Assembly: GCF_902143375.2 (NCBI RefSeq)
Contig: NZ_CABFVA020000086.1
Location: forward strand, 1 to 51,962
DNA length: 51,962 bases
Reading direction: 5' to 3'
From: Methylacidimicrobium tartarophylax
GTDB lineage: Bacteria; Verrucomicrobiota; Verrucomicrobiia; Methylacidiphilales; Methylacidiphilaceae
Shown here: piece after piece, positions 1 to 51,962 of the stretch
Position numbering within the stretch: position 1 is the first letter of the stretch
Layout of the letters: each line of letters opens with the position of its first letter
Notes under the pieces: model-generated
The model's database searches: none
Told to the model about the DNA's origin: nothing
The model's input: the letters and a program-made list of their open reading frames with translations, nothing else
Position numbers and translations under genes: made by a program

Positions 1-70
1 CAAGGCCCAACGAAGCAGACAGGTCTATTCCGCAAGCCGTAGGAGATCGCTTGTGAGACATGCCGGTTAG
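1..70 (+). repeat. dispersed inverted-repeat element, right half, cut by window edge
   Basis: The first 70 bases match the right half of the complete copy at 42905-43028: the stretches around CGAAGCAGACAGGT, GCAAGCCG and GGAGATCGCTTGTGAGACA line up base for base apart from a few substitutions. It ends with the element's TTGTGAGA core at 51-58. The left half would lie outside the window. The preceding CAAGGCCCAACG resembles the long variant (7357-7536) more than the short one. Confidence 0.8.
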
Positions 71-104
71 AGCAGGCGCGGCCGAGGGACCGACGCCGCG
101 AGTG

Positions 105-686
105 CTATTTCGCCGTGCCGACCGAATCCGCCACCGCTACCGGGCGCAAGGCGCCGGAGCGGACGTCATAGAGGAAGCCGTGGATAGGAATCCAAGAGGG
201 GACCAGCGGATGCCGCCGGAGACGCCGGACGTCCTCTGCAATGCTCTCCTCCTGGTTTCGAATCGTCAGCCAGTCGATATACTGGGCCTCCGACGTGCCC
301 GAGCCGGATCCTCGATCGTGCCATCCGTCACTTTCCAGAACGGCGTGATCGAGGCTCTTCGCCAGCAAGCCACGCATGATCTCGTCGGAAAAGGTCTCCA
401 TGCCGCAATCGCTATGGTGGATGACGAACCATTCCCGGGTTCCCAGAAGCTTGTAGGAGATCACAAGCGAACGGATCGCGTCTTCGCTCGCCCTCCCTCC
501 CGCATTACGGACCACATGGGCGTCCCCCTCGTCCAAGCCCGCAAACTTTGCGGGGTCCAACCGCGCGTCCATGCACGTCAGGATGGCGAAACGACGTGAC
601 GGCGGCATCGCCAAATTACGCTTGTCCCCAAAGCCTTGCGCATATCGCCGATTTGCATCCAGGATTGATTCAAGAATAGTAGCCAT
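105..686 (-). CDS. beta-class carbonic anhydrase
   Basis: Encodes a 193-aa beta-carbonic anhydrase, a zinc enzyme interconverting CO2 and bicarbonate in the cytoplasm. The zinc ligands are visible as C38-M-D40-A-R42 and H91-S-D-C94, the standard CxDxR and HxxC pair, and length is typical of the small beta-CA clade. The ATG at 686 was chosen because family homology begins there ([19 protein letters not shown]); the open frame continues upstream to 839 but without family-like sequence. There is no Shine-Dalgarno; a promoter with its -10 box 5 nt upstream of the ATG suggests a leaderless transcript. It is transcribed away from sufS. A role in supplying CO2/bicarbonate is inferred from the family. 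Confidence 0.93.
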
Positions 687-691
687 GCAAA

Positions 692-721
692 AATGTATCC
701 GGGCGGTTCCCACGACGTCAA
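692..721 (-). promoter_or_regulatory. putative sigma70 promoter of the carbonic anhydrase gene
   Basis: On the minus strand TTGACG (721-716) and TACATT (697-692) are separated by 18 bp. The -10 box ends only 5 nt before the ATG at 686, so transcription would begin at or next to the start codon. Confidence 0.45.
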
Positions 722-880
722 TAGTTGTAATAGCATCTGTTGCGTGCGCCTTCCAGGGGACATCCGATCCGAGGGCCGATCCGGAGGCCTCCCTCCGATC
801 CCATGGAGCCGGAGCCGGTTCATTCGTCGCCGCTTCCACGAAGGGGAAGCGCGCCCGAGGAAGACGCTACTTCCTTCCCC

Positions 881-909
881 TTGTGCGGGAAAGTGCTTCG
901 CCGTATCTT
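881..909 (+). promoter_or_regulatory. putative promoter of sufS
   Basis: TTGTGC (881-886) and TATCTT (904-909) are 17 bp apart, and the sufS ATG follows 8 nt after the -10. The -35 is weak, but the geometry repeats that of other promoters in the window. It predicts a leaderless sufS mRNA. Confidence 0.35.
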
Positions 910-917
910 GCCACGTC

Positions 918-2141
918 ATGCGCCCGCCCGAAGAGCTTCGCTCCGACTTTCCGGCCCTTTCCCAGGCGGCTCACGGCCATCCCCTCGCCTACCTGGACAA
1001 CGCGGCCACGACCCAGAAGCCCAGAGCCGTGCTCGACGCCGTCCGAAGCTTTTATGAGAAGGATTACGCCAATGTCCACCGGGGCCTCTACGACCTGAGT
1101 GTCCGGGCGACCGAGGCCTTTGAATCCTCTCGGCGGCGGGTTGCCGACTTTCTCGAGGCCGCCTCGCCCGAAGAGATCATCTTCACCCGGGGGACGACCG
1201 AGGCGATCAACCTGCTCGCCTCTTCGGCCGGGCGCTCCCTTCTCCAGCACGGAGACGGGGTGCTCCTCACCGAGATGGAGCACCATGCCAACCTGGTCCC
1301 CTGGCAGATGCTCCGCAGCTTAGGGATCCGCCTCCATTTCCTTCCCGTTGACGACGAGCAGGGGACCATCGACTGGAACCGGGTCGAGGAAATAGCCAAG
1401 AAACACCGGATTCGGCTGCTCGCCTTTACCCATGTCTCCAACTCCCTGGGCAAGGTGAATCCCGCCGCAGAGATCTGCGCACGCGCCCGCTCGCTCGGCC
1501 TTTTGTCCCTGGTCGACGCCGCCCAGAGCGCAGGCCATCAGCATCTAAGCGTTCGGGAGATCGGTTGTGACTTCCTCGCCTTTTCCGGCCATAAGATGTG
1601 CGCGCCAACCGGCATCGGCGTTCTCTATGGACGCCAGGAGCTCTTGGACCTCCTTCCCCCCTATCAGACCGGCGGGGAGATGATCGCCGAGGTCCGGCTC
1701 GATCAGAGTAGCTGGAAGAGTCCTCCCCACCGCTTTGAGGCGGGTACGCCCAACATCGGCGGGGCGATCGGCCTCCGGGCTGCCATTGACTACCTACAGA
1801 CCGTCGGGCTCGACGCGGTCGAGAAGCATACGGCTTCCCTGGCCTCCTACGCGGCCTCCGGCCTCGCCTCGATCCCCGGCATCCGAATTCTTGGACCCCG
1901 CAACCATCGGGCAGGGATCGTCAGCTTCGTGCTCGACAAGGTTCACGCGCACGACCTGGTCGCCTTTCTCGATCAGGAAGGCTTGGCGCTACGCGCGGGA
2001 GACCACTGCAACCAGCCGCTTCTTCGGAAGTTCGGGCTTGCCGCCACGGCCCGCGCGAGCTTCTACCTCTACAACCTCCGGGAAGAGGTCGACCGCCTGA
2101 TCGAAGCCGTCGAAAAGACTCGGCGCTATTTCGCGGGATAA
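918..2141 (+). CDS. sufS: SufS-type cysteine desulfurase
   Basis: A 407-aa PLP-dependent class V aminotransferase-fold enzyme that removes sulfur from L-cysteine for Fe-S cluster assembly. The PLP lysine is K226 in SGHKM, H123 in EMEHHAN stacks on the cofactor, and the persulfide cysteine is C364 in RAGDHCNQP, the position and context of SufS (group II) rather than IscS. Length is typical of SufS (about 406 aa). The ATG at 918 starts at the conserved N-terminus; the frame is open further upstream (to 693) but that part is not conserved. sufU follows 22 nt after the stop, so the two are probably cotranscribed and work as desulfurase and sulfur acceptor. Confidence 0.95.
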   Translation: MRPPEELRSDFPALSQAAHGHPLAYLDNAATTQKPRAVLDAVRSFYEKDYANVHRGLYDLSVRATEAFESSRRRVADFLEAASPEEIIFTRGTTEAINLLASSAGRSLLQHGDGVLLTEMEHHANLVPWQMLRSLGIRLHFLPVDDEQGTIDWNRVEEIAKKHRIRLLAFTHVSNSLGKVNPAAEICARARSLGLLSLVDAAQSAGHQHLSVREIGCDFLAFSGHKMCAPTGIGVLYGRQELLDLLPPYQTGGEMIAEVRLDQSSWKSPPHRFEAGTPNIGGAIGLRAAIDYLQTVGLDAVEKHTASLASYAASGLASIPGIRILGPRNHRAGIVSFVLDKVHAHDLVAFLDQEGLALRAGDHCNQPLLRKFGLAATARASFYLYNLREEVDRLIEAVEKTRRYFAG

Positions 2142-2163
2142 GCCGGAGGCCCCCTCAATACCA

Positions 2164-2604
2164 ATGGAACTCGACGAACTCTACCGGGAGGCCATCCTCG
2201 ATCACGCCCGCCATCCCCGAAACTTCGGCGCACTCGAAGAGTGCAACCGGTCGGCGGCAGCCAAGAATGTGAGCTGCGGAGATGCGATCCAGCTCTTTCT
2301 CCGTCTCTCCCCCGCGGGAAGAATCGAAGTCGTCCGGTTCAGTGGGTCGGGCTGCGCCATCTCGACGGCCTCCGCCTCCCTCCTGACCCTGGCCGTTCAA
2401 GGGAAGACCGCCCAAGAAGCCGAAGCGCTCTTTGAGAAGATCCAGCGTCTGCTCACCGGCACTTCCGCTCCCCAAGACGAGTTGCCGGGAGACCTCGCCG
2501 TCCTCGCAGGGGTGCGACGCTTCCCGCAGCGGGTCGGCTGCGCCATGCTCTCCTGGCACGCCCTCGAAGACGCGCTCCGAACGGGCGAAAAGAATTCGGT
2601 CTGA
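2164..2604 (+). CDS. sufU: SufU/NifU-like Fe-S assembly protein
   Basis: A 146-aa IscU-fold protein. The three conserved cysteines and one aspartate of the family are C38-G-D40, C64 in GSGCAIS and C126 in RVGCAML. A SufU-type insertion lies between the second and third cysteine, in contrast to classical IscU. In Gram-positive bacteria SufU is a zinc-dependent sulfurtransferase that activates SufS; that role is inferred here from the gene pair. It lies directly behind sufS and 53 nt before the TonB receptor gene. No sufB, sufC or sufD lies in this window. Confidence 0.92.
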   Translation: MELDELYREAILDHARHPRNFGALEECNRSAAAKNVSCGDAIQLFLRLSPAGRIEVVRFSGSGCAISTASASLLTLAVQGKTAQEAEALFEKIQRLLTGTSAPQDELPGDLAVLAGVRRFPQRVGCAMLSWHALEDALRTGEKNSV

Positions 2605-2657
2605 ACTTTCTCGATTCCTCGTGAGAACGGCATTGTTTTTGCTTCCATACGTAATTT

Positions 2658-5345
2658 ATGAGTTACGTAATGTCATTGTCGCGCAGGACTCGATGGGAAT
2701 GGTCCTCCCTTCTTGCGCGGTTTGGCCTTCTTTCGTGGCTTCTGCTCGGTGGAACGGGAGCATTCGCTTCTAGCGATGCCGACCTCTCGACCCCGACGGA
2801 AGTTGATCCGCTTCCCTCTCCCACGCAAAAAAGCAAGCCTGCCAATCTCTCCCCGGGAACCGCCTCGAAGCCATCCTCCCAGACGGTGACCTTGCCGGAG
2901 GTCGATGTCACCGCTACCTCCGAATGGACCTCCCCGGAGCTCAGCTCAGGCGAGCCCAACGCTCCGATTCTGCCTACCGCCGCCCCCGTCATCTCCACCT
3001 ACGGCGTTCCCACCGACGTCATGGATACGCCCCGCCAGATCACTCCGGTCAACCAGACCCTGCTCAAGGCCGCCGGAACGCTCTATCAGGGCTATATCGA
3101 TCCCATCTCCCTCTCCTCCATTTTGCCCACTGCCTATACGCAAATTAACGGAGGAATGAACGACTCCATCACGATCCGCGGACGCCAGGCCCTCCCCTAC
3201 ATCAATGGCATTGAAGTCACCCTGCAGAACAACGCCCAGGCGATGGTCCCCTGGAGCTGGAACATGGTCGAATCGATGGACATCCAAGAAGGACCGGCGA
3301 ATGCGGTCTTTGGAGCGACCCAGGCATCGACCGGAAGCGTCAACTACATTACGAAGCAACCCTACTTCGATCAGTTTCGCGGCCGCGTCTGGGACACGAC
3401 CGGGATGTATGACCAGTACCTCTGGGGCGCCGATGCCGGCGGGCCGGTCAACGATAAGGTCGCGTGGCGCTTCTCCTACATGGGGCAGGACCAAGGCAGC
3501 TACTACCAGTACATGTATAACCGGCAGGAAAATTTTTACGTCGCCGTGGGCGCCAAGCCTTACGAGAACTACAAGATCGATTTCTATGGAGACTACGGTA
3601 GCTACGACTTCTATCCGCAATTCGTTGACATGATGAACCGGCCGACCAACGCCCTGATTCGCAACGGCCTATATAACACCGGGGTCGTGCCCGGCTTCCC
3701 CGGGTCCGTCGCGCAAGGCGGCCCGATCACCGGCTCGCCCACCAATCCCGCGTTCTCCACGTATGCGGGTTCCGTGGTCCCGATCAATCGCCGCGCCACT
3801 CTCTGGTCCCCCTATGGCGGCGGACAGGGAACGACCGGCCTCGCCCAGCTCGTTCAGAGCCTGACCGTCAGCGAGGACCTCGCGATCGTCAACAACACGA
3901 TGTTCTGGTACTCCAGCGCCCAGTTCGTGGAGCCTCAGGTTTACTACTCCGAGTATGTTCCGGGGGATTACGAAATCGACAACCGCACCGAAGTCCGCTG
4001 GAGCTACGATCCACTCGCGGAACAGTCCGAGCACCGGAGAAGCCGGCGCGAGCAGGATCTCCTGGAAACCGCCTTCGGCAGCCTCCGCCTCCATAACGTG
4101 ATCGATACCGGCCTGGAATGGCACTACCAATATAACAACGACTATCTCTCCCAGAACGTGATGAATTACAGCAACTCCTGGAGCATCGCAAACCCTGCGG
4201 CTCCCGGACTGACCAATCCCGCCCTCTTCTATCTTCCTTCCACCAAACAGTTTCGCAGCTACATCAATAATCCGCATGCATCCGGCGGAGGCGAGTGGCA
4301 GATCCCCGGCGCTCCCGCAGGATACTACTACGAACCCCTCAACGGCGCAGGCGGGACCACGTTCGGCGACTACTGGGCCGTTGCCCCCTTCTTTCAAAAC
4401 AACCTCGATATCACCGAAAAGCTGAGCCTCTATTTCGGCGTCCGAGCCACCGGCTACTTCTGGGACTATTCCACGCCGGCCGGTCCGGCCGGAATGCCCC
4501 AGATCCCCAACCTGACCTCCGCCAGCCTACAGCAAAGCTCCCTCAACCCGCTGCTGGAAATCAGCCCGGTCTACAAGCCCTTTCCCTGGATGACGACCTA
4601 TTTCACCTACAACTGGTCCTATGTGACGAATGCCGCCGCGTTCGGAGGGGCGGCTCCGACGTTCGACGCCGCTTCCTTTCGCCTCCTCAACCAGTTGATC
4701 GAAGGCGGGCTCAAGTTCAACCTCCTCGATGACAAACTCTTTGTGACCGCCGCCGGCTTCAGCCAAAACCAGGCGCTCAACAACATCAGCCTTCCCGCCA
4801 CCCTCGCGCAGATCAACGGCTACGAGGTCAACATCGCCTACCAGCCGAATCGCAACTGGTGGGCACGCCTCGGTTACATCTATATGCACGGCATCGAAAA
4901 CTGGAGCTCTCTTCCTCACGGCCCGTCGATGGCACAGAACTACTCAACGGCGATCGCCTTGCAAGAGGGGCTGGCGCTCAACACGAGCTCCGTTTTCCCT
5001 TCCGGGATCTACAACATGATCGGATTCCCCGACCAGTACGCCAGCGGCACCATCACCTATACTTCGGATGCCGGGATCGGCGTGACCTTGCAAGGGATCG
5101 CCATGAGCCGCCAATATTTGGACTATTTCTACGATACCTATATCCCATCGCAATTTTTGATGAACCTGCAGGTTTTCTACACGCAACCGAAGTGGGAGCT
5201 CCGGCTGTACATCTACAACCTCGGCAACCAGAATTACTGGTTGCCTTTCGGGGTCGGCTCCAGCGGGACGCGGACCTTCGACGAAGAAAACATCGTCGCG
5301 GGATGGCCTTTCTGGATCGAGGGAACCGCAATCTGGAAATTCTAG
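2658..5345 (+). CDS. TonB-dependent outer-membrane receptor
   Basis: An 895-aa outer-membrane receptor for high-affinity uptake of a scarce ligand driven by TonB-ExbBD. Residues about 1-38 form a signal peptide (basic start, hydrophobic core, cut near AFASS). A proline/serine-rich linker and a TonB-box-like LPEVDVTAT (about 79-87) follow. The plug contains SITIRGRQALPYINGIEV and the IQEGPANAVFGATQASTGSVNYITKQ segment, and an aromatic-rich beta-barrel ends in the terminal Phe typical of outer-membrane proteins. Starts at 2658, 2670 and 2694 are all possible; the longest is given. The substrate cannot be read from sequence. The Met-rich porin downstream makes a metal or metallophore ligand possible, but that is inference. 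Confidence 0.9.
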   Translation: MSYVMSLSRRTRWEWSSLLARFGLLSWLLLGGTGAFASSDADLSTPTEVDPLPSPTQKSKPANLSPGTASKPSSQTVTLPEVDVTATSEWTSPELSSGEPNAPILPTAAPVISTYGVPTDVMDTPRQITPVNQTLLKAAGTLYQGYIDPISLSSILPTAYTQINGGMNDSITIRGRQALPYINGIEVTLQNNAQAMVPWSWNMVESMDIQEGPANAVFGATQASTGSVNYITKQPYFDQFRGRVWDTTGMYDQYLWGADAGGPVNDKVAWRFSYMGQDQGSYYQYMYNRQENFYVAVGAKPYENYKIDFYGDYGSYDFYPQFVDMMNRPTNALIRNGLYNTGVVPGFPGSVAQGGPITGSPTNPAFSTYAGSVVPINRRATLWSPYGGGQGTTGLAQLVQSLTVSEDLAIVNNTMFWYSSAQFVEPQVYYSEYVPGDYEIDNRTEVRWSYDPLAEQSEHRRSRREQDLLETAFGSLRLHNVIDTGLEWHYQYNNDYLSQNVMNYSNSWSIANPAAPGLTNPALFYLPSTKQFRSYINNPHASGGGEWQIPGAPAGYYYEPLNGAGGTTFGDYWAVAPFFQNNLDITEKLSLYFGVRATGYFWDYSTPAGPAGMPQIPNLTSASLQQSSLNPLLEISPVYKPFPWMTTYFTYNWSYVTNAAAFGGAAPTFDAASFRLLNQLIEGGLKFNLLDDKLFVTAAGFSQNQALNNISLPATLAQINGYEVNIAYQPNRNWWARLGYIYMHGIENWSSLPHGPSMAQNYSTAIALQEGLALNTSSVFPSGIYNMIGFPDQYASGTITYTSDAGIGVTLQGIAMSRQYLDYFYDTYIPSQFLMNLQVFYTQPKWELRLYIYNLGNQNYWLPFGVGSSGTRTFDEENIVAGWPFWIEGTAIWKF

Positions 5346-5542
5346 CCGGCATGGTTCGTGAGAGGCCGGCAGGCGGCGAACGCAAGCGAAAGAGATGAGC
5401 CTCTTGGCGCGGCCGCCGGTCTTTGCCTGATCGACCACGAACCGCCTGGCCCCGATCACGCCATGGGCGCTTGGCCGCGCGGCAATGGCCGCACAATCCC
5501 GTGAGGAGAAGCGTCATGGCAAAGTCGCCTTCCCCCCTCGCG
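5346..5542. other. intergenic stretch after the TonB receptor gene
   Basis: No intact gene is recognised between 5346 and 5912. A 50-codon ORF from an ATG at 5516 has a good upstream GAGG, but its sequence is best explained as part of the frameshifted GNAT remnant. The region between 5420 and 5540 may hold further degraded toxin sequence that I cannot align with confidence. Confidence 0.4.
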
Positions 5543-5715
5543 GGAGCATTGCATCGCGCGGTTCGTAGCGAGACCGCGTCGTTTGCCGTTATGTGGACGC
5601 CAAAGATGAAGCGGCCCGTCGGTTCTATTTACGCGAGAGCCTCCTGCCGCTGCCCGATCAACCGATGAAGCTCTTCCGGCCGATGAAGGCTCTTGCGAGG
5701 CTCTTCGCAGGCTGA
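5543..5715 (+). pseudogene. remnant of a GNAT-family (TacT/AtaT-type) acetyltransferase toxin
   Basis: From 5587 to a TGA at 5713 one frame reads RYVDAKDEAARRFYLRESLL, then PLPDQPMKLFRPMKALARLFAG. This is the recognisable C-terminus of GNAT toxins (VDAKDEAA..FY..+GF.PLPD.P..LF.PM). Just upstream, in another frame, GALHRAVRSETASFAV matches the family's preceding helix, so a frameshift separates the two. No intact N-terminus or antitoxin gene is visible. I read it as a decayed type II toxin-antitoxin locus. Boundaries are approximate. Confidence 0.5.
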
Positions 5716-5785
5716 TCGCTCTTCCGCGCGACGAGAGAGCAAGTCGTCATAGCGAAGAGCCGGAAGGCTGCCATCCCCCACCCTG

Positions 5786-5823
5786 CCCTGGGGAAACCCC
5801 GATTTCATCCCCAGGGTGTTTTT
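5786..5823 (+). terminator. Rho-independent terminator-like hairpin
   Basis: CCCTGGGG (5786-5793) and CCCCAGGG (5809-5816) form an 8-bp GC stem with a 15-nt loop, followed by TGTTTTT. It lies between the GNAT remnant and the porin gene and would end transcription coming from the TonB-receptor side. Confidence 0.65.
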
Positions 5824-5912
5824 CCGGCACAGGTGTCAGCACCGGGTGCGCCGGTCGGTAGCCGATCTTACCCGCCCGCCGCTACGCTCCCAGCACAAAC
5901 TGGACAACCATC

Positions 5913-7352
5913 ATGACAAGCACGGGAAGAGGTGCCGTTGACATCCGGAGTTTCATTCGCCGAAGGAGTTCTACTTTCCGCCCCATCCTTCTCCTTTCGT
6001 TGCTGCCGGGTCTTTTTTCCCTGCCGGGGAACCGAGCCGACGCGGTTTCCGCCCCCGGATTCGCTCCGGAGGTCGCCGCCGGCGAGGAACCGTCCGCCGA
6101 GTCGGGGCACGGGCAATCTTTGCGCAAGCCGCTGCTCTCCCAAAACCTCCCCAGTTCGACCGCCGAGGAGACGGTCGTCGAAGGCAAGGCTCCCAGTGTG
6201 CTCGCTCCTTGGGATAACTCAAGGTGGAGCCTCGATTCTCCGGAAATCTGGAGTGACCAGGTTGCGTCCAGCGACACCCCCGCCACGCTCATGGGAACCG
6301 GGCACATGCACCGGAAGTACCAGCCGATGGTCGGGTTCTGGTGGATGTACATGAACATGGGGCCGAACTATTGCCAGGGTTCCAACGCCATGAACCTCAA
6401 CGGCCTAGACTCGGTCCGATACGCGGGGAAGCCGGTGGCGATGGGAAATACCAACATGTTCATGGAGCAGTACATGCCGATGCTCATGATGGGGATCACC
6501 GACAACCTGACCCTCATGGCGATGTTCCCCATCTGGGACAAGCAGATGACCATGGTCGGGCTGCCCATGGGGGGGTACGTTCATCACGGAATGGGGATGG
6601 GCCCCATGAAGGGAAAGAACGGCCTCCCTCTCCAGAGGATGCCGCCGGGATCGGAGATGTCGATGCAGGCGATCGGTCTGGGGGACATCAACTTCCAGGC
6701 GATCTGGAAAGTGTTGGACTTTCACCGGAACCGGCTGCAGATGAACTACGGATTCTCGGTTCCGACGGGGTCGATCGACGAGACGATGCCCGACATGGAC
6801 GGACACCATGTCTATCCCTACGACATGCAGCTCGGCCTAGGAGTACCCGCCTTCATCACGGCGGCCACCTACCTGGGCCAGAGCGAGGACCGCCACTGGG
6901 GCTGGGGGGTCCAAGGCTACGCCACGATCCCCGTCGGGCGCAACTCCCAGGGGTATGGCTGGGGCAACTCGTTCCTGGGCAACGGATGGATCTCCTACAA
7001 CTTCACCGACGCGATCTCCCTCAACTTCAGCGGCTTGGGCTCCTACCAAGGTGGGATCCATGGAGCGAACCCGGTCAACCAGCTTTCCCTCCGAAGCGCT
7101 CCCTTCGTCGCCATGCCCGATATCGTCGCCTCCTGGACAGGAGGAGAGTGGGCCGGAGTCGGCTTGGGGGTCAACATGAGGATGCCCGGCTTCGCCGCCG
7201 ACGGCTTCAAAAAGATGGCGACATCGCCCGCGAGCGCCCTTGATGGGAACTTTCTCACCGCCCAGATCGTGGTGCCCTGCTATCAGTCCTGGAACGGGAT
7301 CCAGTACGGCATGGGCTGGATGTCCACCGTCTCCTGGCAGTGGTGGTACTGA
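5913..7352 (+). CDS. methionine-rich outer-membrane beta-barrel protein (PF13557-like porin/transporter)
   Basis: A 479-aa exported protein with an N-terminal hydrophobic segment (about 24-44, LLLSLLPGLFSLPG). It resembles the outer-membrane family annotated as MetA-pathway/transporter: a Met/His/aromatic-rich first strand (GTGHMHRKYQPMVGFWWMYM), the family-like FMEQYMPMLMMGITDNLTLM, and alternating barrel strands to a terminal Tyr. Methionine clusters (GYVHHGMGMGPMKGK, RMPPGSEMSMQ) are characteristic and in other bacteria such proteins occur near copper genes. It follows a terminator and lies downstream of the TonB receptor. A role in metal (copper) handling across the outer membrane is inference. 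The start at 5913 lacks a strong Shine-Dalgarno. Confidence 0.75.
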   Translation: MTSTGRGAVDIRSFIRRRSSTFRPILLLSLLPGLFSLPGNRADAVSAPGFAPEVAAGEEPSAESGHGQSLRKPLLSQNLPSSTAEETVVEGKAPSVLAPWDNSRWSLDSPEIWSDQVASSDTPATLMGTGHMHRKYQPMVGFWWMYMNMGPNYCQGSNAMNLNGLDSVRYAGKPVAMGNTNMFMEQYMPMLMMGITDNLTLMAMFPIWDKQMTMVGLPMGGYVHHGMGMGPMKGKNGLPLQRMPPGSEMSMQAIGLGDINFQAIWKVLDFHRNRLQMNYGFSVPTGSIDETMPDMDGHHVYPYDMQLGLGVPAFITAATYLGQSEDRHWGWGVQGYATIPVGRNSQGYGWGNSFLGNGWISYNFTDAISLNFSGLGSYQGGIHGANPVNQLSLRSAPFVAMPDIVASWTGGEWAGVGLGVNMRMPGFAADGFKKMATSPASALDGNFLTAQIVVPCYQSWNGIQYGMGWMSTVSWQWWY

Positions 7353-7356
7353 TTGA

Positions 7357-7536
7357 GCCGCCATTTCTCACAAGCTATCTCCTGCGGCTTGCAGAATGGG
7401 CTCGTCTGCTTCGTTGGGCTTGGTTTTCCATCCTCGCAGTATGTCTTCATACAGCTTCGGTGGAAAACCGGCGCCGCGCCTCGCCCCCAAGCCCATTTGC
7501 GGCGCCTCGGCTACGAAATTTGTGAGCAATGGCGGC
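7357..7536 (-). repeat. dispersed inverted-repeat element, complete long variant
   Basis: A 180-bp copy fills the gap between the convergent porin and peptidase genes. Its ends, 7357-7373 (GCCGCCATTTCTCACAA) and 7519-7536, are inverted repeats with one mismatch. In minus-strand orientation it carries the same modules as the copy at 42905-43028 (CGTAGCCGAGGCG, then CAACGAAGCAGAC, GCAAGCCGCAGGAGAT) plus about 56 bp extra in the middle. Confidence 0.85.
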
Positions 7537-7544
7537 TAGCCTCT

Positions 7545-9500
7545 TCAGCGGCTCGCCTGTTTGGGCTCTGCCCCTTTCTCGGCCCGTCCACCGAGATGCT
7601 GGGCCAGGAACTTCTCGGTCGCCCGGAAGAACTGGAGGCGATCCTCCGGGCGGACGAAGCCGTGACCCTCGTCCGGGAAGAGGAGATACTCGACCGGAAG
7701 CCCTTGCTTGCGCATCGCTTCGACGATCTGATCGCTCTCCGCCTGCTTGACCCGGACATCGTTGGCTCCCTGGGCGATCAGAAGAGGCACCCGAATGCGG
7801 CCTGCGGCAAAGAGCGGGGAGCGCTCATGCAGGAACGCTTCGTCCTTTTCCGGGCTCCCGAGGCGCTTCTCAAAGAGGGCCCGCATCGGCTCCCAATAGG
7901 GGGGAATCGAGTGGCTCAGGGTGAGCAGGTTGGACGGGCCCATCGCTTCGACGCCGCAGGTGAACTCCCCGGGAACGAAGGCCAGGGCTGCCAGCGTCGC
8001 ATAGCCGCCGTAGCTCATCCCCATGACGGCAAACCGGTCGGGATCGGCGTAACCGTGCGCGACCGCCCACTGCTTTGCGTCGATCAGGTCGGTTTGCATC
8101 TTTCCGCCCCACTCCCGGTCCCCTGCGTTGACGAACTCCTTCCCGTAGCCCGTCGAGCCTCGAAAATTGACCTGTAAAACACCGTAGCCCCGGTTGGCCA
8201 GAAGCTGGACCAGCGGGCTGAAGCCCCAACTGTCGCGCGCCCACGGCCCACCGTGGACCAGAAGGACGAAGGGCACCTTGCCGGTCGCTCCGAGCGGCAG
8301 AGTCAGATAGCCGTGGAGGAGCAGGCCGTCCCGCGCCGGAAAGGAGATCGGCTCCATGGGAGCGAGCCGGTAGGAGGCAAGCTCGGGCCGGGAGGCGAAG
8401 AGGAACTCGAGTTTTTTCTCCTGCGGCCGAAAGAGATAGAAGCTCGCCGGATCGATGTCGGAGGAGAAAGCCACGGCCCAAGTCCTATCGGAGAAATCGC
8501 GGCTGGCGATCGTCACCTCTCCGGGATGCTGACTCTGAAGATAATCGAAGGCCTCGCGGACCTGAGGCTCGAAAAAGCGCCACTCGAGCTTCTCCCGCTC
8601 GAAGGCGACCGCCTCAAGGCGATAGGTTTTTGGATGCGTCAGGATGGCCGCAACATCGTAATGGGGATCCTCCGCCAGAGTCGTCTGCTTCCCGCTCTCC
8701 AGATCGATTTCCAGAAGCCGCTCGGCGTTCGCCCCGACGGAGGAAAGGATCCAGAGGGAACGGTCATCCGGAGAAAAGCCCACCGCCCCCCCCGATTCAT
8801 CAGGTCCCCAGGAGGCCACCACCTTCCACGGGGCGTCGATCGAGCTCCGAGCGCTCACCTCCTGCCGGGCCCCCGGCAGCATGGCCAGCCGGGCGCGAAT
8901 CGCATACTGATGATCCTCTTCCCATTCGAGCACATTCCCGGGATTTTCCGCTCGCAGGCTGAGCCGGTTGTCGGAAAGAGAGAGGTCGTAGACATCGAAG
9001 ATCTTGGCATCTCGCTGGTTCATGTCGAGGAGCAGAGATCGGGCGTGAGCCGGATCGTCCGCCTGAAGATGAACCTTGACGTCCTTGAACGGGGTCAGAT
9101 CAGTCCTCTTGCCGCGATCGAGGTCGACCCGAAAGAGATGGTTGTTCTCATTTCCTCCCTGATCTTGGAGATAGAAGACCGAGCGGCTATCGGGCGACCA
9201 GAAAAAGGAGCGGATTCCCCGTCCCTTTTCCTCCGTAACCGGATGGTCGTTCTTCTTCCCCAGGGAGCGGACCCAGACGTTCAAGACTCCTTGGTGGGGC
9301 GCCAGGTAGGCAAGCCTCCTGCCGTCGGGGGAGATTCGCGGAGAGGCACGTTTCGGCTCCTCGAAAAGGACCCGGAGGGGGATGAGCGGGGCCGTCTTTG
9401 CATCCGGTGACGCGGCTCGGAGGGGCATCGCGGCCTGCAATAACCCGGCAAGGAAGAGAAGGACGAGGAGAGACCAGTAAGGGGAAAAGGGAAGGCGCAT
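7545..9500 (-). CDS. secreted S9-family prolyl oligopeptidase/acylaminoacyl peptidase
   Basis: A 651-aa serine peptidase with a signal peptide at residues 1-28 (hydrophobic YWSLLVLLFLAGLLQAA). A beta-propeller of WD-like TolB repeats follows (for example SPRISPDGRRLAYLAP and RSFFWSPDSRSVFYL), then an alpha/beta-hydrolase domain. The catalytic triad is readable: S496 in GMSYGG, D581 in QGANDVR and H613 in DEGHGF. It would degrade short peptides in the periplasm. The ATG at 9500 is preferred over the upstream in-frame start because it begins the signal peptide. It lies 87 nt downstream of kdpC on the same strand but is functionally unrelated. Confidence 0.9.
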   Translation of the reverse strand: MRLPFSPYWSLLVLLFLAGLLQAAMPLRAASPDAKTAPLIPLRVLFEEPKRASPRISPDGRRLAYLAPHQGVLNVWVRSLGKKNDHPVTEEKGRGIRSFFWSPDSRSVFYLQDQGGNENNHLFRVDLDRGKRTDLTPFKDVKVHLQADDPAHARSLLLDMNQRDAKIFDVYDLSLSDNRLSLRAENPGNVLEWEEDHQYAIRARLAMLPGARQEVSARSSIDAPWKVVASWGPDESGGAVGFSPDDRSLWILSSVGANAERLLEIDLESGKQTTLAEDPHYDVAAILTHPKTYRLEAVAFEREKLEWRFFEPQVREAFDYLQSQHPGEVTIASRDFSDRTWAVAFSSDIDPASFYLFRPQEKKLEFLFASRPELASYRLAPMEPISFPARDGLLLHGYLTLPLGATGKVPFVLLVHGGPWARDSWGFSPLVQLLANRGYGVLQVNFRGSTGYGKEFVNAGDREWGGKMQTDLIDAKQWAVAHGYADPDRFAVMGMSYGGYATLAALAFVPGEFTCGVEAMGPSNLLTLSHSIPPYWEPMRALFEKRLGSPEKDEAFLHERSPLFAAGRIRVPLLIAQGANDVRVKQAESDQIVEAMRKQGLPVEYLLFPDEGHGFVRPEDRLQFFRATEKFLAQHLGGRAEKGAEPKQASR

Positions 9501-9587
9501 GACGGTGAGTCCAAGGACCCTAGGGGAAAAGCCTTCCGCTGGCAACCCCGCTTTCGCGCAGGTGTCGTAAGCAAGGAAGGGACCGCT

Positions 9588-10184
9588 CTAGCGGCCCCCG
9601 AGCTTTCCGTCGAGCGCCCAGTCGACCATCGCGACGTTCACGACGGGTTCGCCCAACAGCCCGAGCCAGGGCTTGCTGGTGTAGCGGGCGAGGATCTCCC
9701 GAAGCTCCTCCGGCCGCATCTTCCGCTCCCGGGCGACGCGGGGGAGCTGGAGAAGCGCGTTGGCGAGGCTGATGTGCGGGTCGAGGCCGCTGGCGGAGGC
9801 GGTGACCGCATCCGCGGGAATCTTCTGGTCCGGGGAGAGAAGATTTTCCTTCCGGTAATCGGCAGCACTCCGGGCGACCGCGTCCACCAGCTTCTTTGAA
9901 GTCGGCCCCAGATTCCGGCCGCCGGAAGCCGTAGCATCGTAGCCCGCTTCCCCCGCCGCCGAAGGGCGGGGATGGAAGTATTGGGGCCCCCGGAAGTTTT
10001 GCCCCAGCAGGGCCGAGCCTAGGAGGGTTCCGTCCGGCGCCCGCACGAGGCTCCCGTTTGCCTGGAAGGGAAAGAGGAGCCGGCCGGTCCAGTAGACCGC
10101 CAGCGGATAGAGCCCGCCCAGAACCACGACAAGCAGAGCCGTCAGCAGAAGTGCCACCCGAAGACGCGACCAGAACTCTTTCAT
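9588..10184 (-). CDS. kdpC: potassium-transporting ATPase KdpC subunit
   Basis: A 198-aa KdpC with one N-terminal membrane helix (about 9-31, LLLTALLVVVLGGLYPLAVYW) and a periplasmic domain. Family motifs are GSALLGQNF, YFHPRPS, SASGLDPHIS and the C-terminal LGLLGEPVVNV. KdpC stabilises the KdpFABC complex and helps K+ binding. The ATG at 10184 has a GAGG about 8 nt upstream and overlaps the end of kdpB; an in-frame ATG at 10202 is less likely. Last gene of the kdp operon. Confidence 0.95.
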   Translation of the reverse strand: MKEFWSRLRVALLLTALLVVVLGGLYPLAVYWTGRLLFPFQANGSLVRAPDGTLLGSALLGQNFRGPQYFHPRPSAAGEAGYDATASGGRNLGPTSKKLVDAVARSAADYRKENLLSPDQKIPADAVTASASGLDPHISLANALLQLPRVARERKMRPEELREILARYTSKPWLGLLGEPVVNVAMVDWALDGKLGGR

Positions 10185-10192
10185 GGGAAACC

Positions 10193-12232
10193 TCACTTCC
10201 ACGGGAAAAGACTCAAGAGCAGGTCGAGGGCTTTGATCCCCACGAAGGGAGCCACCAGGCCGCCCAGCCCGTAAATCAGGGCGTTTCGCACCAGCAGCGC
10301 CTGCGCCGTCAGGCCGCGCAGCCGGATGCCTCGCAGCGCGAGCGGAATCAAGGCCACGAGGATGAGCGCATTAAAAATTACCGCGCTGATGATCGCGCTC
10401 TCCGGGCTTCGCAGCTTCATGATGTTGAGCGGGGCAATCACGGGAAAGGTGCCCATCAGCATCGCCGGAAGGATCGCAAAGTACTTGGCGACGTCGTTGG
10501 CGACGCTGAACGTAGTCAGCGCTCCCCGGGTCACCAGGAGCTGCTTACCGATCTCCACGACCTCGATGAGCTTGGTGGGATTGCTGTCGAGATCGACCAT
10601 GTTTCCCGCCTCCCGGGCCGCTTGCGTGCCGGTGTTCATGGCCACGCCGACATCCGCCTGGGCCAGGGCCGGTGCGTCGTTCGTGCCGTCCCCCGTCATC
10701 GCCACCAGGTGCCCGCCTTCCTGCTCCCGCCGAATCCGGGTGAGCTTCGCCTCCGGCGTCGCCTGCGCCAGGTAATCATCCACCCCGGCCTCCATCGCGA
10801 TCGCCGCGGCCGTCTGCGGGTTATCGCCCGTGATCATGATCGTTCGAATCCCCATCTGGCGAAGCCGCGCGAACCGTTGCTTGATCCCTCCTTTCACCAC
10901 GTCCTTGAGGTGAATGACTCCGAGCGCCTCCTTCCCGTCCGCGACGACCAGCGGAGTCCCTCCATCGCGGGCGATTCGATCGACCGCCTGCCGAACCGAA
11001 TCGGGAAGGCTCCCTCCCTGCTTTCGCAAGAACGATTCGATCGCATCCCCCGACCCCTTGCGGATCGAGCGCGCCGGGCTTCCGTCGCTTTCGGGGAAGT
11101 CGACTCCGCTCATCCGCGTCTGCGCCGAGAAGGGAAGAAACCGCGCTTGGTTCTCCAACACCTCCCGGCCCCGCAGCCCACACTGCTGCTTGGCAAGGAC
11201 CACGATGGAGCGCCCTTCGGGTGTCTCGTCGGCCAGGGAAGCGAGCTGCGCCGCGTCCACCAGCCGGAGCAGATCGACCCCCGCCCCCGGGACGAACTCG
11301 GTCGCCATCCGGTTCCCGAGGGTGATGGTGCCGGTCTTGTCCAGGAGGAGCACGTCGATGTCGCCCGCCGCCTCCACCGCCCGCCCGCTGGTTGCCATCA
11401 CATTGTGCTGGACCAGTCGGTCGATCCCCGCGATGCCGATCGCACTCAAGAGCCCTCCGATCGTCGTCGGGATCAAGCAGACGACCAGGGCTGCCAGGGT
11501 CGCGATCGATACCGGAGCATCGAGATAGTGCAAGAACGGAACCAGAGTCAGGATGACCAAGAGGAAGATGAAGGTCAGGGCCGCCAAGAGAATCCCCAAG
11601 GCGATCTCATTGGGGGTCTTTTGCCGCTTGGCCCCTTCGACCAGTTGAATCATCCGGTCGAGGAAGGTCTGGCCGGGATCGCTCGTGATCTGGATCACGA
11701 TCCGGTCGCTGATCACCTTGGTCCCGCCGGTCACTGCACTCCGGTCCCCGCCGCTCTCCCGGACCACCGGCGCCGACTCCCCCGTCACCGCCGATTCGTC
11801 CACCGTCGCCGCCCCTTGCGTCACTTCGCCGTCAGCGGGGATCAGATCCCCGGCGACGCAGACCACCAGGTCTCCCTTCCGTAACTCGGTCGCCGAGACC
11901 GTCTCTTCCCTCCCCTCGCGAAGCCGACGGGCCATCGTGATCGTCCGGGCTTGGCGAAGGCTATCCGCCTGCGCCTTCCCCCGGCTCTCGGCGATCGCTT
12001 CCGCGAAGGTCGAAAACAAGACCGTGAACCAGAGCCAGACGGAAATCTGCACCGTGAAGACCTTGGGCTCGTTGGAAAGGAAGATTTCGAGCGTGCTGAC
12101 CAGCGCACCGATCTCGGTGACGAAGATGACCGGGTTGCGCCAGAGAACGAAGGGGTTCGCCTTCGTAATGGCTCCCCGCAGGGAAAAGGCCAGGAGTTGT
12201 GGATCGGAAAAAGAAAACTGCTTGGGCTTCAT
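10193..12232 (-). CDS. kdpB: potassium-transporting P-type ATPase KdpB subunit
   Basis: A 679-aa P-type ATPase, the energising subunit of the high-affinity K+ pump. The phosphorylated Asp is D298 in DKTGT; the actuator TGES is at 150-153; [18 protein letters not shown] is the hinge motif; DGE (134-136) and the membrane segments are in the usual order. TGES is intact, including the serine that can be phosphorylated as an inhibitory switch in E. coli KdpB. Start at the ATG at 12232, matching the KdpB N-terminus. Between kdpA and kdpC, cotranscribed. Confidence 0.97.
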
Positions 12233-12242
12233 GGCTTCTCCT

Positions 12243-13994
12243 CTAAAACGTCTGGCCCGCCTGGAGCAGGAAATGCTCGAGAATCGGCCCCAAGGCGAGC
12301 ACCGGAAAGAAGTTGAGCGCGCCCACAATAAAGACCGTTGCGAGCAGGAGAACGACAAACAGGATGCCGGAAACCGGGAAGGCCGCCTGGGTGGCCGCCG
12401 CCGTCTTCTGTGCCGCCAAGAGCCCTGCCAACCCCAGGACCGGCGCGATCATGAGGTAGCGCCCGGCCAGCATGGCGATCCCGAGGGTCGTGTTGTACCA
12501 AGGGGTGTTGCCGGATAGACCTGCAAAGGAGCTCCCGTTGTTTGCGGTGGTGGAGCTGAACGCATAAAGGATCTCGCTCAGCCCGTGTGGGCCCGGATTG
12601 GCGATTCCCGCCAAACCCCAGGGGCTCGCGATCGCCCAGGCGCTCATCCCGAGGATCGAGAGGTTCAGCACGAGGATGCTCAAGGCGGCCATCTTGACCT
12701 CGCTCGCCCCGATCTTCTTTCCCAGGTATTCCGGGGTCCGACCGATCATGAGCCCAAAGAGGAAGACCCCCAGCACCACGAAGAGAAGCATGCCGTAGAG
12801 TCCCGATCCGACTCCTCCGAAAGCCACCTCACCCAGTTCCATGTTGAAGAGCGGAACCAGACCGCCCAAGGGCATGTAGGAGTCATGCAGGGAGTTGACC
12901 GCGCCGCAAGAGGTGGCAGTCGTCGCAACCGCGAAAAGCGCCGAATCGAGCGTCCCAAACCGCGCCTCCTTCCCCTCCCGGTTGCCCTCTACCGAGGAGA
13001 GCCCCTGCTCCACCAGGAGCGGGTTGCCTCCGGCCTCCGCATGCCAGCAGACCAAGATGCCCCCGAACAAGAGAAGCGCCATCACTCCCCAGACGGCCCA
13101 GCCATGGGCCTGCCGACCCACCACCCGCCCCAGATAGAGGGCCAGGGCACCGGGGATGCAGAGCACGGCCAGAATTTCCAGCAGGTTGGAAAGCGGGGTG
13201 GAATTCTCGAACGGGTGGGCCGAGTTGGCGTTCGTGTATCCCCCTCCGTTGGTGCCCAACTGCTTGATCGCCTCCTGGGAGGCGATCGGCCCCTGGACGA
13301 TCTCCTGCGTTTCCATGCGGCGTTCCTTCCCGTCGGCACCCGTGATTACGACCGGCTCCACGAGTTGCGCCCGGGCATACGGGGAGAAATTCTGAGGTAC
13401 CCCTTGGGAGAGGAGAACGACCGCCAACCCAAAGGAGAGGGGCAGGAGCAGATAATAGGTGGTCCGCACCAAGTCGACCCAGAAGTTGCCGATGGTCTTC
13501 ACACCCGCCCGTGCCAGCGCCCGGACGAAGGCGGAGGCGATCGCGATCCCGGTGGCCGCCGAGGTGAAGTTGTGCACGGCGAGCCCTGCCATCTGCGAGA
13601 AGGAGGAGACGGTCGACTCCCCCGGGTAGTTCTGCCAGTTCGTGTTGGTCGTGAAGCTCACCGCCGTGTTGAAGGCCAAGTCGGGCGAAACCGGGCCGAA
13701 GCCCTTGGGATTGAGCGGAAGCCACTGCTGGATCCGCAGAATGAGATAGGTCAACAGGAGACCGACGACGTTGAAGACCAGGAGAGAAGCGAAGTAACCC
13801 TTCCAGTCTTCTTCCTTCCGGGAATCGATCCCGCAGAGCCGGTAGGTCCAGCGCTCGAGCGGCCCGAAGACAGGGTCGAGCCAAGTCTTCCCGTTCGGAT
13901 CGAGCACCGCTCGCAGATAGAGGGCCAAAGCCCAGCTTACGAGTGCGAGCACCGCGAAAAACAGCCCGAGAGTCAGCCAAAAAGAGGTTGTCAT
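12243..13994 (-). CDS. kdpA: potassium-transporting ATPase KdpA subunit
   Basis: A 583-aa polytopic inner-membrane protein of the superfamily of K+ transporters, the K+-selective subunit of KdpFABC. The four selectivity-filter repeats are visible: [34 protein letters not shown] and [11 protein letters not shown]. Ends 10 nt before kdpB. The long antisense frame opposite it is a high-GC shadow. Confidence 0.97.
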
Positions 13995-14006
13995 TTTCGA
14001 AGCCGC

Positions 14007-14087
14007 TTAGAACTTCTCGGGCCAAATCATGGCCGCAAAGAGATAGACCAGGAGCCCCACGCAGACGATTCCGAGAAGAGCGAGCAT
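14007..14087 (-). CDS. kdpF: KdpF, small subunit of the K+-ATPase
   Basis: A 26-codon ORF (MLALLGIVCVGLLVYLFAAM, then IWPEKF) with a single membrane helix and the charged PEKF C-terminus typical of KdpF. It lies 12 nt upstream of kdpA in the canonical kdpF-A-B-C order. KdpF associates with KdpA and stabilises the complex. Confidence 0.93.
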   Translation of the reverse strand: MLALLGIVCVGLLVYLFAAMIWPEKF

Positions 14088-14095
14088 TTTCCCCC

Positions 14096-14179
14096 TTAGA
14101 TCCGTCCGCACCACTCCCCGTAGGCCATCGCCAACGCAAAGAAGAGCAGAGTCCCTACCACGTAAATCGTATCCGCCAT
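14096..14179 (-). CDS. 27-aa single-helix membrane peptide upstream of kdpF
   Basis: Reads MADTIYVVGTLLFFALAMAY, then GEWCGRI. It has a good GAGGGA Shine-Dalgarno 5 nt before the ATG and ends 8 nt before kdpF, so it is very probably translated as the first gene of the kdp operon. Short ORFs with one helix ahead of kdpF occur in other kdp operons, but I know of no assigned function. A TATAGA at 14187-14192 overlaps the Shine-Dalgarno region and could be a -10 box. Confidence 0.7.
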   Translation of the reverse strand: MADTIYVVGTLLFFALAMAYGEWCGRI

Positions 14180-14281
14180 CGTTCCCTCTATAAGGCCTTT
14201 TCTCGGACGCGAGGACTCAAAATGCACCGATGCCGTATCAAAACTCGGTAAATGACCCTCTCCCGGCGCTCCGCCCCCACT

Positions 14282-14329
14282 TCTTGGCTCCCCCTTTTCA
14301 CAACTCTCCCAGAGGCTTGGGAGCCAAGA
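14282..14329 (-). promoter_or_regulatory. kdp leader: inverted repeat with a competing shorter hairpin
   Basis: TCTTGGCTCCC (14282-14292) and GGGAGCCAAGA (14319-14329) are a perfect 11-bp inverted repeat with a 26-nt loop. A nested CTCCC/GGGAG (14306-14310 with 14319-14323) uses the same arm, so two structures exclude each other. It lies 100-150 nt upstream of the first kdp-operon ORF and would be in its leader if transcription starts farther upstream. No U-tract follows. A regulatory role is inference. Confidence 0.35.
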
Positions 14330-14351
14330 GAGGGCGAGAAAGAACCAACGG

Positions 14352-14462
14352 TAGCCTGCCTGTCTCACAAAGTCCGAATCCGAGGCACGGCGAATGCGCC
14401 TGGATGCAAGGCGAAGCGCAAGTTTCCTCGAGAGCTTCTCGCTTGCCTCGCCGTTAGCCTAG
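14352..14462 (+). repeat. dispersed inverted-repeat element, variant right half
   Basis: The left half is intact (TAGCCTGCCTGTCTCACAAA, then GTCCGAATCCGAGGCACGGC and GCCTGGATGCAAG). The right half is replaced by a GC-rich palindrome around CTCGAG, and the copy ends in TTAGCCTA. It lies between the kdp leader and draG. Confidence 0.75.
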
Positions 14463-14542
14463 CACCATCCGGAGGCAGTGCCAACGCAGACCTCCAAGCT
14501 CTTGCAGAGGGATGAGCGGGAGCGCCGCCGGGCGCTCGCCCC

Positions 14543-15442
14543 CTATCTCCTCCGGGCATCGGCGAGAGCGAGCAGGCCGTCGACCTGGATTTCGATCTCC
14601 TTCACGACCTTGGTCGGAAGCTTCCGGAGCCATCCCTGCGGGATCTTCTCGGCCGTGTATCTCGCTCCGGCGAGCATGCCTGCGAGCGCCCCCGTCGAAT
14701 CCGCATCGCCACCGCGGTTAACCGTCGCGATCAGGCAGGAGGCAAAGGAGTCGTTGCCGAAGAAGGTGAAGAAGACTGTCTGAATCGTATCGACCACGTA
14801 GCCCGAAGAGCTTGCGGGATGGGGGTCGAAGGCGAAGACCGGGTGCCGGGCGATCAGCCGATCGGCCGCGGCCCGCGCCCCCGAGATTCCCTCGTCTCCC
14901 AGCAGGCTCCGGACCATCTCCCTGAGTGCGAGCGTTCCGGCATCCGAAAACCGGTGATTGTGGGTGAAGTGACACTGGCCGATCGTCCAGCGACCAAAGG
15001 CTTCCTCGTCTCCCAGGGTCGCCAGGATCACGGGGAGATTCCGCAGGCAGGCCCCGTTGCCCCCATGCCAGCGGCTGGGAAGCGCCTCGAGCGACCCGTC
15101 GGTCAAATAGCGGCGGATTCCCTGCAGGCAGGTGGCTCCCACATCGACCGGCCGGCTACGATACCAGCGAACCAGCTCCTCCGCCATCGCGCAAGGATCG
15201 AACCTTCCGAGCGCCAGGATCGCCCGCCCCACGGCCAGGCACATCTCGGTGTCGTCGGTGACCTGCCCCGGCTTAAGCCCGAGCCACCCGCCTCCGATCA
15301 TCCGCCGGTGGACCCCGTAGCGCTCCGCGATCTCCTCCGCCGAAAGAAACTCGACCGTGGCCCCGAGCGCATCCCCGACCGCGAACCCGAGGTAGGCTCC
15401 CAGCGCCCGGGCCCTGCGCTCTTCGCGCGAAACCGCCGTCAT
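14543..15442 (-). CDS. draG: ADP-ribosyl-[dinitrogen reductase] glycohydrolase DraG
   Basis: A 299-aa ADP-ribosylglycohydrolase. The binuclear metal-binding motifs are GFAVGDALGATVEF (about 19-32), the DDTEM at 63-67 and NRGGDADSTG (about 242-251). DraG removes ADP-ribose from nitrogenase Fe protein (NifH) and restores activity after ammonium or dark switch-off. Its ATG overlaps the draT stop by 4 nt (ATGA type), a strong sign of coupled translation, and the draT neighbour makes DraG more specific than a generic ADP-ribosylglycohydrolase. The nif genes are not in this window. Confidence 0.93.
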   Translation of the reverse strand: MTAVSREERRARALGAYLGFAVGDALGATVEFLSAEEIAERYGVHRRMIGGGWLGLKPGQVTDDTEMCLAVGRAILALGRFDPCAMAEELVRWYRSRPVDVGATCLQGIRRYLTDGSLEALPSRWHGGNGACLRNLPVILATLGDEEAFGRWTIGQCHFTHNHRFSDAGTLALREMVRSLLGDEGISGARAAADRLIARHPVFAFDPHPASSSGYVVDTIQTVFFTFFGNDSFASCLIATVNRGGDADSTGALAGMLAGARYTAEKIPQGWLRKLPTKVVKEIEIQVDGLLALADARRR

Positions 15443-16314
15443 GGACGACCGATCTCGACCTCAAAGGCTCCGCCGATGACGAGGTGCTCCGCCTCGCTCT
15501 GGAGGACATGGTGGGGAAGGAGCTCGCGAAAAAAGAGGATCTTCGCCAAAGGGATCCGCGCCGTGAGAATCCAGCTTCCGAACTGCTCGGCCACTTCCCG
15601 CTCGGTCGTGAAGGAGACAAGGTTATTGAGGAGCACCAGGGCGCTCCCCTTACCGCGGCGCTCCAGAATCTGGTTCTCCTCGAATCCCTCCACCCCGCGG
15701 TAGAGGGTCCGGTGGCGCTTCCCCCGTCCCGAAGCCCGATCGAGCGACCACTGGGCGAACTCGTAAAGAAGATCGAGCTGCATCTGGATCGCATTGTTGT
15801 GAAAGCGGCTCGCCATCTTTTCCTCCACGTAGGTGACCCATGTGGGCGAGGAAAACCGCTCGATCGGGCGCTTATGATAAGTCGGAAAGAGCCCGAAGCG
15901 GCTTTCTACCCACCCCTTGAGCACAGCACCTTCCGGGCCATTCGAGTCGAAGGCCCATCCTTCCAGGAGCCGCCGGTAGCTCGCCCGGTAGCGCCGCCGC
16001 CCATCGGGGCCGGGACGCATCCGCTGCTCTTCGTCGAGGCCGAAGAGGACCTCCATATACTCCTCGAAGATCCGCGCCGCCTCGCCGGCATTCCGCGCCC
16101 CACCCAACTTTCGGAAGAACCCCGGGTTCATCTCGCGAACCCCGTGGATGGAAAGACGAAGCGGCCGCTCGTTGAAGTCCGGGCTCGCCAAAAATGCAGA
16201 GGAGACCCCTACCAGATTGCTCGCCTGAGCGCGCGAGGCAACCGACCGTCCGGAAGAAGCGCTTGGCGTAGACAGGGTAGCGAAGTATAGCCTCCTCACC
16301 CCTCCGGCCCACAA
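15439..16314 (-). CDS. draT: NAD+-dinitrogen-reductase ADP-ribosyltransferase DraT
   Basis: A DraT homologue of up to 291 aa that inactivates NifH by transferring ADP-ribose from NAD+ to an arginine. Family segments are clear: NLVGVSSAFLASPDFNERPL, LSIHGVREMNPGFFRKLGG, LLEGWAFDSNGPEGAVLKGW, VESRFGLFPTYHK and FHNNAIQMQLDLLYEFAQW. The start is uncertain: no ATG exists before the conserved region. The given start is a TTG at 16314; a GTG at 16299 and other non-ATG codons are alternatives. A TATACT just inside the proposed 5' end could be a -10 box, implying a start even farther in. Overlaps draG by 4 nt. Confidence 0.88.
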   Translation of the reverse strand: MWAGGVRRLYFATLSTPSASSGRSVASRAQASNLVGVSSAFLASPDFNERPLRLSIHGVREMNPGFFRKLGGARNAGEAARIFEEYMEVLFGLDEEQRMRPGPDGRRRYRASYRRLLEGWAFDSNGPEGAVLKGWVESRFGLFPTYHKRPIERFSSPTWVTYVEEKMASRFHNNAIQMQLDLLYEFAQWSLDRASGRGKRHRTLYRGVEGFEENQILERRGKGSALVLLNNLVSFTTEREVAEQFGSWILTARIPLAKILFFRELLPHHVLQSEAEHLVIGGAFEVEIGRP

Positions 16315-16399
16315 GACTCTTTGCGATCACGCTCTATTTGCTTCCAGAGTCTCTGTTCCGCCCTTGACGGGCGAAGCCATCTCGCGGAGCGTCCGCCGG

Positions 16400-16480
16400 T
16401 GGGCTCGCTGGGATTTGAACCCAGACCTCTCGCGAGACTAGATCCTAAGTCTAGCGCGTCTACCGTTTCGCCACGAGCCC
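16400..16480 (-). tRNA. tRNA-Leu (anticodon UAG)
   Basis: All arms fold: acceptor GGGCTCG/CGAGCCC, D-arm GCG...CGC, anticodon stem CTAGA/TCTAG with loop CTTAGGA (anticodon TAG), a long class II variable arm with CTCGCGAG, and T-arm CTGGG-TTCAAAT-CCCAG. The discriminator is A, as in leucine tRNAs. CCA is not fully encoded (ACC follows). It lies between draT and rsmI on the draT strand. Confidence 0.97.
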
Positions 16481-16578
16481 GTTCTGCGGCTCAGCGTAGC
16501 GAACAGACGCCCGCCTGTCGAGGCGGGGCTCGCTTGGCGCCAGAGCCCCCTTGCCTTATCGTATCTCTCACGCCATCG

Positions 16579-17433
16579 ATGAAGCGGCAGCACGAAAAGA
16601 GGGTAGGGAAAGAGGACGAGGAGCCTCCCCGGGAGGAAGGCCGCGAAAGCGACCAGACCGAGGCGACTCCGGTCTGTGAGGGTCCCCGGCTCTGGGTCGT
16701 GGCAACCCCGATCGGAAACTTGGAAGATATCACTCTGCGGGCCTTGCGCATCCTGCGGGACGCGGATCTGGTCGCGGCCGAGGATACGCGGCGGACGGGC
16801 CAGCTCCTGGCTCACTACGGAATCCACAAGCCCTTGGTGAGCTGCCACCGGTTCAATGAAGCCCAGCGGCTTTCGGGGCTTCTTGCATCGCTGCGCGAGG
16901 GGAAGAGGGTGGCGCTGGTGAGCGATGCAGGGATGCCGGGGATTTCGGACCCCGGGGAGAGGCTTTTGCGGCGGTGTGTCGAGGAGGGGATCCGGGTGGA
17001 AGTGATTCCGGGGCCCTCCTCGGTCTTGGCGGCCCTGTTGGCTTCCGGATTTTCGACGACCCCCTTCTATTTCGGAGGCTTTCTTCCGGTAAAAGGGGGA
17101 GCGCGGACCAGAGAGTGGGCGGCCGCCGGGGCGCGCGCCTGCACCTCGGTCTATTTCGAATCGCCCCACCGGCTGCGACGGTCGCTGGAAGAGGCGGCTC
17201 CGGTCCTGGGGAGCCGGAGGATCTGCCTGGCCCGGGAGCTGACCAAGAAGTTCGAGGAGGTTCTCCGCGGGAGTACGGAAGCGCTGCTGGCGGAGTTCCA
17301 GGGCCGCGAGCCGAGAGGAGAGTTTTGCATCGTGGTGGAAGGGGCCGAGGAAGCAAGGCGCGCGTCCGGAAGAAATCAGGGACGGGGAGACGGAGCCGAT
17401 CCTAGTCTTTCCAGGTCGAACCCGGTAGTGTAG
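16579..17433 (+). CDS. rsmI: 16S rRNA (cytidine1402-2'-O)-methyltransferase RsmI
   Basis: A 284-aa SAM-dependent tetrapyrrole-methylase-fold enzyme methylating the ribose of C1402 in 16S rRNA. Motifs: LWVVATPIGNLEDITLRAL (about 38-56), AEDTRRTGQLL, VSDAGMPGISDPG, IPGPSSVLAAL and FESPHRL. A charged 35-residue N-terminal extension precedes the domain and a low-complexity tail follows it. The ATG at 16579 was chosen; the longer open frame upstream crosses the tRNA gene and cannot be coding. Confidence 0.94.
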   Translation: MKRQHEKRVGKEDEEPPREEGRESDQTEATPVCEGPRLWVVATPIGNLEDITLRALRILRDADLVAAEDTRRTGQLLAHYGIHKPLVSCHRFNEAQRLSGLLASLREGKRVALVSDAGMPGISDPGERLLRRCVEEGIRVEVIPGPSSVLAALLASGFSTTPFYFGGFLPVKGGARTREWAAAGARACTSVYFESPHRLRRSLEEAAPVLGSRRICLARELTKKFEEVLRGSTEALLAEFQGREPRGEFCIVVEGAEEARRASGRNQGRGDGADPSLSRSNPVV

Positions 17434-17444
17434 AAGAACGGAGC

Positions 17445-17975
17445 GTGCGGAAGTTCTCTCTTTTTCTCTGGGTCGGGCTGCTCGGGCTGCTCGGGCTGCC
17501 GGCGAGTGGGTTGGCCGGGGAGGTGCGGCGGGCCTACGAACTGCAGCCCGGAGGCGAGTATCTCGCCCTCGATCGTCGGGTCAAGGTGACCAAGGTTTGG
17601 AATCTCCTGAATGTTCCGGTTAAGAAGTCCAAGACGGGCAACATCCAGAGCCTGATGTACGAGAAGCTGTACTGGAACTGGGGAGCGATCACCCCTGAGG
17701 AGACGGCCATGCGGCAGGGCGACATCTACGTGATCAGCTGGAAGAACCGAGGGAAGCCGCGGGATTTCTTGGCCCGGTTCGAGTATCGGCAGACGAAGAC
17801 GCGCGAGGCCGTCTGGTCGCAAGTCGATTTCTCCCGGCACGCGCACGGAAACGTCCGGTCGATCTTCCAAGTGGTCGGAGACGACTACACGCAACATGGG
17901 CGGATCTACGCGTGGCGCTTCACACTGGTCAACGGTAGCCGGATCGTCGCCCAAGCCAAATCCTTTATCTGGTGA
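17445..17975 (+). CDS. secreted protein of unknown function
   Basis: A 176-aa protein starting with GTG. Residues 1-24 are a signal peptide (FSLFLWVGLLGLLGLPASGLAG). The mature part is rich in basic and aromatic residues without a motif I recognise; it contains no cysteine. It is the first gene of a run whose next member, exbB, starts on the last base of this stop codon, so it is probably translated with the ExbB-ExbD-TonB-like genes and may be periplasmic. Function not assigned. Confidence 0.75.
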   Translation: MRKFSLFLWVGLLGLLGLPASGLAGEVRRAYELQPGGEYLALDRRVKVTKVWNLLNVPVKKSKTGNIQSLMYEKLYWNWGAITPEETAMRQGDIYVISWKNRGKPRDFLARFEYRQTKTREAVWSQVDFSRHAHGNVRSIFQVVGDDYTQHGRIYAWRFTLVNGSRIVAQAKSFIW

Positions 17976-18724
17976 TGTCGGTCTATACTCTTTTTCTTTT
18001 GGCGGCAGGCCAGGCGAATCCCCGCGTGGTCCCGGAAGCGATCAGCCTTTTTGAGATCATCCACCGCGGCGGGCTCGTCATGTGGCCGATCCTTCTCTGC
18101 AGCGTCCTCGCCGCCGGGGTCTTCCTGGAGCGGATGCTCTTCTACCGAAAAGCGGAGTGCAATGTGGACTCCTTCCTGACCGGTCTTGGGAACTTACTGC
18201 GGAAGGGAAGATACGAGGAAGCCCTCCTTCGCTGCCAGGAAACGCCCGCCCGGGCGGCCGAGATCGCGCGGCAGGCAATCCTGCGGCGGGATTATCCGCC
18301 GGCCGAACTGCGGGAGATGACACGGGAGGCGTCCCAGCTCGCTCTGCCCCCGCTCGAAGCCCACCTCCCCATTTTAGCGACGATCAGCTATGTCGCCCCT
18401 CTTCTCGGCCTTTTGGGAACCATTACCGGCATGATCGAGGCGTTTCTCGCCATGAACCGGGCCTCGGGCTCGGTCTCGGTGAGCGACCTGGCCTCGGGCA
18501 TCTGGGTGGCCCTAGTGAGCGCCGCCGCGGGAATCGCGGTAGCCATTCCCACCTCGATCGCTTATAATTATCTTTTAATCCGCGTTACGGCGATCGCGCA
18601 GGACATCGAACGCGTAGCCATCGAGGTTCTGCACGCGCTCGCCGACGGCAAAAGATCGAACCGTGCCGCTTCCTTCCCCAACGAGATTGCAGCCTCGCTT
18701 GGCCCTGCTGCGCGGGACGACTGA
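17975..18724 (+). CDS. MotA/TolQ/ExbB proton-channel family protein
   Basis: A 249-aa inner-membrane protein with three helices (about 30-50, 135-155 and 170-195). The signature PLLGLLGTITGMIEAF lies in helix 2 and VALVSAAAGIAVAIPTSIAYN in helix 3. With the ExbD-like and TonB-like genes that follow it forms a proton-driven motor energising outer-membrane receptors. The ATG at 17975 overlaps the preceding stop by one base. Its 3' end overlaps the next gene by 62 nt. The TonB receptor at 2658 is a plausible but unproven client. Confidence 0.88.
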   Translation: MSVYTLFLLAAGQANPRVVPEAISLFEIIHRGGLVMWPILLCSVLAAGVFLERMLFYRKAECNVDSFLTGLGNLLRKGRYEEALLRCQETPARAAEIARQAILRRDYPPAELREMTREASQLALPPLEAHLPILATISYVAPLLGLLGTITGMIEAFLAMNRASGSVSVSDLASGIWVALVSAAAGIAVAIPTSIAYNYLLIRVTAIAQDIERVAIEVLHALADGKRSNRAASFPNEIAASLGPAARDD

Positions 18725-19130
18725 CCTGGTCCCCCTGGTCACGGTCGTTTTCCTGCTTCTGCTTTTCTTCCTTCTCGGCTCCTCTTTCGTCACCCAGCCG
18801 GGGCTCGTGGTCGAGCTCCCGAAGAGCTCCCTTGGGGTTCGGCTCCCCGCCGGAGGCTGGATCGTTTCGGTGACCTTGACCCCGGAAACCAAGGGGGGAG
18901 GCGGCCGAAAGCCTTTAATCTTTTGCAATGACGAGATCTTTGATCTCCCCGGCTTCCGCAAGCTGCTCGAGGACGCGGGCCGAGGCCGACCGCCGCAGAC
19001 GCTGGTGATCCGGGCAGACAAGGAGGCTCCCGCCGGGCTCTTGGTGGAGATCATGAACGCTGCCCTCGCGCAAAAATGGTCGGTTCTGCTGGCCACGCAG
19101 CCCGAAGGGGAACGCCGGGGGGGGCCGTGA
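18663..19130 (+). CDS. ExbD/TolR-family biopolymer transport protein
   Basis: A 155-aa protein with one N-terminal membrane helix (about 22-42). An acidic residue at its start (TTDLVPLVTVVF) corresponds to the proton-accepting Asp of ExbD/TolR. A periplasmic domain containing LVIRADKEAPAGLLVEIMNA follows. The start is GTG at 18663, inside the end of the exbB-like gene; it ends overlapping the GTG of the tonB-like gene. The three overlapping genes are almost certainly one transcript. Confidence 0.88.
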   Translation: MPLPSPTRLQPRLALLRGTTDLVPLVTVVFLLLLFFLLGSSFVTQPGLVVELPKSSLGVRLPAGGWIVSVTLTPETKGGGGRKPLIFCNDEIFDLPGFRKLLEDAGRGRPPQTLVIRADKEAPAGLLVEIMNAALAQKWSVLLATQPEGERRGGP

Positions 19131-19879
19131 GCCGTGGGGAGCTGGGGCGGTCCTCCGGAGGGGATCTCCGCCTGCGGCTCGTGCTGACCTGTGCGGCGGC
19201 CGCCGCCGTCCACCTCTTGGTGCTGATCTACTGTGACGTCACCTACGTCCCGCCGCTTCTGGAACCCCTCCCGACCAGCCATGTCTATCTCTTCTCGGCA
19301 GCCGATTCGAATTCCGCCTTCGCTCGCCACATCGGCCTCTGGATCGAGCTCGCGGACCCGAGCCGTCTCATCCGTCCCCGCAGCACCCTTTTGGATGCTC
19401 CACGACCGGTGGCGTTGCAGCCCCTCCCGGCCGAGCGGGAAAAGATGGACCAACCCGTCCCGGGTTCGCATGACCCCGAACTCTTCCCTGTTCGACCCGT
19501 GGACCCCCGAAATGCTCTCTGGTTGCCCCTTCCACCCATCCCCCCGCCCGCGACGGCAGGCCTGCAGGCCCCCGTCCCTCCCGAAAGCGTCGCCGAGTTC
19601 GATGAGGCGCTTTCCCGTCGTCTGCCCACTCCATGGAAGCCGCCGATGGCCTCGGTCCGGCTGCTTTCGGAGACGGGGCCGACCATCGTCCGCCTTGCCG
19701 TCGATGCGCGGGGAGTCCCCTGCGCTGTCCTCCTCCAAGAGAGCTGCGGGGAGAGACGAGTGGACGAGTCCGCGCTCCGGGAGATCCAGCGGCTTCGCTT
19801 TTCGCCTGATCCCGGCTCACTCGTAACCTGGGGGCGAGTCAAGGTCTTTTGGCATTTTCGAGAGCAGGAGGCGCCATGA
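19127..19879 (+). CDS. TonB-like energy transducer
   Basis: A 250-aa protein from a GTG at 19127. It has a short basic N-terminus, one membrane helix (about 17-34, LVLTCAAAAAVHLLVLIY), a proline-rich periplasmic linker (LPLPPIPPPATAGLQAPVPP) and a C-terminal domain similar to TonB/TolA, with RLAVDARGVPCAVLLQESCG and ESALREIQRLRF. The order exbB-exbD-tonB and the overlapping frames support the call; sequence similarity alone is modest. It would carry proton-motive energy to TonB receptors. Confidence 0.75.
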   Translation: MSRGELGRSSGGDLRLRLVLTCAAAAAVHLLVLIYCDVTYVPPLLEPLPTSHVYLFSAADSNSAFARHIGLWIELADPSRLIRPRSTLLDAPRPVALQPLPAEREKMDQPVPGSHDPELFPVRPVDPRNALWLPLPPIPPPATAGLQAPVPPESVAEFDEALSRRLPTPWKPPMASVRLLSETGPTIVRLAVDARGVPCAVLLQESCGERRVDESALREIQRLRFSPDPGSLVTWGRVKVFWHFREQEAP

Positions 19880-20121
19880 TGCGGATCACGATGCCGGAGG
19901 CGTTTCTCCTCTACGTCGCCGTTCCTCTTGCGGTCCTTCTTTGGGTATGGTTTTCTTTTGCCGCAAGAAGGGGCGCTTGGCGGCGTTCGGCCCGAAAGGG
20001 GGTCGTTTGCCGGTTCTGCGGGGAGAGGGTCACGATTCCGCCGAATCGCCAGGAGTTTCGATGTCCGTCGTGCTCGGCGGAACAGCGAGTGATCGCCAAA
20101 GAAGAGAAAGGGGCAATCTGA
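19876..20121 (+). CDS. small membrane protein with C-terminal zinc ribbon
   Basis: An 81-aa protein with one membrane helix (about 9-30, AFLLYVAVPLAVLLWVWFSF), a basic stretch and a CxxC-x14-CxxC zinc ribbon (C45, C48, C63, C66). The start at 19876 has AGGAGG 7 nt upstream; a second ATG follows immediately. It overlaps the tonB-like stop by 4 nt and ends 2 nt before guaB3, so it links the two groups of genes in one transcript. I do not recognise the family. Confidence 0.75.
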   Translation: MMRITMPEAFLLYVAVPLAVLLWVWFSFAARRGAWRRSARKGVVCRFCGERVTIPPNRQEFRCPSCSAEQRVIAKEEKGAI

Positions 20122-20123
20122 TC

Positions 20124-21302
20124 ATGGGAATGTGGATTGGAAAGAATCGTAAGGCGCGGGTCTGTTACGGATTTGACGAGATTTCACTCGTCCCGGGGAG
20201 AATCACCATCAATCCCGATGAGGTGGATACGAGCTTTACGATCCCTCATCCCTCGGGAGAGCCGCTCCGGCTCAAAATTCCCATCCTGGCCAGCGCCATG
20301 GACGGGGTGACCGACGTCCCCTTTTGCGTCGAGATGGCCCGATTGGGGGGCCTCGGCATCCTCAACCTTGAAGGGGTGCAGACGCGCTACGAGGATCCCC
20401 GCGCGGTGATCCAGGAAATCATCTCGGCGGACCAGGGAAAAGTGACCGAGCTTCTGCAAAAGATCTACTCGGCACCGATCCAGGAGAACCTGATCGCCAA
20501 GCGAATCGAGGAGATCAAGGCGCAGGGGGTGCCCGCAGCCGTCTCGGCGATTCCGCAAAAGGCCCTCGCCTTCGGCGCCATCGCCCAGGAGGTAGGGGTC
20601 GATCTCTTCCTGATCCAGTCGACGGTCAGCACGGCCAAGCATATCTCCCGCCAGTACCCTTCCCTCGACCTCTCCGCCTTCTGCCGCCAGATGCGGGCGC
20701 CGGTCATCATCGGCAATGCGGTCACCTATGACGTCGTCCTCGACCTGATGGAGTGCGGGGTCAGCGGAGTCCTGATCGGGGTGGGGCCGGGGGCGGCTTG
20801 CACCTCGCGCGGGGTGCTTGGACTCGGGGTACCCCAGGTCACGGCTACGGTCGACTCGGCTGCCGCGCGAGACGCCTATTACAAGAAGACGGGGCGCTAC
20901 GTCCCGATCATCACCGACGGCGGGATGCGCCGGGGAGGAGATCTCTGCAAGGCCATCGCCTGCGGGGGGGATGCCGCCATGATCGGCTCGGCGTTCGCCC
21001 GGGCCGAAGAGTCCCCGGGTCGAGGAAGCCACTGGGGCATGGCCACACCCCATGCGAATCTTCCCCGAGGCACGCGGATTCAGATGGGGATCAGCGGCCC
21101 CTTGCGACAGATTCTCTTCGGGCCGGCGACGGTGGATGACGGCTCACAAAACCTCGTCGGCGCCCTCATGACCTCGATGGGGAACGCAGGGGCGGCCACG
21201 ATCCGGGAATTTCAAGAAACCGAGGTAATCATCGCGCCAAGCATTCAATCCGAAGGCAAGCTTTTTCAGATGGTGCAGTCGGTCGGGATGGGCACCCGCT
21301 AA
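20124..21302 (+). CDS. guaB3: GuaB3-family IMP dehydrogenase-related protein
   Basis: A 392-aa TIM-barrel protein without CBS domains. It starts [20 protein letters not shown] and carries [10 protein letters not shown], a [10 protein letters not shown] motif, the flavin/nucleotide loop and the catalytic-type cysteine C226 in [18 protein letters not shown]. These match the GuaB3 family rather than classical GuaB. Recent work on cyanobacterial GuaB3 reports GMP-reductase-like activity, so the label IMP dehydrogenase should be used with care; the chemistry here is not proven. It lies 4 nt upstream of guaA, so a role at the IMP/XMP/GMP node is well supported. Confidence 0.88.
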
Positions 21303-21306
21303 GCCG

Positions 21307-22920
21307 ATGTCGCCTCCTCCCACCGCTTTGGCGAAGACCCCCGAAGTAGAAGGGTCCGCGACGCGGGCGGACGAGGGCGAGGCCGAAAGCCGGATCGTCA
21401 TCCTCGACTTCGGCTCGCAGTACACCCAGCTCATCGCCCGCCGGATCCGGGAGCTCGGGGTCTTCTCGGAGATCGTCTCTCCCGAGACCCCCGCTCGCGC
21501 TCTGGCCCGGCCGGGGGTAAAGGGTCTCGTCCTCTCCGGAGGACCGTCGAGCGTCGCCCAAGAAGGGGCGCCCGTGCCCGATCCGGCGCTCTTCACCCTT
21601 GGACTTCCGGTGCTTGGGATCTGCTATGGACTCCAAGTCATGACCCGGCTTCTGGGCGGGGAGGTCGAGCGGGCGAAATCCGGCGAATACGGGCGGGCGG
21701 CGCTCGAGTGGCGTGCCTCTTCCCCGCTCTCCGCCGAGCTTCCCAGCCATTCGACGGTCTGGAATAGCCACGGCGACCGGGTATTACAGCCGCCCAAGGG
21801 CTTCGTCGTTCTCGCGCGGACCCAAGAAGAGCCCCATGCCGCGATCGCCGACCCGGATCGCCGGCTCTACGGCCTCCAGTTCCATCCGGAAGTGACCCAT
21901 ACCGACCTGGGGAAGGAGATCTTCGCCAACTTTCTCTTCCGGATCTGCCACGCTCCGGCAAGCTGGAAGCTCTCCTCTTTTCTCGACCGGAGCTGCGCCG
22001 AAATCCGGGCAAAGGTCGGAGGCGAGCAGGTGATCCTGGGATTGAGCGGAGGAGTCGATTCGAGCGTCGCCGCGGCCCTGCTCCATCGGGCCATCGGCGA
22101 CCAGCTCCACTGCCTCTTCGTCGACAACGGCCTCCTCCGCCAGGGAGAAGTGGAGACCGTGCGCCATCTCTTCGGCGAGCAGATGGGCTTTGCGCTCCAC
22201 GTCGTGGATGCGTCGGCGCGCTTCCTGGCGAAGCTGCGGGGGGTGGCCGATCCGGAGCGGAAGCGGAAGATCATCGGACGGGAGTTCATCCATGTATTCG
22301 AGGAGGCTGCCCGGAAGCTGGGACCGGTCCGGTTCCTGGCGCAGGGGACCCTCTATCCCGACTGCATCGAAAGCGCCGCGGCGGGCCACGGCCGGCCCGC
22401 GGTGATCAAGAGCCATCACAATGTGGGCGGGCTGCCGAAGCGGATGAAGATGCACCTGATCGAGCCGCTCCGCCTTCTGTTCAAGGACGAAGTCCGGGCA
22501 CTGGGCGAGCTTCTGGAGCTTCCCCGGGAGATCCTCTTCCGCCACCCCTTCCCCGGCCCGGGCTTGGCCGTCCGCTGCCTGGCTCCGATCAATCCCCACC
22601 ATCTCGCGCTGCTTCGCGCAGCCGACGCGATCGTGGTCGAGGAGATCCGCCGGGCGGGCCTCTACGAGGAGGTCTGGCAAGCCTTCGCCGTTCTTCTCCC
22701 TGCCCGGAGCGTGGGGGTCATGGGCGATGCCCGAACCTACGAATTGACCGCCGCGGTCCGGGCCGTGCAGAGCGTCGATGGGATGACCGCCGACTGGGCG
22801 CGGCTGCCCGGTGAGGTCCTTTCCCGGATCTCCAACCGGATCATCCAGGAGGTTCGCGGAATCAACCGGGTCGTCTACGACATCTCCTCCAAGCCGCCCG
22901 CGACAATCGAGTGGGAGTGA
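21307..22920 (+). CDS. guaA: GMP synthase (glutamine-hydrolysing)
   Basis: A 537-aa two-domain enzyme making GMP from XMP, ATP and glutamine. The class I amidotransferase domain has [17 protein letters not shown], the nucleophile C106 in LGICYG and the FHPEVTHT motif. The synthetase domain has the PP-loop [15 protein letters not shown], and the C-terminal dimerisation domain ends [11 protein letters not shown] as in all GuaA. An N-terminal extension of about 28 residues is not conserved, so the true start may be further in. Probably the last gene of the exbB-to-guaA transcript. Confidence 0.97.
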
Positions 22921-22947
22921 GGTTGTCCCATCGGGGACTATTCTAAT

Positions 22948-23002
22948 CGCCATTTCTCACCAACTTCGTACCCGAGGCGCAGCGAAAATGGGCCTGGATG
23001 GA
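22948..23002 (+). repeat. dispersed inverted-repeat element, left half only
   Basis: CGCCATTTCTCACCAACTTC, then GTACCCGAGGCGCAGCG and ATGGGCCTGGATGG match the left half of the family with the CCGCCATT-type outer arm also seen at 7357-7536. The right half is missing. The ATG at 22988 inside it opens the frame that runs into the methyltransferase gene. Confidence 0.75.
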
Positions 23003-24718
23003 TTGTCTGACCGCCTGGCAAGCAGCCATGGGGAGGGGCCGATTCCCCGGAACGGAGACGCGGGCCAAGGTAGCTGCTCACAGGGAAGAACTGCGCACCT
23101 GCCGGCGAGCGGAGGGGGGCTAAATGTCGGCCTGCGCGCACAAGCCACTTTGCAGAAGACAAACATAACGGCGCCCCCAAAGATTGAAAAACGGGATGCC
23201 ACCAGTCCGGAGGCCCGGTCCGCAGACTTCGTGGCCGGCAAGATCCAACAGCTCATGGCCCTGTTTCCCGAGCTGATTACCGAAGGCAAGAACGGTCCAG
23301 CCGTTAATGTGGATCGGCTCAAAGCCTTGGTGGGCGACAGAACGGTGACCGATGCCGATGAGAAGTATGGCCTGAACTGGTACGGCAAGCGCCGCGCATG
23401 GCAACTGGCGCTCACCCCCAGCACCGGCACGTTGCGCCCTTGCCCGGAAAAAAGCGTCGATTGGGCCACCAGTCGCCACCGGATGATTGAGGGCGACAAC
23501 CTCGAAGTCCTCAAGCTGCTACAGAAGAGCTACGGAGGCAGGGTCAAGCTCATCTATATCGACCCGCCGTACAACACCGGCAAGGATTTCGTCTACCCGG
23601 ACCGTTTTCAGGAGAGCATCAAAAATGATCCGGATTGGACCCGAAAGGGACAAGGCGGGGAGAAGATCCGCAGCAACACCGAAGCAAGCGGCCGATTTCA
23701 TACCAATTGGCTGAATATGATCTACCCGAGGCTGAAGCTCGCCCGGGAGCTACTCTGCGAAGAGGGCGTGATCTTTATCTCCATCGGTGATCGCGAGTTA
23801 GCCAATCTGCGCCAGGTTTGCGACGAGCTTTTCGGGGAAGAGCATTTTATTGCCCACATTGTCTGGGAGAAGAAGTACACGCGCTCCAACGATGCAACCT
23901 GGTTCTCGGCGAACCACGACCACATTCTGGCCTATGCGAAAAACAAGGAGCGGCTAAGGCTGAACCGGCAAGAGCGCAATCAGAAGCAGCTGAAAAGCTA
24001 TACCAACCCGGACCACCATCCGAAAGGTCCATGGAAAGCCACGCCACTCCATGCGAAAAGCGGCACCAACACAAAGTCGTTTACGTTCCGGAACGGGATC
24101 GTCTGGGCTCCGCCCAAAGGGACGTTCCGCCGGTTCAATGACGCGACCATGCAGCAAATGGAGGAAGGGAATGAGATCTGGTTTGGGGAGAAAGGGGGAC
24201 AAACCCCCCAGAGAAAGTCCTTCCTGAGTGAGGTAAAACAGGGCGTCACCCCGGTCACGCTCTGGCCCTATCAGGAGGTCGGGCATAGCCATGAGGCCAA
24301 CAATGAGCTAAAGGCGTTGGGCCTTGGCGGCATTTTTGAAAACCCGAAGCCGGTCCGGCTTCTTCGGCGGATGATCCACCTGGCGACGAGCCCCGATCGG
24401 GAGGAGATCGTTCTCGATTTTTTTGCCGGTTCCGGAACGACGGCCCAGGCGGTGTTAGAGGCGAACGTGCAGGACGGCGGCAACCGAAGGTTTATCTGCG
24501 TTCAGCTGCCTTACCCGCTCTCCCGCCCCGTGCATGACGAGCGGATGACGTTGACCACGATTGCCGATATGACCTCCGAAAGGATACGCCGGGCGGCCCG
24601 AGCCCTTCGGGCCCGTCAGGAAACATACAAAGGAGACCTGGGTTTTCGCGTCTACCGGCTCAGCAGCTCGAATCAACGGTCGAAAGTAGGCACGTCGACG
24701 CGGATCCAAACTTTGTGA
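22988..24718 (+). CDS. type III-like (Mod) site-specific DNA methyltransferase, C-terminally truncated
   Basis: An N6-adenine/N4-cytosine DNA methyltransferase of the Mod type. Motif IV DPPY is in KLIYIDPPYNTGKDFVYPDRF, the SAM-binding FxGxG motif is in IVLDFFAGSGTTAQAVLEAN (near the C-terminus, beta-class order), and TLRPCPEKSVDW with MIEGDNLEVLKLLQKSY are typical of the N-terminal region. Homology begins at about 23225. Starts at 22988 (inside a repeat), 23150 (TTG), 23231 (GTG) and 23254 are all possible. The protein breaks off at GFRVYRLSSSN and its stop lies in another repeat copy, so the usual C-terminal region is missing. No res gene follows. Activity is doubtful. Confidence 0.8.
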   Translation: MGLDGLSDRLASSHGEGPIPRNGDAGQGSCSQGRTAHLPASGGGLNVGLRAQATLQKTNITAPPKIEKRDATSPEARSADFVAGKIQQLMALFPELITEGKNGPAVNVDRLKALVGDRTVTDADEKYGLNWYGKRRAWQLALTPSTGTLRPCPEKSVDWATSRHRMIEGDNLEVLKLLQKSYGGRVKLIYIDPPYNTGKDFVYPDRFQESIKNDPDWTRKGQGGEKIRSNTEASGRFHTNWLNMIYPRLKLARELLCEEGVIFISIGDRELANLRQVCDELFGEEHFIAHIVWEKKYTRSNDATWFSANHDHILAYAKNKERLRLNRQERNQKQLKSYTNPDHHPKGPWKATPLHAKSGTNTKSFTFRNGIVWAPPKGTFRRFNDATMQQMEEGNEIWFGEKGGQTPQRKSFLSEVKQGVTPVTLWPYQEVGHSHEANNELKALGLGGIFENPKPVRLLRRMIHLATSPDREEIVLDFFAGSGTTAQAVLEANVQDGGNRRFICVQLPYPLSRPVHDERMTLTTIADMTSERIRRAARALRARQETYKGDLGFRVYRLSSSNQRSKVGTSTRIQTL

Positions 24719-24825
24719 GACAGGCAAGCCGGCACCGGGATTGTTTCCCGTACGCTCTCCACTCTGGCGAACGGGTTGAGGATCCTGTCGCTGATGGGGT
24801 TCGTGTCGAGCAGAGAGCCGCTCAA
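24673..24825 (-). pseudogene. truncated VapC-type PIN-domain toxin
   Basis: A frame starting TTG at 24825 reads LSGSLLDTNPISDRILNPFA, then RVESVRETIPVPACL. The LLDTN with its metal-binding Asp, followed by ISD..+NP, is the N-terminus of VapC PIN ribonucleases. Homology is lost after about 30 residues, at the repeat fragment, so the rest of the roughly 130-aa toxin is gone. The start overlaps the preceding antitoxin-like stop by 4 nt, the usual vapBC arrangement. Confidence 0.5.
24692..24730 (-). repeat. dispersed inverted-repeat element, terminal fragment
   Basis: Read on the minus strand, GGCTTGCCTGTCTCACAAAG followed by TTTGGATCCG is the left end of the family (compare TGCCTGTCTCACAAAGTCCGAATCCG at 14358). 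It carries the stop codon of the truncated methyltransferase and marks the break in the vapC remnant. Confidence 0.7.
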
Positions 24826-24944
24826 AATATCTCCTCCGGCTTGGCGGGCATATCCTCGATTTCCGGGAATTGATCTTCCGGCCCAAGCGGTTCTTCCTTT
24901 TTCCACTCCGCTAGCAATTCGATGAGGTTCGTGGGTCTCTTCAT
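24822..24944 (-). CDS. short VapB-like antitoxin remnant
   Basis: A 40-aa ORF (MKRPTNLIELLAEWKKEEPL, then GPEDQFPEIEDMPAKPEEIF) whose acidic, proline-containing C-terminus resembles toxin-binding tails of VapBC-type antitoxins. It overlaps the truncated vapC by 4 nt. The same frame is open 75 nt farther upstream without an ATG, so an N-terminal DNA-binding part may have been lost. Identification rests mainly on the gene arrangement. Confidence 0.45.
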   Translation of the reverse strand: MKRPTNLIELLAEWKKEEPLGPEDQFPEIEDMPAKPEEIF

Positions 24945-25013
24945 AGATTCGATGATGAGCTTGCTGCTCCTGCGGGGCTGCCGTGCCGCCGAGAGTCGGA
25001 GAAGGAAATCCGT

Positions 25014-25475
25014 TCAGGGATTCCCGGTTTCCAACTCCTTGGCGTACTTTTCCAAGACGGTCGCGTCGGCCTTCATCAGGTCCGCCTTCATCCGCAGCTT
25101 GCGCGCCGTGGCCTTGGGATTCTTGGTCTCTTCCACTTCCTGGATGATCTGATCCCAGTTCTCACCGCCTCTGCCACCCATGCCGCCCATCCCTCCCATG
25201 CCGTGGCTCATGCCTCCCATTCCACCCATGTCGTGGCTCATGCCACCCATGCCGCCCATGCCGCCACCACCCTTTTCGTCGCAACTCATGCCGTGCTCCA
25301 TCCCCTTCATCTTATGGCCTTCGTGCTCGTCCTGGTCGTCGGCGGCCTGCTCTGTGTCGCCCTTCTTGGCTCCGCCATGATGTTGGGCATGCAGGGGGAA
25401 AAGAGAAAAGCCTCCCAGCAAGCCGAGAGAGCAGAGCAAGAGCAAGGATTTCTTAGCCAGCGCATTGTATTTCAT
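25014..25475 (-). CDS. secreted Met/Gly/His-rich protein, possible copper binder
   Basis: A 153-aa protein. Residues 1-30 are a signal peptide (AKKSLLLLCSLGLLGGFSLF). A His/Asp/Glu-rich stretch (about 31-63) with HHGG, HEGHKMKGMEHGMSC follows, then repeated GGMGGMSHDM/GGMGGMSHGM units (about 72-103) and a helical charged C-terminus. Methionine and histidine clusters of this kind bind Cu(I)/Cu(II) in other periplasmic proteins; the role here is inference. The ATG at 25475 has GGAG 8 nt upstream. It diverges from hisD across 267 nt. Confidence 0.7.
   Translation of the reverse strand: MKYNALAKKSLLLLCSLGLLGGFSLFPLHAQHHGGAKKGDTEQAADDQDEHEGHKMKGMEHGMSCDEKGGGGMGGMGGMSHDMGGMGGMSHGMGGMGGMGGRGGENWDQIIQEVEETKNPKATARKLRMKADLMKADATVLEKYAKELETGNP
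25168..25263 (-). repeat. tandem GGMGGM/SHxM coding repeat
   Basis: The minus strand holds repeated ATGGG(C/T)GG units interrupted by ATGAGCCACG(A/G)C, encoding the Met/Gly repeat of the secreted protein. Such low-complexity DNA is prone to unit-number change by slippage. Confidence 0.7.
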
Positions 25476-25724
25476 GAAGATTCTCCGCACGGAACCAGCG
25501 GGCAGTCGCGCGGACCGACGCGCCATCCCGAAAGGTCCACAATTGTTTTGTGCGTGTCATTACATCACGGCCGCCGGCGCAAAGCCAGCGTTTCCCTCAC
25601 CCCTTGGGTAAGAGCTTGTTCCGGAGATCGGCAGGCCGCCCCCGGGGCGGAAGGCGGTGGGCGTGGTCCCTCCGCGCAATGAGCGCGGCGACAGAGAAAT
25701 TTCGCGGGAGGTTGGCGCGCAATC

Positions 25725-25733
25725 TGCTAAAAT
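25725..25733 (+). promoter_or_regulatory. extended -10 promoter element of hisD
   Basis: TGCTAAAAT is a TGn extended -10 box with five of six TATAAT matches. It ends 9 nt before the hisD ATG. No -35 is evident and no Shine-Dalgarno precedes the ATG, so the transcript may be leaderless. Confidence 0.45.
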
Positions 25734-25742
25734 GAAGCGGCT

Positions 25743-27080
25743 ATGACAAGCCGTTACCGGATTCTTCGCTGCGACCGAGAAGACCTGAGCCTGATCCGCA
25801 AGCAGCTTCACCGCCGCGCCGTTCCCAGCCCTGAGCTTTCCGAGCGGGTTCGCTCGATCCTCGCACGGGTCGAAGCCAAAGGGGACACGGCACTGGCCGA
25901 GTTGACCCAAGAGTTCGACCGGGTCGCTCTTTCCCCTGCGGACTTTTGCCGGAAGGAAGCGGCTGAACCCCCCGCCCCTGCCGTTCGGAAGGCCATCGCC
26001 TGGTCGCTGGGCAACGTTCGGCGGTTCGCACGGGCGTCGCGTCCTCGGGACTGGAGGATGCGGAACCGGGAAGGCGCCTGGGTCGGGGAGCGGTTTCAGC
26101 CCTTGGATCGCGTCGGGGTCTACGTCCCGGGCGGAAGCGCTCCCTTGGTCTCCAGCGCCCTCATGACCGTCCCCTTCGCCCGCGAGGCCGGGGTGCGGGA
26201 GATCGTGGCGGTCAGCCCTCCGCCGATCCATCCGGTTCTCTACTACGCTCTGCGCACCGCCGGAGCGACCGAGGTCTACTCCTTGGGAGGAGCACAGGCC
26301 GTCGCCGCCCTCGCCTACGGCACCAAGAGCATTCGGCCGGTCGACAAGATCTTCGGCCCGGGCAACGCCTACGTGGTCGAAGCCAAGCGGCAGCTTTTCG
26401 GGATGGTCGCGGTCGACCTGCTTCCCGGCCCCAGCGAGGTCGCTGTGGTTGCCGACGAGAGCGCGCGGGCCGAGTTCGTGGCTGCTGACCTCTTGGCGCA
26501 GGCCGAGCATGGGCCCTCGAGCCGGATTCTTCTGCTCACCTCGAGCCAGAAGGTCTTGGAAGAGGTGGTGGCGCAGATCGAGGAGCAGGCCGAGGCGCTG
26601 CCGCGCCGAAGCATCGTCGAGGCGGTGCTGCGGGATCATGCGGTCTTCGTCCTGACCCGGAACCTGGAGGAAGCCTTGGATCTCGTGGGAGAGTTTGCGC
26701 CGGAGCATCTCTCGCTTGCAGTCCGCCACCCCCACCGGGCCGCAGGACAGGTGCGCCATTGCGGGGCCATCTATCTGGGAGTCTATTCCCCCGTCGCCGC
26801 CGGAGACTTTTTGGCCGGCCCGAGCCACACCCTCCCGACCGGAGGTTCGGCCCGAGCCTTCGACGGTCTCCGAATGGAGCAGTTCTTTCAGCGGACGAGC
26901 CTCGTGGAATACTCGCGGTCGGCCCTCGCCCGGGTGGAACCGGAGATCGCCCGGTTTGCCGAGATCGAAGGGTTGGCCGCCCATGGACGATCGGCCGCCG
27001 TCCGGGTGGGACCGCGGCAAGTTGCGGAAATGAAGAGGGCCGCCTTGCGGGAAGGTGCCCCTTCGACTAAGGTGAAATGA
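25743..27080 (+). CDS. hisD: histidinol dehydrogenase
   Basis: A 445-aa NAD+- and zinc-dependent enzyme catalysing the last two oxidations of histidine synthesis. Family motifs: RVGVYVPGGSAPLVSSALM, GGAQAVAALAYGT, KIFGPGNAYV, DLLPGPSEVAVVAD, the catalytic AEHGP, EFAPEHL and GPSHTLPTGG. Length is typical. mcsB starts 1 nt after its stop, an unexpected pairing that suggests cotranscription. No other his biosynthetic gene lies nearby. Confidence 0.97.
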   Translation: MTSRYRILRCDREDLSLIRKQLHRRAVPSPELSERVRSILARVEAKGDTALAELTQEFDRVALSPADFCRKEAAEPPAPAVRKAIAWSLGNVRRFARASRPRDWRMRNREGAWVGERFQPLDRVGVYVPGGSAPLVSSALMTVPFAREAGVREIVAVSPPPIHPVLYYALRTAGATEVYSLGGAQAVAALAYGTKSIRPVDKIFGPGNAYVVEAKRQLFGMVAVDLLPGPSEVAVVADESARAEFVAADLLAQAEHGPSSRILLLTSSQKVLEEVVAQIEEQAEALPRRSIVEAVLRDHAVFVLTRNLEEALDLVGEFAPEHLSLAVRHPHRAAGQVRHCGAIYLGVYSPVAAGDFLAGPSHTLPTGGSARAFDGLRMEQFFQRTSLVEYSRSALARVEPEIARFAEIEGLAAHGRSAAVRVGPRQVAEMKRAALREGAPSTKVK

Positions 27081-27081
27081 A

Positions 27082-28179
27082 TTGAAGATCCAGGCGCTTT
27101 TACAAGCCCCCTGTGAATGGCTCGCGGGGGAACAGAATAGCCGCATTGTGCTCTCCAGCCGCATCCGGCTGGCCCGGAATCTCAGTCGCTTTCCCTTCCC
27201 CGGCTGGGCGAGAAGGACCGAGCGGGAGAAGGTCTTGGCCTTGGCGCTTCCCGCCGCAGTCGGACTCAGCGGCATGAAGGAGGCCATCCTCTCCGACTCG
27301 ATGGATCACTTCACCCCGGTGGAAAAGCAGGTCCTCGTGGAAGAGCACCTGGTCAGCCGCGAGCATGCGGGCCGCAATGCGGGAAGCGGAGTCGTCGTCA
27401 ACCGTCCCCGAACGATCAGCCTGATGATCAATGAGGAGGATCACTTTCGCATTCAAGCGTTCAAGGGCGGGCTGCAGTTGAAAGCCGCTTGGCGGATTGC
27501 CGACAAAGCCGACACGGAACTCGACGAACAGTTGGAGTTCGCCTTCTCGCCCAAGCTCGGCTACCTGACCGCCTGCCCGACCAACGTGGGTACGGGATTG
27601 CGCGCGTCCGCGATGATGCATCTTCCCGGGCTGGTCTTGAGCGAGCAGATCGGCCAGATCGTCAAAGCGGTCAACCGGATCGGCCTCGCGGTCCGTGGGC
27701 TCTACGGCGAGGGAACCGAAGCCCTGGGCAATCTTTTCCAAATTTCCAACCAGATGACACTAGGGGAGAGCGAAGAGGAGATTCTCGAGCGGATGCACAA
27801 GGTGATCGGGCAAGTGGCCCAGCATGAGGAGAACGCCCGCCAGAAGCTCATGGAAGAGCAGCCGAGGCTCGTGGTGGATCAGGTCAGCCGCGCCTACGGG
27901 GTGCTGGGCAATGCGTATACGATCTCTTCCAAGGAGGCCTTCAATCTCCTTTCGCTGCTTCGCCTGGGAATCGACATGGGGCTTTTCCCGGATCGCTGCC
28001 GATCCATCGTGGACGAGGAGTGCTGGATCAAAACGCAACCGGCCCACTTACAGCTATTTCAGGAAAAAAGACTTTCCACCGAGCAGCGGGACTCCCTCAG
28101 GGCGGACTTTCTTCGCTCTCGCTTGCGGGATGTTCCCCCTCCGGCGGCTGGACAACTCTCTCCAACGTTGCATAGTTAA
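27082..28179 (+). CDS. mcsB: protein arginine kinase McsB
   Basis: A 365-aa ATP:guanidino phosphotransferase-fold kinase that phosphorylates arginine residues and marks proteins for ClpCP. Visible motifs are VLSSRIRLARNLSRFPFP, GVVVNRPRTISLMINEEDHF, and the catalytic-site TACPTNVGTGLRAS. The start is a TTG at 27082 with AAGGTG 9 nt upstream; no ATG fits the conserved N-terminus. clpC follows 18 nt later, supporting the McsB-ClpC partnership. No mcsA or ctsR is present, in contrast to Firmicutes operons. Confidence 0.93.
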   Translation: MKIQALLQAPCEWLAGEQNSRIVLSSRIRLARNLSRFPFPGWARRTEREKVLALALPAAVGLSGMKEAILSDSMDHFTPVEKQVLVEEHLVSREHAGRNAGSGVVVNRPRTISLMINEEDHFRIQAFKGGLQLKAAWRIADKADTELDEQLEFAFSPKLGYLTACPTNVGTGLRASAMMHLPGLVLSEQIGQIVKAVNRIGLAVRGLYGEGTEALGNLFQISNQMTLGESEEEILERMHKVIGQVAQHEENARQKLMEEQPRLVVDQVSRAYGVLGNAYTISSKEAFNLLSLLRLGIDMGLFPDRCRSIVDEECWIKTQPAHLQLFQEKRLSTEQRDSLRADFLRSRLRDVPPPAAGQLSPTLHS

Positions 28180-28197
28180 GAAAATAGAGGAAAATCC

Positions 28198-30711
28198 ATG
28201 ACCAATTTTACTCCACGAGCACAGCAAGTCCTGGCTCTGGCTCGAAAGGAAGCCGAGCGCTTCAATCACAATTACGTGGGAACCGAGCATCTGCTCCTGG
28301 GGCTGATCAAGCTGGCGCAAGGGGTTGCCGTCAACGTTCTTCAGAAGCTCGGTATCGATCTGGAGACGGTGCGAGCCGAACTGGAAAAGCAGATGGGCAT
28401 GGAGGTCGAAGGCAAGCCGACCACTCCGATTCCCTACACGCCTCGCGTGAAGAAGGTGCTTGCGCTGGCCCAAAAGGAGGCGAAGGGACTCAACCACAGC
28501 TACGTCGGAACCGAGCATATCCTCCTCGGGCTCTTGCGGGAGGGAGAGGGCGTCGCTGCGCGGGTCCTCAAGAATCTGGAGATCGATTTGGAGCGCGTCC
28601 GCAATGAGATTCTCAAGGAGCTCGATCCCAATCTCTCCGCTGCGGAAGGAGGGGAAGAGGAAGGGTCCGAGCCCGCTTTCGCCGGTGGAACGGAGCCCGG
28701 GACCAAGAAAGAGGTTAAGACCCCCGCGCTCAAAGCCTTCGGCCGCGTTCTGACCGATCTCGCCCGGCATGGAGAGCTCGATCCCGTGATCGGCCGGAAG
28801 AATGAGATCGAACGGGTGATGCAGATCCTCTGCCGGAGGACCAAGAACAATCCGGTGCTCATCGGGGAAGCGGGAGTGGGCAAGACAGCGATCGTCGAAG
28901 GATTGGCCCAGGAGATCGCGGCCGACAACGTGCCCGAGATGCTGCGGGAGAAGCGGGTCATCACCCTCGATCTGGCGCTCATGGTGGCCGGCACGAAATA
29001 CCGAGGTCAATTCGAGGAGCGCATCAAGGCCGTCATGGAGGAGATCCGCCGAAGCAAGAACGTGATTCTTTTCATCGACGAACTCCATACCATCGTCGGA
29101 GCCGGCTCGGCGGAAGGAGCCATGGATGCCTCGAACATCATCAAGCCGGCTCTTTCCCGCGGCGAGCTTCAGTGTATCGGGGCCACGACCCTGGCGGAGT
29201 ATCGGAAGTATATCGAGAAGGACGCAGCGCTCGAGCGTCGGTTTCAGACGGTTCTGGTCGAAGCCCCTTCTTCGGAAGAGGCCGTGCAGATTCTTCACGG
29301 GCTCAAGCCGAAGTACGAAGCCCACCACAAGGCCCATTTTACCGATGCCGCCATCGAGGCGGCCGTCCACCTCTCCGAGCGTTATTTGACGGGGCGTTTC
29401 CTGCCGGACAAGGCAATCGACGTGATGGATGAAGCGGGGGCGCGTGCCCGGATCGCCTCCACGATGCGGCCGCCCAACGTCAAGGAACTCGAAGCGGAGC
29501 TCGCCGAGGTTCGTGCCCGGAAGGACGAGTGCATCAAGCTTCAGGATTTCGAGAAGGCTGCGGCGCTTCGGGATAAAGAGCGAGAGAGCAAGGAGCGCCT
29601 CGAGCATGTCCTGAACGAGTGGAGGCAGCATCGGGATCAGAAGGAAATCGTCATTACCGAAGACGACATGATGCAGGTGGTCGCCAAGTCGACCGGCATC
29701 CCGATCGCCCGCATCACGGAGAAAGACCAGAATCGCTTTCTTCGCATCGGAGAGGATCTCAAGGGGCGGGTGATCGGCCAGGACGAGGCGATCGACGCGC
29801 TGGCGCGCGCTCTGCAGCGCTCTCGCGCCGATCTCAAGGATCCGAAGCGACCGATCGGCTCGTTCATCTTTCTCGGCCCGACGGGGGTTGGCAAGACCAT
29901 GCTTGCCAAGACATTGGCCGAGCAAGTCTTCGGAAGCGCCGACGCACTCATCCAGCTCGACATGAGCGAATACATGGAGAAGTTCAACGTCTCCCGGCTT
30001 GTGGGAGCTCCTCCGGGATACGTGGGCTACGAGGAGGGCGGGCAGCTTTCCGAGAAGGTGCGGCGGCGTCCCTATAGCGTCGTCCTCTTCGATGAGATCG
30101 AAAAAGCTCATCCGGATGTCTGGAATGTCCTCCTCCAGATTTTGGAGGATGGCATCCTGTCCGATAGCCTGGGGCGGAAGATCGACTTCCGGAATACGAT
30201 CGTCATCATGACCTCCAATGTCGGGGCCGAGGTGGGGATCAAGCAGGGTGTCCTGGGCTTCACCGCAAAACGCGACGAGGCGGGGTATGGACAGATGAAG
30301 GAGAAGATGATCGAATCGGCCCGGAGGACCTTCAAGCCGGAGTTCCTGAATCGAGTCGACGATCTCGTGGTGTTCCGCTCCCTCAGTCGAGAGGACATGG
30401 TCAAGATCGTCTCCCTCGAGGTCGAAAAGGTGACGTCCCGCTTGAAGAGCCGCAAGTTGGCGCTGGAGTTGACTCCTGCTGCGATCGACTTTCTGATCGA
30501 GAAGGGTTACGACCCAAACTATGGGGCACGCCCCTTGCGCCGTGCGGTCGAGAAGTACGTGGAGCATCCTCTGGCTGAGGAGATTCTCCGAGGACGGTTC
30601 GACGAGGCGCAGTCGATCGTGGTCGAGGCCCGGGATGGTGCGCTGGTCTTCACACCCGGCGGAGCCGAGAGCGCGCCGAGCGAGCCCTCCGCGGCTACGA
30701 CGGCCTCCTAA
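28198..30711 (+). CDS. clpC: ATP-dependent Clp protease ATP-binding subunit ClpC
   Basis: An 837-aa HSP100 unfoldase. Two N-terminal Clp repeats (residues 1-140), the first AAA+ domain with GEAGVGKTAIVEG and ILFIDELHT, a middle coiled-coil with a UVR-like segment (ECIKLQDFEKAAALRDKE), and the second AAA+ domain with GPTGVGKTMLAKT and VVLFDEIEKAHPDV. The LGF tripeptide in QGVLGFTAK is the ClpP-docking loop. SD AGAGG precedes the ATG. Follows mcsB in the same transcript; clpP is not in the window. Confidence 0.97.
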   Translation: MTNFTPRAQQVLALARKEAERFNHNYVGTEHLLLGLIKLAQGVAVNVLQKLGIDLETVRAELEKQMGMEVEGKPTTPIPYTPRVKKVLALAQKEAKGLNHSYVGTEHILLGLLREGEGVAARVLKNLEIDLERVRNEILKELDPNLSAAEGGEEEGSEPAFAGGTEPGTKKEVKTPALKAFGRVLTDLARHGELDPVIGRKNEIERVMQILCRRTKNNPVLIGEAGVGKTAIVEGLAQEIAADNVPEMLREKRVITLDLALMVAGTKYRGQFEERIKAVMEEIRRSKNVILFIDELHTIVGAGSAEGAMDASNIIKPALSRGELQCIGATTLAEYRKYIEKDAALERRFQTVLVEAPSSEEAVQILHGLKPKYEAHHKAHFTDAAIEAAVHLSERYLTGRFLPDKAIDVMDEAGARARIASTMRPPNVKELEAELAEVRARKDECIKLQDFEKAAALRDKERESKERLEHVLNEWRQHRDQKEIVITEDDMMQVVAKSTGIPIARITEKDQNRFLRIGEDLKGRVIGQDEAIDALARALQRSRADLKDPKRPIGSFIFLGPTGVGKTMLAKTLAEQVFGSADALIQLDMSEYMEKFNVSRLVGAPPGYVGYEEGGQLSEKVRRRPYSVVLFDEIEKAHPDVWNVLLQILEDGILSDSLGRKIDFRNTIVIMTSNVGAEVGIKQGVLGFTAKRDEAGYGQMKEKMIESARRTFKPEFLNRVDDLVVFRSLSREDMVKIVSLEVEKVTSRLKSRKLALELTPAAIDFLIEKGYDPNYGARPLRRAVEKYVEHPLAEEILRGRFDEAQSIVVEARDGALVFTPGGAESAPSEPSAATTAS

Positions 30712-30718
30712 TCTCCCG

Positions 30719-31654
30719 TTAGTGGAGTTTGGGCACAGCGCCGGAGCGTCGATCGAGAGCACGCAGAAGGGCATAGAGCGCCTGCAGACGCGGCGTCGGC
30801 ACACCGAGCTTTTGAGCACGGCGCAGCGGCTCGCCCCAAATCGCCTCGACCTCGATGGAGCGTCCGGCGAGAAAATCCACCAGGGTGGAGGGACGGTAAC
30901 GCCCCATGCGCATGGTGTCCGCCATCATCCGCTTCGTCCAATCTTCGGGAAAGGGCAGCTCCCGGCTTCGGGCCACGGCAGCCACTTCTTCCATCAATCC
31001 GGTTGCGAGCCGACTCAATTCGGCATCGCGCAGGATCTCCTCGACGTCGCATCCCCCCCCTGCGACCGAGATGCCATTGAAGGGGATGTTCCAGGCAAGC
31101 TTGCGCCAGCGGGCAGCTTCGAGGCTCTCGACCACCGAGCAGGGAACTCCTGCCCGCTCGAACTGTAGGGCAACCTCCCGCAGGAAGGCCTCCCTAGCCC
31201 CTCGGTAGGCTCCGAGCTCGATCTTGCCGAAGCCGGCGTTTTCCACCCGCCCGGGTGCCGTTCTCGTCAGGCAGCCAAAGACGATGCCACCGATTATTGG
31301 ATGGTTGGGGAAGACGTCTGACAGCCACTCCTCGTTCCCCAAGCCGTTTTGGAGAGCCACGAGCACGGTCTGCGGCTGGAGCAAAGGGGGCAAGAGCTCG
31401 CGCAGGGCTTCCCGCGCCGTAGCCTTGAGCGCGATGAGGACAAGATCGCACGGCCCCATCTCTTCGGTCCGGCGAAATCCCCTCACCGGATAGAGCTGGA
31501 AGGTCTCTTTCCCCTGTTCCTGGATCCAGTACCCGCGCCGAATAACGGCTTCCCAATCGCTGCGGAGGAGAAAGGTGACCTCGCTCCCCGCGCGGGCCAG
31601 CAGAGACCCGTAGTAGGCGCCCACCGCGCCCGCCCCGACGACACCGATCTTCAT
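30719..31654 (-). CDS. panE: 2-dehydropantoate 2-reductase (ApbA/PanE family)
   Basis: A 311-aa NADPH-dependent ketopantoate reductase-like protein for pantothenate/CoA synthesis. The N-terminal Rossmann motif is KIGVVGAGAVGAYYG; VALQNGLGNEE and the helical-domain ARWRKLAWNIPFNGIS with its catalytic Lys are present. The ATG at 31654 is preferred to a GTG two codons upstream. It converges on clpC with only 7 nt between. Paralogous family members act on other 2-keto acids, so substrate is inferred. Confidence 0.87.
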   Translation of the reverse strand: MKIGVVGAGAVGAYYGSLLARAGSEVTFLLRSDWEAVIRRGYWIQEQGKETFQLYPVRGFRRTEEMGPCDLVLIALKATAREALRELLPPLLQPQTVLVALQNGLGNEEWLSDVFPNHPIIGGIVFGCLTRTAPGRVENAGFGKIELGAYRGAREAFLREVALQFERAGVPCSVVESLEAARWRKLAWNIPFNGISVAGGGCDVEEILRDAELSRLATGLMEEVAAVARSRELPFPEDWTKRMMADTMRMGRYRPSTLVDFLAGRSIEVEAIWGEPLRRAQKLGVPTPRLQALYALLRALDRRSGAVPKLH

Positions 31655-31708
31655 CCGCACACAAAAGCTGGGCTCCGTCGCCCTTTCCCAAAGGGGCCCT
31701 CGCGGAAG

Positions 31709-32050
31709 CTATTGGAACATGCCCGCCGGATTCTCGCTGACTTCAATCTCTTCGATCGTTCCCCACTCGCTGCTTCCCGTTCGGATATCGGCAACCAACT
31801 CTCGTTGGAAGAGCGCGATCAACTGCCCAAGCTTTTGACCCGTCAGCCAGAGATCGTGGCTGATGGTCCGCATGAAGAAGCGATTGCCTGCGGTATCCGC
31901 ATGAGCGAAGAGAATCCGGCCGTAGGGGAAAACCCAGCTTCTTCCCGGAGACTCGATGCTGAAAAAGGCGACTCGTTCCTCTGCCTGTCGGACGCCTCCG
32001 CCTTCCGTTACCGCATGCCCGCCGTGGCTCAAAGGTTCACCGGCTGCCAT
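31709..32050 (-). CDS. conserved-looking small protein of unknown function linked to an RND pump
   Basis: A 113-aa soluble protein with no signal peptide. Segments such as AFFSIESPGRSWVFPYGRIL and HDLWLTGQKLGQLIALFQREL look structured. The ATG at 32050 lies 14 nt inside the end of the RND adaptor gene, so it is probably translated with it. I do not recognise the family. Association with efflux is from position only. Confidence 0.65.
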   Translation of the reverse strand: MAAGEPLSHGGHAVTEGGGVRQAEERVAFFSIESPGRSWVFPYGRILFAHADTAGNRFFMRTISHDLWLTGQKLGQLIALFQRELVADIRTGSSEWGTIEEIEVSENPAGMFQ

Positions 32051-33428
32051 GATGTTTCTGCCCTCCCTCCTTTTTCTCTTTTTCGGCTGCCAACTTGGTG
32101 AGATCGGCGGCAACGATGACAGGATCTCCCTCCTCCAACGAATCCGGAGGATTAAGAATCACTCTTTCATCCGGGCGCAACCCGGAATTGATCTCCATCT
32201 GGTTTCCGAGGTCGTGGCCGAGCTCCACTTTCCGAAAGCGGACCTTGGACTGCTTATCCACGGTCGCCAGGAAGTTCCCCTCCGACCGATAGATGACGGC
32301 ATTGACGGGTACGAGCAGCAGAGTACTGGCAGTCGGCAGATGGAAGATCACGTCGACATACATGTTGACGACGATCTTCTGGTCGGGATTGCCGACGTCT
32401 ACCTCCGTAAGCAGGGTCCGGGAGAGCGGATCGACCGCCTGCGCCGTCCGGACGACGATTCCATGGTAGACGACTCCGGGCAGCTCGGAGGCGGTCACGT
32501 CGGCCCATTCCCCCAACACGATCTGGGGTACATAGTTTTGCGGAACGGCGACGTAGACGCGCATCAGATCATTGACCGCGACCCGATAGAGCTCGTGGAC
32601 GGCCTTATCGCTTCCCAGCGACACCAGGGTTCCCACATCGATGTTGCGCGCCGTGACGATGCCCGAGAACGGGGCCACGATCTTCTCGAATGACTTCAGT
32701 TCCTCATAGTGCTGCAGTTGTCCGCGCGCCGCGTTCACCCGCGCAAGCGCGGCATCATACATCGCCTGCTTTTCGTCCAGCGCCTGTTGGGAGACCGCAC
32801 GCGTCAGGATGAGCCCCTTCCAACGGTCGAGCGTGATCCGCGCGATGACAAGGTTTGCTTCCGAGGAGTGGAGAGCACCCTCGAACGCCTCGACCGATTT
32901 GTCGATATCGGGTGCCGTAATCTCGGCCATGAGCTGCCCCTCCCGGACATGCTCTCCGATATCGACCCACCAGTTTTGAATGTAGCCGTTGACTCGAGCC
33001 CAGAGGGGAGTCTCGTAATAGCCCCGCGCGGTCCCCGGCAAGAGGAGATCGGTCACGGGCTTCGGCTTTTCCGGCAACATCACCGACACGGCGATCTTCT
33101 CGCCCGCAACCACCACCCGGTGGAGTGCGATCTTATTGAAGAATCGCGGGATCAAGCCGATCAGGAATAAGGCGAGCAATACACCACCGAAAAGAATGGC
33201 GAAACGGCGCACCCCCGTTTTCTTCGCGTGTTTCGGGGATTCACCACCCGCTTTGTTGGTGGAAGTCCCCTCCTCCGGCACGGTTTCCGGTTCCGGTGGA
33301 TCGATCACGCCGTCTCCGCTCTGATGGACTCCGATCCATTGCTCGCCGAGGTCTTGCGACATCCACTTGTCCTGCTTGGCAGGACCCCCACCGTTTCCAA
33401 TTGGTTCAAAGCCTTCGGGCATCTTCAT
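32037..33428 (-). CDS. RND efflux periplasmic adaptor (HlyD/membrane-fusion family)
   Basis: A 463-aa membrane-fusion protein. It has an unusually long cytoplasmic N-terminus (about 75 residues, acidic and proline-rich), one membrane helix (FAILFGGVLLALFLIGLIP), a lipoyl/barrel-sandwich domain (PLWARVNGYIQNWWVDIGEHV, VAPFSGIVTARNIDVGTLVS) around a helical hairpin, and beta-barrel and membrane-proximal domains to a His/Lys-rich end. Its ATG overlaps the RND pump stop as ATGA, so both are cotranslated. No outer-membrane TolC-like gene is present in the window. Confidence 0.92.
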   Translation of the reverse strand: MKMPEGFEPIGNGGGPAKQDKWMSQDLGEQWIGVHQSGDGVIDPPEPETVPEEGTSTNKAGGESPKHAKKTGVRRFAILFGGVLLALFLIGLIPRFFNKIALHRVVVAGEKIAVSVMLPEKPKPVTDLLLPGTARGYYETPLWARVNGYIQNWWVDIGEHVREGQLMAEITAPDIDKSVEAFEGALHSSEANLVIARITLDRWKGLILTRAVSQQALDEKQAMYDAALARVNAARGQLQHYEELKSFEKIVAPFSGIVTARNIDVGTLVSLGSDKAVHELYRVAVNDLMRVYVAVPQNYVPQIVLGEWADVTASELPGVVYHGIVVRTAQAVDPLSRTLLTEVDVGNPDQKIVVNMYVDVIFHLPTASTLLLVPVNAVIYRSEGNFLATVDKQSKVRFRKVELGHDLGNQMEINSGLRPDERVILNPPDSLEEGDPVIVAADLTKLAAEKEKKEGGQKHHGSR

Positions 33429-36400
33429 CCCCTTGTCTCCGTGCGTCCTCGAATGAGGGAGTAGATGACCGGTACCACGAAGAGGGTGCCGACCGTGGCG
33501 AAGAGCAGCCCGCCGATCACCGCCCTTCCCAGAGGAGCGTTCTGCTCTCCCCCCTCGCCCAACCCCAAGGACATGGGCAACATCCCCAGAATCATAGCTC
33601 CCGCCGTCATCACCACCGGACGCAGCCGAATCTTCCCCGCCAGCCACGCCGCCGTGGTTGCGTCGTTCCCGTTGCGCATCTCATCGTTCGCGAAGGTGAT
33701 CAGCAGGATGCTGTTCGAGGTTGCCACCCCGACCGTCATGATCGTTCCCATGAGCGAGGGCACGTTAAAGGTCGTCCCGGTCAAGTAGAGCATCCAGACG
33801 ATGCCGCAGGCGCCGACGGGCAGCGCGGTCAGGATGATGAAAGGATCTAACCATCCCTGAAAATTCACGACCAGCAGGAAGTAGACCATCATGATCGCAA
33901 AGACCGTGCCTAAGCCCAGGCGAAGGAACGCGCTGTTCATGCTCTGGGCCTGCCCGCGCACATGGATATCGTATCCCGGGGGAAGCTTTTTGCCAAACTC
34001 GTCGACGACCTTTTGCACGTCACCCGCAACCCCTCCCAAATCCCGACCCTGGATATTCACGAAGATGTTCTTCAGGGGTTTCATGTTGTAGTGGCTGATG
34101 ACCGCCGCCCTCCTGGTCCGACTAATTGCCATAAGGTTGCTGATGAGCTGCGGCTCGAGATGGGTGGTCAGCAGGCGAGAATAGATCTCGTCTGAAGGAT
34201 AGCCCACGTTGATATTCATCAGCCAGTTCCGGGAGTCGAGCTTGAACTGGGGACTCTGCACCACGAGCGGGTAGTTGATGGTCGTCTCCGGATCCGCCCA
34301 ATAGTTGGCAGCTACGACGTAACTTGAGCTCAACTGATTCAACACGTTGTCGGCGACCTGCTTTTGCGTCATCCCCAGGTCGAGCGCGCGAATCCGGTCG
34401 ACCTCCATGTGGAGATAGGGTTGCTTCATCTGATAGATGGTCGTGTCCACCGCACCCGGAATTTGCCGGAGCTTCTTCTCCATCTTCACGGCAACATCGC
34501 TAATCAGCGCCTCGTTCTTCCCGGCGATCTGGATATCGATCGGGGCGGCCGATCCGAAGTTCAAGATCTGGTTGACCATGTCCGCGGCCTGGAAAAAGAA
34601 GCGGCAGCCGGGAAATTTGAGCGGCAGCTCCTCCCGCAACTTTTTCATGTAGTACGGCGTCGGGCGGTGATCCTCCTTGAGCGACACCAAGATCTCTCCG
34701 TCGAAAGTCCCCTCGTTGATCGTGTCGCTGTAGGCGAGGGCTGCGGGATAGAAAAACGGGATTCCCATGTTATCGACGACCGAGTCGATCTCCTCCTCCG
34801 GAATAATGCTTCGGATGTAGCGCTCGATCTGGCCGAAGATCCGCTGCGTCCTCTCGATGCGGGTGCCCGGTGGAGTAAAGACGTGGAGCCGGAACTTCCC
34901 TGCGTCGACCGAGGGGAAGAAATCCCGCCCGACCACGGGCAGAACGAGACCAGTCACCGCGACCAGGACCGCGAAGAGAACAAACACGGCCGGGCGATGG
35001 TCGAGCGCCAGGCGCAAGAGCGCGGCAAAACGGTCGCGGAACGCATCGAAGCGCTCCTCGAATTTGTGGTGGAAGCGCTGAAACCGGCTCGCAGGCTTTC
35101 CTTCCGCCAGCTGACGATGCTTCTCCTCTTCCTCCGCTGTGATCAGCATGTCGGCCATCGTCGGGACGAGCGTCCGGGAAAGGAAATAGGAAAAGAGCAT
35201 GGCAAAGACCACCCCCAAGGCCATGGGAGTGAACAAAAACTTGGGCGGCCCCTCAAGGAAGATCACGGAGGTGAAAACGATGCAGATGGAGAAGGTCGCC
35301 ATTAAGGCTGCATTCGCGATCTGCGCCGCCCCATCAAGGATTGCCTGAATGAGCGGCTTCCCTAGTCCGTGGTTCCGATGGATGTTCTCCACCTCCACGG
35401 TCGCGTCGTCCACCAGCACGCCGACCGCGAGCGACAAGCCGCCCAGGGTCATGATGTTGATGGTATATCCCATCCGGCTCAGGATGAAGAGCGCGACCAA
35501 GATGCAGAGGGGGATCGAGGTGAGGACAATGAGGGTGCTCCGCCAACTGCCCAGAAAGACCAGGATCATGATTCCGGTCAGCGTCGCTGCGATCAGCCCT
35601 TCCTTGACCACCCCCTGGATCGATTCGCGGACGAAGACCGATTGGTCGAAGATCGGACGGATGTCGACGCCTTCGGGGGCTGCGGCCAGCGACTTGGGAA
35701 GAAGCTTTCGAAGGTCGCTGACGAGCTCCAGGGTCGAAGCCATGCCGTTCTTGAGCATGGGGAGGACGACCGCGGGGACTCCGTCGACGTGGGCGACATT
35801 CCACTGAACGGCGCCGCCGTCGCGCGCATGACCGATATCGTGGAGGTAGACGAGCTGCCCGTTCACCTTCTGGATCGGGAAGTTATTGAGCTCGACGACT
35901 TTTTTCGGAATGTTATTGACGCTGACCAAGTAGTCATACTGGCCGATCTTGATGTCCCCTGAGGGCAGATCGACGTTCTGATCGCTCAGCGACCTCATGA
36001 CGCCATCTGCGGTCATGCCTCTAGCGATGAGTTGGTTGGGATCGGTGTCGACCATGATGAACCGCGGCGTTCCTCCCCAGGGCGGAGGCCAGGTCGAGCC
36101 GCGAATGGTCGCGAGATCCCTGCGGAGCACATACCAGGAATAGTCAAAGAGCTCCGCGGCCGACTTGGTCTTTCCGCTCACGGCCACCTGGATCACGGGA
36201 ACCTCGGACGCGGAGTAGCGGAGCACGTAGGGGGGGGTGGTACCCAAGGGCATCCGCTTGATGATAGTCTGGCAGATCCCTGCCGTCTCCGCCAAAGCCG
36301 CATCGATGCTGGTCCCCGGCTGAAAGTACATTCGAATGACGTTGAGCCCGTAAAGCGTCCGGGATTCCACCCGCTGCACGTTGTCGACATACTGGGTCAA

Positions 36401-36613
36401 CGTAAACTCGCTGAAGGTGGTGATGTAATTGGTCATGTCCTCCGGGGTCATCCCCTGGTAGAACCAGACGACGTTGACCACGGGGATGTCGATCTCGGGA
36501 AAGATGTCCGTCGGCGTCGTCACGATAGTCATTAAACCCAGGACGAAGATGAGCGCCGCCATCACACCTACGGTGTAGGGCTTGCGCAATGCCAACCGGA
36601 CAAGCGCCATCAT
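33425..36613 (-). CDS. RND-family efflux pump inner-membrane subunit
   Basis: A 1062-aa proton-driven transporter of the AcrB/CzcA superfamily with a first helix at about 13-30, a large periplasmic porter region, twelve predicted helices and a second large periplasmic loop. The proton-relay aspartates are in helix 4, GGLSLAVGVLVDDATVEVEN. A good AAAGGAG lies 12 nt before the double ATG. Substrate class (drug, solvent or metal) cannot be read from sequence. First gene of a three-gene unit with the adaptor and the small protein. Confidence 0.93.
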   Translation of the reverse strand: MMALVRLALRKPYTVGVMAALIFVLGLMTIVTTPTDIFPEIDIPVVNVVWFYQGMTPEDMTNYITTFSEFTLTQYVDNVQRVESRTLYGLNVIRMYFQPGTSIDAALAETAGICQTIIKRMPLGTTPPYVLRYSASEVPVIQVAVSGKTKSAAELFDYSWYVLRRDLATIRGSTWPPPWGGTPRFIMVDTDPNQLIARGMTADGVMRSLSDQNVDLPSGDIKIGQYDYLVSVNNIPKKVVELNNFPIQKVNGQLVYLHDIGHARDGGAVQWNVAHVDGVPAVVLPMLKNGMASTLELVSDLRKLLPKSLAAAPEGVDIRPIFDQSVFVRESIQGVVKEGLIAATLTGIMILVFLGSWRSTLIVLTSIPLCILVALFILSRMGYTINIMTLGGLSLAVGVLVDDATVEVENIHRNHGLGKPLIQAILDGAAQIANAALMATFSICIVFTSVIFLEGPPKFLFTPMALGVVFAMLFSYFLSRTLVPTMADMLITAEEEEKHRQLAEGKPASRFQRFHHKFEERFDAFRDRFAALLRLALDHRPAVFVLFAVLVAVTGLVLPVVGRDFFPSVDAGKFRLHVFTPPGTRIERTQRIFGQIERYIRSIIPEEEIDSVVDNMGIPFFYPAALAYSDTINEGTFDGEILVSLKEDHRPTPYYMKKLREELPLKFPGCRFFFQAADMVNQILNFGSAAPIDIQIAGKNEALISDVAVKMEKKLRQIPGAVDTTIYQMKQPYLHMEVDRIRALDLGMTQKQVADNVLNQLSSSYVVAANYWADPETTINYPLVVQSPQFKLDSRNWLMNINVGYPSDEIYSRLLTTHLEPQLISNLMAISRTRRAAVISHYNMKPLKNIFVNIQGRDLGGVAGDVQKVVDEFGKKLPPGYDIHVRGQAQSMNSAFLRLGLGTVFAIMMVYFLLVVNFQGWLDPFIILTALPVGACGIVWMLYLTGTTFNVPSLMGTIMTVGVATSNSILLITFANDEMRNGNDATTAAWLAGKIRLRPVVMTAGAMILGMLPMSLGLGEGGEQNAPLGRAVIGGLLFATVGTLFVVPVIYSLIRGRTETRG

Positions 36614-36804
36614 AGCTGAAGTTACTCCTTTGAACCGAAAGAAATGAGGTTAGCCGCCGGAGGAATGCCGGCAACGCTTTAAGACCGCGTTAATGATTGG
36701 ATTCATGCGTGGACGGCCCCTTTTTGTCAAGCCGCCGGTCGCCCGACGCAGGACAAAAGTTCAGACCCTTTACTTCTTTTTCTCTTTTGGCGCAGCCACC
36801 CATC

Positions 36805-36813
36805 TGCTACATT
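36805..36813 (+). promoter_or_regulatory. extended -10 promoter element
   Basis: TGCTACATT is a TGn extended -10-like box ending 8 nt before the ATG at 36822. No Shine-Dalgarno is visible in between. Confidence 0.35.
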
Positions 36814-36821
36814 GACATGCC

Positions 36822-37148
36822 ATGTCCGTTCATCTACCGGAAGCGGCGGAGAAACTGAGTCCGATCGGAGGCCGCCTATCCGTTGCCCTGGCGGTCGGAG
36901 GAATCTTCTTCTGGATTGCCGTCGGCTTCCTCGATCTGATCCTTCGGGCCGTAGACAATCACACCGAACTCACTTCGGAATTCCTCGGGCTCTGCGCGGT
37001 GACGGGCTTTATGCTCAATGCTTCTGGTGCCTTGGTGGGCGTTCTGGCATTGAGCCAAGGGAAGACATCCAAGGTGGTCTCTTCCATAGGAGTCGCCGTC
37101 AACGCGCTGCTCGCTCTCGTGGTCCTTGCCTTCATCCCGCTCTTTTAA
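36822..37148 (+). CDS. small integral membrane protein
   Basis: A 108-aa protein with three hydrophobic segments (about 20-42, 54-76 and 84-106) and short charged loops; no motif recognised. It stands alone, diverging from the RND genes and converging on the channel gene 17 nt away. Codon pattern and clean helices support it as real; function unknown. Confidence 0.65.
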   Translation: MSVHLPEAAEKLSPIGGRLSVALAVGGIFFWIAVGFLDLILRAVDNHTELTSEFLGLCAVTGFMLNASGALVGVLALSQGKTSKVVSSIGVAVNALLALVVLAFIPLF

Positions 37149-37165
37149 GCGCCTTCTCTGGCAGG

Positions 37166-38299
37166 TTAAAATCCGTGGCGAGCCCGATCGCTCAACTGGC
37201 CGATCCGTCGGATGATTGCTTCGTTGACCGGTCCGAGCAGTGAACTCCCGCGAGGAAACGCAAAGGCATAATCGATGCGTTCCAGTGTTCGCGGCGTGAT
37301 TTCGATCTCCCCGGCATGGGCAGTTCGCACCAAATACCGTAACGTGGGTTCGCGCAGGACAACCGCGTCGATTTTTCCGGCAATCAGCGCGGCCAGACAA
37401 TCCTTGGCGGTCGGGAAGGTCAGAGCGCGGATCTTTTCCCCGGATAGGAACTTCTCTCCTATGCCGCCTTTAACGCAACCCAAGCGCAGCCCCTCCATTC
37501 CCCGTTGCTGGAGGGACTGGTTGCTCACCTTTTCCACCGCGACGCCCGCCGTTACCCACGCGGTAAAGAAGGAGATCAAGACAACGCCCACAAACATCCA
37601 GACCAAGGCAATGGCTCTCCCCTTCGGCGTCCGGGGCACTTTGTCCCCATAGCCGATCGTCGTCATCGTCACGGCTGCCCACCAGAAAGCGCTTCCGATG
37701 CCGTGGAGCGTCTTCCCGCCGAAATGGTCCGGATTCTCCCTGCGCTCCACGAGCCAAATCATGATGCCGGCAAGAAAGGTAAGGAAGAGGAGCCCGCCCA
37801 TCACGTAGGCGAACTCCCGGCTGAAAAGGAAGTGCAGCACCGCCCATGCGGTGCTCGTGCTCTCGGAGCGAAAGGCCAAAGCCAGGGAAGACGAATAATA
37901 CGGATAGCTGTAAGAGACCTCCCGACCCAGCTCCGGCGTAACGGCGAGTCCCAACGCCACGACATCGACTCGACCTTCTTTCAGCGCCCGGACCACAGCG
38001 ACGGGGTCGACCGGCAAATCGACGAATCGATAGGCGAGTCCGAGATCCCCGGCAATCTCCCGCCACAAGTCAATCGCCATGCCTTGCCATTCGCCCGAAG
38101 GATCCCGCCAGGCGAACGGAGGTTCCTCGCTCGCGGCGACGCGAAGAACCGGAGCGGGACCGGGAGAGAAAGCGCGGATATTGTCGGCTGCGATCCCGGA
38201 AAAAAGAGAACCGCCGAAAAGAAAGAGAGTACCAAGCGCGGCGATTCCTGCCCAAAACCGCATGCGTCGAGGTCGAACTCCGCTCCGATCAGACACCAT
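37166..38299 (-). CDS. GluR0-like ligand-gated potassium channel (SBP-channel fusion)
   Basis: A 377-aa protein with the architecture of prokaryotic ionotropic glutamate receptors: signal peptide (to about 38), first lobe of a solute-binding domain (VLRVAASEEPPFAWRDPSGE, GMAIDLWREIAGDLGL), helix 1 (about 165-185), a pore loop with the K+ filter TTIGYGD (213-219), helix 2 (about 228-252), then the second ligand lobe (VKGGIGEKFL, AALIAGKIDAVVLREPTLRY). It would open a K+ pore when an amino acid or similar ligand binds in the periplasm. The ligand is unknown. Start at 38299 or 38263. Confidence 0.88.
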   Translation of the reverse strand: MVSDRSGVRPRRMRFWAGIAALGTLFLFGGSLFSGIAADNIRAFSPGPAPVLRVAASEEPPFAWRDPSGEWQGMAIDLWREIAGDLGLAYRFVDLPVDPVAVVRALKEGRVDVVALGLAVTPELGREVSYSYPYYSSSLALAFRSESTSTAWAVLHFLFSREFAYVMGGLLFLTFLAGIMIWLVERRENPDHFGGKTLHGIGSAFWWAAVTMTTIGYGDKVPRTPKGRAIALVWMFVGVVLISFFTAWVTAGVAVEKVSNQSLQQRGMEGLRLGCVKGGIGEKFLSGEKIRALTFPTAKDCLAALIAGKIDAVVLREPTLRYLVRTAHAGEIEITPRTLERIDYAFAFPRGSSLLGPVNEAIIRRIGQLSDRARHGF

Positions 38300-38399
38300 G
38301 GCTCCCGCGACGACTTTCTCCTAACCGCGGGACCTTCCCTCCATCCGAAAGCGGCGTTCCGTTACTTCTCTCTCTCGATCGAAACGGCCTCTTCTAAAT

Positions 38400-39224
38400 C
38401 TAGACGGCCTCTACTTGGCCCCGCCCCTGAGTCCCCGCTTGCTTACCGACTTTGCCGATCGCGGATTCGACCGCCTGTCTCCAGCTCCCGAAAAATCGGC
38501 GCTTGCATGCAGCCGCGAAGAGGGACGGCTCCCGATTGCGCACTTCGGTGCTGGTGAGAGACACCCCCTGCTCCCCGAGGGCGCGAATCTGATCGAGGAT
38601 TTCGGCCTCGGTCCAGCGTTTCCTCTTTCGAATCTTCGCATAATCAAGCCCGGCGCGCTCTACGGCGGCACCCCAACTCCCGAACCTCCGTCTGGCGGTG
38701 GCAATCAACGAGTTGGCCCGCTCATCCATGTACTTGGAACTCAAGTCCTCCCCTTCCGCATGGAGGCGACGGATCTCCCGCAGGATGTCCGCCTCTTTCC
38801 AGGAGCGATATCGATAGATGTCCGCGGGAGCGAGCCCCGCAGCGAGAAGGGCGTTCCTCCAACTCCCGAAATAGACGGGCCGGATCGCGGCGTAGACCAT
38901 CGGCGCATATGGGCTAAGCATCAACGCCCGGAACGACAGATCCGCTCCTTGCGCATGGAGCAGACGAATTCGCTCCACAATGCTTTTCTTTGACCATCGT
39001 TGGTAGCGGCGAACCTCCGCATACGAAAGTCCTGCCGCTTCCACCGCTTTGCCCCAACTGCCGAAGTAGCGGATGCCCGCAGCGAGAAGTTCCTGGAAAT
39101 GCTGGCGCATGTAGTGCGAGTAGAGAGGACGCCCCTGCCGGTGCCACGCACGGATCTCCCGAAGGAGAATCGCTTCGCTCCATTCCCGATTTTTTCCCTC
39201 AATCGGAACTTCGATGGTTTTCAT
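38400..39224 (-). CDS. four-repeat FGSW protein (homing-endonuclease-associated repeat-like)
   Basis: A 274-aa protein made almost entirely of four tandem repeats of about 60 residues. Each starts with W(S/K/T)xxxI and an I+xLHxxGxxLS helix and ends FGSWxxAVExAGLxYA+I+. This resembles the HNH/homing-endonuclease-associated repeat (PF18780 type), a small helical, possibly nucleic-acid-binding unit, but no nuclease domain is present. A strong promoter with TTGACA precedes it. Function unknown; binding of DNA or RNA is inference. The ATG at 39224 is given; a TTG at 39239 is also in frame. Confidence 0.75.
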   Translation of the reverse strand: MKTIEVPIEGKNREWSEAILLREIRAWHRQGRPLYSHYMRQHFQELLAAGIRYFGSWGKAVEAAGLSYAEVRRYQRWSKKSIVERIRLLHAQGADLSFRALMLSPYAPMVYAAIRPVYFGSWRNALLAAGLAPADIYRYRSWKEADILREIRRLHAEGEDLSSKYMDERANSLIATARRRFGSWGAAVERAGLDYAKIRKRKRWTEAEILDQIRALGEQGVSLTSTEVRNREPSLFAAACKRRFFGSWRQAVESAIGKVGKQAGTQGRGQVEAV

Positions 39225-39241
39225 AGGTGTCTTAATCAAAA

Positions 39242-39270
39242 AGAATAAACCTTGTTTGATTTCCTGTCAA
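39242..39270 (-). promoter_or_regulatory. sigma70 promoter of the four-repeat protein gene
   Basis: On the minus strand a perfect TTGACA (39270-39265) and TATTCT (39247-39242) are 17 bp apart. The region around it is A+T-rich, unlike most of the window. The ATG at 39224 lies 17 nt after the -10, leaving a very short leader without a Shine-Dalgarno. Confidence 0.65.
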
Positions 39271-39292
39271 TTATCTTCCCTTATGACAGCAC

Positions 39293-40330
39293 TTATTGTG
39301 CCACCTGTAAAGTTTTTGCGCAGATCGCTTCCAACTCTTCGCCCACCCGTGTGGGACGAATGTCGGCCAGACAGGCTACGGGCCTTTTTTGCGGACAACT
39401 GGTCCGCCAGCAAGGCGCGCAGGGAGCCGCAGCGGATAGCACGTGCACGTTTTCTCCTACAGCAGCGGATTCCCGCCAGTCCGTCGGACCAAAAAGGATG
39501 AGAGTCGGCACTCCGAGGGCGGCCGCCAAATGGGCGGGCCCGGAATCTGGACCGACGGTCGCCGCCGCATTGCCCAGGAGCGCCATCATCCTCCGCATCG
39601 GAAGCGCTCCGCGGAGGTCTAGCATGTTGTGCTCCTCGAGGGGAAACCACGGTCCCATTCCCATCGCCACGAAAAAGAGATGCGGAAGCGATCGCACAAG
39701 TTCCCTGTAATATCGCCAGGGCCAGAGCTTCGTCTTCCATCGCGCATAAGGGTGAAGAACCACGTAGGCACCCTTCCGCAATCCCGGGATGTCCAGAGGT
39801 CCCGCCCTCAGGCCATAATCCAGCGGCCCGGCCGGCACCCGCAGATACCGAAGGAACGCGAGATATCTCTCCTGAGCAGGAGGAGGTGGAGGCATGACCC
39901 GCTCGCGATAAAGGACGATCGAGCCTTCACGCCCGTTCCACGGGCCGATCCGGCGCCGCGCCCCGCTCCAAAGGCAGAGGAGCCCGCTTCGCAGAAGACC
40001 CTGCATGTCCAGCAATAGGTCGTAATGCTCTCCTCGAACGGAGGCAAGGCAGCGTGCGAGGTCACGGAGAAGGCCGCCCGGCGTCTCCCTCCGGCGCGGG
40101 AATTCCACAAATCGGTCGATCGCAGGGTGGTTGGTCAGAAGATCCCGGTACGCCTCGAAGGCCATCCAATGAATTTGCGCCGAGGGCCATCGCCTCCGCA
40201 AGCCCGCCGCCACGGGCAATGCCTGGACGACATCCCCAAGGGAGCTGAACTTGAGGACCAGGATCTTGTGCACGGGGAGATCTTCTTCCCGGATCCTCTC
40301 CGTCCAGGGACTGGAAATCCCCACGTTCAT
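39293..40330 (-). CDS. glycosyltransferase family 9 (heptosyltransferase)
   Basis: A 345-aa GT9 enzyme, the family of LPS inner-core heptosyltransferases (WaaC/WaaF). It has ILVLKFSSLGDVVQALPVA near the N-terminus and the nucleotide-sugar-binding VGPDSGPAHLAAALGVPTLILFGPTDW near the C-terminus. The family acts at the inner membrane to transfer heptose from ADP-heptose to the lipid A-Kdo core. Start at 40330 has AAAGGAGG two nt upstream, closer than usual; a GTG at residue 20 is an alternative. Divergent from cysK. Confidence 0.9.
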   Translation of the reverse strand: MNVGISSPWTERIREEDLPVHKILVLKFSSLGDVVQALPVAAGLRRRWPSAQIHWMAFEAYRDLLTNHPAIDRFVEFPRRRETPGGLLRDLARCLASVRGEHYDLLLDMQGLLRSGLLCLWSGARRRIGPWNGREGSIVLYRERVMPPPPPAQERYLAFLRYLRVPAGPLDYGLRAGPLDIPGLRKGAYVVLHPYARWKTKLWPWRYYRELVRSLPHLFFVAMGMGPWFPLEEHNMLDLRGALPMRRMMALLGNAAATVGPDSGPAHLAAALGVPTLILFGPTDWRESAAVGENVHVLSAAAPCAPCWRTSCPQKRPVACLADIRPTRVGEELEAICAKTLQVAQ

Positions 40331-40358
40331 CGCCTCCTTTTTTGGCCGACGTCCTCGC

Positions 40359-40385
40359 TTGACAGATGTTCTAAAACTCTATAGA
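40359..40385 (+). promoter_or_regulatory. sigma70 promoter of cysK
   Basis: A perfect TTGACA (40359-40364) and TATAGA (40380-40385) are 15 bp apart, slightly short. The cysK ATG follows 10 nt after the -10, so the leader would be only a few nt. Confidence 0.5.
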
Positions 40386-40395
40386 GAACCATATC

Positions 40396-41361
40396 ATGTC
40401 GATCTTTCCCTCCGTCATCGCGACGATCGGACGCACGCCACTCATTCGGCTCAACCGGATCACGCAGGGTCTCCAGGCCAGCGTAGCACTCAAGGCAGAG
40501 TTTTTCAACCCACTCGGTAGTGTGAAGGACCGGATCGGTGCCGCGATGATCGAAGCGGCGGAAAAGGCGGGTCTCCTTGGTCCGCAGACCGAAATCATCG
40601 AGCCGACCTCCGGCAACACGGGGATCGCCCTGGCCTTTGTTGCCGCAGCCAAGGGATATCGCCTCACTCTCACCATGCCGGAAAGCATGAGCCTGGAACG
40701 CCGCACCCTGTTGGCTCTCCTGGGAGCCAACTTGGTGCTCACTCCGGCTGCCGAAGGGATGGCCGGAGCCATCCGCCAAGCGATGACCATGAAGGACAAA
40801 CGGGGAAACTGCTGGGTTCCTCAACAGTTCGAGAATCCTGCCAATCCGGAAGTCCACAGGCGTACCACGGCGGAGGAACTCTGGTCGGATACGGCAGGGG
40901 CGATCGACGTTTTCGTCTCCGGAGTGGGGACGGGAGGCACGATCACCGGTGTGGGAGAGGTGATCAAAGCGCGCAAGCCCGACCTTCGCACCATAGCCGT
41001 GGAACCTGTCGGTTCACCGGTCATCTCCCAGGCGTTGCGCGGGGAGCCGATCAAGCCGGGTCCGCACAAGATCCAAGGAATTGGAGCGGGCTTTCTGCCC
41101 AAGAATCTCAACCTCTCCGTCGTCGACGAGGCATTTCCCGTTGCCGATGCCGATGCTTTTGCCATGGCGCGCCGCCTAGCGGAAGAGGAAGGAATCCTGG
41201 CGGGCATTTCCACTGGAGCGACGGTCCATGCGGCAATCGAAGTGGCCAAGAGGCCGGAAAACCGCGGGAAGCTGATCGTCGCCGTTGGAGCCAGCACGGG
41301 GGAACGGTATTTGAGCACCGGGCTGGCCGAAGAAGCCCGCCGCCGCGTGGGTTCCGCGTAG
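40396..41361 (+). CDS. cysK: cysteine synthase A (O-acetylserine sulfhydrylase)
   Basis: A 321-aa PLP enzyme making L-cysteine from O-acetylserine and sulfide. The PLP lysine is K44 in NPLGSVKDR, the substrate loop is [12 protein letters not shown] (about 70-81), the phosphate-binding [12 protein letters not shown] and the C-terminal [13 protein letters not shown] are intact. Length and motifs favour CysK over CysM or cystathionine beta-synthase. Monocistronic by position, with its own promoter and a hairpin behind it. Confidence 0.95.
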
Positions 41362-41399
41362 CCGTCGCGGAGAGCGCCGAGTTTTCCGTCCTCCTACCA

Positions 41400-41418
41400 C
41401 TCCGGTGAAACACCGGAG
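41400..41418 (+). terminator. hairpin downstream of cysK, no U-tract
   Basis: CTCCGGTG-AAA-CACCGGAG is a perfect 8-bp stem with a three-base loop, 39 nt after the cysK stop. No T-run follows, so it may be a processing or stability hairpin rather than an intrinsic terminator. Confidence 0.35.
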
Positions 41419-41481
41419 CCCCGCCTCGTATCCATGGCCATCGGCTTCGCCTCTGGCAGGAACTTTATCAGAAATGCTGGC

Positions 41482-41511
41482 TAAACATTTGGGCAGCCTC
41501 TAGCGTATTAT
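41482..41511 (+). promoter_or_regulatory. promoter of the sigma-factor gene
   Basis: TAAACA (41482-41487) and TATTAT (41506-41511) are 18 bp apart. The ATG follows 9 nt after the -10 with no Shine-Dalgarno in between. Confidence 0.45.
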
Positions 41512-41520
41512 AGATTTGGC

Positions 41521-42357
41521 ATGATCGACAACGATTCTGCGCTCAAGCTCTACTTGCGGGAAATCAGCCAAGTTCCCCTCTTGCGCCGAGAAGAAGAGGT
41601 GGAATTGGCCCACCGCATCCAAAAGGGCGATGCGGCTGCCCGGCAGAAGATGATTCAGGCCAACCTGCGTCTGGTGGTGAAGATCGCGCACGATTACTCG
41701 ACCAGCGGCCTGCCCCTGCTCGACCTGATTTCCGAAGGCAACATCGGCTTGATGAAAGCCGTCGATCGCTTCGATCCCTCCAAAGGCGGGAAGCTGAGCA
41801 CCTACGCGGCTTGGTGGATCAAGCAGTCGATCAAGCGAGCCCTCGCCAACCAGAGCAAAACGATCCGCCTGCCTGTTCACCTGGTGGACAAGATCGCACG
41901 GATGCGGCGGACGGCAATCCGCCTGGCCGAGGAGTTCGGCCGGGAGCCGACCGATGAAGAGCTCGCGCATGAACTTGGGATTTCCGGCTCCCGGGTGGAA
42001 GAGCTTCGCACGATCGCGATTCAGCCAGCTTCGCTCAACGCGTCGGTAGGGGAAGAAGAGGACGGCACCTCGCTCGGAGAGCTCGTGAAGGATGAAAGCG
42101 CCCTCGATCCAGCATCCGTCATCCAAAGCGAGAACCTGAAAAATACCGTGATGGAGCTCTTACCCGCCCTTGATGCCCGGGAGAGGAAGATCCTCGCTCT
42201 TCGATTCGGGCTGGAGGGAAACGAGGAGATGACCTTGGAGGAGATCGGCAAGAGATTTCACGTAACGCGGGAACGGATTCGACAGCTCCAAAACATCGCC
42301 TTACGGAAAGTGCGCCGCGCTTTGGAAAAGAAGGAGAAGCGTCAACTCGTCCGATGA
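41521..42357 (+). CDS. RNA polymerase sigma factor, sigma70 family (group 2, RpoD/RpoS-like)
   Basis: A 278-aa sigma factor lacking region 1.1. Region 1.2 is SALKLYLREISQVPLLRREE, region 2 holds NLRLVVKIAHDYSTSGLPLL and FDPSKGGKLSTYAAWWIKQS (-10 recognition and melting), region 3 follows, and region 4 has MTLEEIGKRFHVTRERIRQL for -35 recognition. The strong likeness to primary sigma factors and the short N-terminus point to a group 2 alternative factor (stationary-phase or stress type). It overlaps apt by 4 nt. Confidence 0.92.
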   Translation: MIDNDSALKLYLREISQVPLLRREEEVELAHRIQKGDAAARQKMIQANLRLVVKIAHDYSTSGLPLLDLISEGNIGLMKAVDRFDPSKGGKLSTYAAWWIKQSIKRALANQSKTIRLPVHLVDKIARMRRTAIRLAEEFGREPTDEELAHELGISGSRVEELRTIAIQPASLNASVGEEEDGTSLGELVKDESALDPASVIQSENLKNTVMELLPALDARERKILALRFGLEGNEEMTLEEIGKRFHVTRERIRQLQNIALRKVRRALEKKEKRQLVR

Positions 42358-42896
42358 CTTTCCTCCTCCAAAGCACCCTGTGCCGGTTGAAAGAGAAGGT
42401 GCGCGACATCCCCGATTTCCCGAAAAAAGGGGTCCTCTTCCGGGACATCACCCCCCTCATCGGGGACGGCCAGTTCTTCCGCCTGGTGATGATGATCTTC
42501 CTGGAACGGTATCAGCGGCGAAAGATCGATAAGATCGCCGCGATCGACGCGCGCGGCTTTATCTTTGCCGGCGCTCTCGCCCACATTCTGGGCATCGGCC
42601 TCATCCCGATCCGCAAGAAGGGCAAGCTGCCCTATCAGACCTTCGAAACCCAGTACGCCTCGGAGTATGGGCTCAATACGCTGACCATCCACCGCGACGC
42701 GATGAGAAAAGGGGAGCAGGTACTGATTCTCGACGACGTTCTGGCCACCGGCGGCACGGCGGAGGCGGCAGCGAAACTCGTCGAGAGCTGCGGAGGTAGC
42801 CTGGTCGAGTTGGGTTTCCTGATGGAACTGCGCGGGCTCAAAGGCAAAGAACGCCTCTCCCGATACCCCGTCTACTCGATCCTTCAGTTTCCTTAG
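42354..42896 (+). CDS. apt: adenine phosphoribosyltransferase
   Basis: A 180-aa purine-salvage enzyme converting adenine and PRPP to AMP. DIPDFPKKGVLFRDITPLI and the PRPP-binding VLILDDVLATGGTAEAAAKL are diagnostic; the KKGKLPYQTFETQYASEYG flexible loop is typical of Apt. The ATG overlaps the sigma-gene stop (ATGA), so translation is probably coupled. A complete copy of the dispersed repeat begins 8 nt after the stop. Confidence 0.96.
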   Translation: MTFLLQSTLCRLKEKVRDIPDFPKKGVLFRDITPLIGDGQFFRLVMMIFLERYQRRKIDKIAAIDARGFIFAGALAHILGIGLIPIRKKGKLPYQTFETQYASEYGLNTLTIHRDAMRKGEQVLILDDVLATGGTAEAAAKLVESCGGSLVELGFLMELRGLKGKERLSRYPVYSILQFP

Positions 42897-42904
42897 CCTG
42901 GGGT

Positions 42905-43028
42905 TAGCCTGTCTGTCTCACAAAGTTCGTAGCCGAGGCGCGGCGGATGGGCCTGGATGCAAGACGCAACGAAGCAGACAGGTCCATTTCGCAAGCCGCA
43001 GGAGATCGCTTGTGAGACAGGCAGGCTA
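42905..43028 (+). repeat. dispersed inverted-repeat element, complete short copy (reference)
   Basis: A 124-bp element whose ends, 42905-42923 and 43010-43028, are 19-bp inverted repeats with one mismatch (TAGCCTGTCTGTCTCACAA against the complement of TTGTGAGACAGGCAGGCTA). Inner parts also pair (GATGGGCC with GGTCCATT allowing G-U; GCGGC with GCCGC), so the whole element can fold into one long imperfect hairpin with a loop around GCAACGAAGCAGACA. It lies between convergent apt and the DUF486 gene. No transposase is encoded. Confidence 0.9.
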
Positions 43029-43352
43029 GCCCTTAAAGGCGAAATAGACTGCGGCCACCAGGAAACCGTAGGAGACCAGAAGATTCCATCGAGGGACGGC
43101 CCCGAAGAGAAAGTAGGCCAGGACCGTGAAGACCAAGAGGGTGATGCACTCCTGCATCACCTTGAGTTGTGTTACGGAAAACTCATACGATCCGATCCGG
43201 TTGGCCGGCACCTGAAAGACATACTCCAATAAGGCGAGCCCCCAGCTTGCCAGAATCGCAAGCAGGAGCGGCTTGTCGCGAAACTTCAAATGCCCGTACC
43301 AGGCGAGGGTCATGAAGATATTGGAGACGACTAGCAGGAGAATCGTCTTCAT
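43026..43352 (-). CDS. DUF486 family membrane protein
   Basis: A 108-aa protein with four membrane helices, matching the DUF486 family (MKTILLLVVSNIFMTLAWYG; YVFQVPANRIG; QLKVMQECITL). The family belongs to the small DMT-like membrane proteins and has no established function. Its TAG stop is the terminal triplet of the dispersed repeat, three bases beyond the conserved F(R/K)G end, so the protein appears complete. Confidence 0.88.
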   Translation of the reverse strand: MKTILLLVVSNIFMTLAWYGHLKFRDKPLLLAILASWGLALLEYVFQVPANRIGSYEFSVTQLKVMQECITLLVFTVLAYFLFGAVPRWNLLVSYGFLVAAVYFAFKG

Positions 43353-43355
43353 GAC

Positions 43356-43397
43356 TAGCCCGCCGGTCTCACAAAGTTCGTACCCGAGGTGGGGCGG
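43356..43397 (+). repeat. dispersed inverted-repeat element, left half
   Basis: TAGCCCGCCGGTCTCACAAA followed by GTTCGTACCCGAGGTGGGGC matches the left half of the reference copy. The matching right half may be the fragment at 44058-44146, on the far side of one gene. Confidence 0.75.
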
Positions 43398-43405
43398 TCA
43401 AGACC

Positions 43406-44029
43406 TTACCGCGGCCCCTCGGCGAGGCTCATGGAGATTTTTTGATAATCCGCCGGGGGCTCGAAGAGAGCGGCCGGCTGCGGGCCCGCCTGATACTGAT
43501 CCCAATCGACCACGGTCTTCGCATCCATCAGAGCCACCCGCAAGGGGAACTTGCCGGCTTCCTCTACCCAAATGTAGACGCTCTTCTGGTTTCCTTTCAT
43601 CCGGTACTTCGCGCAGGCATGTCCGCGGATCGTCTCCTTCCCTTCCAACACCCAAGAGGCGCCAGCCTCTGCGGGGATGCCCAGGTTGGCCGCGGATCCC
43701 GTGTCCCGGTAGCTGCTCTCCAGGACAAGCTTGCTCGCCGGAAGGATCGTGTACACTCTCTTCTGATCCTTCCGCAACAGGATGATCTGCGTTTCGGGAC
43801 CTTGCTGGGATTCGAGCCGGAGCTTGTCGCCATCCCGATAGAGGTGCTGCACGATCGTCACTCCCCCATCGATCTGGGTGGTCTGAATCACGGAGAACTG
43901 ATTGCCCAGGGTGTATGGCTCCCTCGCCTGTTCGCCCCAGGCGCGAAAAGTCCCGAAGAGGAAAAGAAGAGTGGCGAGAAGCGCAGCGAACCGCACCTGA
44001 ACGGAGGCTCCCGGCGGACGGAGGTCCAT
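43406..44029 (-). CDS. exported protein, LolA/DUF4412-like fold
   Basis: A 207-aa protein with an N-terminal signal segment (VRFAALLATLLFLFGTFRAWG, about 12-32). The mature part (TTQIDGGVTIVQHLYRDGDK, KDQKRVYTILPASKLVLE, YRMKGNQKSVYIWVEEAGKF) has the alternating beta pattern of periplasmic lipoprotein-carrier-like (LolA/LolB, DUF4412) domains that bind hydrophobic molecules. The match is by pattern only. It is bracketed by left and right halves of the dispersed repeat, as if carried inside one element. The ATG at 44029 follows GGAGG. Confidence 0.65.
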   Translation of the reverse strand: MDLRPPGASVQVRFAALLATLLFLFGTFRAWGEQAREPYTLGNQFSVIQTTQIDGGVTIVQHLYRDGDKLRLESQQGPETQIILLRKDQKRVYTILPASKLVLESSYRDTGSAANLGIPAEAGASWVLEGKETIRGHACAKYRMKGNQKSVYIWVEEAGKFPLRVALMDAKTVVDWDQYQAGPQPAALFEPPADYQKISMSLAEGPR

Positions 44030-44057
44030 GGCTCGCGAAGCTACTGACCTTTTCAAC

Positions 44058-44146
44058 GATGGGCCAGCAACAAATGCGGCAGCGGCCGGAAAAACAGGTC
44101 GATCAGGGGCAAGCCGCAGGAAAACGCTGGGGGGACAGGCAGGCTA
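44058..44146 (+). repeat. dispersed inverted-repeat element, degenerate right half
   Basis: GATGGGCC at its start, ACAGGTC, GCAAGCCGCAGGA and the terminal GACAGGCAGGCTAG align in order with the reference right half, with a diverged stretch between. The terminal CTA provides the TAG stop of rlmN on the opposite strand. Confidence 0.7.
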
Positions 44147-45193
44147 GATCCTCATGGGGGAGGAGTCCGGAAGGGTCGCCAGCCGAAGCTGGCCGCAGGC
44201 CGCAAAGATCTCTTCCCCTTTCCGCGTCCGTACCGTGACGCGGCAGCCGCTCTTTTGCAAAAGACTTTCGAAGCGATCCACCCTCGCCGGGTCGGGGCGG
44301 TCCCAAGGCAACGAATCCACCCGATTGTAGGGGATCAAGTTGATCTTCGCCCGCAATCTGCGGGAGATCTTGCTCAAATCCGCGGCGTCATCGTCCGAGT
44401 CGTTGACTCCCGCAAGGAGAATGTATTCGAGGGTAATCCTCTGCCGCTTCTTCCTGCTGTATTCGTCGCAGGCATCGAGGAGCAGAGGCAGCGGATGTTT
44501 GCGGTTGACGGGCATCAGCCGGGAGCGAAGGGCATCGCTTGCCGCGTGGAGAGAGATGGCAAGCCCCACGGCCAAGGGCTCTTCGGCCAGCCTTCGGATC
44601 TCCGGAACCAGACCACTGGTCGATACCGTGATCCGCCGAGGGCTCAACCCAAAACCCCAAGGGGCGGTGAGGAGCCGCAAGGATCGCAAAAGAGAGTCCC
44701 AGTTCGCGAGCGGCTCACCCATCCCCATGAAGACCAGGTTGTCCACACGTCTTCCGGCGGCCTCTTCGGCTTGCAGGAGCTGTTCGACGATCTCGCCCGA
44801 GGAGAGGTTGCGCCGGAAGCCGAGAAGGCCGCTCGCGCAAAACGCGCATCGGTAGGCGCAGCCCACTTGGCTCGAAAGACAGAGGGTTAGCCTCCCCAAA
44901 GCGGCATCCGATTCTGCGGGAATCAAGACGCTTTCTACCGCATCGCCCCCGGGTAGCTCCCAAAGCAGCTTCTGGACGCCGTCGCCGTTCTGCCGCACGC
45001 GAGCCCTCCGCAGGGAGCGCAACTCGTATCGGTCGGCCAGTTCCCTCCGCAAAGAGAGGGGCAGGCTCGTCATCTGCGCAAAAGAAGAGGCCCGTTTCTC
45101 GAAGACCCATTGGCCCAGAACCCTCCGCTGATAGGACGGCCCGCTCCCCATCTCCCACTCCTCGGGAGTCTGGTCGAGAAGATGCCGCTTCAT
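44144..45193 (-). CDS. rlmN: 23S rRNA (adenine2503-C2)-methyltransferase RlmN
   Basis: A 349-aa radical-SAM enzyme methylating A2503 of 23S rRNA and A37 of some tRNAs. The 4Fe-4S motif is CAYRCAFC (CxxxCxxC) in LSSQVGCAYRCAFCASGLLG; MGMGEPLANWD and LAISLHAASD are typical. The C-terminal region holds the second reactive cysteine (KSGCRVTVRTRKGEEIFAACGQL). The stop codon is the last triplet of a dispersed-repeat copy. The ATG at 45193 begins the family N-terminus. Confidence 0.94.
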   Translation of the reverse strand: MKRHLLDQTPEEWEMGSGPSYQRRVLGQWVFEKRASSFAQMTSLPLSLRRELADRYELRSLRRARVRQNGDGVQKLLWELPGGDAVESVLIPAESDAALGRLTLCLSSQVGCAYRCAFCASGLLGFRRNLSSGEIVEQLLQAEEAAGRRVDNLVFMGMGEPLANWDSLLRSLRLLTAPWGFGLSPRRITVSTSGLVPEIRRLAEEPLAVGLAISLHAASDALRSRLMPVNRKHPLPLLLDACDEYSRKKRQRITLEYILLAGVNDSDDDAADLSKISRRLRAKINLIPYNRVDSLPWDRPDPARVDRFESLLQKSGCRVTVRTRKGEEIFAACGQLRLATLPDSSPMRI

Positions 45194-45210
45194 GTCCAGT
45201 CGCCCCCTTT

Positions 45211-45228
45211 CGTCTGCCTGTCTCACCA
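45211..45228 (+). repeat. short terminal fragment of the dispersed repeat
   Basis: CTGCCTGTCTCACCAGC matches the left terminus of the family for about 14 bases and then diverges. It lies between rlmN and dcd. Confidence 0.45.
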
Positions 45229-45245
45229 GCGTTCTGCTGCGGCGA

Positions 45246-45815
45246 TCACGGCAAGGGGATAGTGATCCCCTTCTGCCGCATATATTTCCCGTTGCGATCG
45301 GCATAGGAAGTCTCGCACGGTTCCGCCGCTTCCAAAAAGATGACCTGGGCCAATCCCTCATTGGCGTAGACCTTCGCCGGCAGCGGAGTCGTATTCGAAA
45401 TTTCCAGGGTCACATGCCCTTCCCACTCCGGCTCGAACGGGGTCACGTTCACGATGATCCCGCACCGAGCGTAGGTCGATTTCCCCAGGCAGATTGTGAT
45501 CACATTCCGAGGGATCCGAAAATGTTCGACGCTCCGCGCCAAGGCAAAGGAGTTGGGAGGAATGATGCAGGCATCGGCCCTGACATCCACAAAGGAGCGG
45601 GGATCGAAGAGCTTGGGGTCGACCACGGTGTTGAACACGTTGGTGAAGATCTTGAACTCATTGGATACGCGCAAGTCGTAGCCGTAGCTGGAGAGTCCAT
45701 AGCTGACCACCGGCTCTTCCGAGGAGGCCCGTCGCACTTGGGCTTCCACAAAGGGTTCGATCATCTTCTCCTCCAGCGCCTTTCGCCGGATCCAAGAATC
45801 AGAGTGGACGCCCAT
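45246..45815 (-). CDS. dcd: dCTP deaminase
   Basis: A 189-aa trimeric enzyme converting dCTP to dUTP for thymidylate synthesis. Motifs are [14 protein letters not shown], the substrate-binding [20 protein letters not shown] with the catalytic Glu in [18 protein letters not shown], and [10 protein letters not shown]. The C-terminal KGITIPLP is typical of Dcd. Its start overlaps the end of the SDR gene by 17 nt. Last gene of the minus-strand hisS-aspS-pyk run. Confidence 0.95.
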
Positions 45816-46680
45816 CGCTTCTCTTCTCCATGAATATCCGCTCGTCCGCCAATTCCCCGCCCGGCCTGCGCTTTCCCGACAGCGCGGCCCGGTACACGAT
45901 CCGCAGCAGAGGGAGCGGAACGTAGGAGAAGATCGCCGCGCAAAGTCTGGGCACAAACCCTGGCGTGACCTGGGACTTTCCCCGGCTGGCGGCCTCGAGC
46001 GAACAGCGAACCACCTCCTCGGGAGAGGTCCACATGAAGGGTGGGCCACCAACCTCCTTGAGATCCTCCGGACACCGCACCGCGCGCTCGAAGAACTCGG
46101 TAGCCACGGCCGCGGGGCAGACTTGGGTCAGGGTGACTCCGGTCCCCGCCAGCTCCCATTCCAACCCGTGAGAAAGGCTATGGACGTAGGCCTTGGTCGC
46201 CGCATAGGCCGAATAATAAGGAAGGGGACGCAAGCCCGAAATCGAGCCGATGTTGATGATGCACCCTTTGCCTCGCCGGATCATTCGCGGAAGCAACCAC
46301 CAGAGGAGAAGCGTAAAGCCCCTGACGTTGAGATCGAGCATGTCGCGGAGGCGGCGCAAGTCAGCGCGGTAAAAGAGCCCGAAATCTCCCACTCCCGCGT
46401 TGTTGACCAGCAGATCCACCTCGACCCGTTCGGTCTCCAGTCGATCGATCACCGCTTCGATCCCTTCGGGAGCGGCCAGGTCGGCGGGGGCGACGATGAT
46501 CTGCGCCTTCGGGTGGTTTTTCCGGATCTCCTCCGCCAGCTCTCGAAGACGCTCTTCCCGGCGAGCGGTGAGAACCAGGCACCCGGCTTCCGGGGCGAGC
46601 TGTCGGGCAAACTCCGCTCCCAGCCCGGAAGAGGCACCGGTGATCCACGCCGAACAGCCCAGAAAAGATTGCCTCACCAC
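45799..46680 (-). CDS. short-chain dehydrogenase/reductase
   Basis: A 293-aa SDR with the NAD(P)-binding TGASSGLG near the N-terminus, the NNAG motif ([14 protein letters not shown]), an active-site Ser in NIGSISGL and YSAYAATK (YxxxK). The C-terminal extension with a hydrophobic segment ([16 protein letters not shown]) suggests membrane association, as in DltE-like and fatty-acyl/sterol SDRs. Substrate unknown. Start at a GTG at 46680 (or the next codon, also GTG) shortly after the pyk stop. Confidence 0.87.
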
Positions 46681-46693
46681 CTTCTCATTCGTC

Positions 46694-48211
46694 CTATTCG
46701 ACTTGGTAAAGCACAACCGAACGAGCGCGCTCTCCGAGAAGCGGCACCTCCGAAAGAAGAACCACCTTGTCGCCGGAGGAGATTGCCCCCCTCTTCCGAA
46801 GCTCTCTTTCCGCAATCGCGAGCCCTTCTTCCTGGCTTGTGGGATACCGGGACGCAATCGGCTCGCTTCCGTAGCAGAGCATGAGCCTCCGACAAAGATC
46901 CTCCTCTCCGACCAACGCGTAGATCGGAGAGTACCGAGGCCGAAGACCGGACACGGCAGTCGTGAGCTTGCCCTGACGCGTGAAGACGCAAATCGCCGCA
47001 GCCCGAGTCTGATCCGCTAAATGGACGGCCGCACTGGCGATCTCTTGCTGATCCTTGGTTAATTCGGCGAGCGTCGCATAGCCCGCTCCTCCACTCCGCT
47101 CGGTCCGCCGGATGACCCGGTCGAGAACGGAGACGCACTCGAGCGGATAACGGCCCGCCGCCGTCTCCCCCGAAAGCATCAAGGCATCGGCCTGTTCGTA
47201 AACGGCATTGGCGATGTCCGTAATCTCGGCACGCGTGGGGACCGGATTCTGGGTCATGCTCTCCAACAAGTGTGTTGCCACAATGACAGGTTTCATCTCC
47301 TGCAGGCAAATCTTCACGATCCGTCTCTGAATGATCGGGAGATCCTCGAAAGGACACTCGATCCCCAGATCTCCGCGAGCGACCATGATCGCGTCGGCCG
47401 ACTCCAGGATTTGAGGCAGGTTCCGCACGGCGGCTTGGTCTTCGATCTTCGCGACGATGACCGCCTTCGATCCCCTGGCGATCAGGATCTGACGCAAAAG
47501 ATCGACATCATTCGCCTCCCGGACAAACGAAAGAGCGAAGTAATCCATCTGGCACTCCACCCCGAGGTCGATATCCTGCAAGTCCTTATTGGTCAAGGGA
47601 GGAAGGTTCACCCGAACTCCAGGCAAGTTGATGTGGCGGCGGCTTCCCATCACCCCGGGAGTGACCACCTCGCAGCGGACGCGGAAGCCCTGCTTGTCGA
47701 GCACCTTCATCTGAATCACCCCGTTATCCACGAGAACCACGTCGCCCACCCGCAGATCTTGGGCCAGATCGTCGTAGTTCACGGAAACGGATCGCTCGTC
47801 AACGCTCGGATCCCCGCGCACCGTGAAGGTAAACGTGTCTCCGGGATGAAGCTCGAGCCGGGCAGCCAGATCCCCCGTGCGGATGGCCGGTCCTTGGGTG
47901 TCGAGAAGAAGCCCTACATTTCTGCCGAAACGGCGGCTCCGCTCGCGCACAAACGCACTCGTCCTCCGCACCCAATCCGGAGAAGCATGGGACATATTGA
48001 AACGGAAGATGTCCACTCCACGCGCGATCAACTCTTCGATCTTCTCTTCGGATTCGCTCGCCGGACCAAGTGTCGCAATGATCCTTGTCTTTCGCTTTCG
48101 CGTGCGCTCCGTCGCGACCGCTTCTCTCTGCTCTTCCTCGCTCCCCGGGGCAACGTCCGGACTCAACGCATCGTAGGGGTAGGACCCCCGCTTCTCTCCG
48201 CGTGCACTCAT
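46694..48211 (-). CDS. pyk: pyruvate kinase
   Basis: A 505-aa glycolytic enzyme making pyruvate and ATP from PEP and ADP. Landmarks: RKTRIIATLGPASES, FRFNMSHA, LLLDTQGPAIRTG, the catalytic Lys in VIVAKIEDQAA, the MVARGDLGIE motif, THLLESM and MLSGETAAGRYPLE. The C-terminal domain begins at about 380. An N-terminal extension of about 38 charged residues is unusual. Its ATG overlaps the aspS stop by 4 nt. Confidence 0.96.
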   Translation of the reverse strand: MSARGEKRGSYPYDALSPDVAPGSEEEQREAVATERTRKRKTRIIATLGPASESEEKIEELIARGVDIFRFNMSHASPDWVRRTSAFVRERSRRFGRNVGLLLDTQGPAIRTGDLAARLELHPGDTFTFTVRGDPSVDERSVSVNYDDLAQDLRVGDVVLVDNGVIQMKVLDKQGFRVRCEVVTPGVMGSRRHINLPGVRVNLPPLTNKDLQDIDLGVECQMDYFALSFVREANDVDLLRQILIARGSKAVIVAKIEDQAAVRNLPQILESADAIMVARGDLGIECPFEDLPIIQRRIVKICLQEMKPVIVATHLLESMTQNPVPTRAEITDIANAVYEQADALMLSGETAAGRYPLECVSVLDRVIRRTERSGGAGYATLAELTKDQQEIASAAVHLADQTRAAAICVFTRQGKLTTAVSGLRPRYSPIYALVGEEDLCRRLMLCYGSEPIASRYPTSQEEGLAIAERELRKRGAISSGDKVVLLSEVPLLGERARSVVLYQVE

Positions 48212-49992
48212 GCGTCGCCCCTCCCGGTAGTGATCTTCAGTTCTCGAAGCTGCTTCGCCTCGACCCGCGACGGCGATCCCGTCAACGGATCCATGCCATG
48301 TCGATTCTTCGGAAAGGCGATGACGTCCCGAATCGATTCGGCTCCGGCCAAAAGCATCACGAGCCGATCCAGGCCGAGTGCGACACCACCATGAGGTGGG
48401 GCGCCGTAACGGAAGGCTTTGAGCAGGTGGCCAAAGCGCTGCTCCTGTGTCTCGGCATCGATGCCTAGCACCGAGAAGATCTTCTGCTGCAAATCCGCCT
48501 CGTGAATCCGGATGCTGCCCCCGCCCAACTCCGTCCCGTTGAGAACAATGTCATAGGCCAATGCTCTCAGCTCTCCGTAGCGCCCTTCGTCCAGAAGCGG
48601 AAGGTCTTCGGCATGCGGCCGGGTGAACGGATGATGCATGGAGGTCCAGTGGCCCTCTTCCCGATCATAGGCCAGCAAGGGGAAATCCGTCACCCAGAGA
48701 AACTTCCATTCCGTATTTCCTTTCCGCTCCCCGGAGAGATCGGCCAGTCGCAGACGAACGCGACCGAGGATCTCGCAGGCGAGATCCCACTGGTCGGCGG
48801 CAAAGAGGAGCAGATCGCCCTCCGTCGCCCCGAGCGTGCGGGCAAGCGCATCCCGCTGCCCGGCCGTCAGAAATTTCCCGATCGGCGATTTCCACCCGGA
48901 ACTCTCCACGCGAACATAAGCCAAGCCTTTCCCTCCGAGGCTTCGGGCAAGATCCTCGAGTCCGGTCAACTCCGAGGCCGCGATGTGGGCCAGCCCCTTC
49001 CCATTCACGGCCTTGACGACCCCGCCTCGATCCAGGACGGCCCGGAAGACTTTGAGATCCGACTCGCGAAAAATCTCGCCGACATCGTAAAGATCGATCC
49101 CGAAACGGAGATCCGGCTTGTCGCTGCCATAGCGATCCATCGCCTCCCGGTAGCTCATGCGGCGGAAGGGGAGCGTCAGATCGACGTCGAGTACGTCGCG
49201 AAAGATCTTCCTTAGCATTCCTTCGACCCAGAATTGAATGTCTTCGGGCTCGACAAAGGATGCCTCCAGATCGACTTGGGTAAACTCGGGCTGCCGATCC
49301 GCTCGCAAGTCCTCGTCTCGGAAGCAGCGGGCTATCTGGTAGTAGCGCTCGATTCCCGCGACCATCAGAAGCTGCTTATACTGCTGTGGGGCTTGGGGGA
49401 GGGCGTAGAAGGAACCAGGGATCAGCCTGCTCGGAACCAGAAAATCCCGCGCTCCCTCGGGCGTGCTCTTCGAGAGGATCGGGGTTTCCACCTCCAGAAA
49501 CCCCTGGGCGTCCAGATATTCTCTGACCGCCCTGCTGATCCGGTGACGAAGCTGGAGGTTTTCCAGCATCTTCCGCCGCCGCAGATCCAGGAAGCGGAAG
49601 CCGAGCCGAAGCTCTTCGTTTTCGACCACCGCATCCAGGGGAAACGGGAGCGGCGGACACGATCCCAGCAGCCGAACAGAATGGGCGACCAGCTCGATCT
49701 CTCCGGTCGCCAAGCCGCTGTTCTCGGTTCCCTCCGGTCTCCGCGCCACCTGCCCCTCGACTTGCACCAGATCCTCGGCATGCAGAGCCTTCCCGATCTC
49801 CGCCGTCTCGGGATGCTCCTCCGGATGAAAGACAATCTGGGAAACTCCCTCCCGGTCCCGAAGATCGACGAAGACAAGCCCGCCATGATCGCGCCGCCGG
49901 TCGACCCAGCCGCACAGCCGCACATTCTTGCCTACGTCGGCCGCCCGTAATTGAGCGCAATGATGGGTGCGCCACCGGTTCGCGATTCTCAT
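48208..49992 (-). CDS. aspS: aspartyl-tRNA synthetase
   Basis: A 594-aa class II synthetase of the bacterial type: N-terminal OB fold (LCGWVDRRRDHGGLVFVDLR), catalytic motif 2 in IARCFRDEDLRADRQPEFTQ, a GAD insertion domain and motif 3 in GGVALGLDRLVMLLAGAESI. Whether it is discriminating or also charges tRNA-Asn cannot be decided here. The ATG at 49992 has AAAGG upstream. hisS ends 24 nt before it; pyk overlaps its stop. Confidence 0.96.
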   Translation of the reverse strand: MRIANRWRTHHCAQLRAADVGKNVRLCGWVDRRRDHGGLVFVDLRDREGVSQIVFHPEEHPETAEIGKALHAEDLVQVEGQVARRPEGTENSGLATGEIELVAHSVRLLGSCPPLPFPLDAVVENEELRLGFRFLDLRRRKMLENLQLRHRISRAVREYLDAQGFLEVETPILSKSTPEGARDFLVPSRLIPGSFYALPQAPQQYKQLLMVAGIERYYQIARCFRDEDLRADRQPEFTQVDLEASFVEPEDIQFWVEGMLRKIFRDVLDVDLTLPFRRMSYREAMDRYGSDKPDLRFGIDLYDVGEIFRESDLKVFRAVLDRGGVVKAVNGKGLAHIAASELTGLEDLARSLGGKGLAYVRVESSGWKSPIGKFLTAGQRDALARTLGATEGDLLLFAADQWDLACEILGRVRLRLADLSGERKGNTEWKFLWVTDFPLLAYDREEGHWTSMHHPFTRPHAEDLPLLDEGRYGELRALAYDIVLNGTELGGGSIRIHEADLQQKIFSVLGIDAETQEQRFGHLLKAFRYGAPPHGGVALGLDRLVMLLAGAESIRDVIAFPKNRHGMDPLTGSPSRVEAKQLRELKITTGRGDA

Positions 49993-50016
49993 CCCGATCC
50001 TTTCCAATTCGAGAAG

Positions 50017-51270
50017 CTAGGACTGGGGCGCTCCGCCGCCCGATTCGCGCTCCCTGCCTCCCGACTGCAGAAGCGATCCGATTGCCGCGAGCGAAACGAC
50101 CTGGCTCTTCCGGGAAGCCACCTCCCGCACTTCGGCGTTCCCTTCCATGACGCGGAAGTCCGCGAGAAGAACATGCCGGGCGCCCACCGCCTCCGCCCGC
50201 TCCCACTGTTTCTTGGGTCTGGCAGCATGGAGCGGATAATCGACCGAAAAGCCCTGGTCCCGCAGCGATTGTACCAGCCGAACGGCCGCAGGACGAACCT
50301 CTTCCTCGGAAATCACGACAAAGAGCTCCGGCCGCGCGACGCTCGCGCAAAGCTTTTGTTTCGCCCGAAGCAGCTCTCCGAGAACCACGTCCCCCATCCC
50401 AAATCCCACCGCCGGCATCCGCTCTCCGCCGAGACGCTCCAGAAGATCGTCATACCGGCCGCCTCCCGCGATGGCCCGGAAGGCGCCTTGCCGGTCGAAC
50501 ACCTCGAACACGGTACCCGTATAATAGGCGAGGCCCCGCACCACGCGGTAATCTTGCTCGGCGAACCCCGAAAGCCCTCGCGCGCTTAGGCTCGCCAAGA
50601 CCCGCTCGACCGGCTCCCATGGCTCCCCTTCGTCGATCAGGCGAAAGACGGGAGCGGCCAGAGAACCCAACGCCGCTTCGGTCGTTTCCCGCGGCTGCCT
50701 CTCGATCTTGTCGATCGCCTGGAAGAGCCCATAACGCTCCTCTTCCCTCACCTTGTGCCGCTCGAAAAACCGGACCCAGAACCCACGGTCGCTCACCCGC
50801 ACCACGAAATCCTCCGGCCCCAGGCCAAAGCCGCGCAGGAGATCGATCAGCAGAGAGATGATCTCGACGTCCGCTTCGAGAGATTCTTCTCCCAAGATAT
50901 CACAGTTCCACTGAAAGTGCTCACGCAGCCGGCCCCGCTGCGCCCGCTCATACCGGTAGAGCTGAGGGATCGAAAACCATTTGAGCGGCTTTCGATAGTC
51001 GCGATGGCGTGCTTGGACCATTCGCACGAGCGTCGGCGTCATCTCCGGCCGCATGGCCACCAGTCTTTCCCCTCGATCGGCGAACTGGTAGACTTGCTCC
51101 AGGATCTCGGAGCCCGATTTCTTCCGATAAAGCTCCAAGGGCTCGAGCACCGGGCCATCGTACTCGACGAAGCCGTAGCGCCGGGCGGTGCTCCGCCAAC
51201 GGCAGAGGATGGCTTCCCGGAAGGCAAGATCCTCCGGGTAAAAATCACGAAATCCGGGAAGAGGCTGCAT
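50017..51270 (-). CDS. hisS: histidyl-tRNA synthetase
   Basis: A 417-aa class II synthetase. Motif 2 is PQLYRYERAQRGRLREHFQW, the HisA motif is RGLAYYTGTVFEV, motif 3 is AVGFGMGDVVLGELL, and a C-terminal anticodon-binding domain (ELFVVISEEEVRPAAVRLVQ) follows. The N-terminus MQPLPGFRDFYPED fits the family, so the ATG at 51270 was taken. First gene of the hisS-aspS-pyk-SDR-dcd run, 66 nt after the HU/IHF gene. Confidence 0.95.
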   Translation of the reverse strand: MQPLPGFRDFYPEDLAFREAILCRWRSTARRYGFVEYDGPVLEPLELYRKKSGSEILEQVYQFADRGERLVAMRPEMTPTLVRMVQARHRDYRKPLKWFSIPQLYRYERAQRGRLREHFQWNCDILGEESLEADVEIISLLIDLLRGFGLGPEDFVVRVSDRGFWVRFFERHKVREEERYGLFQAIDKIERQPRETTEAALGSLAAPVFRLIDEGEPWEPVERVLASLSARGLSGFAEQDYRVVRGLAYYTGTVFEVFDRQGAFRAIAGGGRYDDLLERLGGERMPAVGFGMGDVVLGELLRAKQKLCASVARPELFVVISEEEVRPAAVRLVQSLRDQGFSVDYPLHAARPKKQWERAEAVGARHVLLADFRVMEGNAEVREVASRKSQVVSLAAIGSLLQSGGRERESGGGAPQS

Positions 51271-51336
51271 GGTGCGGCTCCCGCTCTTCACATGAAGCGG
51301 GTCGGCAAGATCAGGCACTATTCCCAACTAGACGCT

Positions 51337-51672
51337 TCAGCGCGAGCTTTTTTTCCCAGCCTCCTCCTCCAGGAGTTCTTTCGTGACCTTTTGCAGGATT
51401 CGCTTGACCTGTTTCCCCGGCTTGAAGCGAACAACCGCGCGAGGCGGAATCGTGATGTCCCGTCCGGGACTTCGGGGATTCCGGCCGACTCGGGCGCGAC
51501 GCAAAGCGACCTCGAACACCCCGAAGTTCCGCAACTCGATGTTCTGCCGACTCCCGAAGCTCTTCATCAGGATCTGCAACAAGGAGCCCAGCACTTTCGC
51601 CGCCTGCTGCTGCGGAAGCTTGGTCTCCTCCGCAACCTGCACCACCAAATCCCTTCGCGTCAGGTTTCCCAT
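51337..51672 (-). CDS. HU/IHF-family DNA-bending protein
   Basis: A 111-aa nucleoid protein. It starts MGNLTRRDLVVQVAEETKL, has LRNFGVFEV in the core, the DNA-contacting arm GRNPRSPGRDITIPPRAVVR and the FKPGKQVK end of the fold, plus a lysine-rich tail of about 15 residues beyond typical HU. HU and IHF cannot be separated confidently from this sequence. Likely upstream partner of the hisS run. Confidence 0.92.
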   Translation of the reverse strand: MGNLTRRDLVVQVAEETKLPQQQAAKVLGSLLQILMKSFGSRQNIELRNFGVFEVALRRARVGRNPRSPGRDITIPPRAVVRFKPGKQVKRILQKVTKELLEEEAGKKSSR

Positions 51673-51889
51673 AGATCGATCCGTTGTGGCTTCCTTCTCC
51701 GGAAGCCGTTTCTACGGAAAGAATAGGCTGAAACTGGACCGGCACAACCGAAAAAAGCGAAAGGAATGCCTTTTGCCGTCCCGCCCCACCCTGCATGGCG
51801 GCTGACCGGAAAGCGAATTTCCCCGCCTCGGCTTGCAAATCCAGGCGCGTCTGCTTTCCTTGGGCTCGGCATGTGCTTGTTCCCGTTTC
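51673..51889. other. intergenic stretch upstream of the HU/IHF gene
   Basis: No gene is supported. A TATTCT-like box on the minus strand (51722-51727) could serve the HU/IHF gene. The open frames here are high-GC shadows. Confidence 0.4.
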
Positions 51890-51962
51890 TAGCCTGCATA
51901 TCTCACAAGCGATCTCCTGCGGCTTGCGAAATGGGCCTGTTTGCTTCGTTGCGCCTTGGTTT
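51890..51962 (-). repeat. dispersed inverted-repeat element, cut by window edge
   Basis: TAGCCTGCATATCTCACAAG, then CGATCTCCTGCGGCTTGCG and GGGCCTG..TGCTTCGTTGCGCCTTGG is the right half of the family in minus orientation. It runs off the window in the long-variant sequence (CCTTGGTTT, compare 7423-7431). Confidence 0.85.

Follow-up and report, generated by a model that had tools for sequence, protein, structure and literature searches.

The analysed window is a stretch of 51,962 nucleotides from Methylacidimicrobium tartarophylax, and its minus strand contains an ORF of 274 aa that begins with the ATG at 39224 and codes for a protein with four repeats (Table 1). Pfam analysis of the whole protein assigned four stretches to PF18780 (HNH_repeat, homing endonuclease associated repeat; 91.6 bits versus a cut-off of 26, E = 3.9e-26), which was the sole match at E up to 0.01; within this limit neither a nuclease domain nor a Myb profile was found. 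The four units show 31–52% pairwise identity (alignment scores of 55–156 versus a shuffle maximum of 32; 500 shuffles, six pairs) and each carries the FGSW motif. An earlier sequence-only reading, which had described a nuclease-free protein of four FGSW repeats at this place, was thus right in coordinates, repeat number, motif and the missing nuclease domain. The protein is basic (pI 10.3, net charge +19), as were all 14 full-length orthologues for which these values were computed (pI 9.5–10.4, net charge +8 to +21), and it is the only one in its own genome (2.3 Mb) to match PF18780. NCBIfam holds no family for it, PHROGs 22655 (function unassigned) matches it with E = 2.6e-15, and a search of the PDB by sequence gave no meaningful match. 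No PADLOC defence-system model matched up to E = 1, and the only RNA-family match reaching the gathering threshold in the window was a tRNA.

Table 1. Features at the FGSW-repeat locus (positions in the window)
Feature	Position	Strand	Basis
Gene of 274 aa with a short N-terminal arm, four PF18780 repeats and a variable C-terminal tail (low confidence)	38400..39224	-	ORF, Pfam, model
Repeat 1, residues 15-74	39003..39182	-	repeat profile, pairwise alignment, model
Repeat 2, residues 77-139; exceeds the other units by three to four residues	38808..38996	-	
Repeat 3, residues 142-201; top Pfam score of the four units; modelled alone, mean pLDDT 84.9	38622..38801	-	
Repeat 4, residues 204-257	38454..38615	-	
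-35 box TTGACA	39265..39270	-	kept in 7/7 genus loci
-10 box TATTCT	39242..39247	-	TATxxT in 7/7 genus loci
Block AGGGAAGATAATTGAC, conserved in the genus and extending into the -35 box	39266..39281	-	upstream alignment
Sigma54-type element TGGCACAATAAGTGCT with GG-N10-GC; overlaps the last part of the heptosyltransferase gene	39288..39303	-	upstream comparison
Conserved upstream neighbour, glycosyltransferase family 9 (heptosyltransferase)	39293..40330	-	Pfam, locus comparison
Downstream gene with SBP_bac_3 and ion-channel profiles (Ion_trans_2, Lig_chan)	37166-38299	-	Pfam

Throughout the family, the gene order cysK, heptosyltransferase, FGSW-repeat gene, channel, RND permease was kept; at the single genus-3 locus no channel or permease lay within the 15 kb examined, and on the short contigs L072 and L073 only part of this order is visible. 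The channel gene, which we take to be glutamate-receptor-like, adjoins the FGSW-repeat gene in both main genera of the family. Across the order, a relative of the window's glycosyltransferase family 9 gene was found upstream on the same strand at 33 of 53 loci (about 8 kb distant at one f2 locus), and in f65 the upstream gene is presumably metallophosphatase-like instead of a heptosyltransferase.

The order includes acid-loving methane-oxidising bacteria. All seven genomes of the genus and all 13 of the family encode the protein, the other twelve family sequences being 66–95% identical to the window protein; the closest relatives with a name are Methylacidimicrobium cyclopophantes, at 89% protein identity, and two genomes of Candidatus Methylacidiphilaceae, at 92 and 95%. 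An order-wide profile built from 14 orthologues matched 61 of 62 genomes in 15 of 15 genera, among them 28/28 of the good genomes (≥90% complete, ≤5% contaminated), and the only genome without a match (G481) is 66% complete. As a rule one full-length copy is present per genome, also in genomes of 1.3–1.9 Mb; the exceptions were two pieces in G427 and G423, a partial copy in G474 and a second, weaker match in G366 and G482. In a class-wide draw 58 of 286 genomes matched, 54 of which belong to the same order, and among the four matches outside the order only that in G298 was nearly full length; in a phylum draw any PF18780 match was found in 35 of 288 genomes. The comparison comprised 54 loci (the window, 13 and 40 others), of which 53 came from the order with its 61 positive genomes and one (L282) from outside it. 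Exactly four repeats were present in all 54 orthologues, as determined with a repeat profile derived from 14 of them.

The gene has been inherited vertically within the order: in the protein tree each family with more than one row formed a single group (12 groups, 11 changes, the minimum possible), with the reservation that support for the f62 group is weak (65/88) and that L282 and f67 are long branches of unsure placement. In five comparisons the pN/pS of the gene was 0.09–0.16, which is below the values of the heptosyltransferase (0.21–0.26) and channel (0.16–0.27) genes, similar to those of cysK and apt, and above that of rpoD (0.06–0.08). Its GC3 is 0.695, compared with 0.69–0.81 in the eight neighbours measured, and its codon usage lies within their range. 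A TAG in G009 that was considered as a premature stop is the gene's own stop, since the frame of L079 ends there after a full-length protein. A tblastn profile scan of viral contigs found no close relatives; distant PF18780-like ORFs are numerous on such contigs, one match was found among phage records, and 43 plasmid records matched, all with less than 60% identity.

Among the matches listed, at least 161 ORFs matched the repeat profile from the orthologues, a number that is not a gene count since loci overlap; ten relatives chosen by hand were subjected to a Pfam scan. An HNH domain is joined to the repeats in L036 and L037, which bears out the likeness to units beside homing/HNH nucleases noted from the sequence, and an HTH_3 (Cro/C1-type) domain is joined to them in L144 and L127 (viral contigs) and in L067 (Bacillota MAG, broken frame). 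The tandem repeats of these three HTH_3 proteins are similar to those of the window protein (25–34% identical where aligned), which differs in having no C-terminal Cro/C1-type HTH domain. Matches below the cut-off were a ROS/MucR domain in L062 and one Myb_DNA-bind_7 match in L126 (viral contig; 3115–5145, 677 aa), a protein with a cysteine-rich region, one repeat, an unassigned stretch and then four repeats. It is mainly because the above-cut-off partner domains outside the repeats are DNA-binding or DNA-cutting that DNA is the preferred ligand, and judged from these sequences the FGSW-repeat protein likely binds DNA. At L067 (3607–4587), the frame with the repeats and the Cro/C1 HTH is split into two pieces, and the ORF beside it is presumably serine-recombinase-like.

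The sequence-only reading had proposed a search for repeat-number variation among homologues; such variation was found in the wider family, with up to 14 PF18780 stretches in a protein of 824 aa on a Bacillus subtilis plasmid (L212, 3750–6221) and nine on a Halobacterium plasmid (L211), and not among the orthologues. The L212 protein lies near further repeat-profile ORFs and an annotated site-specific integrase. Stand-alone relatives with three repeats occur elsewhere in the phylum (11 aligned) and are likewise PF18780-type arrays, 10 of the 11 with little else; unlike the gene studied here they are patchy: in the order of G020, 43 of 137 genomes have them, as do 27 of the 61 good genomes, and some genomes carry several copies. 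In G293 and G519 multiple three-repeat gene copies are present per genome, some in pieces, perhaps as a result of local expansion. One three-repeat relative (L048, 1300–2223) has a long lysine/alanine-rich C-terminal tail that is absent from the ten others in the alignment and that, as we take it, resembles the tail of histone H1.

The units were predicted to be all-helical. The AlphaFold2 model of a single repeat (39 sequences; pLDDT 84.9, pTM 0.69) has five helices at positions 7–19, 26–32, 34–44, 47–53 and 58–63. The whole-protein model (ten sequences; mean pLDDT 79.4) has ten-residue pLDDT means of 68–94 in the repeats and below 50 at the ends, and its pTM is 0.36, so that the mutual orientation of the units cannot be read from it. 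Foldseek against the PDB gave nothing at E ≤ 0.001 (best E of 0.66 for the whole model and 1.6 for one repeat), and BFVD gave one match with E = 1.5e-4, to an uncharacterised siphovirus protein. In VIA-align, repeat 4 of the whole model matched mostly TetR-family proteins (best Z 4.5, rmsd 3.7, 56 residues), and the single repeat matched ribosomal proteins (Z 3.8–2.8, rmsd 3.0–3.3 over 61–63 residues, including the best row), two TetR-like regulators, Cre recombinase and retron proteins; Z values of 4.5 and 3.8 are within reach of common helical arrangements. TetR-family DNA-binding domains likewise form a helical unit, but a Z of 4.5 is too low for a claim of shared fold and the window protein has no ligand domain. 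The models, with their low Z values and no significant match, are compatible with a helix-turn-helix-like unit but do not decide between it and other folds, SANT/Myb included.

Conservation is concentrated in the third helix. Among the 53 orthologues of the order, helix 3 was the best conserved helix in each repeat (0.82–0.92, versus 0.54–0.66 for helix 1), and most, though not all, of its positions reached a conservation of 0.9 or more. In repeat 2 helix 3 leads only narrowly, helix 2 reaching 0.80 there, and it does not stand alone, since the linker after helix 4 is about equally conserved (0.87 in the set including L282, versus 0.82–0.89 for helix 3). At positions that are variable in the wider family, mean conservation was 0.86 in helix 3 (n = 32), 0.47 in helix 1 (n = 32), 0.67 in helix 2 (n = 22) and 0.53 in helix 4 (n = 13); the Mann-Whitney p of 1.4e-8 for helix 3 against helix 1 is indicative, since positions and sequences are non-independent. 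The third helices differ between the units (QELLAAGIRYF, APMVYAAIRPVY, NSLIATARRRF and PSLFAAACKRRF), and the residues conserved at ≥90% include 16 basic and 6 acidic ones. This is the pattern that would be expected of binding helices that are not interchangeable, whatever their ligand; binding of RNA or protein would equally account for the conservation of helix 3.

Upstream of the gene, a sigma70-like promoter, TTGACA-17-TATTCT, spans 39270–39242. It had been called the best match to TTGACA-17-TATxxT in the window, and it is indeed the only occurrence of TTGACA-17-TAnnnT; by window-wide scoring, however, it shares the first place with TAGCCA-17-TATAAT (18540–18568). Its A+T-rich setting was described correctly, since it lies in the 56-bp stretch at 39218, whose G+C of 0.27 is the lowest anywhere in the 52 kb. 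By consensus alone the promoter is unremarkable (1 found in 4.9 kb versus 1.5 expected in shuffles), and it is taken for more than chance because it is conserved in relatives: TTGAC stands at a similar place at 13/13 family loci (in the full form TTGACA at all seven genus loci) and at a fixed place at 15/15 f65 loci, 3/3 f66 loci and one f67 locus, and it is scattered at six further loci. The upstream block AGGRAAGATAATTGACA (AGGRAAGATAATTGAC at 39266–39281) is unchanged at 7/7 genus loci, and its window form has no second exact match in its own genome and one place with two mismatches. A shared autoregulatory operator was not found in a search for 10-mers on the plus strand of one upstream sequence per group (17 groups), the top 10-mer occurring in 9 groups compared with 8–10 in shuffles.

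A putative second promoter type lies further upstream. The sequence TGGCACAATAAGTGCT (39303–39288), with its GG-N10-GC, fits the sigma54 -24/-12 pattern, given as tGGcacg / tTGCt in the available text of PMC4641369. The element was scored from 0 to 12 in the 170 nt upstream of an alignment-based anchor. Scores of at least 9 were reached at 7/7 genus loci, 4/6 f62 loci (the other two scoring 8), 10/10 f63 loci and the single f64 and genus-3 loci, and f106 scored 8; in these six groups, which were selected for carrying the element, 23 of 26 loci scored ≥9 and 17 of 26 scored ≥10, and at all 54 loci the corresponding numbers were 25 and 18. At 24 of the 26 loci no more than 4 of 200 shuffles scored as well, the exceptions being L073 (10) and L243 (18). 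Among control upstream regions of other conserved ORFs at the same loci (n = 158), which were set at the first start codon of each ORF and may be misplaced for some, 25 reached 8, five reached 9 and none reached 10. A single site means little, because the window holds on both strands 27 sites scoring ≥9 (six of them scoring 10); the weight comes from recurrence. Elsewhere scores were 0–7 in f65, f66 and f67, 0–8 in the family's genus 2 and, in f2, 0, 0 and 10; the GG-N10-GC sites of genus 2 that stand some 230 nt before the first repeat, and should by distance fall within the heptosyltransferase frame, lie beyond the 170 nt and were not counted. The organism's own genome carries the sigma54 gene (PF04552), as do 52 of the 62 genomes of the order. 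That some families lack the element because they lost rpoN was not supported, PF04552 being present in 16/21 f65, 3/3 f66 and 5/5 genus-2 genomes. In seven f65 genomes (G371, G391, G401, G404, G445, G479 and G486) rpoN lies about 11 kb from the FGSW-repeat gene on the same contig. The available part of PMC3162934 links sigma54 to genes for the outside of the bacterial cell, lipopolysaccharide among them, and the heptosyltransferase neighbour fits this link, which is only suggestive. Alternatively, the genus form of the element could be read as a small palindrome (GCAC-N5-GTGC), which takes the form GCAT-N5-ATGC in L073 and is broken in L068.

We infer, with a probability of roughly 0.6, that the gene encodes a stand-alone DNA-binding protein of four homing-endonuclease-associated repeats that was adopted by the cell as a regulator or chromosome organiser. 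Repeats of the homing type would have been taken over by the cell long ago and become a core gene of the order, usually in one copy. In the predicted unit the third helix, which ends just before FGSW, may be set against DNA. Since these helices are strongly conserved in every unit yet unlike one another, the four units together would recognise a single fixed composite site or a small number of sites, and the protein would regulate transcription or organise the chromosome; the supply of the protein may be set by one or two promoter types, used by sigma54 and sigma70 polymerases. The sequence-only reading had suggested a modular nucleic-acid-binding regulator; the homing-type repeats, the HTH and HNH partners, the basic charge and the helical prediction support this in part, and gene regulation through bound DNA would be its most likely role. 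A bolder version, in which homing-endonuclease repeats were domesticated as an order-wide core transcription factor with four different reading units, one long composite site and a promoter swapped between sigma54 and sigma70 during the history of the order, is tentative and on balance doubtful.

Several other readings have to be weighed. The small size, strong basicity and order-wide, as a rule single-copy occurrence of the protein, its sigma70-like promoter conserved in the family and the lysine/alanine-rich tail of a three-repeat relative would also suit a nucleoid-associated protein with little sequence preference in place of a regulator with defined sites; however, the distinct and highly conserved third helices suggest that the units are not interchangeable, and more variation would be expected in a protein that binds loosely, so that we consider this unlikely. 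We hold it to be less probable still that the protein binds RNA or is associated with the ribosome. In this reading the helical repeats would bind structured RNA. The protein is basic and conserved like housekeeping genes, and ribosomal proteins appear among the weak structural matches of the single repeat, but little can be built on Z values this low, and the fusion partners observed outside the repeats are domains that bind or cut DNA.

Two further readings tie the protein to a nuclease or a mobile element. In relatives these repeats are found together with HNH domains, which would suit a protein that guides a nuclease or recombinase whose gene lies elsewhere in the genome. Pfam detected no nuclease in the six neighbouring window genes that were scanned, and the genome yielded no further PF18780 protein; we regard such a role as very improbable. 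Equally improbable is that a homing or mobile element left behind a decaying, nuclease-less remnant, or that the gene was recently acquired from a foreign source, although the repeat family is met with on plasmids and viral contigs and next to HNH nucleases. The mobile, patchy distribution of homing endonucleases was not observed: the presence of the gene in 61 of 62 order genomes, the single tree groups, the conserved place and neighbours and the native composition (GC3 and codon usage like those of its neighbours) speak against the recent foreign origin that had been considered possible from the sequence, and purifying selection speaks against decay. An older origin from such an element, predating the order, is compatible with these data.

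The domesticated DNA-binding protein proposed here has a parallel in WhiA, which according to the available text of PMC3781837 is a transcription factor consisting of a degenerate LAGLIDADG homing-endonuclease domain and an HTH, and which is likewise a homing-endonuclease relative turned widespread cellular regulator. WhiA differs in that it belongs to another domain family and binds DNA via the added HTH (PMC3781837, same text), whereas the repeats of the window protein would bind themselves; in this comparison the likeness is confined to evolutionary history. The repeat family PF18780, to which the window protein belongs by four matched stretches, is known; what is new is a stand-alone version without a nuclease, with the number of units fixed at four (54/54), that is a core gene of an order. 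PF18780 is widespread, yet we found no paper on its function or DNA binding in the open literature searched and no solved relative by sequence; in print it appears, within the available part of that source, in one contact-based model. With its fixed number of units, usual single copy, strong selection and occurrence in named methanotroph genomes, the FGSW-repeat protein is a tractable protein for learning what these repeats do. It may be a second case beside WhiA in which parts of a homing enzyme turned into a core regulator, and should each unit recognise DNA on its own, the protein would offer a new modular scaffold for reading DNA.

Follow-up and report, generated by a model that had tools for sequence, protein, structure and literature searches.

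A long palindromic repeat is scattered over the 51,962-nucleotide stretch of DNA analysed here (the window), and the question is what kind of sequence it is. The sequence-only reading had left three answers standing: a MITE, a REPIN-like element, or a structured RNA module constrained by pairing. The window makes up the whole of contig C86 in its genome assembly (G000; 2.33 Mb, 137 contigs), which we compared with relatives from the same genus (G001 to G006). The results strongly support the first answer, namely that the repeats are MITEs: short, gene-free, non-autonomous inverted-repeat elements. Their transposase is very probably supplied by a larger insertion sequence of the IS1380 family, which both this bacterium and its relatives carry. 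That common ends and a common type of target duplication tie the family to IS1380 is, to judge from the sequences compared, the explanation in which we place high confidence. The kind of element, a type I MITE, is well known; this family is new.

Copies in the window

About ten dispersed copies or pieces had been described, and the TCTCACAA/TTGTGAGA cores that define them are indeed found at the places given. One of these pieces (24701-24726) is weak, and a degenerate half-element (41388-41480) had been overlooked; the other incomplete pieces match known copies with E values from 1e-6 to 1e-25. The features are as follows.

1-66, minus strand: element end cut off by the contig end; 92% identity over 66 bp to copy L047; TTAG flank at 67-70
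7358-7535, plus strand: complete element of 178 bp with the long interior and CCGCCATT ends; 93% identity over 178/178 positions to copy L036; flanks TGAG and CTAG
14355-14429, minus strand: partial element, one terminus and interior; 83-86% identity over 71-75 bp; second terminus absent up to 14462
22948-23000, minus strand: half-element relic with a CCGCCATT-like end; 89% identity over 53 bp, E 1e-13
24701-24726, plus strand: probable short terminal relic; 88% identity over 26 bp, best E 6e-4
41388-41480, plus strand: degenerate half-element; 76% identity over 89 bp, E 1e-13
42904-42907: left target-duplication copy of the 118-bp element, TTAG; a single TTAC at the empty site in G003
42908-43025, minus strand: complete element of 118 bp with the short interior and CTG-type ends; 93% identity over 118/118 positions to copy L003 of G000
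42908-42923 and 43010-43025: terminal inverted repeats of the 118-bp element, termini CCTGTCTGTCTCACAA / CCTGCCTGTCTCACAA
43026-43029: right target-duplication copy of the 118-bp element, CTAG; one base off the left copy
43366-43397, minus strand: half-element relic with its terminus at about 43359; 94% identity over 32 bp, E 8e-9
44094-44143, minus strand: half-element relic, followed by CTAG (44144-44147); 80% identity over 50 bp, E 1e-6
45214-45243, plus strand: short terminal relic; the real start of gene 44144-45361 probably lies just downstream of it; 90% identity over 30 bp, E 2e-6
51893-51962, plus strand: element end cut off by the contig end; 93% identity over 70 bp to L047; preceded by CTAG at 51889-51892

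Both complete copies fold end to end, as had been claimed, with hairpin energies of -85.4 kcal/mol (178-bp copy) and -69.8 kcal/mol (118-bp copy) over the intervals first drawn; the copy placed at 14352-14462 is partial, lacks a second terminus and has no such fold. The two size classes correspond to two interiors, but the boundaries that gave them 124 and 180 bp were too wide, and the true elements measure 118 and 178 bp. We also considered, and rejected, a cargo-carrying element in which the half-copies 43366-43397 and 44094-44143 would enclose the gene at 43406-44056, because that gene keeps the same place in 6/6 relatives. Two reading frames in the window end within such sequence: the stop codon of the frame at 22811-24718 (plus strand) lies in the probable relic at 24701-24726, and that of the frame at 43026-43352 (minus strand) lies in the target duplication at 43026-43028. 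The ends of genes may therefore have been altered by insertions. Gene context across G000 was taken from crude calling of open reading frames, in which palindromes and GC-rich antisense frames yield false ones.

Insertion sites and target duplication

On either side of the element stands one copy of a directly duplicated 4-bp target, which is YTAR-like and most often CTAG. In G006, where the termini CGGCCATT...AATGGCCG stand between duplicated flanks, the two 4-bp flanks are identical in 32/45 copies; when right flanks were redealt among copies the mean was 12.0, and 0/5000 rounds reached 32. The pairs include CTAG/CTAG, TTAA/TTAA, TTAG/TTAG, CTAA/CTAA, TGAA/TGAA, TTGA/TTGA and CTAT/CTAT. Non-palindromic left flanks were repeated directly in 8/13 cases and inverted in 0/13, and frames shifted by 1-4 bp gave no excess of matching flanks (0) in this genome. 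Because the flanks are direct rather than inverted and the shifted frames give nothing, they represent a duplicated target and do not prolong the palindrome, as the outer TAG had first been taken to do. The true ends thus lie 1-3 bp further in than originally drawn, the outer TAG/CTAG belonging to the duplication and not to the arm. In G000 perfect duplications remain at 7/40 copies (shuffle mean 3.6; 217/5000 shuffles reach 7) and most are eroded, as are the G000 copies themselves; in G003 the count is 0/8.

Empty orthologous sites, whose comparison had been proposed as a check, exist in relatives. The window copy at 42908-43025 is precisely absent from the orthologous site in G003, where the flank is 94% identical and is joined by a single TTAC, against TTAG-element-CTAG in the window. 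With eight joined flank pairs as query against the genus relatives, alignments ran in register over the predicted empty junctions of L034, L036, L037, L047, L050 and L003 (in G002, G003 or G006). Several are gapless; L050 and L034 in G003 and L037 and L036 in G002 are examples of in-register junctions, while the alignments for L003 and L047 have small gaps near the junction. A further copy, on contig C70 of G000, is nested within a gene for an IS1380 transposase. Where it is uninterrupted, elsewhere, this gene reads CTCTTTAAGATCGG; the interrupted form reads CCCTTTAA-MITE-TAAAGATCGG, a 4-bp duplication that has since changed at one position. The sequences show that the element is cut precisely at its termini and enters YTAR-like sites of 4 bp, most often CTAG, which it duplicates.

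A probable IS1380-family partner

The window holds no transposase, as first stated; a matching one, of the IS1380 family, is found elsewhere in the genome and in the genus. A search with the terminus pattern alone revealed, in G001 and G005, pairs of termini at spacings of 1.7 kb and 3.6 kb, and these pairs are IS1380-family insertion sequences with a 462-aa transposase frame. The transposase scores 396 bits with NF033539 (IS1380), against a cut-off of 180, and 500 bits with PF13701, members of which were found in G000, G001, G003, G004, G005 and G006. The copies are 1709-1711 bp long, with inverted repeats of about 16 bp and 4-bp duplications (CTAG, CTAA, TTAG, ATAG); a transposase above the curated cut-off, a length of about 1.5-1.7 kb, inverted repeats of about 16 bp and duplications of 4-5 bp are what places an element in this family. 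The values fit those of the IS1380-family members ISPa33a (1561 bp, IR 16/16, DR 4) and ISPsp9 (1718 bp, IR 21/18, DR 5) (PMC4133298). Unlike such members, the MITE carries no transposase and has only the termini in common with them.

It is these ends that answer the call for a transposase with matching termini. The 1.7-kb elements and the MITEs have common CCNNNATNTCTCAC termini. IS1380 ends read CCGCCATTTCTCACCA, CCGCCATTTCTCAC[CG]A, CCCCCATTTCTCACCA, CCCCGATATCTCACCA and CGGCCATTTCTCACCA; MITE ends read CGGCCATT, CCGCCATT and CCTGCATG. The CGGCCATTTCTCACCA terminus, on one IS1380 copy of G006, is of the type that forms the arms of the MITEs in that genome, and the CTG-type terminus is carried by two IS1380 relics of the same genome, L216 and L217 (CCTGCACGTCTCACCA, CCTGCATGTCTCACCG). 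Every MITE arm variant is present on at least one IS1380 end. An intact autonomous IS1380 bounded by two CTG-type ends was searched for and not found; the search gave only relics with one such end. The single near-complete IS1380 in the G000 assembly (on C52) is frameshifted, so that no intact transposase was found in the assembly of the window's own genome. The best blastn matches between MITE and IS1380 cover 14-17 terminal bp only, plus an isolated 20-bp match to an intron-bearing G005 copy; with overlap among these best matches so limited, the idea that the MITE is an internally deleted IS1380 was rejected. It would be the IS1380 transposase that catalyses movement of the MITEs in trans.

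The MITEs might instead be moved by another DDE family that duplicates 4 bp, for instance IS5 or IS701, the likeness to IS1380 being a coincidence. YTAR is the target of both IS5 and IS701. Elements of the IS5 group also make 4-bp duplications (PMC4133298). Against this stand the 14-17 terminal bp common to MITE and IS1380, the occurrence of all arm variants among IS1380 ends, and the fact that IS1380 itself makes the same target duplication; we consider such a coincidence very improbable.

The findings agree with the definition of a type I MITE as a multicopy element of about 30-300 bp without a transposase gene (PMC4133298). The present elements are 118 or 176-183 bp long and occur in tens of copies per genome; their terminal inverted repeats resemble those of IS1380 in the genome and its close relatives, the duplication is 4 bp and YTAR-like in both, and filled and empty sites coexist. 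Of the alternatives first offered, it is thus the MITE that was borne out, by the direct duplications, the empty sites, the copy nested in IS1380 and the autonomous IS1380 with matching ends.

Some arrangements of the partner deserve mention in their own right. At L118 and L124 in G006, a MITE directly adjoins an IS1380 copy with one CTAG common to both, as if the target duplication of one had served as the target of the other. In G005, the IS1380 copies L096 (G005:C1:871900-876200), L097, L098 and L105 have been split by a group II intron carrying a reverse transcriptase/maturase (TIGR04416, 350 bits). These intron-bearing copies measure 3.6 kb; they retain their two ends, and their target duplications are mostly intact. 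L105, at 5.5 kb, seemingly has further intron sequence inside.

Arm types, base pairing and range of the family

At least two types of outer arm had been distinguished; there are in fact at least three, CCTGC[AC]T[GA], CCGCCATT and, in G006, CGGCCATT, and to judge from the ends described above they are terminal variants also borne by IS1380 copies. The claim that both arms match in each complete copy holds to the extent that arm type is strongly correlated between ends, but a hybrid with mismatched arms exists as an old insertion common to two genomes: L045 of G000 and the orthologous L177 of G003 have one CCGCCATT end and one CCTGCCTG-like end. Loop size and arm type are unlinked, CTG-type arms being found on short (118 bp) as well as long (179 bp) interiors; the 118-bp form may have arisen, by deletion within the interior, from the 179-bp form with CTG ends. 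The arms match because whole subfamilies were amplified. Each subfamily would have been founded by an element with its own terminal variant and then multiplied, presumably recently in G006 and longer ago in G000; pairwise identity has a median of 0.978 among 42 G006 copies and is about 0.90 within the long-form subfamilies of G000.

In single IS1380 copies (L113, L118, L129, L115) the two ends are often unlike within bases 2-8, whereas those of MITE subfamilies are matched. One could envision that MITEs swap their terminal 8 bp as one block, leave the interior unchanged, and so retain matched arms despite the often unequal arms of IS1380. We regard this as a rather unlikely conjecture; if true, the exchange would point to copying from arm to arm, for example by gene conversion or by template switching through the hairpin, and would let MITEs track shifts in the terminus preferred by the transposase.

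Matched arms are also what one would expect of a structured RNA or DNA module, such as a terminator, attenuator or regulatory hairpin, selected for base pairing. Both complete window copies sit between convergent genes, the hairpins are stable, and paired positions substitute slightly less than unpaired ones. Changes were scored against each subfamily consensus in four groups (G006 and groups A, B and C of G000). Most are one-sided and break pairs: the numbers of pairs broken and compensated are 40/1 in G006, 66/7 in group B, 82/12 in group C and 13/2 in group A. Both-sided changes, observed versus expected from independence in a model that leaves out the relatedness of copies, amount to 1/0.5, 16/5.1, 12/7.0 and 2/1.4 in the four groups, taken in the same order, which is not far above chance. 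In group B, 9/16 of them do not pair, and the excess may be explained by relatedness among copies. Substitution rates at paired and unpaired positions are 0.0108/0.0134, 0.066/0.086, 0.065/0.092 and 0.036/0.049, that is, about 20-30% lower where paired. Overall, these figures point at most weakly to a pairing constraint. Close relatives have empty sites, and a search of Rfam at the repeats returned no match above a gathering score, the only hit being mir-231, a generic hairpin match below its own. The proposal of an RNA module constrained by its pairing is therefore not supported and has, in our estimation, very little chance of being right; in the MITE reading, the long palindrome would be a by-product of how the MITE originated, with no functional RNA involved.

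REPINs are not known to leave a target duplication. A REP or REPIN family moved by a RAYT (a Y1 tyrosine transposase) shares with the present one short, dispersed palindromes, and the genome does encode one Y1 transposase, but the search for a RAYT with matching ends found none: this sole Y1 enzyme is an IS200/IS605 TnpA (144.9 bits, cut-off 55; 31.3 bits with the REP-associated model, cut-off 80), neither element termini nor a copy of the element flank its gene, and the repeats have a 4-bp target duplication and ends in common with a DDE-type insertion sequence, IS1380, so that this option can be considered ruled out for practical purposes.

Closer parallels to the MITEs described here are MITEPye1 of Paracoccus yeei, which is related to IS1182 (PMC11578231), and the Correia elements (CREE) of Neisseria; like them, the present elements are short and gene-free, with terminal inverted repeats matching those of an insertion sequence, short target duplications and a long stem-loop fold. 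They differ in having IS1380 as partner and in the coexistence of three arm variants; the CREE target is TA, compared with the 4-bp YTAR-like site here. The literature searched, ISfinder and subscription journals lying outside it, yielded no MITE family tied to IS1380, no such MITE in acidophilic verrucomicrobial methanotrophs, and nothing on IS1380 in combination with YTAR, or with CTAG and repeat terms.

Recognisable copies or pieces number about 80 in G000 and about 50 in one relative. In G000, 53 matches were obtained with the short copy and 41 with the long copy, the two sets overlapping. A one-end pattern found 79 sites in G000, 46 in G006, 18 in G003 and 1 in G004, and 0 in G001, G002 and G005; the reversed control also gave 0. 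A G006 copy used as query matched 53 times in its own genome and 23 times in G003. It also picked up weak, old relics in G001, G002, G004 and G005, and nothing in six genomes that represent the family's other two genera. With the window copy as query against 40 relatives, only three matches of 31-37 bp (E 0.001-0.005) lay outside the genus. The MITE family is thus confined to one genus of the Methylacidiphilaceae; the nearest named records with the repeat are contigs of Candidatus Methylacidiphilaceae MAG STC_89.

The window contig breaks inside a MITE at both ends (1-66 and 51893-51962), and contigs C85, C124, C77, C97, C75, C115, C78, C67, C68, C83, C80, C102 and C79 of G000 also end in or beside one. 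This suggests that the MITE breaks short-read assembly, and it probably fragments such assemblies across the genus. An ambiguous palindromic repeat has been settled with respect to its boundaries, target site, taxonomic range and likely transposase. G006, in which some 40 almost identical MITEs coexist with several IS1380 copies whose transposase frame is uninterrupted, offers a good natural system for studying the mobilisation of MITEs in trans.
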